Assembly: GCA_017620025.1 (NCBI GenBank)
Contig: JAFZRF010000037.1
Coordinates: forward strand, 1 to 40,108
Length of the DNA stretch: 40,108 nucleotides
Source: Ruminococcus sp.
GTDB lineage: Bacteria; Bacillota; Clostridia; Oscillospirales; Ruminococcaceae
Direction: 5' to 3'
Position numbers and translations under genes: made by a program. The notes beneath the pieces are model-generated. The model made no database searches, was not told the DNA's origin, and was given only the letters and a program-made list of their open reading frames with translations. This document shows, one piece after another, positions 1-40,108 of the stretch. Each line of letters starts with the position of its first letter. Position 1 is the stretch's first letter.

Positions 1-1284
1 CGGGAGGGTAAGCTCCTTAAGGTTTGTACAGCCGTTGAATATGCTCAGTCCCATTGATGTTACGGAATCAGGGATTGTAAGCTCGGTGATGCCTGTGCAG
101 TTTGCGAAAGCATATCTGCCGAAGCTCTGGTAAGTATCGGGGATAATGAAATCTGTCAGATACTTGCACTCTGCAAAGGCATAATTGCCTGCACTGATAA
201 TTGCTCCGTTATCGGGAAGTGCTGTTATAGGTGTATTGTAGTAAGCATAGTCTCCGAGAGCAGTCACTGTCCCGGGGAGCTTCACTGTTGTTAGTGAGGT
301 GCAGTTCTTGAAAGCGCCTTCGTTGATCGATACGATCTTTGTACTGCTCAGATCGATCTCCTTGAGCTTAGTCATATGGGCAAAGGCATATGCAGGAACT
401 AACTCTCCGCCTGTAATAGTTACCTTTTCAAGGGCATAGTCTGTGAAATCTGTGTTATCATTGCTCCAGTCACCCCATGATGCACCGAAAAACAGATTGG
501 CAACAGAAAGATCCCAGTCGCTTCCTGTGCCTTCAAGCGTTCTTTCCTTAAGTCTGCCGGCATAGGGGAGGGTAAGATCCTTGAGGTTTGTACAGCCCTT
601 GAGCACACAAAGTCCCATTGATGTTACGGAATCAGGGATAGTGAGCTCAGCCAGGCCTGTGAAGCCTGCAAACAGATTAGCGCTGATGCTTGTAATGACA
701 AGATCTTTTTCAGCATCAGTATCCTCAAATGATACCTCTGTAACAGAAGCTGCATTTGCAAACGGGCACTTTGAGAAGCTCTTCATATCGCCGTATCCGT
801 AGATCAGCAGCAGTCCGTTGCTGTAGATATCGCCCTTGACAGTATCACCGAGATTTACAGATTCGATCACCTCAGCATCAGCAGGGGCAGATCTTGCTAT
901 AATCTCTACAGGGGCTGCAGTTGTGGTTTCAGTAGTCGGTACAGTTGCAGCAGTTGTGCTTACGATGGTCGTCACAGCTGTTGTTTCCGTCTGAACATCA
1001 GGTTCATCGGCTTTGATGTCAACAGAGAATGATCCTGAGATCATGCTCTCAATAATACTTGTGTCGTTGTCGGGAGATCGTAGTGTGTAGTCGTTTTCGT
1101 CTGTGGTAACATTCAGGCAGCTGTCAGAAGTATCGAGAGCTTCGATATTGATCCTGCTCTCTGCCTCTGAACTCTTAGCGCTGTCTGCAAGAGCATCCAG
1201 TGCAGCAGAGCTGACAGTACCGGAAGTGATTGCCGATGAGCATATAACTGTACTCAGCACACCGGCAATGATACGTTTAAACAT
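1..1284 (-). CDS. Secreted BspA-like leucine-rich-repeat protein (C-terminus beyond window)
   Basis: The reading frame starts at ATG 1284 behind an AAGGAG ribosome site and stays open to base 1, so about 428 N-terminal residues are present. It begins with a signal peptide (MFKRIIAGVLSTVICSSA). A Thr-rich stretch follows near residues 95-130, then LRR_5/BspA-type repeats with phrases such as LTIPDSVTSMG and GCTNLKDLTLP. These repeats form a curved binding surface in adhesins and in accessory proteins of fibre-degrading clostridia. Two DNA segments about 560 bp apart (roughly 1-110 and 565-660) are nearly identical, showing recent internal duplication. The C-terminus, where a dockerin or anchor might lie, is outside the window. 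The family call is firm; the ligand is unknown. Confidence 0.85.
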   Translation of the reverse strand, partial: MFKRIIAGVLSTVICSSAITSGTVSSAALDALADSAKSSEAESRINIEALDTSDSCLNVTTDENDYTLRSPDNDTSIIESMISGSFSVDIKADEPDVQTETTAVTTIVSTTAATVPTTETTTAAPVEIIARSAPADAEVIESVNLGDTVKGDIYSNGLLLIYGYGDMKSFSKCPFANAASVTEVSFEDTDAEKDLVITSISANLFAGFTGLAELTIPDSVTSMGLCVLKGCTNLKDLTLPYAGRLKERTLEGTGSDWDLSVANLFFGASWGDWSNDNTDFTDYALEKVTITGGELVPAYAFAHMTKLKEIDLSSTKIVSINEGAFKNCTSLTTVKLPGTVTALGDYAYYNTPITALPDNGAIISAGNYAFAECKYLTDFIIPDTYQSFGRYAFANCTGITELTIPDSVTSMGLSIFNGCTNLKELTLP

Positions 1285-1324
1285 TTTTCTTCACTCCTTG
1301 TAGTTTTTTATATTGTATATGTAA

Positions 1325-1333
1325 ATTATAACA
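1325..1333 (-). promoter_or_regulatory. Extended -10 promoter for the LRR gene
   Basis: On the minus strand this reads TGTTATAAT, a TG-n-TATAAT extended -10, about 40 bases upstream of the ATG at 1284. No convincing -35 box is visible. It lies just after the upstream minus-strand gene ends, so the LRR gene probably has its own promoter. Confidence 0.45.
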
Positions 1334-1348
1334 ATATACTTTAATGGC

Positions 1349-1364
1349 CTGCACTCGGGTGCAG
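1349..1364 (-). terminator. Short hairpin after the anti-sigma-like gene
   Basis: CTGCAC and GTGCAG pair around a TCGG loop, four bases past the stop codon of the 1368-2675 gene. The stem is only 6 bp and no U-run follows, so termination would be weak. Confidence 0.3.
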
Positions 1365-1367
1365 TGT

Positions 1368-2675
1368 TCAGTTCAGATCGCTTATCTGATAATCACTGAA
1401 ATTGGCAATCATGCGTTCGGCATATCCGTTGTTCTCAAGGAACTCCCTTACACTTGGAATGTTCATGGGAGCTTCTGCGGCGCTGTTGAATCTCTGATCA
1501 GATGTGCGGAAGCTTTCTGTCAGCACCTCGCCCCTCAGATAGAGGTCATAAGCAAGACAAATACCGGTTTCTGCATCGATGTCGGCTGTAAAGGTGTAGT
1601 GACCGTTATCCTCATAGCTTCCACTCACGCTCACTGTTCTTCTGCCGTTATCGTTTCTTTCTCCTGTTATCTCCCAGGAGGACGCATTGCCTGCGGCGCT
1701 GCCCCTTATGAAGAGGAATCCCGGGTATTCATTGTAGTAAACTCTGTCGGTTACGCTTCCGGGCAGAAGCTCATTGCTCATCTTCGTGATCTTGGCTATC
1801 AGGCCTCCGTCACCGAAATCGCCTGCGAAAACATACTTGTCATTCAGGAAGAACTGCCGTTCATCGCAGTAGAAACGGCCGTCAGATACGAATATCTTTC
1901 GGAACATCTCACCGGTCATGGTCGGGTTGCTGAGCTTTATCCTGCCTTCACAGTAGCGGTACAGCGGTCCGCCGTTTTCCGAACGGTTCAGTGTGAAACC
2001 GGCTGAGAACGCATCGTAGTTATAAACAGAAGCGATACATTTCTCACGCAACTGCTCAGCAGATTCGGACGGCTCAGTCGGCGCAGATTCGGTAGCCGGA
2101 GCAGCTTCGGTAGTTGTCTCAGCTGTAGGCTGTTCAGCGGCGGCAGATGTTCCTTCGTTCTTTGCTGTAGTTTTCTCGGTATGGCTTTCCGATGACTTTT
2201 CCGTAGTATCAGTGTTAGATTCAGACGATGTTCCGGATGCTGTTGTTACTGTATCTGTTTCTGCTGTTTCAGTTACAGTTTCAATTACAGTAACCTGACC
2301 GGTAACTTTTGTATCAGCCGCTGCTGTAGTTTCAGATGCGGCAGGATCAGTACTGACGGCAGTGACCGCGGCTATATTGCCGTCATTGAACGGCTCTTCA
2401 GGACTCAGACGGTTTGCGTTCATAAGGTGGATAAGACCGCCTATGCCTGCAACCAGAAGAACAGACGCAGCAGCTATCGACGCGGTATGAGTTATCCTTA
2501 TCCTCCTGTCGTATTGTTCGGCACCTACGGCAACATCTGTGAAGCCGTCGGCCTTTTCGGCACGCTTGAGTGCCTTTGCAAATATTTCATCCTTTTTGGC
2601 AGCCTCTGACATGAACCTCTCAACAGAGGCTTCATCGGCGCTCCGAAGGGTATAAATGATCTGTTTCTTATTCAT
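1368..2675 (-). CDS. Putative membrane anti-sigma factor with extracytoplasmic domain
   Basis: A 435-residue protein starting 13 bp after the ECF sigma gene, with its own AAGGAGGG ribosome site. A cytoplasmic N-terminus of about 60 residues (NKKQIIYTLRSADEASVERF) precedes one membrane segment at about 65-87. A Thr/Ser/Glu/Ala-rich linker at about 100-205 leads to a folded extracytoplasmic domain at about 205-435. Gene order sigma then single-pass membrane protein, with small N-terminus inside and large domain outside, is the usual layout of ECF sigma/anti-sigma pairs, and that is the basis of the call. I recognise no named family in the outer domain. Its low-complexity linker resembles those of secreted ruminococcal proteins, suggesting that it reaches through the wall to sense an external signal. 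Confidence 0.6.
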   Translation of the reverse strand: MNKKQIIYTLRSADEASVERFMSEAAKKDEIFAKALKRAEKADGFTDVAVGAEQYDRRIRITHTASIAAASVLLVAGIGGLIHLMNANRLSPEEPFNDGNIAAVTAVSTDPAASETTAAADTKVTGQVTVIETVTETAETDTVTTASGTSSESNTDTTEKSSESHTEKTTAKNEGTSAAAEQPTAETTTEAAPATESAPTEPSESAEQLREKCIASVYNYDAFSAGFTLNRSENGGPLYRYCEGRIKLSNPTMTGEMFRKIFVSDGRFYCDERQFFLNDKYVFAGDFGDGGLIAKITKMSNELLPGSVTDRVYYNEYPGFLFIRGSAAGNASSWEITGERNDNGRRTVSVSGSYEDNGHYTFTADIDAETGICLAYDLYLRGEVLTESFRTSDQRFNSAAEAPMNIPSVREFLENNGYAERMIANFSDYQISDLN

Positions 2676-2688
2676 TTGTATCCCTCCT

Positions 2689-3249
2689 TTAAAGCGTAAT
2701 GCCGTCTTCGACGAGGAGCTTTTTCAGGCGGTTCATTGCACGTCCGCACCGGACACGCACAGCGGCTGCGCTCATGCCTGTCATCTTAGCTATCTCACCG
2801 GAAGTTTTGTTGTAATAGTATTTCTGAACGATTATAACGGAGTCCGGGGGGCCGAGTTCTCCTATCTTGCCGAGCAGCAGATCAGCAAGCTCGGCGTTGT
2901 CGGTATTTTTCTCGATATCTTCTTCTCCGGCTATCTCAGCTACATTCTCATCGTCATAGGATATGCAGGCACCGTTCTTTGAAGCAAGCGATCTTCTCAT
3001 GCTTATCGCTGCGTTTCGTGCAACAGTACCTATGTATGACCTCAGTGATATATCATCACCTGGGTCCATTTTCATCATAATGGAAGCGAATACATCTATA
3101 ACGCATTCTTCACAATCGTTCTGACTTCCGAAACCGGTTATTATCCTGTTGACAATTGAAAAAACGTAGTTGTAATATTTATCGAAAAGTGCTCGCTGTC
3201 CGTTAGTCGGAGTTTCACGCATCAGGCTCAGGATCTTTTCATCAGTCAT
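2689..3249 (-). CDS. ECF-type RNA polymerase sigma factor
   Basis: A 186-residue protein with sigma-70 region 2 at about 18-90 (FDKYYNYVFSIVNRI, then LRSYIGTVARNAAISMRRS) and region 4 helix-turn-helix at about 125-178 (SGEIAKMTGMSAAAVRVRCGRAMNRLKK). Region 3 is absent, as in ECF sigma factors, and the length is typical. An AAGGAGG ribosome site precedes ATG 3249. It is co-transcribed with the membrane protein downstream and divergent from the peptide exporter. Its target promoters cannot be told from sequence alone. Confidence 0.88.
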   Translation of the reverse strand: MTDEKILSLMRETPTNGQRALFDKYYNYVFSIVNRIITGFGSQNDCEECVIDVFASIMMKMDPGDDISLRSYIGTVARNAAISMRRSLASKNGACISYDDENVAEIAGEEDIEKNTDNAELADLLLGKIGELGPPDSVIIVQKYYYNKTSGEIAKMTGMSAAAVRVRCGRAMNRLKKLLVEDGITL

Positions 3250-3291
3250 AAAGTCCTCCTTTACTTTTTTACAGCAAATTCGTCCTTATTT

Positions 3292-3321
3292 ATAATAACG
3301 CATAATCTGAAGAAAGTGCAA
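3292..3321 (-). promoter_or_regulatory. Candidate promoter of the sigma/anti-sigma operon
   Basis: The minus strand shows TTGCAC (3316-3321), an 18-bp spacer and TATTAT (3292-3297), about 42 bases before ATG 3249. It resembles a housekeeping promoter; autoregulation by the ECF factor itself is possible but not visible. Confidence 0.45.
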
Positions 3322-3357
3322 CACCTTTTTTGCTGTTTTTTTATTTTTTTATAGAAA

Positions 3358-3390
3358 TATACAAATCGTATACAACAGATATACGCAGCG
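3358..3390. repeat. Three TATAC motifs at 11-bp phasing
   Basis: TATAC occurs at 3358, 3369 and 3380, the first two extended to TATACAA. The 11-bp spacing is about one helical turn, as in direct-repeat operators of OmpR-type regulators. The site lies between the divergent sigma and exporter promoters. The motif is short and AT-rich, so chance is possible. Confidence 0.35.
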
Positions 3391-3450
3391 GACAGAAGAT
3401 GTTACTATATTTCCGGCTGTTGTTCACAATTTCAGAATAACCTCCCCTCC

Positions 3451-3503
3451 TGCAACTTACCCCTCAAAAAATGCAACTTACCCTTCGATTTCTGCAACTT
3501 ACC
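3451..3503. promoter_or_regulatory. Triple direct-repeat operator upstream of the peptide exporter
   Basis: TGCAACTTACC occurs three times, at 3451-3461, 3472-3482 and 3493-3503, exactly 21 bp apart, while the 10-bp spacers differ. The last copy ends 9 bp before the -35 box at 3513, a standard activator position. Direct repeats at about 21-bp spacing are characteristic of LytTR regulators (AgrA, ComE, PlnC) that control peptide export in Firmicutes. The complementary strand TAAGTTGCA matches the LytTR half-site loosely (about 7 of 9). The regulator is not encoded in this window. Confidence 0.7.
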
Positions 3504-3512
3504 TAAAATTTG

Positions 3513-3542
3513 TTGACTTATGTGGCTATATGACGCTATAAT
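3513..3542 (+). promoter_or_regulatory. Promoter of the exporter/peptide operon
   Basis: TTGACT (3513-3518), an 18-bp spacer and TATAAT (3537-3542). Transcription would start near 3550, giving a leader of about 115 bases before ATG 3667. It lies immediately downstream of the 21-bp-phased repeats. Confidence 0.75.
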
Positions 3543-3666
3543 GTGGAAAAAGAAAAACACAGCGTTGATGCTTAAGTAAACAACAAATTCTGCATTTTCA
3601 TACTAAACATTACTGTAAGCTCTGTACCGGCAGGGTGCGGAGCAGTTTCTGGAAGGACGTGTACAA

Positions 3667-5964
3667 ATGAAATATCCGCATATTCAGCAGCATGACGAAT
3701 GTGACTGCGGTGCTGCCTGCTTATCTATGGTATCAAGTTACTACGGAGCTGATCACAAAATAGCCAGGATCCGTGAACTTATAAAGGTAGATACTCAGGG
3801 AGCTAATTTTCTCGGAATGACAAACGGCGCCAAGGAATTAGGCTTTGATACCGAAGCGCTCGAAGGCAGCTTTGAAGAACTGAAGGACAGTATCAGCAAG
3901 GGCGAGATAAAGTTTCCTTTTATCGCAAGAATAATCAGTGAATTCGGATTTGAACATTTCGTTGTAGTATATTCAATAGACGATGATACAGTCGTTATCG
4001 GCGACCCGGCTCATGTGAAGATAACAAAGGAAAAGGTCGAGGACTTCAGGGAGAAATGGCAGGAGCAGATACTCACCCTCTCGCCGAACAAGGATTTTGT
4101 ACGTGTAAATGAAGTGAAGGGCTCGTTCAAGAAGTACTTCAAATTCATAACCCGTCAGAAGAAAATGCTTTCCTTCATCTTTGTCCTCTCTCTTATCGTT
4201 ACGATCGTGAACATATCCGGTATATTTGTCTTCCAGTATGTCTTCAGCTACGCAACAGAAGAGACTTCGGTAACTTGCGAGCATGATCACGAACACGATC
4301 ACGATCATGAATGCGATGATGAATGTGAAGATGAAGAACCTGAAGAAGACGAGGACGAGTTTCTCGGAAAGGTCGGCACAGCTTTCATGTCGCTTGAGGA
4401 AAAAGCGGATATCATCTTCAACAATCTTGCAACAGTCTGTATAACAGTAATACTCCTGTACCTGCTTAGATGCCTTATCAATATCTTCAGAGGCTATCTG
4501 CTTGCGAGAACTGCCAAGATGGTCGATGTTTCGCTTACGACGAGCTATTACGACCACCTTATCGATCTGCCGATGGATTTCTACGGCAACAGAAAGACCG
4601 GAGAATATATGTCGAGATTCAACGACACCTCGAAGATCAGGGACGCTATTTCAACTACAGCCCTCACCATTATGCTCGATACTGTTATGGCAATCGCCTG
4701 CGGTGCAGTGCTGTTCAGGATCGACAAGATACTGTTCTGTATCACACTCGGCATACTTATGCTGTATGCGGTGGTGATGTACCTGTTCAAGAAGCCCATC
4801 AGAAACATAAACCATGTACTCATGGAGAACGAGGCGCAGGTGACTTCCTACCTCAAGGAATCAATTGACGGCATAGAGACTATCAGGTCTTACGGCAGTG
4901 AGGATTCTGCAAAAAGCAAGACAAAGAAACTTTATAATGATTTTTCAGATAAGAACGTCAAAGCTTCAACTATCTACGTTACACAGGAATCGATCGTTGC
5001 AACGATAGAATCCATAGGCATAGTCCTGCTCCTCTGGATAGGCGCTTATCTCTGCGGCAGGAATATCATCACTTTGGCAGATCTTATAATCTTCTACTAT
5101 CTTATCAGCTACTTTATCGATCCTGTAAAGAATCTTATCAATCTGCAGCCTGAACTACAGACGGCAGCAGTTGCAGCAGAGCGTCTTAACGATATCATGG
5201 ACGTTGAGCCCGAATCGAACTCAAAGCAGGAAATACCTGCTATAAAAAGCGATATACAGATACAGAACATCGATTTCAGATACGGCTACAGAGAGCTTGT
5301 ACTGAAGGATGTGAGTATGTCATTCAAGGCCGGCACGAAAACCGCTATCGTAGGCGAGACCGGCTGCGGAAAAACAACTCTTGTAAGGCTGCTTATGGCC
5401 TTCGACAAGCCTGAAACAGGCTCTGTCACCATAGGCGGTACAGACCTCTATGCTTATTCCCCTGTTTCCATAAGAAACAAGATAGCCTATATCTCTCAGG
5501 ATATATTCATGTTCTCTGACAGCATCTACAATAATCTGAAAATAGGAAATGAAGAAATATCCAATGAAGAGATAGAGGATATCTGCCGCAGATGCGGTAT
5601 AGACAGCTTTATCCGTGATCTGCCGATGGGCTACGATACCGTACTCGAGGAGAACGGCAAAAACCTTTCCGGCGGACAGAAGCAGCGTCTTGCAATAGCA
5701 AGAGCACTGCTGAGAAAGCCCGATGTACTGATAATGGATGAAGCAACGAGCAACCTTGATGTTATTACAGAAAAGAGCATTCAGACAATGATCGACGAGC
5801 TGTCCTCTGATATGACCTGTATCATCATTGCACACAGACTCAATACCATAAAGAAATGCGATAACATCTATGTAATGGACAACGGCCACGTTGCAGAGGA
5901 AGGCACTCACAGCGAGCTTCTGGCACAGAAGGGCCTTTACTACTCCTATCTGAATGTTGAATGA
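3667..5964 (+). CDS. Peptidase-containing ABC exporter (C39, PCAT) with metal-binding-like loop
   Basis: A 765-residue exporter that would cut double-glycine leaders and pump out the cores. The C39 peptidase occupies about 1-145, with catalytic Cys14 (in DCG), His97 and Asp113. Six membrane segments lie near 168-190, 252-275, 331-350, 353-373, 447-463 and 468-486. The ATPase has Walker A GETGCGKTT (563-571), signature LSGGQ (667-671), Walker B DVLIMDEATSNLD and H-loop IIAHR. The oddity is residues 204-231 between TM1 and TM2: three Cys (204, 216, 220), five His alternating with Asp/Glu (206-214), then an acidic run. With a cytoplasmic peptidase domain this loop should be outside. It makes the protein about 30 residues longer than typical PCATs. 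The ten double-glycine peptides directly downstream are the obvious substrates. GGAAGG precedes the start. Confidence 0.93.
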   Translation: MKYPHIQQHDECDCGAACLSMVSSYYGADHKIARIRELIKVDTQGANFLGMTNGAKELGFDTEALEGSFEELKDSISKGEIKFPFIARIISEFGFEHFVVVYSIDDDTVVIGDPAHVKITKEKVEDFREKWQEQILTLSPNKDFVRVNEVKGSFKKYFKFITRQKKMLSFIFVLSLIVTIVNISGIFVFQYVFSYATEETSVTCEHDHEHDHDHECDDECEDEEPEEDEDEFLGKVGTAFMSLEEKADIIFNNLATVCITVILLYLLRCLINIFRGYLLARTAKMVDVSLTTSYYDHLIDLPMDFYGNRKTGEYMSRFNDTSKIRDAISTTALTIMLDTVMAIACGAVLFRIDKILFCITLGILMLYAVVMYLFKKPIRNINHVLMENEAQVTSYLKESIDGIETIRSYGSEDSAKSKTKKLYNDFSDKNVKASTIYVTQESIVATIESIGIVLLLWIGAYLCGRNIITLADLIIFYYLISYFIDPVKNLINLQPELQTAAVAAERLNDIMDVEPESNSKQEIPAIKSDIQIQNIDFRYGYRELVLKDVSMSFKAGTKTAIVGETGCGKTTLVRLLMAFDKPETGSVTIGGTDLYAYSPVSIRNKIAYISQDIFMFSDSIYNNLKIGNEEISNEEIEDICRRCGIDSFIRDLPMGYDTVLEENGKNLSGGQKQRLAIARALLRKPDVLIMDEATSNLDVITEKSIQTMIDELSSDMTCIIIAHRLNTIKKCDNIYVMDNGHVAEEGTHSELLAQKGLYYSYLNVE

Positions 5965-6110
5965 TAATATCAGCGCAAGCACTATAAATACTACTTCTAT
6001 ACTCTTATCTCAGTTCAAAACTGACTAACAGACGTATTTTTGCTGATACTCAGGAGTGCACACTGCTTATCGGCTTAAATAAACAATATTTTATAAAGGA
6101 GGAAAAAGTT

Positions 6111-6266
6111 ATGAGAAACATGACAGCAGAGACTATGATGCAGGCTAACGGCGGCAAGTACAGGTATATGTGTGACAGCTGCCACGCCAAGTTCAGGACA
6201 GGTGCCTTTATGGTAATCCACATTCTTACATGGCACGCAGGATTCTCAAGCTTCCACAAGATCTGA
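6111..6266 (+). CDS. Zinc-finger-like double-glycine peptide 1
   Basis: A 51-residue precursor behind AAAGGAGG, the strongest ribosome site of the array, 146 bp after the exporter. The leader MRNMTAETMMQANGG ends in Gly14-Gly15; Met-12, Met-7 and Ala-4 fill the hydrophobic positions of the LSxxELxxIxGG consensus. The 36-residue core has Tyr19-x-Cys21-x2-Cys24-x3-Phe28-x5-Met34-x2-His37-x4-His42, the full spacing of a C2H2 zinc finger, and ends FSSFHKI. It differs from copies 2-4 in carrying Trp41 before the second His and a longer aromatic tail. Export by the adjacent PCAT is inferred. The biological target is unknown. Confidence 0.88.
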   Translation: MRNMTAETMMQANGGKYRYMCDSCHAKFRTGAFMVIHILTWHAGFSSFHKI

Positions 6267-6297
6267 TCGTGAACGGTTTCACATTTGTTCTGCAGCA

Positions 6298-6322
6298 GCT
6301 GCTCCGGAACAACCGGAGCAGC
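6298..6322 (+). other. Intercistronic hairpin after peptide gene 1
   Basis: GCTGCTCCGG and CCGGAGCAGC form a perfect 10-bp stem around AACAA, with no U-run. A GC-rich hairpin without a U-tract between cistrons is more likely an mRNA stabiliser, processing block or partial attenuator than a full terminator. Confidence 0.6.
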
Positions 6323-6384
6323 ATTGACTTATGAAAATTAATCCTATGCATATATACTATATTATAATAAGGAGATGAAGTATC

Positions 6385-6537
6385 ATGACGACAATGACAG
6401 CAGAAACTATGATTCAGGCTAACGGCGGAAAATACAGGTATCAGTGTCTTCAGTGCGACAGCAAGGCTCGTACTAAGATCGCTATGCTCATGCATGTAAT
6501 CACTAATCATTTAGGCGGCAGGTTCAAGAAAATCTGA
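6385..6537 (+). CDS. Zinc-finger-like double-glycine peptide 2
   Basis: A 50-residue precursor with an AAGGAGATGA ribosome site. Leader MTTMTAETMIQANGG; the 35-residue core has Cys21-x2-Cys24-x12-His37-x4-His42. The position normally held by Phe (28) is Ala, so the core would pack less well than in copies 1, 5 and 8. The C-terminal half (HVITNHLGG, then FKKI) is shared with copy 3, and the downstream spacer is almost identical too. Copies 2 to 4 therefore look like recent tandem duplications. Confidence 0.87.
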   Translation: MTTMTAETMIQANGGKYRYQCLQCDSKARTKIAMLMHVITNHLGGRFKKI

Positions 6538-6547
6538 GAACAGACTT

Positions 6548-6587
6548 CTTCGTATTTATCACAGTTAATACAACAGTATATACGAAG
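6548..6587 (+). repeat. Intercistronic inverted repeat, copy 1
   Basis: CTTCGTAT (6548-6555) pairs with ATACGAAG (6580-6587) around a 24-base loop, just after peptide gene 2. The segment recurs after genes 3 and 4. Either it travelled with the gene duplications or it is kept as an RNA structure that tunes downstream expression. Confidence 0.6.
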
Positions 6588-6650
6588 CAGACAACCACAC
6601 TTACAAATACTTAAACATCCCAATATCAACTAACAAGGAGATGAAATATC

Positions 6651-6803
6651 ATGACCAGAATGTCATCAGAAACTATGATGCAGGCCAACGGCGGAAAGTA
6701 CAGATATCAGTGTCTTAAGTGCGGCAGCAAGTCTCGTACTTTAGTTGCTATGGTCTTGCATATGGCTACTAATCATTTAGGCGGGCCGTTCAAGAAAATC
6801 TGA
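6651..6803 (+). CDS. Zinc-finger-like double-glycine peptide 3
   Basis: A 50-residue precursor, the closest relative of copy 2. Leader MTRMSSETMMQANGG; core Cys21-x2-Cys24-x12-His37-x4-His42. Changes from copy 2 concentrate between Cys24 and His37 (GSKSRTLVAMVL) and in the tail, while the leader and ribosome site (AAGGAGATGAAATATC) are nearly fixed. That is the expected pattern if leader recognition is constrained and the core diversifies. Ser28 replaces the usual Phe. Confidence 0.87.
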   Translation: MTRMSSETMMQANGGKYRYQCLKCGSKSRTLVAMVLHMATNHLGGPFKKI

Positions 6804-6813
6804 GTACATACTT

Positions 6814-6853
6814 CTTCGTATTTATCACAGTTAATACTATAGTATATACGAAG
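6814..6853 (+). repeat. Intercistronic inverted repeat, copy 2
   Basis: CTTCGTAT (6814-6821) and ATACGAAG (6846-6853), same loop length as copy 1 and almost the same loop sequence. Confidence 0.6.
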
Positions 6854-6916
6854 CAGACAATCTCACTTACAGATGCTTATACAACACAATATCAACTAAC
6901 AAGGAGATGAAATACC

Positions 6917-7075
6917 TTGACAAAGATGACAACAGAAACTATGATGCAGGCCAACGGCGGCGCAAAATACAGATATCAGTGTACTAAGTGCGGCAGCAAG
7001 TCTCGCACAAAATTCATTATGATAATGCATATAATCACAAATCACTTAGGCACTGCAGGCATCAAAACCCTTTAA
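6917..7075 (+). CDS. Zinc-finger-like double-glycine peptide 4 (TTG start)
   Basis: A 52-residue precursor that appears to start at TTG 6917: the context AAGGAGATGAAATACC-TTG aligns base for base with the ATG starts of copies 3 and 5. The next in-frame ATG (6926) would remove three leader residues and sits far from the ribosome site. Leader [M]TKMTTETMMQANGG; an extra Ala follows Gly-Gly, so the motif is Cys22-x2-Cys25-x12-His38-x4-His43. The tail LGTAGIKTL lacks the FKKI ending of copies 2 and 3. A weaker start codon would lower its yield relative to its neighbours. Confidence 0.82.
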   Translation: MTKMTTETMMQANGGAKYRYQCTKCGSKSRTKFIMIMHIITNHLGTAGIKTL

Positions 7076-7083
7076 ACAGACTT

Positions 7084-7122
7084 CTTCGTATTCGCTGCAG
7101 TTCATGCTACAGTACAGACGAA
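7084..7122 (+). repeat. Intercistronic inverted repeat, degenerate copy 3
   Basis: TTCGT (7085-7089) and ACGAA (7118-7122) remain of the CTTCGTAT/ATACGAAG stem found after genes 2 and 3; the loop has diverged. Confidence 0.45.
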
Positions 7123-7186
7123 TCAAAGATTAAGATCTATAATCACAATCACAAACCAATATCAACTAACAAGGAGAAGAAATATC

Positions 7187-7342
7187 ATGACAAAAATGAC
7201 AACAGAAACTATGATGCAGGCTAACGGCGGCAAGTACAGGTACAGATGCAGCAGATGCGGCAGAAAGTTCCGCACCTGGATCGCTATAAAGATACATAAT
7301 GCCGTTCATCATAGTAATCCAATAATCTTCAGCGAGATCTGA
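7187..7342 (+). CDS. Zinc-finger-like double-glycine peptide 5
   Basis: A 51-residue precursor, ribosome site AAGGAGAAGA. Leader MTKMTTETMMQANGG; core KYRYRCSRCGRKFRTW, then His37-x3-His41 with His42 beside it. Phe28 and Ile34 occupy the two classical hydrophobic-core positions, so with copy 1 it fits the zinc-finger consensus best. Arg/Lys-rich around the Cys pair. It is the last copy with the TETMM type of leader. Confidence 0.88.
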   Translation: MTKMTTETMMQANGGKYRYRCSRCGRKFRTWIAIKIHNAVHHSNPIIFSEI

Positions 7343-7421
7343 TCAATGCCTTTGATCGGTCATATCTGAGCATTCACACTATTATAACTATACCACAACA
7401 CGACATAAAGGAGAAACCACT

Positions 7422-7571
7422 ATGAGAACCATGACATCAAATGAAATGATGCAGGCTAACGGCGGAAAGGCCAAATACAGATGTACATATTGCGGTGCAA
7501 AGCTTCGCAATACGTTTATGACGATATTACACGTTGTTGCAACCGGTCACCGTGGTTTTATTAAATACTGA
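7422..7571 (+). CDS. Zinc-finger-like double-glycine peptide 6
   Basis: A 49-residue precursor, the shortest, ribosome site AAAGGAGAAA. It opens the second leader type, MRTMTSNEMMQANGG, where Met-12, Thr-11, Glu-8, Met-7 and Ala-4 align exactly with LSxxELxxIxGG. The 34-residue core has Cys21-x2-Cys24-x3-Leu28 and His37-x5-His43. Five residues between the histidines is still within the C2H2 range. Confidence 0.87.
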   Translation: MRTMTSNEMMQANGGKAKYRCTYCGAKLRNTFMTILHVVATGHRGFIKY

Positions 7572-7625
7572 TCACGCTTTAAAACTAAAACACTATACCA
7601 TTATATTTATAAAGGAGAAAATACT

Positions 7626-7781
7626 ATGAGAACTATGACATCCAACGAAATGATGCAGGCTAACGGCGGAAAAATGAGATATGAATGCGTTAAGTGTGGT
7701 GCACGTTACCGCACATGGATAGGTGCAGTAGGTCACTTTATTTCAGCAGGCTACAAGCACAACCACTTCAAAAGACTCTGA
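7626..7781 (+). CDS. Zinc-finger-like double-glycine peptide 7
   Basis: A 51-residue precursor with the MRTMTSNEMMQANGG leader. Cys21-x2-Cys24-x12-His37 is kept, but no His follows within 3-5 residues; the next are His45 and His47 (x7 and x9). Either the loop is longer or metal binding differs. Similar to copy 9 across RTWxGAxGH, so the two form a subgroup. Confidence 0.85.
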   Translation: MRTMTSNEMMQANGGKMRYECVKCGARYRTWIGAVGHFISAGYKHNHFKRL

Positions 7782-7839
7782 TCAAGCTTCATTATCTAAG
7801 CACTAAAACAAAAATAATTATCGAAAAGGAGAAATTACT

Positions 7840-7992
7840 ATGAGAACTATGACATCAAATGAAATGATGCAGGCCAACGGCGGAAAGTACAGATACAGAT
7901 GTATCTATTGCGGTAAAAAGTTCCGATCCAGCTTTGGTAAGACACTTCACACTATGTTAACTCGTCACAACTCTTTTGCTTACGTCAAGTAA
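7840..7992 (+). CDS. Zinc-finger-like double-glycine peptide 8
   Basis: A 50-residue precursor, leader MRTMTSNEMMQANGG. Core with Cys21-x2-Cys24-x3-Phe28 and His37-x5-His43. Nine Lys/Arg and no acidic residue in 35 make it the most cationic member, which suits an antimicrobial or nucleic-acid-binding role (inference only). Confidence 0.87.
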   Translation: MRTMTSNEMMQANGGKYRYRCIYCGKKFRSSFGKTLHTMLTRHNSFAYVK

Positions 7993-8044
7993 TGCTTTAT
8001 AACTACAACACTACATCGATATAATACTTAAAGGAGAAATCACT

Positions 8045-8200
8045 ATGAGAACTATGACATCAAATGAAATGATGCAGGCCAACGGCGGAAGAAAGAGATA
8101 TGAATGTGTTGCGTGCGGAAAGGAGTTCCGTACATGGGTAGGTGCATTAGGTCACTATATCACACACGGCAAGCCGCATAATTCATTCTACAGATTCTGA
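8045..8200 (+). CDS. Zinc-finger-like double-glycine peptide 9
   Basis: A 51-residue precursor, leader MRTMTSNEMMQANGG. Core Cys21-x2-Cys24-x3-Phe28 and His37-x3-His41, with another His45. Shares RTWxGAxGH with copy 7 but keeps a classical His spacing. The 36-residue core ends SFYRF. Confidence 0.86.
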   Translation: MRTMTSNEMMQANGGRKRYECVACGKEFRTWVGALGHYITHGKPHNSFYRF

Positions 8201-8240
8201 TCAAACTTTATTACTAATATATCGAAAAGGAGAAAATACT

Positions 8241-8393
8241 ATGAGAGCAATGACATCAGAAGAAATGATGCAGGCCAACGGTGGCAGATACCGCTGGAAG
8301 TGCGCTTTTTGCGGACGTATGTTCATAACAAAATTCGCTACTACTATTCACTGTAAGTGCCATCACGGTACTGTACGTATCATTCCTGCGTAA
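8241..8393 (+). CDS. Zinc-finger-like double-glycine peptide 10 with two extra cysteines
   Basis: A 50-residue precursor and the last of the array, leader MRAMTSEEMMQANGG. The core keeps Cys21-x2-Cys24-x3-Phe28 and His37, then continues with Cys38, Cys40, His41 and His42. Trp19 replaces the usual Tyr. With four Cys and three His it could bind metal as C2H2, C3H or C4, or form disulfides. A strong terminator follows 90 bases downstream. Confidence 0.86.
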   Translation: MRAMTSEEMMQANGGRYRWKCAFCGRMFITKFATTIHCKCHHGTVRIIPA

Positions 8394-8481
8394 GCACAGT
8401 TTTATGATCCCCGCATCTGTCAGACCGGTACACATATAGAACAACTATCATGCAAAGACCTGTACAGCGTGCTATACAAAG

Positions 8482-8517
8482 AAAGACAGATACTTCATCT
8501 GAGGTATCTGTCTTTTT
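8482..8517. terminator. Terminator closing the peptide array
   Basis: AAAGACAGATAC (8482-8493) and GTATCTGTCTTT (8504-8515) form a perfect 12-bp stem with a 10-base loop and a T-run. On the minus strand it also ends in a T-rich tract, so it can serve the convergent operon ending at 8570. Confidence 0.85.
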
Positions 8518-8569
8518 CCTTAATATGAACCTTCAGCGTATCTGTCTTGAGAAGAACAAAGCTGAGATC

Positions 8570-9106
8570 TCACTGTATATAAACAATCGCAGTTTTTCTG
8601 AATGCTGAGATGATGCGGACGATCGCAGAATACAGCAATCCCATGCAGTAGAGTATGACGAGCAGTCTTGTCGATTCCAGCGAAAACAGACATAAGACTG
8701 CCACAAGCAGATTTACAACGCCCTGACTGAATTTCAGTTTCCAGGAGGAGGCAGCGTTACGCCTTGCTTCCAGTGCCCTGAGTATGTTGATCACGCCGCC
8801 GAAAGCGTGCGTTCCGAGCATATACAGGATCAGATAGATATGAGGGACATGAGTGAGAGTCATAGTGAAGATACCGAAATCCAGAACTATCAGCCCCACA
8901 TACAACTGTATCTTTCCGCCGACCATGTGACGTGCCATTGTGAAATAGTAAAACAGCAGGCGGATTCCGGTCACCAGCAGCGCCACTGAAAGTATGACAG
9001 CGGCGATAAGGAAACCTATCTCAGGTTCAAGCACAAGCATTACCAGACTCAGCAGGATCATCAGAATGCCGATCAGGACATTCCGTATACGTCCGATTTT
9101 ACCCAT
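8570..9106 (-). CDS. HdeD-like (DUF308) six-helix membrane protein
   Basis: A 178-residue protein of about six hydrophobic helices with short loops, the layout of the DUF308/HdeD family of small inner-membrane proteins; in E. coli HdeD relates to acid stress, while most members have no known role. AAGGAGCG precedes ATG 9106. Its start overlaps the end of the upstream gene by 8 bp, so the two are translationally coupled. It is the last gene of a three-gene operon facing the peptide array, separated from it by a terminator. Confidence 0.7.
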   Translation of the reverse strand: MGKIGRIRNVLIGILMILLSLVMLVLEPEIGFLIAAVILSVALLVTGIRLLFYYFTMARHMVGGKIQLYVGLIVLDFGIFTMTLTHVPHIYLILYMLGTHAFGGVINILRALEARRNAASSWKLKFSQGVVNLLVAVLCLFSLESTRLLVILYCMGLLYSAIVRIISAFRKTAIVYIQ

Positions 9107-10256
9107 TGTTACGCTCCTTTTCCGACTGCTTCACAAGTCTCTTGAAATCCCGTATGCCGCGGAAGCCCTTCTTGGCAAAGTCAACGGAGAATCCCGCAAG
9201 CATATTGCCCGAGCTGAAGCACTGATTTGTGACCATGCTTTTCTGAGCAAGTGCCGCAAGAATGAATTTCCCGAGGAAGGTATCGTCCTTCTTTTCCTTG
9301 GCAGCCTGCAGGTATTCCTGTTCATAACGGTTCTTGTCGAAATCGGGCACTTTCTCCCCCGACAGCGATTCTGCAAACTCAGCCCAGTCCGCACTGGCAT
9401 CAAGCTGCCGCCTTTCCAGTATCTGACGTACAGTCTCCTCATACGGGGCAACTGTCTCCCATGCGTACTGCCCGGCCTCAAAGGCGGAACGTTCACCCCG
9501 CAGATACTGCATCGCATATACGAGCTGACAGAATGCATGGTAGTAATCCGATGGATTATCCTTTACGATCTCCTCATAATCAGCCCATGCCGGAAGATAT
9601 TTGTAGCGCATAAAGCTGTAATCCGGAAGATGTCCCGCACGCCCGTGGCCGAGGTTCATGATGGAATCCTCGCTGCTCTGGAAGAGCGAACAGGTGTAGA
9701 TGCACTGCCCGATGTCATCCGGAGCTGACGCACTGTGCCTGAACTGTATCTTACGTTCTCCGTCCGGAAGTATCTCAAAGAAATGGTGGTTTGTGTTGTT
9801 TATGACGAGTGACGGAGTACCGGCAAAATACTGATGAGCCCAGGTATCGGCAATAACGTGCATCGCAACACCGACAGCCTGCAGGCTTCTTCCTTTTGCA
9901 AGCTCGACCGTCCTGACAGCAAGGTCGCCGTTCGGGCCGCAGATGAGACGGTATTTGTTCCTGTAGCGCTTTGAGCATCTCTCACGCTTTGCATACAGGT
10001 CACGGGGCAGGAAATGAAACGAAGCCCAGATGCGTGTGATATCGTGCAAGCCGACCGGATCGGTGTCTGCATCCATAAGCTCGAGCTGGAGCTGAGTAGT
10101 CGCAGCCGAGAGCGGCGCTTTCAGTCTCGACAGATATGTACGTGAACACCAGTCAACCAGCTGTGCGCTGTAGCATATCGTCAGGCTTTCCTCGTGAGAA
10201 TACCCGGCCAGAAATGCTGCACAGTATGTAGCATAGTAATGGAAATCAGCCTGCAT
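9099..10256 (-). CDS. DUF6765-like protein with HxxxDxxxH motif
   Basis: A 385-residue soluble protein. I chose ATG 10256 (MQADFHYYATYCAAFLAGYS) over the in-frame GTG at 10262 because GGGGTG lies 5 bases before it and this N-terminus fits the family as I remember it. A conserved-looking HVIADTWAHQYF near residue 135 gives His-x3-Asp-x3-His, and His/Asp residues in the first 40 positions (FHYY, SAQLVDW) could complete a metal site, as in all-helical zinc phospholipase C/S1-P1-like folds. No signal peptide. No function is established for the family. It overlaps both neighbours (8 bp downstream, 11 bp upstream), so it works with two membrane proteins. Confidence 0.65.
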   Translation of the reverse strand: MQADFHYYATYCAAFLAGYSHEESLTICYSAQLVDWCSRTYLSRLKAPLSAATTQLQLELMDADTDPVGLHDITRIWASFHFLPRDLYAKRERCSKRYRNKYRLICGPNGDLAVRTVELAKGRSLQAVGVAMHVIADTWAHQYFAGTPSLVINNTNHHFFEILPDGERKIQFRHSASAPDDIGQCIYTCSLFQSSEDSIMNLGHGRAGHLPDYSFMRYKYLPAWADYEEIVKDNPSDYYHAFCQLVYAMQYLRGERSAFEAGQYAWETVAPYEETVRQILERRQLDASADWAEFAESLSGEKVPDFDKNRYEQEYLQAAKEKKDDTFLGKFILAALAQKSMVTNQCFSSGNMLAGFSVDFAKKGFRGIRDFKRLVKQSEKERNNG

Positions 10257-10749
10257 TCTCACACCCCGTTTCTGTAAGCTGACGTGACAGTTTTCTCACA
10301 CGGACAGCGTTGAACATCAGCTCTGCGAGCGTCACGAGCATGGTGATGTCAATGAATACCGTAACAATGCCGTCACTGATACCTTTAAAAGCCTTATCAT
10401 ATAAGACAATTTCTGCTGTGATGCCAAAGCAGTAAAAGAGGATGAAAAGAGCAGTCACGATAAGATAACCGTTCCCCTTTTTCCCGCCGAGGCCTTCCCT
10501 GCGTGCCGACATCCCTATATACAGATGAATGCCCAGTATCATAAGCAAAAAGACCGCAATCAGAAAACACAGTACAGCTATAACAAGTCTCTGATCCTCG
10601 TCTGTCCCCTTCTGTATCTCTTCCATGACATACTCACGTTCCAGTATGAAACCCATAATGATACGGATAACCGTCCAGATGCCGAACAATGAAACACCTG
10701 TCCCGATGCTGACCAGATGATCCCGGCAGCGTCTTATCTCTCTCTGCAT
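10246..10749 (-). CDS. Four-helix membrane protein, unknown function
   Basis: A 167-residue protein with hydrophobic helices near 14-34, 54-78, 93-115 and 125-147; no family recognised. GGAGG precedes ATG 10749. First gene of the operon with the DUF6765-like and DUF308-like genes; its 3' end overlaps the next gene by 11 bp. Confidence 0.7.
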   Translation of the reverse strand: MQREIRRCRDHLVSIGTGVSLFGIWTVIRIIMGFILEREYVMEEIQKGTDEDQRLVIAVLCFLIAVFLLMILGIHLYIGMSARREGLGGKKGNGYLIVTALFILFYCFGITAEIVLYDKAFKGISDGIVTVFIDITMLVTLAELMFNAVRVRKLSRQLTETGCENAG

Positions 10750-10833
10750 AACAAACCTCCGCTATTTCCCGCAGATACACCCGATCGTGCAATATGATCA
10801 GAACCACGGGTTTTCCGCATTTTTCCTTTCACT

Positions 10834-10861
10834 ATTATAACACATCAGGGATTTTTGTCAA
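10834..10861 (-). promoter_or_regulatory. Promoter of the 10749-8570 operon
   Basis: Minus strand TTGACA (10856-10861), a 16-bp spacer, TATAAT (10834-10839), about 85 bases before ATG 10749. Perfect housekeeping boxes suggest constitutive, strong expression. Confidence 0.75.
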
Positions 10862-10895
10862 TACAGGATCAGAGAGTTCATACGCAGCGCAGAAA

Positions 10896-10930
10896 GGCCG
10901 GCTTCGCAGTATATCCGAAGCCGGCCCCTT
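10896..10930. terminator. Terminator of the LRR-transglutaminase gene
   Basis: GGCCGGCTTCG (10896-10906) and CGAAGCCGGCC (10916-10926), an 11-bp GC-rich stem with T-rich flanks on both strands, 67-97 bases past the stop of the minus-strand gene ending at 10993. Confidence 0.75.
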
Positions 10931-10992
10931 TTATATAATTATCCTTTTTACTGTACACAGATCAGTCCGCTTATTGATATGTCAGTGTAGTT

Positions 10993-13059
10993 TTATTGTG
11001 TAACAGGCTTATTCTGATAGCTGCGTGACCAATCACGGAATTTAGGATTTCCCTTGGCTGCGGCAGCATATGCAGCATCGTTTTGTTCCTCTTTCAGGTA
11101 TTCGTTGGCTATAAAGTAAACGATATTTCCTACCCGTACAACACTGCCGTCAATACTGATCGTTGAGATTGAATCATCATTGAGTTTCTTTATTCTCTGA
11201 TCAAGCGCATCCTTATCCGATGTCCAGCCGTCCTCTCCGGCATATCTGTATACCAGGAGCTTTGAACGGTCTGTATCTTTGAGAACGAAATAATACACGT
11301 TATTCTCATCTGTGAACTGTCTGTCCTTTGAAGCCTCAAAGAATCTGAATACAGGCTCTCCGTACAGATTTGCATCATATCTCATAAGATCGCTGTTTAT
11401 GTCGCTTACAGAAAGATTCGCACGGTATCTTGCATTCTCTGCTTTATAATCAAGCGCATGATTAGCCTTCAGCAGTCTGTTGCAGTAATTGCAGGGATCA
11501 GAAAGATCACAGGCATACCATGAGCCGTCGATATTCACGACGTTGAAATAATGCTTGTTTCCTCCGACACAATAGTTCTTTACATCAAGCATATCGAGCA
11601 GCAGGGAATATGTCTGAGAGATGCCGCCGCACATTGTATAGCCTGTGTGGAGACCCGCATTCTCCGAAATATAGTTTTTGCGGCTGTAATCGAAAGAGTT
11701 GTATAAGCAGTCAGGATAGAGCGAAAAGCCTTTTACGCTGTTATACTCTGAATATGATATACGCTCTATGATCTTCTTCGCAGCGGCAAGCTCCTTTTCT
11801 TCATCGGAAGAATTCCTGGTGATACCGTCTTTTGCGAGTTCATTGACAATATCATCGAGCATTGCCTGAGTTTCCCTGTCCATGAATTCAGTCATATCGA
11901 AAGCATTTATGAATCTCTTTATCGTGTTCTTCATATCGCTTCCGAGAGCAGAATAGGTACTGCCGTTGACAGTATCAAGATTCTCGCTGCCTGCAAAGGC
12001 CTTCCAGCCGATATACCTGATATCTTCTGGGATATCGATACCGGTGATGTATGATTTCAGACCTCTGCGCATAGACTTTACGAAATTGTCGTTTATTGAA
12101 GTCGTCTCATCGATGAATCCCAGTTCCTTGCCGTTCTGGAGGGAGTAATGTGTGTATACATCGGCAAAAACCTTAGGATCGGACGTATCGGAATCCCTGT
12201 AATATTCAACACCGTTGATGTTGAAGTGATGATCCTTGTCATTACTGAACGGAGTGCCTGCAAAACCGTCCACAGGATTATCATATTTATCGTTCATTAC
12301 GATATTCTGCGGGAAATATACATCCGTAAGATTACTGCAGCCTGCAAAAGCATTATCCCTTACGTTTAGAAAGCTGCTTGCCATGATCTTGTGCTCAGGA
12401 TTCATGGGCTGACCCAGACAGTTTTTCCAGTTAGGCTGATGATAATCATTGAGATATACTGTTGTAAGCTTGCTGCATGAAGAGAAGGCATTGCTGTTAA
12501 TAGCTATTACAGGAAGAATTACCGCATACTCATCATTGTAGACAGAGCCCGGTACGACGATCTCGCTGTAGTTCTTGCCATTATATGATTTGATCTCAGC
12601 GCCTGTCTCTTCAACATTGAACTTCACGCTGTAATCCTTGCTCAGAGCTCTGAGGTATATGCAGTAATCCTCAGGTGAGAGAAGCCCGTCACCGGAGAGA
12701 TCAAGCATCTCAGGGGTTATGCCGCTGTCCTTTGCCTCCTGAGAGAGGGTTACTTCTGAGCAGGAAAGCTTATTTTCCGGGTAATTACGGGCAGCATAAA
12801 GCTCATTGATCTCGTTTTCGATCACAAGAAAATCGTAGTAATCATTTTGGCCGTCGCTGCCGTAACTGCCTCTTTTTCCGAAATCATACTTAGGCATGTA
12901 TGAAGCTATACTGAATTCAGCATTCATGACAGCACTGACGTCTATCTTATCAGGCTCTGAAGCTGAAGCATTCATGCTTGCAGGAACAGATACAGACAGC
13001 ATTGACACTGCCGAAATGACAGAAACAAACAGTGCGGATCTTTTGATGTTATTCTTCAT
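10993..13059 (-). CDS. Secreted LRR and transglutaminase-like protein
   Basis: A 688-residue protein starting at ATG 13059 behind AGGAG; the 22 codons upstream in frame lack a ribosome site. Signal peptide KRSALFVSVISAVSMLSVSV to about residue 33. A single EF-hand/dockerin-like loop (LDLSGDGLLSPEDYCIYLRAL) lies near 120-140. BspA-type LRR pieces follow near 180-270 and 340-370. The C-terminal half has a transglutaminase-like triad: Cys477 (MCGGISQTY), His503 (KHYFNVV) and Asp518 (CDLSD). Such proteins cleave or crosslink surface polypeptides; the substrate is unknown. The lone half-dockerin near the N-terminus is unusual, because dockerins normally have two such loops. Confidence 0.75.
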   Translation of the reverse strand: MKNNIKRSALFVSVISAVSMLSVSVPASMNASASEPDKIDVSAVMNAEFSIASYMPKYDFGKRGSYGSDGQNDYYDFLVIENEINELYAARNYPENKLSCSEVTLSQEAKDSGITPEMLDLSGDGLLSPEDYCIYLRALSKDYSVKFNVEETGAEIKSYNGKNYSEIVVPGSVYNDEYAVILPVIAINSNAFSSCSKLTTVYLNDYHQPNWKNCLGQPMNPEHKIMASSFLNVRDNAFAGCSNLTDVYFPQNIVMNDKYDNPVDGFAGTPFSNDKDHHFNINGVEYYRDSDTSDPKVFADVYTHYSLQNGKELGFIDETTSINDNFVKSMRRGLKSYITGIDIPEDIRYIGWKAFAGSENLDTVNGSTYSALGSDMKNTIKRFINAFDMTEFMDRETQAMLDDIVNELAKDGITRNSSDEEKELAAAKKIIERISYSEYNSVKGFSLYPDCLYNSFDYSRKNYISENAGLHTGYTMCGGISQTYSLLLDMLDVKNYCVGGNKHYFNVVNIDGSWYACDLSDPCNYCNRLLKANHALDYKAENARYRANLSVSDINSDLMRYDANLYGEPVFRFFEASKDRQFTDENNVYYFVLKDTDRSKLLVYRYAGEDGWTSDKDALDQRIKKLNDDSISTISIDGSVVRVGNIVYFIANEYLKEEQNDAAYAAAAKGNPKFRDWSRSYQNKPVTQ

Positions 13060-13125
13060 AATTATAAACTCCTTTTGTAGTGCATTGGCGGATCGATTGC
13101 TGTGTACAGTATGGATAATCTGCAT

Positions 13126-13501
13126 AAAATGACCGAATATGCATTTTCCGGATGATCCGTTCGTGTCTGAAATTCAGCCCTCCTTTTTGTTGCAGGATCA
13201 TCCTTCATATACAATACTCGGAGCACTGATAAAAAGTGTTACACTATAATCTTCGACGTAAGAGAGCAATATCGGACAAATAATCTGATGGCCCGCCACC
13301 ATTTTCTGTCAGAGCGTCTGTGGATCCCCGGTTTATCCCCTTCTCTGCCGCTTTTTGCCTCAACCACATGAGTGATTCTTTCAGCAGCTTTGTGCGAACA
13401 GGAATACTGCGGATCGTTATCAGGCTCTGAAGCTTTCAGTATTTTCGGCATAATTAACTGAAATATCAAAATATATCTTACATTTTTCTTGATATAGTCA
13501 A
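13126..13501. other. Intergenic region between divergent secreted-protein genes
   Basis: About 375 bases with no recognised gene. A minus-strand reading frame at 13239-13469 has no ribosome site or recognisable motif. An AAGGAGG-like sequence on the minus strand near 13178-13185 is not followed by a start codon. No clear promoter for the minus-strand gene was found. Confidence 0.5.
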
Positions 13502-13530
13502 TTGAATAATCTTACAGAATATGGTATAAT
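13502..13530 (+). promoter_or_regulatory. Promoter of the dockerin metalloprotease gene
   Basis: TTGAAT (13502-13507), a 17-bp spacer and an extended -10, TGGTATAAT ending at 13530. It leaves a leader of about 125 bases before ATG 13663. Confidence 0.7.
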
Positions 13531-13662
13531 ATACATCAGTTCTTTGTCATGTATTGACATTTTTTGTAAAGAACTGGCTGAACGCCTCCGCATAGCCGGT
13601 ATTACCGAATAATACTGTTTACGCTTTGCGGAGAGTACACTATCTGATTTAGGAGGTAAAAA

Positions 13663-15789
13663 ATGAAAAAACTTGTCTCACTCGCAATGTCCGCAATCAT
13701 GCCGCTAACAATGGTACTTGCACCTCAGATGGAGGCTGTAGCCGTAGCAGAGAATATCCCTGTTTCGGTACAGAAGCACTTTGAGGAAATGAGCGAGCTC
13801 CGTAAGGAAGCGATCACCGATTATGAAAAATACGCAAACACAAAGGTAGTATACGAAGAAGAAAAACCAGTATACCATATGCTGCTCATCGAAGGCAGAA
13901 ACCTTGTAAGCAGAACCGGAAAGGAATTCAAATCAACCGAAGAGGATGATATGATATTCAGCAAGGTTCCTGAGCAGTTTGAGAATCTTTTCGAGTATCT
14001 CACAGATCACAATGTTGATATGGTAGTAGACACTCTCATTATCGACGATGCCATTACCCTGTCAAGTGACTATCCCCTTTTCGAAGACGTTACCTTTATC
14101 ATGGACAAATATGTTCCCTACGGCAAGTATGACAGCGTTCTCACACTGATCCCCGAGCATGAGGATTCAGGTTGTCCATGCACCTCACTCGGAACCGGCG
14201 CTCCCTTCTCCGGCTGCGGATACGGATGGTCTCCCATTTCTATACTTGACCATGAATCATATCATCCCGGCGTACATGAGGATGAAAACTGGCACTACTA
14301 TACTGTAGATCTTATTCTCCATGAATGGATGCATCAGCTTGAAGTGTTCAGAAGTATTCCCGTAGGAGACGGAAATATCATCATGCCTTCAGCAGATATC
14401 GCCGGACTCGGAAGCAATGTTGTACTCAGCGAGGACGGAACAAAGTTCAGCAACGGTGTTTACGAATGGGATAATATATGGCCTGAAGACACTGTACTCG
14501 GTCACAGCAAGGAATATTATGTAGGATTGGATATCCAGTCCATCTCCTATTCACGCGCATTCCTCAACGGAGCATTATACAAGCTCGATGAAAAGCGCAA
14601 TGTCGGAATGTTCCCTGCATTCTGGAAGTTCTACAACGGAAAATTCATGCTCGGCGAATTCTACGGCTACAACGATGAAGGATTCAAGTCGATGGACAAA
14701 GAGAGCTATAAGATATCCTATACAGACGAACCTGAATACAAAAACAAGGAATATGCATGGAGACTGTCCTACAACCTCGGAGGCGATAATATCGAGGTAA
14801 CCAACGCCGGTTTACCCTTTGGTGTATACTCCTCATGGCTGTCTTACCACATCAATGATCTGTTTACAAAGATAAGCTTCAAATGCGACGGCGATTACTA
14901 CATCATGAATACAGCCAATCAGCAGTATCTCACGCCCAGTGAGTATTCAGCTGACTCAACCATTATCCCTCTGACATTCTCTGATTTCAAGGATGATGAT
15001 TCTATCAAGTGGACGATCACCTATGCAGGCGACAATTTTGTTAAGATCTCTCCGAAATCCGATCCCAGTTTAGTATTTGATATCACAAACAACTATGATA
15101 TTGATAACAATACTGTTGGTATCTGGCATGAAACCGGATATCCTACAGCTCAGACATTCCAGCTCAGACTCAATCTCGATGATACATATTCTATCTTCCC
15201 GCTTCTCTCAGTAGAACGCAGTCTTACTGCCAAAGACGGAAAGGTCGTAATCAATCCCGATACCCAGAGCACTGAGCAGAAGTGGATGATAGCCAAGGCT
15301 GACGGCCAGCCGATACCGGTAGAGCCCATTGTTACAACAACTGAGCCTGTAACAACAACCAAGCCCGTTCCCACAACAACAGAGGCTGCTCCTACTACAA
15401 CCAAGTCTGTTCCTACTACAACAAAGCCCGTACCAACTACAACCAAGGCTGTTCCTACTACAACCAAGGCCGTTCCTACTACAACCAAGGCTGTTCCTAC
15501 TACAACCAAGGCAGTACCCACCACAACAAAGCCCGTTGTAACTACTGAGGCTGTAGTTCCTACTACTACAACACCTACGACTGCTGTAACGATGAAGCTT
15601 CGCGGAGACGCTAATCTCGATGACAAAGTAAATGTTGCAGATGCTGTAGCTGTTCTTCAGTATGTTGCCAACCAGTCAAAGTATCCCATCGATGAACAGG
15701 GAAAAGCCAACGCTGATATCGACGGTTCTGTCGGCATCACAGGCAGCGATGCTATTGTTATCCAGAAGATAGACGCCGGCATTGCGTAA
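13663..15789 (+). CDS. Secreted zinc metalloprotease-like protein with dockerin
   Basis: A 708-residue protein behind TTAGGAGG. Signal peptide at 1-30 (ending EAVAVAEN). The N-terminal domain carries HEWMH at 220-224, the HExxH zinc site of gluzincin/metzincin-type proteases, preceded by a Cys/Gly-rich turn (CPCTSLGTGAPFSGCGYG). Residues about 400-545 look like a beta-trefoil, ricin-type carbohydrate-binding module (DGDYYIMNTANQQYL, then FVKISPKSDPSLVFD). A Pro/Thr linker of VPTTTKA heptads spans about 560-640. A type I dockerin with two Ca loops fills 646-708 (GDANLDDKVNVADAVAVLQ, then ADIDGSVGITGSDAIVIQK). The dockerin would place it in a cellulosome. Proteases are a minority of dockerin partners. 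Confidence 0.82.
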   Translation: MKKLVSLAMSAIMPLTMVLAPQMEAVAVAENIPVSVQKHFEEMSELRKEAITDYEKYANTKVVYEEEKPVYHMLLIEGRNLVSRTGKEFKSTEEDDMIFSKVPEQFENLFEYLTDHNVDMVVDTLIIDDAITLSSDYPLFEDVTFIMDKYVPYGKYDSVLTLIPEHEDSGCPCTSLGTGAPFSGCGYGWSPISILDHESYHPGVHEDENWHYYTVDLILHEWMHQLEVFRSIPVGDGNIIMPSADIAGLGSNVVLSEDGTKFSNGVYEWDNIWPEDTVLGHSKEYYVGLDIQSISYSRAFLNGALYKLDEKRNVGMFPAFWKFYNGKFMLGEFYGYNDEGFKSMDKESYKISYTDEPEYKNKEYAWRLSYNLGGDNIEVTNAGLPFGVYSSWLSYHINDLFTKISFKCDGDYYIMNTANQQYLTPSEYSADSTIIPLTFSDFKDDDSIKWTITYAGDNFVKISPKSDPSLVFDITNNYDIDNNTVGIWHETGYPTAQTFQLRLNLDDTYSIFPLLSVERSLTAKDGKVVINPDTQSTEQKWMIAKADGQPIPVEPIVTTTEPVTTTKPVPTTTEAAPTTTKSVPTTTKPVPTTTKAVPTTTKAVPTTTKAVPTTTKAVPTTTKPVVTTEAVVPTTTTPTTAVTMKLRGDANLDDKVNVADAVAVLQYVANQSKYPIDEQGKANADIDGSVGITGSDAIVIQKIDAGIA
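15363..15549 (+). repeat. 21-bp tandem repeats encoding VPTTTKA linker
   Basis: About nine units of a 21-base repeat (consensus encoding VPTTTKA) in frame within the dockerin metalloprotease. Four central units are almost identical at the DNA level, so the linker length should vary by slippage or recombination. Confidence 0.85.
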
Positions 15790-15836
15790 GCCAGAGCATC
15801 AGCAGATAGTTTTCAACTGCTGCATATCATAAATAC

Positions 15837-15872
15837 AAGCCGTCCATGCAGATCTGTATGTACGGCTTTTTA
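15837..15872 (+). terminator. Terminator of the dockerin metalloprotease gene
   Basis: AAGCCGT at 15837-15843 pairs with ACGGCTT, and inner bases CATGCAG/CTGTATG extend the stem to about 15 bp; a T-run follows. Confidence 0.8.
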
Positions 15873-15932
15873 CTTACCCACAGCCGGGAACTGTCTATAA
15901 TACAGTCTTTTCTCTTTGTCTATGACGTCCAC

Positions 15933-15961
15933 TTGAAAAACAGTATTCTATGTGATATAAT
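15933..15961 (+). promoter_or_regulatory. Promoter of the two-component system
   Basis: TTGAAA (15933-15938), a 17-bp spacer and TGATATAAT (extended -10 ending 15961), about 115 bases before the response-regulator start. Confidence 0.65.
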
Positions 15962-16075
15962 AAATGCGTATCACTTATTATTTCAAGGCCATTTCTGATT
16001 CTCAGTTCAGAACTAATCATAACACAGCACCTTTACGATATAATGATACTACCACAAAAGAAAGCGGTGATAACC

Positions 16076-16777
16076 ATGCACACAAGTGTACTTATCATAG
16101 ATGACGAGCCGGAGCTTGCGGAATATACTGCAAAATACTTCACAGTATCCGGAATACCGGCTGAATATGTCCTGAATGCGGCTGATGCTCAGGCATTTCT
16201 TAAGGAGAATACCTGCTCACTGATACTGCTTGACATCAACCTCGGGACCGATTCCGGCTTTGATCTTTGCAGGGAGATACGCAGCACAATCAACGTGCCT
16301 ATCTTCTTTATCAGTGCAAGATCATCGGAGGATGATATGCTGCTTGCGCTCGGTATCGGCGGCGATGATTACATCTGCAAGCCGTATTCTTTAGGCGTAC
16401 TGCTTGCCAAGGTCAAAGCGGCACTGAAACGTTATGAGGAGAGTTCCGGAAAGAATAAGTCCTCCGATGATAACAGTCTCGTTGAACTCGGAAGTGTCCG
16501 GCTCGATATGAAAAAAGCCTGCATCATCAGAGACGGAAAGAGCATCCCTCTCAAAGCCATGGAGTACAAGCTCCTTGTGTATCTGCTTAAAAACAAAAAT
16601 CGTGTGATACCTAAGGATGAATTCTTTGAAAAGATATGGGAAACAGATTTTGTCAGCGATACTACGCTGAATGTACATATCAGGCATCTGAGAGAGAAGA
16701 TAGAGGATGATCCGAGTCATCCGGAGCTTATCAAGACCGTATGGGGCACAGGCTTTATGCTGGAGGACGGAGAGTGA
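16076..16777 (+). CDS. OmpR-family response regulator
   Basis: A 233-residue regulator. I place the start at ATG 16076 (MHTSVLIIDDEPELAEY) with GCGGTGAT upstream; the in-frame ATG at 16043 adds 11 residues without a ribosome site. Receiver domain 1-115: acidic pocket Asp9/Asp10, phospho-acceptor Asp53 (LLDINLG), Lys102 in CKPYS. Winged helix at about 135-230 (MEYKLLVYLLKNKNRVIPKDEF, recognition helix around TLNVHIRHLREKI). Its stop overlaps the kinase start. The likely target is the ABC transporter downstream, preceded by an 11-bp direct repeat at 18064-18083. Confidence 0.92.
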   Translation: MHTSVLIIDDEPELAEYTAKYFTVSGIPAEYVLNAADAQAFLKENTCSLILLDINLGTDSGFDLCREIRSTINVPIFFISARSSEDDMLLALGIGGDDYICKPYSLGVLLAKVKAALKRYEESSGKNKSSDDNSLVELGSVRLDMKKACIIRDGKSIPLKAMEYKLLVYLLKNKNRVIPKDEFFEKIWETDFVSDTTLNVHIRHLREKIEDDPSHPELIKTVWGTGFMLEDGE

Positions 16778-18048
16778 AAACCAGAGCAGTTATAGTTTAT
16801 TCTGTCTTTTTCATGCTCCTCAGCGCTCTGCTTTGTCTTAATATGCTCAACTGCGGGAACAAGAGCACTCCCCCGCAGTATACGACCGAGATAAACCGGC
16901 TGCTGATCGGTCTCAGCGATGACTGGGAAAGCATCTGTGCCGGAAACGGTGTGAACGGACACAATGAAGATTTCGATTATGCCGTAACAGACGCTAAAGG
17001 AAAGCTTCTGTTTTCCACAAGGGAAGATATGTCCCTGACCGTATCAGCCGCTACGGGCAGGTTTGACATTATCAGGGATATCGAAAGGGACGGAGAAGTT
17101 TTAGGAAGACTGATAGTCCGCAACCCTTATGAGGAAATAAGAAGGGCTGCCGACCGGAGAACTGCTGGCCTGACCGGCGGTATAACGCTGATCATGCTTG
17201 CCGTGTCTATAGGATACTATATATGGCTGAGGAAGCGTATCATTGAGCCTTTCGGCAAGCTTGAAGGCTTTGCGGAGAAGGTGGCAGCAGGCGATCTTGA
17301 AACACCGCTCGATATGGACAAAGGCAACATCTTCGGCGCATTCACAGAGAGCTTCGATATCATGCGTGAGGAGCTCAGGGCGTCAAGGCTTCGTGAAGAG
17401 GCTGCTGTCAAGAGCCGCAAGGAAATGATCGCCGAGCTTTCACACGACGTGAGAACCCCGGTTGCTTCAATCAAGGCAATGAGTGAATTCCTTGAGCTGA
17501 CTGCCGATAATGATGCACAGAAGGAAACGCTTTCCGCTATCAACAGCAAGGCAGACCAGATAGACAAACTCGTTTCAAATCTCTTCCATGCGACTCTCGA
17601 AGAGCTTGAACAGCTTGAAGTAAGGCCGGAAGAACTGCCTTCCTCCGAGCTTGTACAGATAGTCACAGAGAGCGATCATCTGAAAAAGGTGACCGTCTGC
17701 GAAATAGATGACTGCGTAATAAATGCTGACAGGCTCAGGCTCACACAGGTCGTCGGGAACATCATCTCGAATTCATACAAATACGCTGATACCGATATAA
17801 CCGTCAGCAGCTTCTTTGAGAATGACTGCCTGATCGTCGAGTTTTCTGACAAGGGCGGCGGAGTTCCCGATGATGAGATAGAGGTCATTACCGAGAAGTT
17901 CAGAAGAGGCTCAAATGCAGAGGGCAAGGACGGCTCCGGCATCGGTCTTTACATATCGGCATATCTGATGTCAAAGATGGACGGGGAGCTTGTCTGCCGG
18001 AACAACGGCGAGGGCTTTACCGTCGGACTGCGGTTCAGACTTGCCTGA
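16774..18048 (+). CDS. Sensor histidine kinase
   Basis: A 424-residue kinase starting at GTG 16774, which overlaps the regulator stop by 4 bases; GGAGG lies 8 bases upstream. TM1 at about 5-25, an outer domain of about 105 residues, TM2 at about 133-153, HAMP at 154-206, phospho-acceptor His224 in ELSHDVRTPVASI, and an ATPase domain with N-box NIISNSYKYA, G1 DKGGGVPDDE and G2 GSGIGLYIS. The outer domain is larger than in BceS-type intramembrane sensors, so this resembles VanS-like kinases with a real extracellular sensor. Paired with the regulator and probably controlling the adjacent ABC transporter. Confidence 0.92.
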   Translation: MKTRAVIVYSVFFMLLSALLCLNMLNCGNKSTPPQYTTEINRLLIGLSDDWESICAGNGVNGHNEDFDYAVTDAKGKLLFSTREDMSLTVSAATGRFDIIRDIERDGEVLGRLIVRNPYEEIRRAADRRTAGLTGGITLIMLAVSIGYYIWLRKRIIEPFGKLEGFAEKVAAGDLETPLDMDKGNIFGAFTESFDIMREELRASRLREEAAVKSRKEMIAELSHDVRTPVASIKAMSEFLELTADNDAQKETLSAINSKADQIDKLVSNLFHATLEELEQLEVRPEELPSSELVQIVTESDHLKKVTVCEIDDCVINADRLRLTQVVGNIISNSYKYADTDITVSSFFENDCLIVEFSDKGGGVPDDEIEVITEKFRRGSNAEGKDGSGIGLYISAYLMSKMDGELVCRNNGEGFTVGLRFRLA

Positions 18049-18063
18049 TGTTTAACCGGGAGA

Positions 18064-18083
18064 TAAAGAACATTTAAAGAACA
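18064..18083 (+). promoter_or_regulatory. Direct-repeat operator for the ABC promoter
   Basis: TAAAGAACA occurs at 18064-18072 and 18075-18083, exactly 11 bp apart, the arrangement bound by OmpR/PhoB/PhoP-type dimers. It ends 4 bases before the -35 position of a promoter that has an extended -10 but no good -35, as expected for an activated promoter. The adjacent regulator is the natural candidate. Confidence 0.6.
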
Positions 18084-18107
18084 GACAAAGATTTCCCGGA
18101 ACGTATA

Positions 18108-18116
18108 TGATATAAT
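18108..18116 (+). promoter_or_regulatory. Extended -10 promoter of the ABC transporter
   Basis: TGATATAAT ends at 18116. The start site would be near 18123, inside the left arm of the terminator hairpin at 18119-18143. No -35 consensus is present. Confidence 0.6.
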
Positions 18117-18118
18117 GA

Positions 18119-18149
18119 GGTCATACAGAAAAGCTGTATGACCTTTTTT
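18119..18149 (+). terminator. Terminator overlapping the ABC transporter start site
   Basis: GGTCATACAG (18119-18128) and CTGTATGACC (18134-18143) form a perfect 10-bp stem with loop AAAAG and six T. It ends the regulator/kinase transcript. RNA started from the -10 box at 18111 would lack the 5' part of the left arm and should read through. Confidence 0.85.
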
Positions 18150-18169
18150 ACATCATAAGGAGCATTGCT

Positions 18170-18934
18170 ATGGACGAAAAAGAAGTAATCATAAAAACTG
18201 AGAAGCTTTCAAAGAGCTTTTCTGTCGGCGGAAAGCAGCAGCATATAATCAAGAACCTTGATCTTGAGATCTACAAAGGCGATTTCACGGTAATCATGGG
18301 CTCGTCGGGTGCCGGCAAATCGACTCTGCTCTATACCCTTTCCGGCATGGACAAGCCCTCGCTCGGAAAGATAACATACTGCGGCAAGGATATCACTAAG
18401 ATGAACGACGACTGTCTTGCAGTATTCAGAAGAAAACACTGCGGCTTCGTATTTCAGCAGATACACCTTGTTGACAGCATGAGCATAATGGACAACGCCG
18501 TGAGCACCGGTATGCTGACCGGACAGAAGCAGAAAGCCCTGAAGGAAAAGGCTCTGGCCATGTTTGAGCGTGTCGGTATAAGCGAGGAGCTGACAACAAA
18601 GTTCCCTGCACAGCTCTCCGGCGGTGAGGCGCAGCGCTGCGCCATGGTAAGAGCTCTTATCAACGATCCGGATATTGTCTTTGCGGATGAGCCTACGGGA
18701 GCGCTCAACAGCGCAGGCGTAAGGGCTGTCCTTGATGTGCTGACGGATATAAACAACTCCGGGCAGTCGGTCGTAATGGTAACTCATGACATAAAATGCG
18801 CCCGGAGAGGTAACCGCATTATTTATCTGCAGGACGGCGGTATCATGGGCGAATGCTCTCCCGGTAAATACGTCAGCGGCAACAAGGAAAGATCCGAGAG
18901 GATAAGAGGATTTCTGGAGGGTATGGGATGGTAA
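18170..18934 (+). CDS. ABC transporter ATP-binding protein, MacB/LolD type
   Basis: A 254-residue ATPase behind AAGGAG. Walker A GSSGAGKS (44-51), Q-loop Gln96, signature LSGGEAQR (149-156), Walker B DIVFADEP (168-175) and H-loop VMVTHD. The LSGGEAQR and DEPTGALN wording is typical of ATPases paired with FtsX/MacB-type permeases (LolD, MacB, BceA). It overlaps the permease by 7 bases. Together with the two-component system this suggests removal of, or resistance to, a membrane-active compound or peptide; the substrate is not visible. Confidence 0.92.
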   Translation: MDEKEVIIKTEKLSKSFSVGGKQQHIIKNLDLEIYKGDFTVIMGSSGAGKSTLLYTLSGMDKPSLGKITYCGKDITKMNDDCLAVFRRKHCGFVFQQIHLVDSMSIMDNAVSTGMLTGQKQKALKEKALAMFERVGISEELTTKFPAQLSGGEAQRCAMVRALINDPDIVFADEPTGALNSAGVRAVLDVLTDINNSGQSVVMVTHDIKCARRGNRIIYLQDGGIMGECSPGKYVSGNKERSERIRGFLEGMGW

Positions 18935-21282
18935 AGCTTCTGAAAGCAAATCTGCGGAAGGACAAAGCAATGCTGTTCATATTCATGCTGATAGTCATCC
19001 TCTCGACTTTCAGGATACACTCCGCACTTCTCGCATCGGACTACAGGCAGATCTATCAGAGAAAGGCCGACAGAACGAATATAGCCGATTATGTCATATT
19101 CACCGTTTCAGAACGAGAGGCTCTTGACGGTGTATTTGACGGCTTTGATTTTATTACTGATTACAGGCCGTCAGATGTCATACTTCTTTCATCATTCAGC
19201 TACATAACAAGCAAAGACCCGGATGAGAAGATCGCTTCATCATGGATAATACAGAACGCCGCAGAAGACAACGGATTCTCAGATCTCAAATTCATCGAAA
19301 GGGACGACAGTGTCTCCGGTCACAGAATATACCTCAATCTGCACACTGCCTACAGCAATAACCTGTGTACAGGAGACACCGTAACGATAGATACGAGGCT
19401 TGGGAAATATGAATTCACAGTAGCCGGCATATATGAACACCTCTACATGGGACATACCTATACATACAAGTCAGCTATGATAGATCCTGATATATTCGGT
19501 GAAATGACAAGTGAAAGAGAACGGCTCTCCGAAGAGGCGGCTGACCTCTCATGGCGGACGATGTATGATATACATATCAGGGAGGGCTATGATCCCGAGC
19601 AGTGCCTGATGGATACAAAGGAAACGCTTTCAGGTGAATACAATGAATTCTGTGAAGGCATCACAGCAAAAGAGATGGCGGACGGCTATCCTTCCATAGT
19701 CAATATCATCGCAGCCTTCATGGGAACTTATGCAGTTCTCGCCATGGTGATATGCCTTGTCATTATCGTATTTACAGTCAATAACAATATCAGCCGTGAT
19801 GTGAGAACGATCGGCGCTCTCAAAGCTGTCGGCCATACCGTCGGGCAGATAAGGGCTGCCATGACGGTCGAATATCTTCTGCTCGGGCTGACAGGTACTC
19901 TTATTGGCATCGTGTTATCATATACGCTGAATCCCGTCATAGACTATCTGACTATCAGGATAGTGACCGGTATAACATGGGAAAAAAGATTCTACCCTGC
20001 TGTATCATTCGGGCTGCTTCTGGCTGTGATTGCTGCCATTGTCTTAACTGCCTTCCTTTCTACGATAAGGATACGCAGTCTGCACCCCTCGACAGCTCTG
20101 CGCTTCGGATTTCAGTCGAACAGCTTCAAAAAGAATCATCTCCCCCTGAGTGAGACCAGGGGAGAACTGAATTATCTGCTTGCTCTGAAGAACACTCTCC
20201 AGAACAAGGCACAGAACGTCATCATTTTCTTTATAGTTCTCTGCGTGTCTTTCGTCACCATGTTCTCAGGGATACTCTACTACAATACAAAGGCAGATAT
20301 ATCCGTCTTTCAGCGCATGATAGACGGAGATGTAGCAGATGCCTATTTCTATGTCAGTGATACTTCCTCGGAAGGAGTCGAAAAGACAATTGAAAAGCTG
20401 AAAAATGTGGACGGCGTCTCCCAGGCTTACGGTTTATCCTATACATTCTGCTACATAGGCGATAAGGAGACAAATCTCGTCTATACGACCGATCCCTCCT
20501 GTCTCAACTGCGGACTGTATGACGGAGTGATGCTGGAGGAAGAGAATGAAGCTGTTCTCGGCATCACTCTTGCAGAGGATATAGGTGCCGGTGTCGGAGA
20601 TGAGGTGGAGGTCACTTTCGGCAATAACAGTATAAGACTGCTTGTGACCGGACTGCAGCAGTCCGCTCTCAATAACCGCATCTATGTAGACCAGAAAGCA
20701 GCAGAAAAGCTTGGTGTGATTCTGAACTACGAAAACATCCGTGTAAGAGTCAGGGATGCAGATGATAAAAGGGTAGATGAAGTGCTGAAGGCCGGAAAAG
20801 AGCTTTGCGGCAGCATTATAACCGATACCGAAAACATTTACCGTTTCCAGCACAGCAACGAGAACACACCTTTCTTTGCGGTCAGCTTCGTGGTAATGAT
20901 ACTTATAGCGCTGAATATCCTGATAGTGTTCCTTGTTATCTGGCTGCTGCTCAGGACTGTATTCGTAAAGCGTGAGAAGGAATTCGGCATAAAAAAAGCC
21001 GTAGGCTTTACAAGCACACAGCTGAGATATCAGCTCTCGCTCTCGCTCCTGCCGCCTACACTGCTCGGAGCGGTATCGGGTGCAGTAGCGGGGTACTTCC
21101 TTACAAATCCGCTGTTTGCACTTGTACTCAGCAGCTACGGTATCAGGAGATCCGACCTGATACTGAAACCGGAGCTTATAGCAATACCCATCGTGTCGGT
21201 CACGGCAATTGTATTCCTGTTCAGCTTCGTGATGTCGGGCAGGATGAAGAGACTCTCAGCATATAAGCTTATACAGGAGTGA
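18928..21282 (+). CDS. FtsX/MacB-type ABC transporter permease
   Basis: A 784-residue permease. TM1 at about 13-30 is followed by an outer domain to about 255, then TM helices near 262-285, 310-335 and 355-380. A second unit repeats the layout: TM near 432-452, outer domain, and three helices near 660-680, 705-735 and 755-775. Each four-helix unit is an FtsX domain (RDVRTIGALKAVGHT in the first, EKEFGIKKAVGFTSTQ in the second). Two FtsX units in one chain match large LolCE/YtrF-like permeases better than BceB. These permeases usually act mechanically on extracytoplasmic substrates rather than transporting through a pore. Confidence 0.88.
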   Translation: MVKLLKANLRKDKAMLFIFMLIVILSTFRIHSALLASDYRQIYQRKADRTNIADYVIFTVSEREALDGVFDGFDFITDYRPSDVILLSSFSYITSKDPDEKIASSWIIQNAAEDNGFSDLKFIERDDSVSGHRIYLNLHTAYSNNLCTGDTVTIDTRLGKYEFTVAGIYEHLYMGHTYTYKSAMIDPDIFGEMTSERERLSEEAADLSWRTMYDIHIREGYDPEQCLMDTKETLSGEYNEFCEGITAKEMADGYPSIVNIIAAFMGTYAVLAMVICLVIIVFTVNNNISRDVRTIGALKAVGHTVGQIRAAMTVEYLLLGLTGTLIGIVLSYTLNPVIDYLTIRIVTGITWEKRFYPAVSFGLLLAVIAAIVLTAFLSTIRIRSLHPSTALRFGFQSNSFKKNHLPLSETRGELNYLLALKNTLQNKAQNVIIFFIVLCVSFVTMFSGILYYNTKADISVFQRMIDGDVADAYFYVSDTSSEGVEKTIEKLKNVDGVSQAYGLSYTFCYIGDKETNLVYTTDPSCLNCGLYDGVMLEEENEAVLGITLAEDIGAGVGDEVEVTFGNNSIRLLVTGLQQSALNNRIYVDQKAAEKLGVILNYENIRVRVRDADDKRVDEVLKAGKELCGSIITDTENIYRFQHSNENTPFFAVSFVVMILIALNILIVFLVIWLLLRTVFVKREKEFGIKKAVGFTSTQLRYQLSLSLLPPTLLGAVSGAVAGYFLTNPLFALVLSSYGIRRSDLILKPELIAIPIVSVTAIVFLFSFVMSGRMKRLSAYKLIQE

Positions 21283-21291
21283 TAACAAATC

Positions 21292-21310
21292 GGGCGCACA
21301 ATGTGCGCCC
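21292..21310. repeat. Short inverted repeat after the permease gene
   Basis: GGGCGCAC-AAT-GTGCGCCC, 8-bp perfect stem 9 bases after the stop, without a T-run. It may protect the 3' end of the ABC transcript; the stronger terminator follows at 21379. Confidence 0.5.
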
Positions 21311-21378
21311 GTACCTCTCCCGTTTCACCTGACAGATGCTGCCCGGTCATGGTAACAATTACAAGGAAAAGACTATAT

Positions 21379-21420
21379 AAGCCGTGCGGAGTTTTCACCT
21401 GAATCTCTCCGCACGGCTTT
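21379..21420. terminator. Terminator of the two-component/ABC region
   Basis: AAGCCGTGCGGAG (21379-21391) and CTCCGCACGGCTT (21407-21419), 13-bp perfect stem, 15-base loop, short T-run. Confidence 0.8.
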
Positions 21421-21455
21421 CTGATATTACACGTATATCATGGTATGCAAAACAA

Positions 21456-21484
21456 TTGACATTTACCGTGAAAACGGCTATAAT
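21456..21484 (+). promoter_or_regulatory. Promoter of the thioredoxin-like/LRR/dockerin gene
   Basis: TTGACA (21456-21461), 17-bp spacer, TATAAT (21479-21484): perfect consensus, about 115 bases before the start codon. Confidence 0.8.
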
Positions 21485-21602
21485 ATCTATAAAGTCCGTA
21501 CTGACGCATTCATTGCATCTTCACTGTTTAAATCCTTATCAGCTAATCATTGACAAGTGCGGACAAAGAACGGATAATACCATAACTGAAAGGGTGATCG
21601 AC

Positions 21603-24314
21603 TTGAAGATCAGAAAAAAAGCACTGCTTCTCTCGCTGTGTGCGTTCCTGACACTGAGTACTGCGGCGCTGCCGTACAGTAACTATACGGCAGATCATAC
21701 ACTCACCGCAGAAGCCGCTCTGAGCAAGGTGTTCGTTGATATCGACGGGAACGAACACACTCTCGGCGACGGCACGCCTGCTGTCGTGGTATACGGCAGA
21801 CCCGGCTGTTTTAATACCCGCACCACGCTGACGGACATTATCAGCTCAGGCTGGCTGAGCAGCGGCGATATCCGTATAATCTTCGCCGATATCGACGGAA
21901 ACGATATCGGAACAGTCAGCGTTTTCCGCACAGAGCTCGGCTCGGACAGTGTATTTTACTGCAGCGATGATAACCGCATCGGCAGCAGCTACGGCTCCCG
22001 TATGTATTCGGATCTCGGTATCAGCGGCTGCGTTACTCTCCCTGTCATCGGCTACTATAACGGCAGCGGCGAACTGCTCGCTTCTACTACAGGTTTGCAG
22101 ACAGCAGCGGATGTATATACTGCTGTCATGTCGGAAGCTCCCCCGGAAGCAGTAACGGAGCCTCCTACAGAATCACCTGCTGTACCATACGACGCAGCAT
22201 CAGATTATACCTATGAGCTGCAGGAAGACGGTACTGTCTGCATTACAAAATATAACGGTAACAAAAGCGTTGTAGATATCCCATCTGAGATCGACGGGAA
22301 GCCTGTCACAAGGCTCGGCAAATCTGCCTTTGAGTATTCTATGTCTGATATATTCGAGGTGGAGCTCACTTCCGTCACTATACCGGATACTGTAAAGTAC
22401 ATCGAAGAATCATGCTTCTGGCATCAGAAAAAGCTCGCAGCGGTCAACGCTCCGGAAACGCTTGAGTTTATCGGCCCATACGCCTTCAATATCACAAGCT
22501 GGCTCGATACTCAGAGCAGAAATACCGATGTAGTATATCTCTCCGGTATCGTAATAGTGGGTATGCACTGCGGCGAGAACGTTACCATAGCTGACGGCAC
22601 GAAGGCTATTGCAGGCGGTGCATTTGTTGAATCTTACTGCAGGAATATCTATATTCCCGCAAGTGTAAGTTATATAGGTGAAAACGCCTTCAGCGGCCTT
22701 GATGATCTGACAGTGTACTGCGAGGAAGGATCATACGCAGAGACATACGCGAAGGAGAACGGATTCACAGTCAGCATAGGAAGCGACCTGCCTGAAAATG
22801 AACCGATAAAAGATCATGAAATAGAACCTTTTCTTATGTGGGATGAGGGCGGAGAGCTTGTTCAGAACGACGACGGCACCTTCACATTCGTACAGTTCTC
22901 CAGCTACAGCCCGTTCTGGCAGGACGGTATAGTAATTTCCAGACTTGATCCGGCAACAGGTACACTCAGCTTCGTAAAGGGCCTTGATAAGCGTGATGAG
23001 GAGATCGGTTCGGTTTTCCTCGGAGAAGACTACAACTTCATACTCTGCGGCAACGACAACTATTCCGAGAGCGATGATGCTATAGTGCTGAGACTGAGCA
23101 AATACTCGAAAAGCTGGGATCATGTCGCAGATCTTCTGATAAAGGGCGACAATACGTACGAGCCTTTTCAGGCCGGCGATATCAGCATGGCGGAATATGA
23201 CGGCAGACTCTTCATCCATACCGCCCATACGATGTACAGCATAGGCGGTGTCCATCATCAGGCCAACCTGACATATCTTATCGATGAAGAGACTATGTCC
23301 GTCAAAGACAAGAACTGTTACGTAAGTGCAAGCGACTTGTATGTCTCACACTCGTTCAGCCAGTCTGTCGCAGCCGACAAGGACGGTGCCTTCTTCGCCG
23401 ATCTCGGAGATGCCTATCCCCGTGCAGTCGTTCTTCAAAAAACAGGACTTAACGGTATCAGCAGTGCTTCGTTCAGCAGTTCATTGATGAATATAACCGG
23501 CAGCACAGGCGACAACAGGACGGGAGTTGTTCTCGGGAATATAGTCCTTACAGAGAAAAATGTCCTTACGCCGTTTGCTTCTGTTGAGCAGGTATCCGGC
23601 AACAGCTTCAACGGTCCGAAGGATCTGTACATCGCAGTGTCTGACAAAGGAAACGGCAAGACCACGCTGCATAAGATAATGGAGTATTCAAAGAGCGAAA
23701 AGAACAGCACCTATTATATCAATGCATTTATCCGTGCAGGAAGCAGGAACATCCTCTTCTGGTCGGCTTCAGACTGCGAATACGAAAAGAACGGAAGCAA
23801 AAACCCTGACTATACTGATGGCGTACACAGATATTGCGCCGTAATAAGCGATGAAGGTGAGATAGTCGGCAGTATAACCGAGCTGAATGACACACTGAAA
23901 GGCGGTCTGTGTTATTCAGAAAAGGACGGAATTATCTACTCGGCATACGCTGACGATACCGACAATGACAGGATCACCGAGGTAACGGTATATACTTTCG
24001 ATCCTGCTTCTATGCAGGTAACGGCCGCTGACAGGTATATCACGGAAGCCGCCATGAATAAGAAGAATAAGGGCGACCTTAACGGTGACGGCCTTATCGA
24101 TGCACTTGATGCTTCAATGATACTTGTACACTATGCGGGAATATCCACAGGCGGATCGGGAGAACTTGATGATACACAGAAAAAGTCTGCGGATGTCAAT
24201 GATGACAGCATGATAGATTCTTCCGACGCATCGGATATACTTGCTTACTATGCGTATACATCAACAGCAGCTGAAGAAGCCAAGACATTTTATGAATTTC
24301 TCGCTACAGAATAA
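21603..24314 (+). CDS. Secreted thioredoxin-like, LRR and dockerin protein
   Basis: A 903-residue protein. I take TTG 21603 (KIRKKALLLSLCAFLTLSTA) as the start because GGTGATC lies 3 bases upstream; earlier in-frame codons run through the preceding terminator and promoter. Signal peptide to about 38. Residues about 40-175 look like a thioredoxin fold (TPAVVVYGRPGC, then VTLPVIGYY with a cis-Pro-like position) but keep a single Cys (Cys69) where thioredoxins have CxxC, so redox catalysis is doubtful. LRR_5 repeats follow at about 200-385. A middle region of about 400-810 repeats Tyr/Asp-rich strands, perhaps a beta-propeller. A two-loop type I dockerin spans about 824-885. Cellulosomal localisation is likely; its role there is unknown. 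Confidence 0.78.
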   Translation: MKIRKKALLLSLCAFLTLSTAALPYSNYTADHTLTAEAALSKVFVDIDGNEHTLGDGTPAVVVYGRPGCFNTRTTLTDIISSGWLSSGDIRIIFADIDGNDIGTVSVFRTELGSDSVFYCSDDNRIGSSYGSRMYSDLGISGCVTLPVIGYYNGSGELLASTTGLQTAADVYTAVMSEAPPEAVTEPPTESPAVPYDAASDYTYELQEDGTVCITKYNGNKSVVDIPSEIDGKPVTRLGKSAFEYSMSDIFEVELTSVTIPDTVKYIEESCFWHQKKLAAVNAPETLEFIGPYAFNITSWLDTQSRNTDVVYLSGIVIVGMHCGENVTIADGTKAIAGGAFVESYCRNIYIPASVSYIGENAFSGLDDLTVYCEEGSYAETYAKENGFTVSIGSDLPENEPIKDHEIEPFLMWDEGGELVQNDDGTFTFVQFSSYSPFWQDGIVISRLDPATGTLSFVKGLDKRDEEIGSVFLGEDYNFILCGNDNYSESDDAIVLRLSKYSKSWDHVADLLIKGDNTYEPFQAGDISMAEYDGRLFIHTAHTMYSIGGVHHQANLTYLIDEETMSVKDKNCYVSASDLYVSHSFSQSVAADKDGAFFADLGDAYPRAVVLQKTGLNGISSASFSSSLMNITGSTGDNRTGVVLGNIVLTEKNVLTPFASVEQVSGNSFNGPKDLYIAVSDKGNGKTTLHKIMEYSKSEKNSTYYINAFIRAGSRNILFWSASDCEYEKNGSKNPDYTDGVHRYCAVISDEGEIVGSITELNDTLKGGLCYSEKDGIIYSAYADDTDNDRITEVTVYTFDPASMQVTAADRYITEAAMNKKNKGDLNGDGLIDALDASMILVHYAGISTGGSGELDDTQKKSADVNDDSMIDSSDASDILAYYAYTSTAAEEAKTFYEFLATE

Positions 24315-24395
24315 AGAGCGGCAGTTGTTTCAAACAGTATCAGAAAGCCGCGAGCTTTAACTACATCACCGTTCAAGTACACGGAGGTATATCAT

Positions 24396-24500
24396 ATGAA
24401 TGAAAAGGATTATATCATTCCTCAAATGGAAATAACTGAATTTGAGGAAGAGGATATTCTGACCTTATCACAAGAAAAAGATGAGGCTGGCATATACTGA
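24396..24500 (+). CDS. Small acidic peptide, unknown function
   Basis: A 34-residue reading frame (NEKDYIIPQMEITEFEEED, ending LTLSQEKDEAGIY) with CGGAGG 8 bases before ATG. It lies 81 bp after the dockerin gene and just before two hairpins. The pattern 'Y-x-x-P-x-M-E-x-x-x-F-x-x-E-D' is one I recall in many tiny unannotated clostridial peptides, which supports it being real. No double glycine, no cysteine; probably cytoplasmic or a peptide precursor. Function unknown. Confidence 0.6.
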   Translation: MNEKDYIIPQMEITEFEEEDILTLSQEKDEAGIY

Positions 24501-24534
24501 CACAAATGCTCAGCCATTCTGAAAACAGAGCATG

Positions 24535-24565
24535 AAGTCGCTGCCATTAACGAGGCAGCGACTTT
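24535..24565. terminator. Hairpin after the small peptide gene
   Basis: AAGTCGCTGCC (24535-24545) and GGCAGCGACTT (24554-24564), 11-bp perfect stem with an 8-base loop and a very short T-run. Confidence 0.65.
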
Positions 24566-24577
24566 CCTGTATAAGAC

Positions 24578-24610
24578 AAACAGCGGGCTCTTCTGAGTCC
24601 GCTGTTTTTT
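24578..24610. terminator. Bidirectional terminator between convergent genes
   Basis: AAACAGCGG and inner CTC pair with GAG and CCGCTGTTT around TTCT (about 13 bp with one G-U), followed by TTTTTT. It ends the plus-strand unit; in the other orientation it lies 19 bases past the stop of the minus-strand gene. Confidence 0.85.
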
Positions 24611-24628
24611 CATAAACCTTCCTTCACC

Positions 24629-27298
24629 TCATGAAATGATAAGCTTTCTCATAAGGCAAAGATCAAACGTATCAAGCTGACCGTCGGCATAAAGATCGCC
24701 GGCTTTCCAGTCTTTGAGCTCCGTACCCGGCATACCGAGAAGCCACCTCTGCATCAGCACAAGGTCGGCTGCTTCAAATCGTCCGTTTGCATCTACGTCA
24801 CCGCGCAATCCTGTATCAGTGACCTCTTCCTTCCCTGAATACTTTATATCAGGCTCAGCCGTTTCCTTGTAGCTTACCTGCACATAATCGACTGCTCCGC
24901 TGAAGCCCTTTCCGATAACGGCATTGTCTTCCTCAGATGCGCTCATTATATCAAGCGGTGTCAGAGTTACTGTGCTGCTTGCAACTGTATCGCTGTTGAT
25001 AATAAGTGCAGCCTTGCCGTCGATCATCCGTATGGTAACCCTGTTCCACTCACCCTTTGAAAGAGGTGCAGATGCGGTAAGCTTTTCAGTCACAGTACCG
25101 TCTGTCAGTATCAGCTCAGCTGCACCTTCCCTGTTCGACGGAGTAAAGCTCAGATATGCCCTGCTGTCGCCGAAGTGAAGAAGCTCTGTACCGGCAGCAC
25201 CGCCCTTCCACAAAGCTGCAAGACTTATCTGTATATCATCAGTCATCAGAAGCGAATCATCAAGGATAAGGCAGTCATCGCCGCCGCTGAAATTGATAAC
25301 GCCCTTTGCCGATGTACGCTCACTCCCCCATTCTGCTCCTGCCTGACGGGCATTTGTTGCAGATGACCTGTCCTTGGCCCAGTTGACGGAGCTGCCCGAG
25401 AAATCATAGTACGCTCCGTATCCGTCAGATATGTCGTGCCAGCCCGAATCATCAAGCCAGCCGAAGCCTATGCCGCTGTTCTTTGTAAGATCGTTGGAAT
25501 AGTCGCCGTCAGTGATAACGCTGCCGGAGTACGTTCCGCTGCCGTACAGATAGGAATTTCCCTTAATGACCGCATTGTCCTTTACTGTCACAACCTCCGA
25601 TACATACGCCTTCTGACATACCTTTGCATTCCCGGAGATCTTGCATCCCGCCGTTACCACAGCGCTGTCAGTAACTACGGCATTTCCGCTTATCTCAGCA
25701 CTTGTCTGTACCCATCCGTTGTTTACGTATACCCAGCCTCCGCCGTCAACGACAGCGTGACCGCTTATTACAGCATTATCCTTTACCGCCGCACTTCCGG
25801 CTACGACTGCATGATCCTCTATACGTGCATTTCCTGAAACAACGGCACTTCCGAGCACCATCGCATCCTTTCCGACATATACGCTGTCTGCGACTTTGGC
25901 TGTATCCGCTACCCAGCCGCCGCCGTTTGAATGGATATGTCCCCTGCCCTTCGAGTATCCGCCGGACTGCTGTACCTCTGCGCCGGAAAGCTTTATCTCG
26001 TAAGGATAACGTCTGCGCTCATCGCCGTCCTTGTACGAAGAATCTTTTTCCTTGTGGAAGGCATTCACCCTATAAAGCTCCCTCGGCATAGCTGAGACAG
26101 TAAGGTAAGCTGAAACTGCATCACCGGCAGGAACACTCACTTTCTCACCGCTGCCGAACAGCTCTGAATATGAGGTTTTTCCGCTGCTGTCAGCAATCAC
26201 GATACAGGCCTGCCATCCGGCATTCTTATCGTCTGAAAGTCCGCGCAGACTGACGGATATCGTATCTCCGGTTATCTCAAGCGGTACGATATTTATGCCC
26301 CCCTGCATCGGAGCTTCCTCCTGCGGCGACTGCAGCCAGTCGGTGCCCTTGTCCTCAGGCACGGTATAGAACAGGTTCCAGTAGTACGGAACCTCCTTCA
26401 GCTTTTTCGCAAACTCCTCCCGATAGGCTTCCTTTGCGCCGAGATCGAATGTAGCCATGCGCTTTGCATAGTTGCCGAATATCGTCTGAGCATCAGTGCC
26501 AGTCAGGCGAGCCACGGTATCAAAAGGATATTCATCCGCTTTTGCTTCCGAGATCATACGCTTTACAAAGGTGGTGCCGAGCCCGCTGATATTATCCGGA
26601 TTGTACGAAAGATACATAAGGAAGGGCCATACCTCGTAATAGTTCCTGCCATGAGGGAGAGTAAGACTCATATTGCGTATGTACGGCTCAAACCAGCAGG
26701 TCTTTACACTGCCGGTATAATAATCGCTCGCCAAGTACATCTCACGGAACCAGTTTGCAAGAGACTCCCACCATGCACCGGTGATATCCTGATCCACCCA
26801 CGCCTTCTGCTGCATGGTGACAACATGGCCGAATTCGTGCGCTATAGTCAGGTCATCAAGCATCGCCTTCGGACTTATTATCTCAATGCCGTAGCCGTCC
26901 TCCGAGCTCATGAACGCCCATCCCTCAGCATACTGCTCAAGGCCGGTGTAAGTGAGATATACGTTTGTCTTGTATTTCTGGCTGCTCTTTCCGTAGATAT
27001 CAACATTCATATCCGTCATGCCGAGATACTCACCGTAGCAGTGCCAGAGCTTTTCATAGTCTTCAAGATTGCGTTTCAGAAAGGCCTCATTGACCTCACC
27101 GGTCGTATCGTTGTTGCCGTAGAATATGACGAAATGCTCGGATTCAACATAGTTTGCACTCTTGCAGTATCCCCATTTGTCACGTATCAGATATGTCTCG
27201 TCAGCAGCCGCATTAAAGCTTATGCCTGCGCTGAGAACTGACGCATTTGCAGCTGCCGCACAGGCCGCCAGCGTAATGAGTTTTTTCAGCTTTTTCAT
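24629..27298 (-). CDS. Secreted multi-domain metalloprotease-like protein with hexapeptide repeats and dockerin
   Basis: An 889-residue protein starting at ATG 27298 behind GCGGAGG. Signal peptide to about 33. A peptidase-like domain at about 35-330 has HEFGH at 154-158 and resembles DUF6055 proteins (YVESEHFVIFYG). A beta-rich segment follows. At about 455-602 comes a run of hexapeptide repeats (KVADSVYVGKDAMVLGSAVV, GNARIEDHAVVAGSA and so on), the left-handed beta-helix motif usual in cytoplasmic acyltransferases but here in a secreted protein. A LamG/concanavalin-like sandwich lies at about 620-800, and a type I dockerin at about 825-889 (GDVDANGRFEAADLVLMQRW, then GDLYADGQLDTFDLCLMRK). 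Substrate unknown; the beta-helix may be a rigid spacer or a glycan binder. Confidence 0.78.
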   Translation of the reverse strand: MKKLKKLITLAACAAAANASVLSAGISFNAAADETYLIRDKWGYCKSANYVESEHFVIFYGNNDTTGEVNEAFLKRNLEDYEKLWHCYGEYLGMTDMNVDIYGKSSQKYKTNVYLTYTGLEQYAEGWAFMSSEDGYGIEIISPKAMLDDLTIAHEFGHVVTMQQKAWVDQDITGAWWESLANWFREMYLASDYYTGSVKTCWFEPYIRNMSLTLPHGRNYYEVWPFLMYLSYNPDNISGLGTTFVKRMISEAKADEYPFDTVARLTGTDAQTIFGNYAKRMATFDLGAKEAYREEFAKKLKEVPYYWNLFYTVPEDKGTDWLQSPQEEAPMQGGINIVPLEITGDTISVSLRGLSDDKNAGWQACIVIADSSGKTSYSELFGSGEKVSVPAGDAVSAYLTVSAMPRELYRVNAFHKEKDSSYKDGDERRRYPYEIKLSGAEVQQSGGYSKGRGHIHSNGGGWVADTAKVADSVYVGKDAMVLGSAVVSGNARIEDHAVVAGSAAVKDNAVISGHAVVDGGGWVYVNNGWVQTSAEISGNAVVTDSAVVTAGCKISGNAKVCQKAYVSEVVTVKDNAVIKGNSYLYGSGTYSGSVITDGDYSNDLTKNSGIGFGWLDDSGWHDISDGYGAYYDFSGSSVNWAKDRSSATNARQAGAEWGSERTSAKGVINFSGGDDCLILDDSLLMTDDIQISLAALWKGGAAGTELLHFGDSRAYLSFTPSNREGAAELILTDGTVTEKLTASAPLSKGEWNRVTIRMIDGKAALIINSDTVASSTVTLTPLDIMSASEEDNAVIGKGFSGAVDYVQVSYKETAEPDIKYSGKEEVTDTGLRGDVDANGRFEAADLVLMQRWLLGMPGTELKDWKAGDLYADGQLDTFDLCLMRKLIIS

Positions 27299-27329
27299 AT
27301 TATTACCTCCGCAATACTCTAAGCTGTAT

Positions 27330-27490
27330 GAATGCTTCTGCATTAATTATACCATATAAGCAAAGCGCATATGGTATAATTGCCCGATTGCAGGGAGCAG
27401 ATCTTTGATTTGCGTATCTGCAAGGGCTTTTAAATCAATTATAATGAATGCTTCTGCATTCATTATACCATAAATGCGCTTATCAGGCAA
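27330..27490 (-). promoter_or_regulatory. Duplicated promoter/operator upstream of the multi-domain dockerin gene
   Basis: A 27-base segment occurs at 27330-27356 and again at 27446-27472 with one or two differences. Read on the minus strand each holds an extended -10 (TGGTATAAT) followed by the palindrome AATGCAGAAGCATT. The upstream copy also has TTGCCT at 27485-27490 with a 17-bp spacer. In addition AATTATACCATAT (27345-27357) is inverted at 27369-27381, giving a TGGTATAAT facing the other way. The second copy forms a 12-bp stem at 27440-27467. This looks like a repressible tandem promoter. Confidence 0.55.
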
Positions 27491-27658
27491 GCTGCCGCTT
27501 AAAAGTTGTTGCTGCATTTCTGTTTTTTCAGCAGTGTAAGTAAACCGTCAATGCAGGAAGTATATGCGCACGAATGGTTTCATTTTTGTTTACGATGCTC
27601 CGCCGACTTATGATTATACCGACAATCAGCGAAGTATCGTAAAATCCCGTAGAATAAG

Positions 27659-27687
27659 TTGACAATAAAAGAAAAATATGTTAAAAT
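27659..27687 (+). promoter_or_regulatory. Promoter of the subtilase gene
   Basis: TTGACA (27659-27664), 17-bp spacer, TAAAAT (27682-27687) with TG one base upstream (extended -10). Start codon about 95 bases downstream. Confidence 0.65.
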
Positions 27688-27782
27688 ATAATCTGTACGG
27701 ACGCATAGCAACTGCCTGCATAAAGGATGAGTATTGACAGGGGTCTGACGTCCGCTATTTTTTTTGAAGGGATCGATGAACA

Positions 27783-30700
27783 ATGAAGAAACTCACACGC
27801 CATTTGCTCAGCATGACGGCTGCTATGGCAATCGGAAGCTCAGCAGTACTCAGCTGCGGACTTCCGTCTGCACTTGCAGCAGAAGCACAAGAAGCAGAGG
27901 AAGCCGGTAAGCTTGTTCCTGTAATAATCAGGCTCAGCGGTGAAGCCGTACTTGCCGGAGAAGGAGCAGCACAGCTCGGAACGGATTATCTCGACACTCC
28001 TGAAGCCACTGCAAAAGCAGAAGCCCTGCGTCAGACAAGCAGCGAGGCAGAGGCAGCTATCCGGAGTCTGTATCCCGAGCTCGAGGTAGGATACCGCTTT
28101 GATCTGCTCATGAACGGCTTCTCTTGTGAGCTGCCGAAGGGGCTGCTTGATGAAGCAAGAGCCTGCCCGTGGGTAGAGGATATAGAAGAGATCGAGACTG
28201 TGAATATCCAAAGGCCTGATCTTTACACAGCCCCGGAACTCGGAGAGGTCAGCTATTTCAGAGAGACTACCGGTTATTTCGGAGAGGGCGAGGTCATCGC
28301 CGTTCTGGACGGAGAATTTGACATAGATCACGATATGTTTGCTCCGATAGATGACAAGAATAACAAGCTGACAAAGGAAGATATCATCGCAGCTGCGGGT
28401 AATCTCAATGTACAGGTCGATCCCGAACAGGCATATATCAGCAGCAAGCTGCCCTATGTTATCGATTATGCCGACGATACCCCCTATGAATCCAGTGATC
28501 CGAAGGAATTTCACGGAACTCACGTTTCCGGCATCGCTGCAGGAAACAAGATAAGCGATGCCGACGGCAACGAGCTCTCCGGAATTGCAAGGGACGCTCA
28601 GATCATAATGATGAGAGTATTCGGAGATGTTCTTGTTGATGAGGTACAAGGCACATATCAGAATGCGGTTAAATATGATGCTGCTCTTGCAGCTCTGGAA
28701 GATGCAGCAACGCTCAGGGCCGATGTTATAAATATGAGCTTCGGAAGTCCCGAGCCCGATCTTGATTCGATATCATACAAGGATACTCTCAAATCGCTGA
28801 ACAATGCAGGCATCACAATAGTGGCAGCAGCCGGAAACTCCAGCAACAACCGTATAATTGAAGGCACCTATCTTGATATGGATGCAGCAGTGCCGGATAC
28901 ACAGACAGTCAGTGAGCCTTCATCATTTAAGGAGGTACTGAGCGTAGCCTCTGCAAACAACTCAATGCGCCGTGATCCCTGCTTCAAGATCGAAGGCCTT
29001 GATGACGAGATACCCTTTTCTGTGGCAGACGACCGCATACTGAGCGAGATACTGGATGACGGAGTATATGAATATGTATACTGCGGTCTCGGCACACCGG
29101 GAGATTTTGAGGGCAAGGATCTCACAGGCAAGATAGCTCTCGTTGACAGAGGAGGATTCACCTTCTCCGAGAAAGCCTATAATGCCGAACAGGCAGGCGC
29201 TGTTGCCATGATCGTATGCGACAACATTGATGAGCAGAGTCTCATAGGCATGGCACTCGACGGAGTTACTCTTCCTTCTGTGTTTATTTCACTGAATAAC
29301 GGTATAAAAATGAAGGAGGCAGAATCCGGAAAGATCCGCCTGGACAGCACGATAACCGTAATAACTCCCCTCGACGGCGGCATAAGCGGTTTCAGCTCCT
29401 TCGGCCCGGCAGAGGACCTTACGCTCAAGCCTGATATAGCAGGTATCGGCGGCTCTGTAACATCTGCTGCAAAAAACAACAGTCTTATGCAGATAGAAGG
29501 CACCTCAATGTCTTCTCCGTATGTTGCAGGATGTGCAGCGATACTCGATCAGTACCTCAGGAAAAACGGCATGGTGCTTTCCGGCAGTGCAAAGACTGCC
29601 TTCATCAAGAACCTTCTTATGAATTCCGCAGTTCTTTTCCAGAACGGAGATACCTACGAGAGTCCGAGACGTCAGGGCGCAGGTCTTGTCAATCTGAAAA
29701 ACGTCCTCAATGACAGAGTTATCCTCACAGGTGAGGGCGGTCTTGCAAAGGTCGAGCTGAAGGACAAGCTCACAGATAAGATCAGCTTCAATGTTGATAT
29801 AAGGAATTTCAGCGATCAGGACGTTGAATTCAAGGAGGCCAGACTCGTTCTGACAGCTGAGGACGGCGCTATGATCGAGAATGATGAATCCGGTCAGATA
29901 TCCATTATCGGTTCAAGCAATATCGGTGTCACAGCTGATCTGTCTTCTCTGCTTAGTACAGCTGCCGGCGAGACCAGAACAGTAACGGTCAGCGCTCAGC
30001 TTTCAGAGGCTGATCTTGCAGCCCGCAGCACTTCCTTCCCCAACGGTTTCTTTGTTGAAGGATATATCATTCTCAGCGGCGCCGAGAACTGCTGTGATGT
30101 CTCCATTCCTGTAATGGGCTTCTGCGGTGACTGGACTCAGGCCCCTATCTTCCACAGCGGTACGAAGTACCTTGCTCCTTACCAATTATTCACCACTGCC
30201 GGCAACGGATCATTTGATGCTTCATATTCCTTCGCAGGCGTTGCAGAGGCTACGGCCAGACTTATCGAAAGACTTCCCGAAGAGGATGCAGAGTATGTGC
30301 TGGCCAATCCTTTCAGCATCGCCGATTACTATGACGATGAATACTTCGGGGATCTCATGAATTGCTACAGCGAAAGTACATATCTTTCTCCCGACGGAGA
30401 CGGATTGTCCGACCGCTTTGGAATAGTCTTCTCTCTGCTCAGATCCGCTCATATTTCCGGATTAAGGATATATGACAGCGAGAACAACCTTGTCAGTGAA
30501 TCGGATGCTGCTAATGTTCCGGCACAGAAAGTTGTATACTCAATGTCCGAAGAAGATCTCCGTTCACTTCCCGACGGCGAGTACAGAGGCTCTTTTGAAG
30601 GCTATATCTACTATGAAGGCGCCGAGAACAATCCTCAGGCCTACGATTTCCCGATAGTTGTTGACAAAAAGGCTCCCTCGCTCGAGGTAAAGCCGAAGGA

Positions 30701-32747
30701 AGAAAACGGAAGAAAGCTCATCGAGATCACCTCTGCGGACGAGAACCTTGACGGCATCTTCATAACCGGAAGGGGCGACGGAGGAATAGCCGGTGAGTAT
30801 ACAGCTGACGGCGCTCCTCTCGCAGAGCTCGCAGGAGTAAACAATGCGCTTGCTTCCCTCTTTGTAATATGCGCTGATCCCAACGCCACAGCAAGATCAG
30901 AGTCTCTTCTTTTAAACGTCATAACGGATTTCGCAGATGAGTATGAAAAGAATATCTACAATTCATACGATTTCTCAGATGTACTTCCTGCATACAGATA
31001 TCAGGACGAGGACGGAAGCGTTTCTGTTACCTACGATGTTACCGATCTCGAGGATTATATGGTAACAGCAGTTGACAAGGCTTTCAATACTGCCGAGATA
31101 ATGTCGGATGACCGTAATGCTGCACATCTCAGACAGGGATTATGGTGGGCAAAGAACGGCGGAGATGCTGACGTCTACTACAACTTCTGGGACAGCAATG
31201 AAGGAAATATCCGCTATCAGAACGGCGCTCCGGAGAAGGAGTTCAAGTTTGAGCAGAACGGCGATACCGTTGCCATGAAGCTAAAGACCGGCAGCTCCGA
31301 AGAGACACGCACCGGAAAGATCACATTCACAGACAAGAGCAATGCAGTCATCACCTGGGATGACGGTGTTACTGAGAATCTCTTCTACGCAAACCCTGAC
31401 GGTTTTGCCAATTTTGATTTCAGCACCACAAAGCAGATCGGAGAGATCGTTGCCGATTACCATAACAACAACAGCGACAGCAAGGCTGAATCAGCTGAGG
31501 TCACATACGATGAAGAAGGAATGGGTACAGTACGTCTCTTTGACAAGAGCGGCAGCCTGATCGCAGAGTACACCGGTTACGACAGATTTGAGAACACAGC
31601 AGTTGATCCCAGCGGCAAGACTGTAAAGTTTGAGTACATCAGAAGAGGCGTATACCGTGTATTCCAGGATCCTGCGCTCAGCGACAAGCATTACTATGTT
31701 CTGTTCACCGAGGACAACAGGGCTGTTGTCTGCTCGGCAGAGGACGGCTTGTTATGGGACTACACGGTTGACTATAACGGCAACGTGCTTACCGGCAACA
31801 AGGGTATGGACAGCGAGGTGTCCGTAAATGTCTCACACTTCTCCGTATCCGATCACACAGTGACTTTTGAAAACGGTGATGAATACTACATCTGCTACGA
31901 TCCGAACTTTACTGCCGAGGATTACAAGGTGTTCACCGTTTCTCAGCTTGAGGAAATGGCAGCAGATTACTGCGAGCGTTTGACAGGCGAGCGTCCCGGT
32001 CTCGGATCAGCATCATTTGTAGACGGCGGCAGTTACTTTATGTACTTCCTCGACGGAGAGACATTTACAATTGATCCTTTAGGTGCCGACGGTTTTGACA
32101 TTGACAAACAGGTAGTTGACCTTAAAGCCCTTCCCGAGATAAAAGACCTCTTTACTCCCGGACTCTGGAGCTGCATGACAGAGGATTCCCTGAAGTACTA
32201 CAGCTCAGACGGTAACGGCAATATCACTGTTATCGATCCCGAGGACGGCTCTGAGGAGACGATGAAGTATAACTGGATCGGAACAAAAGCAGTTGAACTC
32301 ACCTCAGGCGGCAAGACCGAGAGGGTCGTTGCATCAGCTGTGTCTGATACAGACATATTCCTCGTAAGAGACGATAACTCAGTTGAAACACTGAAGTATT
32401 CAGGTGAAGGAACGATAGACAGCATCGTATTCTATTCCGACAGGGAGCTTGCAGAAATGGCAGCAGCCGACCGTAGCGAAAAGACCGGAAAGGATGCTAA
32501 GGTATCAAAGACAGCAAGCGATGAATCCGGCACAGTGGTTATCACCTTCGATGACGGTTCAGAGTACATGATAAACCGCTTCTCAGGTATAGGTACAGAT
32601 GAAGAGGGCAACGAAGTCGATCTTCCGCAGACAGGAAACAACGATATCAGTACAGCCGCAGCTGCCGCAGGAGCCGGTATGCTGATAATGCTCGGAGCAG
32701 CTGTAATGTACGTTTCTGTGGCATTCCGCAGGAAAGAGGAGTGCTGA
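27783..32747 (+). CDS. Cell-wall-anchored subtilisin-like serine protease
   Basis: A 1654-residue S8 protease of the lactocepin/C5a-peptidase type. Signal peptide to about 32, inhibitor-like propeptide to about 150. The catalytic triad is visible: Asp176 (AVLDGEFDIDHD), His244 (HGTHVSGIAAG) and Ser575 (GTSMSSPYVAG). A protease-associated insert lies near 430-520 (GKIALVDRGGFTFSEKAYNA). Fn3-like beta domains follow, then a long Asp/Tyr-rich repetitive region with strands such as GNITVIDPEDGSEE. The C-terminus is a sortase signal: LPQTG (1614-1618), hydrophobic helix, RRKEE. It would be covalently attached to peptidoglycan and degrade extracellular protein or process surface peptides. No sortase gene is in the window. 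Confidence 0.92.
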   Translation: MKKLTRHLLSMTAAMAIGSSAVLSCGLPSALAAEAQEAEEAGKLVPVIIRLSGEAVLAGEGAAQLGTDYLDTPEATAKAEALRQTSSEAEAAIRSLYPELEVGYRFDLLMNGFSCELPKGLLDEARACPWVEDIEEIETVNIQRPDLYTAPELGEVSYFRETTGYFGEGEVIAVLDGEFDIDHDMFAPIDDKNNKLTKEDIIAAAGNLNVQVDPEQAYISSKLPYVIDYADDTPYESSDPKEFHGTHVSGIAAGNKISDADGNELSGIARDAQIIMMRVFGDVLVDEVQGTYQNAVKYDAALAALEDAATLRADVINMSFGSPEPDLDSISYKDTLKSLNNAGITIVAAAGNSSNNRIIEGTYLDMDAAVPDTQTVSEPSSFKEVLSVASANNSMRRDPCFKIEGLDDEIPFSVADDRILSEILDDGVYEYVYCGLGTPGDFEGKDLTGKIALVDRGGFTFSEKAYNAEQAGAVAMIVCDNIDEQSLIGMALDGVTLPSVFISLNNGIKMKEAESGKIRLDSTITVITPLDGGISGFSSFGPAEDLTLKPDIAGIGGSVTSAAKNNSLMQIEGTSMSSPYVAGCAAILDQYLRKNGMVLSGSAKTAFIKNLLMNSAVLFQNGDTYESPRRQGAGLVNLKNVLNDRVILTGEGGLAKVELKDKLTDKISFNVDIRNFSDQDVEFKEARLVLTAEDGAMIENDESGQISIIGSSNIGVTADLSSLLSTAAGETRTVTVSAQLSEADLAARSTSFPNGFFVEGYIILSGAENCCDVSIPVMGFCGDWTQAPIFHSGTKYLAPYQLFTTAGNGSFDASYSFAGVAEATARLIERLPEEDAEYVLANPFSIADYYDDEYFGDLMNCYSESTYLSPDGDGLSDRFGIVFSLLRSAHISGLRIYDSENNLVSESDAANVPAQKVVYSMSEEDLRSLPDGEYRGSFEGYIYYEGAENNPQAYDFPIVVDKKAPSLEVKPKEENGRKLIEITSADENLDGIFITGRGDGGIAGEYTADGAPLAELAGVNNALASLFVICADPNATARSESLLLNVITDFADEYEKNIYNSYDFSDVLPAYRYQDEDGSVSVTYDVTDLEDYMVTAVDKAFNTAEIMSDDRNAAHLRQGLWWAKNGGDADVYYNFWDSNEGNIRYQNGAPEKEFKFEQNGDTVAMKLKTGSSEETRTGKITFTDKSNAVITWDDGVTENLFYANPDGFANFDFSTTKQIGEIVADYHNNNSDSKAESAEVTYDEEGMGTVRLFDKSGSLIAEYTGYDRFENTAVDPSGKTVKFEYIRRGVYRVFQDPALSDKHYYVLFTEDNRAVVCSAEDGLLWDYTVDYNGNVLTGNKGMDSEVSVNVSHFSVSDHTVTFENGDEYYICYDPNFTAEDYKVFTVSQLEEMAADYCERLTGERPGLGSASFVDGGSYFMYFLDGETFTIDPLGADGFDIDKQVVDLKALPEIKDLFTPGLWSCMTEDSLKYYSSDGNGNITVIDPEDGSEETMKYNWIGTKAVELTSGGKTERVVASAVSDTDIFLVRDDNSVETLKYSGEGTIDSIVFYSDRELAEMAAADRSEKTGKDAKVSKTASDESGTVVITFDDGSEYMINRFSGIGTDEEGNEVDLPQTGNNDISTAAAAAGAGMLIMLGAAVMYVSVAFRRKEEC

Positions 32748-32831
32748 TACAAGCAGCGCTCCGGGAGTATATCGCTTCCGTTTATAAGCTGTTTATTCTG
32801 CGATCAGATAACATTATCAGGAGGTAAAAAT

Positions 32832-33662
32832 ATGGATTACGATCATAATGAAGCAATGGACAGGGCAGTTGCTACTTGTTGCATTGAAAAGATAAAAATG
32901 AATACGTACAAACCGTTTCTCAGTCTGAAGCTGACTGATACCGCCCCGAAGCTGTGCGAAAGCAAGGTCGGCGGACTTCCGTATATTCCTTCCGGCGGCG
33001 ATATCCCGTGCGATGAAAACGGCGGTGCGCTCAGAATGCTTGCACAGATCGACTGTTCGCAGCTTAAAGCATTGCCCGACTTTCCGGAAAGCGGTCTTCT
33101 CCAGTTCTGGATCGGACAGGATGTTAACTGGGGCTATGAAAAAAAGAAAGGATCACGTGTCATCTGGTATGACACCGTTGATCCCTCTGTTACAGAAGAG
33201 CAGGTGAAGGCCAAACTTGCTTCCGCTCCCCTACCGGCAGACTATGATGACTGTTTCCCTGTAAACGGAACATACGGTATCGAGTTTACTCCTTCATCAG
33301 ACTATATGGCTGCCTGCAACTCACATTTTGCGCCGATGTTTACCGAAATGTTCAATGCAGAAACTCCCGGAGAACCTATCGGGCATCCGGATGATCTCGG
33401 TGACGATATAGGTGAAATGATATGGGAGCAGCTTAAAAGCGAAGGCGACAAGATAGGCGGATATCCCGGTTTCACTCAGAACGATCCCAGAGAAGAGGAT
33501 GATGACCGCACCGTGCTTCTCCTCCAGCTTGACAGCATATCCGATGACGGAAAAACCAGAGTCATGTGGGGTGATCTCGGAATAGGTGTATTCCTTTGCA
33601 CTCCCGAGGAGCTGAAAGCACGGGATTTCTCGAATGTTCTGTATCACTGGGACTGCGGCTGA
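32832..33662 (+). CDS. DUF1963 (YwqG-like) protein
   Basis: A 276-residue soluble protein behind AGGAGG. The pattern KVGGLPYIPSGGDIPCDENG, LAQIDCSQL, FPESGLLQFWIG and, near the end, IGGYPGFTQNDPR and MWGDLGIGVFL matches the DUF1963/YwqG family, which has no established function and is often found near toxin or surface genes. It may share the subtilase transcript, as no terminator separates them, or have its own promoter in the 84-bp gap. Confidence 0.8.
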   Translation: MDYDHNEAMDRAVATCCIEKIKMNTYKPFLSLKLTDTAPKLCESKVGGLPYIPSGGDIPCDENGGALRMLAQIDCSQLKALPDFPESGLLQFWIGQDVNWGYEKKKGSRVIWYDTVDPSVTEEQVKAKLASAPLPADYDDCFPVNGTYGIEFTPSSDYMAACNSHFAPMFTEMFNAETPGEPIGHPDDLGDDIGEMIWEQLKSEGDKIGGYPGFTQNDPREEDDDRTVLLLQLDSISDDGKTRVMWGDLGIGVFLCTPEELKARDFSNVLYHWDCG

Positions 33663-33751
33663 GCTATGATAAAGTGTCTCGGCATACTTCCCGGAATAAC
33701 GCCGCAGCACTGCAGTTTGTGCATATGGTAAGTATTTAAGACGATAAAACG

Positions 33752-33780
33752 AAGCCTGCTCCCGATGGAGCAGGCTTTAA
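33752..33780. terminator. Bidirectional terminator between the DUF1963 and TetR genes
   Basis: AAGCCTGCTCC (33752-33762) and GGAGCAGGCTT (33767-33777), an 11-bp stem around CGAT, with a short T-run. Confidence 0.85.
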
Positions 33781-33820
33781 TCTTTCTATATCGCCGCACT
33801 TCTGTAATACTCCTGTTTCC

Positions 33821-34426
33821 TTACCCCCTGTGCTGCTGTATCATAGTCCTTATAGTCTGGTAGAGATACGGCTTCAGCGTCTCTATTGTACAAGGATCGC
33901 TGTAGAGTATGGCTGAATAGCATGATGAAGATACAAGCTCTATTATCATGTACAGCATTATCTCCGGATCCCTCAGATCAGACGGCGCTTCCTTCAGCAT
34001 TGAGTTGTATACATCATGAAAGTTCACATCCTCCTCAGAAGCCGGAGACGTCAGTGCTGATTTGAATATGCCCCAGCTCAGATTCTTGGATATGAACGTG
34101 AGAAGAGATTTGTCATTATCCAGCTGATCTATGATATTATCAACGATCTTTATCAGCTTGTCCTCAAAGCTGAGAGTGTCTATCTCTGGTGAGAGCTGCT
34201 CCAGTGCAGATCTGAAAAGCTGACTCGACTTATGTGCGATAAGCTTGTTGCGTATATCATACTTATCCTTGAAATACAGGTAGAAAGTACCTTTTGCCAC
34301 GCCTGCCTTGTTTACTATGTCTGATATGGAGGTCTTGCTGAATCCCTTGGTAGTAAAGAACTCAAATGCAGTCATCAGGAGCGAAGACTCCTTCTTCTGC
34401 TTATTCAGGTCGACTTTCCCCATCAT
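33821..34426 (-). CDS. TetR-family transcriptional regulator
   Basis: A 201-residue repressor. The N-terminal helix-turn-helix lies at about 18-60 (FFTTKGFSKTSISDIVNKAG, then VAKGTFYLYFKDKYDIRNKL), with an all-helical ligand domain after it. Two adjacent ATG codons (34426, 34423) follow AGGAGTGAT; the second has the better spacing. Divergent from the MMPL transporter gene, with three TGAC-N5-GTCA palindromes in between, so it most likely represses the transporter and itself and is released by a small lipophilic ligand. Confidence 0.92.
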   Translation of the reverse strand: MMGKVDLNKQKKESSLLMTAFEFFTTKGFSKTSISDIVNKAGVAKGTFYLYFKDKYDIRNKLIAHKSSQLFRSALEQLSPEIDTLSFEDKLIKIVDNIIDQLDNDKSLLTFISKNLSWGIFKSALTSPASEEDVNFHDVYNSMLKEAPSDLRDPEIMLYMIIELVSSSCYSAILYSDPCTIETLKPYLYQTIRTMIQQHRG

Positions 34427-34488
34427 ATCACTCCTTTTGGCAGATCATTCATATTATACATCTGAATAGATCATCTTGTTTTATAAAT

Positions 34489-34517
34489 ATTATACTTCAT
34501 AACCAAAGAAGTGTCAA
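34489..34517 (-). promoter_or_regulatory. Promoter of the TetR gene
   Basis: Minus strand TTGACA (34512-34517), 17-bp spacer, TATAAT (34489-34494): perfect boxes, about 65 bases before the start codon. Confidence 0.8.
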
Positions 34518-34528
34518 GCTTGTTAAAT

Positions 34529-34541
34529 TGACTATCGGTCA
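34529..34541. promoter_or_regulatory. TetR operator palindrome O1
   Basis: TGAC-TATCG-GTCA, 11 bases upstream of the TetR gene's -35 box. Confidence 0.65.
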
Positions 34542-34581
34542 CTAATTTCGCGCCGCAAAACTGTGCAGTTGAACAAAAATG

Positions 34582-34594
34582 TGACTTATAGTCA
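34582..34594. promoter_or_regulatory. TetR operator palindrome O2
   Basis: TGAC-TTATA-GTCA, between the two divergent promoters, 53 bp from O1. Confidence 0.65.
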
Positions 34595-34614
34595 TTTTTT
34601 TCTCAGCTCAGATA

Positions 34615-34643
34615 TTGACTGTTGGTCATAATTGTAATATACT
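34615..34643 (+). promoter_or_regulatory. Promoter of the MMPL transporter operon
   Basis: TTGACT (34615-34620), 17-bp spacer, TATACT (34638-34643). It shares bases with operator O3. Confidence 0.65.
34616..34628. promoter_or_regulatory. TetR operator palindrome O3
   Basis: TGAC-TGTTG-GTCA, overlapping the -35 box of the transporter promoter, where a bound repressor would block polymerase. Confidence 0.7.
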
Positions 34644-34773
34644 ATGCATAAGGGATCAATCTTCCCCCTATTTTCATGGCAGGTTTCCGCAGTCCTCCTT
34701 CTGTCCCCCATAATGAAGACTGTTGAATTAATCCGGCTGCGGAAATCTGTACTATACGGAAAGGATGAGACTT

Positions 34774-36879
34774 ATGCTCAGATTCGGCGAATTTATCACC
34801 AAACACCGGTCACTCATACTCATAATCGGTATTCTGATGCTGATACCCTCAGCTGTCGGCTATATGAATACAAGAGTAAACTATGATATACTCTCCTACC
34901 TGCCAAAGGATATTGACACTATGGCCGGTCAGGACATACTGAAGGAGGAGTTCGGACAGGGCGGCTTCTCGTTTGTAATGGTTGAGGGAATGTCAGAAAA
35001 GGAAATAGCCGAGACTGCGGATAAACTCTCTGCGGTTGATCATGTTTCCGATGTTGTATGCTATGAGACCCTCACAGACCTGAATCTGCCGAAGGAAGTG
35101 CTTCCTGAAAAGGTGTCCAGCTTCTTCAGCAAGGACGACACCACTCTCATGGCAGTGTTCTTCGATGATACGACTTCAGCTGATACCACGCTTGAAGCTG
35201 TTGATGAAATGCGCCGTATCACCTCGGAACAGTGCTTCATAAGCGGAATGTCTGCTATCACCGATGACATGAAGCATCTCTCGGACAGCGAATCCGTTAT
35301 ATACGCCGTTATCGCTGTCATACTCACAAGCATAGTACTTGTGCTTACAATGGACTCCTTCCTGATACCGGTATTCTTCATGCTCAGTATAGGAATGGCC
35401 ATTATATGGAACCTCGGCAGCAATTTCGTTATGGGTGAGATCTCCTTCATAACGCAGGCTCTGGCACTTGTACTCCAGCTCGGCGTTACTATGGACTACT
35501 CGATTTTCCTCTGGCACAGCTACAAGGAACAGCAGGAACACTACACCGACAGGAACGAGGCTATGGCTCACGCAATAGCACAGACCGTCACATCAGTAGT
35601 CAGCAGTTCTTTCACAACAGTAGCCGGATTCCTTGCAATGTGCTTCATGACCTTCACCCTCGGTCTTGATCTCGGAATAGTCATGGCAAAGGGCGTTATA
35701 TGCGGCGTTATCGCCTGCGTTACAGTCCTCCCGGCAATGATACTCATATTCGACAAGGCTATAAGGAAGACCTCACACAGGGAGTTCCTGCCTGACCTTT
35801 CAAAAATAGCCTCATTCATCACAAGTCATTCCGGTCTGTTCATCACAGCAGCTCTTGTACTGCTCATACCGGCAGTATACGGCTACAATCACTACAGCGT
35901 ATACTACAAGCTGGACAGCACCCTTCCCGCAGACCTTGAAAGTGTGATCGCCAATACAAAGCTGGCGGAAGAATACAACATGAACAGCACACATATCCTC
36001 ATGGTAAACAGCTCTATGGATCCAAAGGAAGCCAATGCGATGCTGAAGGAAATGAAGAAGGTGGACGGAGTTCAGTTCACCATGGGCTTCAATTCACTGG
36101 TAGGTCCGGCGATACCAGAGGAGGTAGTACCTGACTCCGTAAAGAGCGTACTCAAGGGCGACAAGTGGCAGCTGATGCTCATAGGCTCTGAGTATGAGGT
36201 GGCCTCCGATGCAGTCAACGGACAGGTAAAGGAGCTGCAGAGCATAGTAAAGAAATACGATCCTGACGGTATGCTGATAGGAGAAGCTCCGGCAACAAAG
36301 GATCTTATAGATATAACCGCCCGTGATTTCAAAACAGTAAGTCTGCTTTCCATAGCAGCCATCTTCCTCATAATCGCATTCACATTCAGATCAGGTTCTC
36401 TTCCTGTCATACTTGTAGCAGTCATAGAGCTTGCGATAATGATCAATCTCGGCATAGCCTGCTATACTGATACACAGCTGCCGTTCATCGCATCTGTGGT
36501 CATCGGCACGATACAGCTTGGTGCCACGGTTGACTATGCGATACTCATGACAACACGCTACCGCTCAGAAAGAGCAGCCGGCAGGGACAAGCAGGAAGCT
36601 GTAAATACTGCACTGGGCACATCAATAAAGTCGGTATTCACATCGGCTCTCGGCTTTTTCGCAGCTACAGTAGGCGTTGCAGCCTATTCAAAGATAGGCA
36701 TGATCTCTTCACTGTGCGTGCTGCTCAGCCGAGGAGCTGTCATATCCATGATAGTCGTCATCGGTGTGCTGCCATCGATGTTCATGCTGTTTGACGGTAT
36801 AATATGCCGCACAAGCGCAGGCTTCGGCCATCACAGCGATGATAAACCGGAACGTATACATTTCAGATTTGCTCATTGA
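34774..36879 (+). CDS. MMPL/RND-family membrane transporter
   Basis: A 701-residue transporter. ATG 34774 (MLRFGEFITKHRSLI) is placed correctly after AAAGGATGAG; the ATG at 34765 lies inside that ribosome site. Two similar halves: TM1 at about 10-29, outer domain to about 170, five helices to about 325; then TM7 near 350, outer domain, five helices to about 685. Motifs such as LQLGVTMDYSIFLWHSYKE and IQLGATVDYAILMTTRYR (the GxTxDY signature) occur once per half, typical of MMPL proteins that export lipids or lipophilic drugs using proton flow. Followed 27 bp later by the xxxLxxG-repeat protein, its probable partner. Confidence 0.92.
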   Translation: MLRFGEFITKHRSLILIIGILMLIPSAVGYMNTRVNYDILSYLPKDIDTMAGQDILKEEFGQGGFSFVMVEGMSEKEIAETADKLSAVDHVSDVVCYETLTDLNLPKEVLPEKVSSFFSKDDTTLMAVFFDDTTSADTTLEAVDEMRRITSEQCFISGMSAITDDMKHLSDSESVIYAVIAVILTSIVLVLTMDSFLIPVFFMLSIGMAIIWNLGSNFVMGEISFITQALALVLQLGVTMDYSIFLWHSYKEQQEHYTDRNEAMAHAIAQTVTSVVSSSFTTVAGFLAMCFMTFTLGLDLGIVMAKGVICGVIACVTVLPAMILIFDKAIRKTSHREFLPDLSKIASFITSHSGLFITAALVLLIPAVYGYNHYSVYYKLDSTLPADLESVIANTKLAEEYNMNSTHILMVNSSMDPKEANAMLKEMKKVDGVQFTMGFNSLVGPAIPEEVVPDSVKSVLKGDKWQLMLIGSEYEVASDAVNGQVKELQSIVKKYDPDGMLIGEAPATKDLIDITARDFKTVSLLSIAAIFLIIAFTFRSGSLPVILVAVIELAIMINLGIACYTDTQLPFIASVVIGTIQLGATVDYAILMTTRYRSERAAGRDKQEAVNTALGTSIKSVFTSALGFFAATVGVAAYSKIGMISSLCVLLSRGAVISMIVVIGVLPSMFMLFDGIICRTSAGFGHHSDDKPERIHFRFAH

Positions 36880-36906
36880 CGAAAATGACGAAAGGAAGTA
36901 ATCTGT

Positions 36907-39540
36907 ATGAAAAACTATAAAAGAGTGATCGCAGGCGTAATGGCAGTTGCAGTATCAGTTGCCGCAACAGGTTCTGTCGCATACGCAAAGGCAAACAGCA
37001 GTCAGAAGGCTGAAACTGCTGAAACCCAGCAGAAGGATGAGGACAAGAAGATCGAACGTGCAGCTTCGGATAAGGCTGCATTCAAGGACGAGACGGTATA
37101 CGTACTCTGCAAAAATGATTCTTCCGTAAAAAAGGTAGTAGTAAGCGACTGGCTGAAAAATGCTCCGGCGCTGAAAAGCCTGAACGATGTATCGTCGCTG
37201 GCAGAGATAGTCAATGTCAAGGGCGATGAAGTCTACAGCAAGTCGGGAGAAGAACTGGACTGGGACGCTATGGGCGATGATATTTACTACAAAGGCAGCT
37301 CCGACCGTCCTCTTCCTGTAAGCGTAAAGATAAGCTACTTCCTTGACGGTGCTCCCATTTCACCTGAGGCTCTGAAGGGCAGGAGCGGTCATGTGACGAT
37401 ACGCTGGGACTACACAAACAACGAAAAGACCGCAAAGGAAATAAACGGCAAGGTGCGTGAGATATACGTACCGTTCCTTGCAGCAAGTGCAGCTGTCCTC
37501 GATACAGGCAGATTCACAAACGCAGAGGTCACCAACGGCAGGATAATCTCAGACGGTGAACGTCTGATCGCTGTGGGAGCAGCGTTCCCCGGGCTCTCCG
37601 AAAGCCTTGATCTCGATGATATAGATATGATGAAGATAGAGCTTCCGGAGTACTTTGAGCTCAGCGCTGACGTTACTGATTTTGAAATGGATACATCCGT
37701 GACTGTTGTATCGAACGAGATATTCTCCCAGATGGACATCGGAGACAGCTTCGACCTTGACGAGCTTCAAAGCAAGATCAAAGAACTCACCGACGGAGCA
37801 GATGCACTCAGGGATGGCACCTCTGAGCTGTACGACGGTATGAAGGAGCTTTCCGGAAAGACCGGCGAACTGACAGACGGCATAGATAAGCTGTACAACG
37901 GCTCCGATGCCCTGAATGCCGGTGCAAAGAAACTATCCGAGGGCTCCGCGGCACTTGCGGCAGGAGCAAAGACTCTCTCTGACGGTGCCGGTCAGCTCAA
38001 GGGCGGCATACAGTCCGCAAAGGAAGGCTCACAGCAGATAACAGACGGAACAGCAAAGCTCGTTCCCGGCTCGGAGGCACTTGCAGAGGGCGCAAAGCAG
38101 ATAGACGAGGGGGCAGCTTCACTTTCCTCAGGTATAGACGCAGCAAAGTCAGGCTCTGACGAACTGGTAAGCGGTTTCACTAAAGTAAGTGACGGAGCTG
38201 CTGCACTGAAAAACGGTGCAGAGCAGCTGACAAGCGGCATCGGAACTCTTTCCGACGGCAGCAGCAAGCTCACAGAGGGCGCAGCACAGTTCTCCGGCGG
38301 CATGGGACAGCTCTCGGCAGGCGCAGAGGAGCTCAGCACATCAGCCGGACAGCTCTCAACCGGCATAAGCTCTGCAAGATCCGGAGCAGAATCACTTGAC
38401 ACGGGTATAGCATCAGCGAAAAACGGTGCAGATCAGCTTTCAGCCGGAGCAGCCCAGATGCAGTCAGGCGCAGGACAGCTCTCAGCAGGTATGGATTCAG
38501 CTGCAGGCAGCCTTGACGTTACAATAGCCGCCAACGAACAGGCTCTTGCCGCTCTGAACGGGCTGTATCAGCAGTCTCCGTCAGAGGAGCTTGCCGCAGC
38601 TGTCGCCACTCTTCAGCAGACCATCGAAGGTCAGAAGCAGTTATCCGCAGCGCTAAAAGCAGGCGGACAGCTTCATGACGGTGCCGCTGCACTGGAAACC
38701 GGCGCACAGCAGCTCACCGGCGGACTTGCTCAGCTCTCAGAAGGACTTGAGTCCGCACAGAACGGCTCAGCACAGCTTTCACAGGGACTCACGGTCATCG
38801 ACAACGGCGGAAAGGAACTCGCTGCCGGAGCCGAAAAGCTTTCCGGTTCTTCTGCTGAGCTTGCAGAATACGCACAGTCACTGTCTGCCGGCGCTGCAGA
38901 GCTCAACAACGGCATCGGTCAGCTCGCACAGGGCAGCACAGGTCTTATCGGCGGACTGGATCAGCTGACAGGAGGCATATCACAGCTTTCTGACGGCAAT
39001 ACAGCACTGAACGGAGGTCTGGCAAAGCTCTCCGGCGGAGCTACTCAGCTTTGCAGCGGTACAGGTCAGCTCTATACCGGAGCTCTCACCTTCACAGAGG
39101 GAATGCATCAGCTCAACAGCGGCGCCGGCTCACTTAACAACGGTCTGGAACAGCTTCTTACCGGCGGAACAAAGCTCTCCGGCGGAGCTGATACACTGTA
39201 CAGTTCCATAATGCAGGTAAGCAGAGGCGCAGGAAGTCTCAGCAGCGGTGCAAATGATCTGTTCGGCGGTATCGGCACACTGAGAAACGGCATACCGAAG
39301 CTTACGGACGGTATATCACAGCTTGAGACCGGCGCAAAAGAGCTTAACGAAGGAATGATAAAGTTCAGCGATGACGGCATAGGCAGAATATCCGGAGCAG
39401 TTGATGAAATGCTGCCCGACCTGAAGGACAGAATGATCGCTGTACGTGAAGCATCAAAGGATTATGACACCTACTCCGGCAAGTCCGAAGATATGGACGG
39501 AAGCGTAAAGTTCATATATATGTTTGACGGAATCAGCTGA
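36907..39540 (+). CDS. Secreted xxxLxxG heptad-repeat protein
   Basis: An 877-residue protein behind GGAAG. Signal peptide at 1-27 (VMAVAVSVAATGSVAYA). A globular N-terminal domain to about 280 (SVKISYFLDGAPISPEALKG). About 75 heptads with Leu and Gly at fixed positions (LSDGAGQLKGG, LTSGIGTLSDG and so on) fill roughly 290-830, broken once near 540-580 by an Ala/Gln helix. This xxxLxxG repeat is known from YhgE/Pip-type proteins, but the ABC-2-like membrane helices of those proteins are missing, so this chain should be free or held by the MMPL partner. The repeats could form a long fibre spanning the wall. The same operon structure (TetR, MMPL, repeat protein) suggests an envelope export channel. 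Confidence 0.82.
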   Translation: MKNYKRVIAGVMAVAVSVAATGSVAYAKANSSQKAETAETQQKDEDKKIERAASDKAAFKDETVYVLCKNDSSVKKVVVSDWLKNAPALKSLNDVSSLAEIVNVKGDEVYSKSGEELDWDAMGDDIYYKGSSDRPLPVSVKISYFLDGAPISPEALKGRSGHVTIRWDYTNNEKTAKEINGKVREIYVPFLAASAAVLDTGRFTNAEVTNGRIISDGERLIAVGAAFPGLSESLDLDDIDMMKIELPEYFELSADVTDFEMDTSVTVVSNEIFSQMDIGDSFDLDELQSKIKELTDGADALRDGTSELYDGMKELSGKTGELTDGIDKLYNGSDALNAGAKKLSEGSAALAAGAKTLSDGAGQLKGGIQSAKEGSQQITDGTAKLVPGSEALAEGAKQIDEGAASLSSGIDAAKSGSDELVSGFTKVSDGAAALKNGAEQLTSGIGTLSDGSSKLTEGAAQFSGGMGQLSAGAEELSTSAGQLSTGISSARSGAESLDTGIASAKNGADQLSAGAAQMQSGAGQLSAGMDSAAGSLDVTIAANEQALAALNGLYQQSPSEELAAAVATLQQTIEGQKQLSAALKAGGQLHDGAAALETGAQQLTGGLAQLSEGLESAQNGSAQLSQGLTVIDNGGKELAAGAEKLSGSSAELAEYAQSLSAGAAELNNGIGQLAQGSTGLIGGLDQLTGGISQLSDGNTALNGGLAKLSGGATQLCSGTGQLYTGALTFTEGMHQLNSGAGSLNNGLEQLLTGGTKLSGGADTLYSSIMQVSRGAGSLSSGANDLFGGIGTLRNGIPKLTDGISQLETGAKELNEGMIKFSDDGIGRISGAVDEMLPDLKDRMIAVREASKDYDTYSGKSEDMDGSVKFIYMFDGIS

Positions 39541-39548
39541 TAATACGA

Positions 39549-39591
39549 AAAAGCGCATATGCCCGATTGACCGGAGCATATGCGCTTTTCT
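39549..39591. terminator. Bidirectional terminator between the repeat-protein and GH9 genes
   Basis: AAAAGCGCATATGC (39549-39562) and GCATATGCGCTTTT (39576-39589), a perfect 14-bp stem with T-rich ends on both strands. Confidence 0.88.
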
Positions 39592-39603
39592 TTTAAGTGT
39601 ATA

Positions 39604-40108
39604 TTACTTGTAGTTCTTGAGCCTTACAGAAAGAACGGGACAGTCAGACTGCTTTATCAGTCCTGCGTCTATCTTCTGGATAGCGATAGCATCGTCGCCT
39701 GTGATACCCTTTCCGGCATCCACAAGGTCAGCGTTGGCTTTTCCCTGATCGGTCAGAGCGTATTTCGTCTGGTTGCTGATATACTGAAGAACTGCAACCG
39801 CATCAGAAACAGTTACCTTGTTATCCTCGTTTGCATCGCCCCACAAGGCTGTCTCAGGTCGTTCACCGGTCGTCGTTGTCTCAACAGTAGTAGGCTCCGG
39901 AGTCGGCTTTGTGCCGAAAGTATCATCCATGTATGAAGCTACCCATGCAAGCGGAGCATTCCACTGGAGAGATACTTCATTTACAGAAAATGCCTCTGCA
40001 GAATCAACGTAGCACTTCTGGCTTGCGACTCTGCCGCGCTTGAAGCCCGCACCGCGTATATACTTATCATACATACCTGCAGCCGGACCGCCGGAGAGAA
40101 CACCGGCA
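39604..40108 (-). CDS. C-terminus of a GH9-like cellulase with dockerin (start beyond window)
   Basis: The frame is open to base 40108, so only the last 167 residues are present. The first part (GVLSGGPAAG, then YVDSAEAFSVNEVSLQWNAP and LAWVASYMDD) matches the end of the family 9 glycoside hydrolase domain, where the Glu of NEV is the catalytic acid. A short Pro/Thr linker follows, then a type I dockerin (WGDANEDNKVTVSDAVAVLQ and GKGITGDDAIAIQKIDAGL). GH9 enzymes cut beta-1,4-glucan and are major cellulosome components. The dockerin is close to that of the 13663 metalloprotease, so both probably bind the same cohesin class. Confidence 0.85.
   Translation of the reverse strand, partial: AGVLSGGPAAGMYDKYIRGAGFKRGRVASQKCYVDSAEAFSVNEVSLQWNAPLAWVASYMDDTFGTKPTPEPTTVETTTTGERPETALWGDANEDNKVTVSDAVAVLQYISNQTKYALTDQGKANADLVDAGKGITGDDAIAIQKIDAGLIKQSDCPVLSVRLKNYK

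What the first reader, a model, noticed from the sequence alone, without database searches (positions are those of the whole stretch)
6111..8393. Ten tandem secreted-peptide genes whose cores follow the C2H2 zinc-finger pattern
All ten cores have [Y/W]-x-C-x2-C-x12-H at the same offset after Gly-Gly. Nine have another His 3-5 residues further on, and many keep Phe four residues after the second Cys. Copies 1, 2, 3, 4, 5, 6, 8, 9 and 10 fit the C2H2 spacing; copy 7 does not. C2H2 fingers are rare in bacteria (for example Ros/MucR, cytoplasmic DNA-binding), and I know of none made as a double-glycine export family. The cores are basic, short and diversified behind constant leaders. Possible roles: zinc-stabilised bacteriocins, extracellular metal capture, or effectors binding nucleic acid in target cells.
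Basis: partly seen in the sequence, partly recalled or inferred. Interest (0 to 1): 0.95.

Follow-up and report, generated by a model that had tools for sequence, protein, structure and literature searches.

The report
Exported zinc-finger-like peptide family
A Ruminococcus-type bacterium carries ten side-by-side genes for small peptides that look like miniature zinc fingers and appear to be exported by a dedicated transporter that itself has a metal-binding-looking loop, a combination for which we found no described counterpart.

Summary
Window 6111-8393 has ten genes, each coding for a constant double-glycine leader (...ANGG) and a basic core of 34-37 residues with C-x2-C-x12-H and a further His. 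The gene upstream (3667-5964) is a peptidase-containing ABC transporter (PCAT). A relative (L009) has five such peptides; Cys, Cys and His are invariant in 15 of 15 although core synonymous sites are near saturation.

Beyond the finding: (1) nine PCATs next to double-glycine peptides with a CxxC core group together in a tree; two were found through the transporter, and one of these, from another family, has two peptides of very different sequence with C-x2-C-x13-H-x3-H. (2) Seven of the nine carry a His/Asp/Glu-rich insert in the predicted outer TM1-TM2 loop; one is acidic with a single His, one has none. Eight PCATs outside the group have 9-residue loops.

The promoter has the layout published for LytTR-controlled bacteriocin promoters. 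I infer PCAT-exported, probably zinc-folded peptides, perhaps bacteriocin-like. New variant of a known kind.

The parts
3452..3502 (+). three 9-bp direct repeats GCAACTTAC, 12 bp apart, the last ending 10 bp before the -35
   Evidence: variant form before the L009 PCAT
3513..3542 (+). promoter-like TTGACT-N18-TATAAT
   Evidence: such matches alone are near chance in this region (19 found, 14.2 expected)
3667..5964 (+). PCAT: C39 peptidase plus ABC exporter, 765 aa
   Evidence: Pfam Peptidase_C39 1.2e-33, ABC_membrane 1e-46, ABC_tran 3.6e-33
4279..4359 (+). His/Asp/Glu-rich insert of the PCAT, residues 205-231, between predicted TM1 and TM2
6111..6266 (+). peptide 1, H-x4-H
6385..6537 (+). peptide 2, H-x4-H
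6651..6803 (+). peptide 3, H-x4-H
6917..7075 (+). peptide 4, TTG start, H-x4-H
7187..7342 (+). peptide 5, H-x3/x4-H; best Pfam zf-C2H2 match
7422..7571 (+). peptide 6, H-x5-H
7626..7781 (+). peptide 7, H-x7-H
7840..7992 (+). peptide 8, H-x5-H
8045..8200 (+). peptide 9, H-x3-H or H-x7-H
8241..8393 (+). peptide 10, H-x3/x4-H, four Cys
8482..8515 (+). hairpin after the last peptide, terminator-like by eye
   Evidence: the terminator scan, which wants a loop of 3-8, did not list it

Best explanation
One transcription unit makes a PCAT and ten precursor peptides. The PCAT cuts each leader after Gly-Gly and exports the core (inferred from the leader and the adjacent transporter). Outside, the core folds as a small C2H2-like finger around zinc held by the CxxC pair and two His (inferred from conservation). 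The acidic, His-rich loop of the PCAT, predicted to face outwards, may receive the basic core and supply or hold metal as it emerges (speculative). A LytTR-type regulator switches the unit on (inferred from promoter layout). The mature peptides most likely act on competing bacteria, by membrane or receptor, in the manner of class II bacteriocins (least certain step, perhaps 45%).
For: Cys, Cys and His invariant in 15 of 15 peptides of two genomes with near-saturated core synonymous sites. Core profile against PDB sequences: the first 20 rows listed are C2H2 finger proteins, best E 9.1e-5, a single-finger chain (2eog) at 1.3e-4. PCAT directly upstream with C39 domain. Nine PCATs with adjacent CxxC double-glycine peptides group together, support 1.000; G751 and G530 were found by PCAT search and only then seen to have such peptides; G530 has two with C-x2-C-x13-H-x3-H. 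After CxxC, 6 of 8 distant cores have H-x3..6-[H/C] against 1.84 expected in shuffles, P 0.0015. Loop insert in 7 of 9, H 2-6 and D+E 14-23. Basic cores, net +4 to +10 in 24 of 25. Promoter repeats match the spacing reported for LytTR systems that drive bacteriocin genes (PMC6193735, passages); LytTR genes are in the genome.
Against: No metal, export or activity data, and no structure model. No known-family model reached its cut-off. PDB E-values for multi-finger proteins are sums over fingers: single fingers score weakly (0.051 for the better SALL4 finger), and no scrambled-profile control was run. G530, with the clearest distant C2H2 peptides, has no His/acidic insert; G751 has one His. The seven inserts form one subgroup (0.991, 0.994), so they may be one event. 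G224b and G751 lack the H-x3..6-[H/C] pair; its range was chosen after seeing the data. No shared immunity gene was found beside the two C2H2 clusters. Two close copy pairs (1-4, 2-3) have core pN at or above pS.
Confidence: 0.6

Rival explanations
1. The peptides are exported signals (pheromones) that tell cells about density or metal, not weapons; the zinc site is a structural brace.
For: LytTR-type promoter layout; other promoters with the same repeats precede secreted enzymes and surface proteins, for example a GH9 cellulase, dockerin and LRR proteins; no immunity gene found.
Against: Ten different cores at once is unusual for a pheromone (established knowledge); no receptor gene among the eight neighbours scanned.
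Confidence: 0.2
2. The peptides capture or buffer zinc outside the cell.
For: Four candidate ligands per core; His/acidic loop on seven of nine exporters.
Against: No metal-uptake or zinc-regulator gene among the eight neighbours scanned; only 40-118 bp between ten diverse copies rather than identical ones; does not explain basic, hydrophobic cores.
Confidence: 0.12
3. The Cys pair forms a disulphide or carries another modification or metal, and the His are kept for another reason; not zinc fingers.
For: Exported Cys pairs in class II bacteriocins are usually disulphides (recalled). Windows copies 1-9 have exactly two Cys.
Against: CxxC with two conserved His at finger spacing in two genomes and again, with different sequence, in G530; no modification enzyme among the eight neighbours scanned.
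Confidence: 0.15
4. The cores enter target cells and bind nucleic acid.
For: C2H2-like pattern; basic net charge.
Against: The six positions before the first His are mostly hydrophobic (V, I, F, A, G, M, L), where DNA-binding fingers carry polar contact residues (established knowledge); a lone finger seldom binds DNA well.
Confidence: 0.05

Closest known systems
Double-glycine peptides exported by PCATs (class II bacteriocins, ComC/Blp-type)
   Same: Leader ending Gly-Gly with Met at -12 and -7 and Ala at -4, where LahT's groove takes Leu-12, Leu-7, Val-4 (PMC6363468, passages); PCAT next door; tandem paralogues; LytTR-type promoter
   Different: CxxC...H...H cores; no CxxC in 25 double-glycine ORFs at ten loci of other PCATs; transporter insert; no HlyD or CAAX partner such as three of the four plasmid loci show
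C2H2 zinc fingers (Pfam PF00096)
   Same: C-x2-C-x12-H-x3..5-H in 13 of 15 cores; profile ranks them first in PDB
   Different: Below the Pfam cut-off; single, exported behind a leader; hydrophobic helix positions
Ros/MucR bacterial C2H2 regulators
   Same: Bacterial, C2H2-type ligands
   Different: Ros/MucR are cytoplasmic DNA-binding proteins with a shorter Cys-His spacing (recalled, not compared here)
LytTR Regulatory Systems with bacteriocin regulons (HdrRM, BrsRM of Streptococcus mutans)
   Same: 9-bp repeats 12 bp apart and 10 bp before -35; LytTR plus DUF3021 gene pair in the genome
   Different: Three repeats, not two; the regulator of this unit is not identified

Membership tests
C2H2 zinc finger | C-x2..4-C-x12-H-x3..5-H spacing | tested here: met
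   13 of 15 C2H2-cluster cores; window copy 7 and L009 third peptide have H-x7-H
C2H2 zinc finger | score above Pfam gathering cut-off | tested here: not met
   0 of 10 copies; best 20.2 of 25.2 bits
C2H2 zinc finger | hydrophobic core residues (Phe after second Cys, Leu before first His) | tested here: inconclusive
   Phe in 8 of 15; the Leu position varies M/T/A/I/K
C2H2 zinc finger | beta-beta-alpha fold | not testable with these tools
   structure prediction switched off
C2H2 zinc finger | binds zinc | not testable with these tools
   needs bench work
Double-glycine peptide exported by a PCAT | N-terminal leader ending in Gly-Gly with hydrophobic -4, -7, -12 | tested here: met
   alignment of ten copies; Ala-4, Met-7, Met-12
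Double-glycine peptide exported by a PCAT | C39-containing ABC transporter in the same cluster | tested here: met
   3667-5964; also L009 and seven more loci
Double-glycine peptide exported by a PCAT | cleavage after Gly-Gly and secretion | not testable with these tools
   needs mass spectrometry
Class II bacteriocin | antibacterial activity | not testable with these tools
   needs bench work
Class II bacteriocin | dedicated immunity gene in the cluster | tested here: inconclusive
   none between promoter and hairpin; downstream neighbours differ between window and L009; a convergent DUF308 membrane protein (8570-9106) and a bPH-like protein elsewhere (L108) not excluded
LytTR-controlled promoter | 9-bp direct repeats 11-13 bp apart, about 10 bp before -35 | tested here: met
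   against passages of PMC6193735

The most novel reading that the evidence does not exclude
A class of exported zinc-finger peptides whose own exporter carries an extracellular metal-binding loop that loads or proofreads the zinc as each peptide emerges, so that transport, cutting and metal insertion are done by one machine; used as a diversified set of zinc-folded bacteriocins.
Probability: 0.3. Interest if true: 0.9.

Novelty: new variant of a known kind. Interest (0 to 1): 0.76.

Why it matters
Small exported bacterial peptides are usually held in shape by disulphides, thioether rings or membranes. A metal-folded set, made without any modification enzyme that I could find, would be a new way to build stable secreted peptides and an easily mined scaffold. 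The transporter group gives a search handle: the PCAT predicts the peptide type (two of two in-group PCATs found by PCAT search). The loop would be a first handle on whether an exporter can metallate its cargo.

Tried and rejected
Rejected: recent duplication as the cause of conservation. Rejected: heme c CxxCH; only window copy 1 has His right after the second Cys. Weak profile hits: of four weak family hits two (G273, G178) looked like chance on reading and two are noted below. Class search: ten genomes besides the window's, best E 1e-3; seven of their ten loci read, none with a convincing leader plus CxxC. Order search: seven weak genomes besides G530, itself in the model; G210 recurs from the class search and was read there, and of the other six three were read: two gave nothing, G623 (L156) gave a weak candidate not followed. 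Viral contigs: two protein scans found nothing; a DNA pattern gave six stretches, none with a small double-glycine ORF with CxxC, four lying in long unrelated ORFs; one match (L162) is near a contig end. Phages: 29 records at E up to 10, the best E 5. Plasmids: PCATs of at most 39.6% identity among the eight listed of 1422 records; four regions viewed. Literature: eight searches on double-glycine or bacteriocin with zinc terms listed no paper on such peptides by title and abstract start; the library is open-access only, and I opened none of these for that question. No scrambled control. L158 and L161 PCATs were fetched but dropped by my filter from the loop table; partial PCATs L099 and L100 and PCAT-like L097, L098, L103-L107 were fetched and not placed in the tree. 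L102's PCAT was placed and lies outside the group although a CPYC double-glycine peptide is 4.5 kb away.
Full report
OBSERVATION. Ten ORFs of 49-52 codons lie head to tail at 6111-8393, 40-118 bp apart, 146 bp after the PCAT. They share a leader; in the ten-row alignment M1, M4, M9, Q11, A12, N13, G14, G15, both Cys and two His columns are invariant, the second His only with gaps placed by the aligner. Measured on the sequences, all have C-x2-C-x12-H; the next His is at x3-x5 in nine and x7 in copy 7. Pfam and NCBIfam give only sub-threshold zinc-finger and zinc-ribbon matches; three copies touch the class IIb bacteriocin model TIGR03949 by the leader, E 0.024-0.069.

RELATIVES. A scan of genome contigs gave one locus, L009, from an uncultured Ruminococcus MAG; the same contig appears as G096 in the genus search (same length and same peptides). 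It has a PCAT 80.7% identical to the window's and five peptides. Both Cys and the first His are kept in five of five, with H-x7-H again in one. The profile of the ten finds 5 of 100 genus genomes including the window's own and 3 of 297 family genomes including its own, one of them (G232) a chance-like ORF. A leader-plus-CxxC profile (A2) finds 6 of 125 genus genomes including its own and 6 of 297 family genomes including its own, four of these weak.

SELECTION. In the 18-codon block from two residues before the first Cys to one before the first His, mean pS is 0.74 and pN 0.41 over pairs of the 15; leaders have 0.41 and 0.16, so leaders may be partly homogenised. Best cross-species pairs have pN below pS (copy 10 and L009 fifth: 0.17, 0.82; copy 1 and first: 0.34, 0.64). 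The close copies 2-3 (0.19, 0.16) and 1-4 (0.44, 0.36) do not, which would fit relaxed or diversifying change after duplication; numbers are tiny.

TRANSPORTER GROUP. I placed 16 PCATs in a tree without the loop columns, and 18 with two from plasmids. Nine form one side of a split with support 1.000: window, L009, L031, L032, L033, L034, L091, L114 (G751), L115 (G530). Each has one or more double-glycine peptides with CxxC beside it: 10, 5, 1, 1, 1, 2, 1, 1 and 2. Seven were found through peptide profiles, so their CxxC is by selection. G751 and G530 came from a PCAT search of 394 order genomes, in which two candidates per genome were scored. Its third foreign hit, G222, lies outside the group and has ordinary glycine-rich peptides. 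At ten loci of PCATs outside the group (six genomes, four plasmids) 25 ORFs passed a leader filter, some surely not genes, and none has CxxC.

LOOP. Between predicted TM1 (about 163-196) and TM2 (about 246-280) the window's PCAT has EHDHEHDHDHECDDECEDEEPEEDEDE, residues 205-231. With the C39 domain in the cytoplasm (established for PCATs), this loop faces outwards (inference). Loop regions of the seven: H 2-6, D+E 14-23; G751: 34 residues, one His, D+E 12; G530: 19 residues, no His, no acid; L092-L096, L116, L159, L160 and L102: 9 residues, no His. The insert is therefore neither universal in the group nor clearly repeated in evolution. It could bind metal, or simply attract basic cores.

DISTANT CORES. 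G530: C-x2-C-x13-H-x3-H twice. G224a: x15, H-x5-H. G410: x20 to a His, H-x6-H. G027/G079/G002: x18, H-x6-C. G224b and G751 have two distant His. Of eight representatives (the three near-identical ones counted once; G154, outside the group, included) six have H-x3..6-[H/C] against 1.84 expected by shuffling the tail, P 0.0015; the window of spacings was set after looking, so this is suggestive.

FOLD. A profile of the 15 cores against PDB sequences lists 90 sequences at E up to 10, 60 shown; the first 20 are C2H2 finger proteins by name. Whole-chain values add up repeated fingers, and per-finger values are weak, but a single-finger chain, 2eog, is at 1.3e-4. Positions +11 to +15 after the first Cys are V/F/I, A/G, M/T/A, V/I/L, I/L/G/M: hydrophobic where DNA-binding fingers are polar, which favours a membrane or protein partner.

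REGULATION. Three GCAACTTAC repeats, 12 bp apart, end 10 bp before TTGACT-N18-TATAAT. L009 has a looser version. The LytTR Regulatory Systems paper gives 9-bp repeats usually 12 bp apart with a bias to 10 bp before -35, and such repeats at bacteriocin promoters (PMC6193735, passages only). A looser repeat pattern hits four places in the window's assembly and seven in G096, with no hit of the backward control. Genes behind five of these places, Pfam-scanned one each: GH9 cellulase, dockerin protein, LRR protein, GDSL esterase with dockerin, and a bPH-like protein just below cut-off; the cellulase starts about 470 bp from its repeats. Five LytTR genes are in the assembly, two of them within 3 kb of a repeat site, one paired with a DUF3021 gene.

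MECHANISM AND VERDICT. Shown: gene layout, conserved ligands, transporter group, loop, promoter layout. Inferred: export, cutting, zinc fold, LytTR control. Speculative: metal loading by the loop, killing. As members: they meet the sequence tests of PCAT-exported double-glycine peptides; they resemble C2H2 fingers but miss the Pfam cut-off, so I call them C2H2-like. New variant of a known kind; interest 0.76.

Noticed in passing
L101 (G350) 7233-8576: Six small ORFs, four on + and two on -, with a Gly-Gly leader and two CxxC pairs (C4 zinc-ribbon pattern); no ABC transporter was seen in that 18-kb stretch and no NCBIfam model reached its cut-off for the five scanned. Perhaps a second, separate kind of exported zinc peptide.
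   Followed up: partly
L102 (G154) 8899-9144: A single INGG peptide with CPYC and H-x3-C; the PCAT 4.5 kb away is outside the group and lacks the loop insert.
   Followed up: partly
L034 (G224) whole stretch: The PCAT and its two CxxC peptides lie among phage-like and integrase-like ORFs (by eye), so the unit may be mobile.
   Followed up: no
L108 (G000:C45) about 1500-2157: The same triple repeat stands before a bPH-like membrane protein; a G096 counterpart has it too. Possible immunity or stress gene of the same regulon.
   Followed up: partly
window 6298-6322: A perfect 10-bp hairpin stands between peptides 1 and 2 without a T run; perhaps mRNA processing or partial termination.
   Followed up: no
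L156 (G623) about 1477-1671: A 64-aa ORF with LTGG followed by CxxC and later His, weak profile match E 0.009.
   Followed up: no
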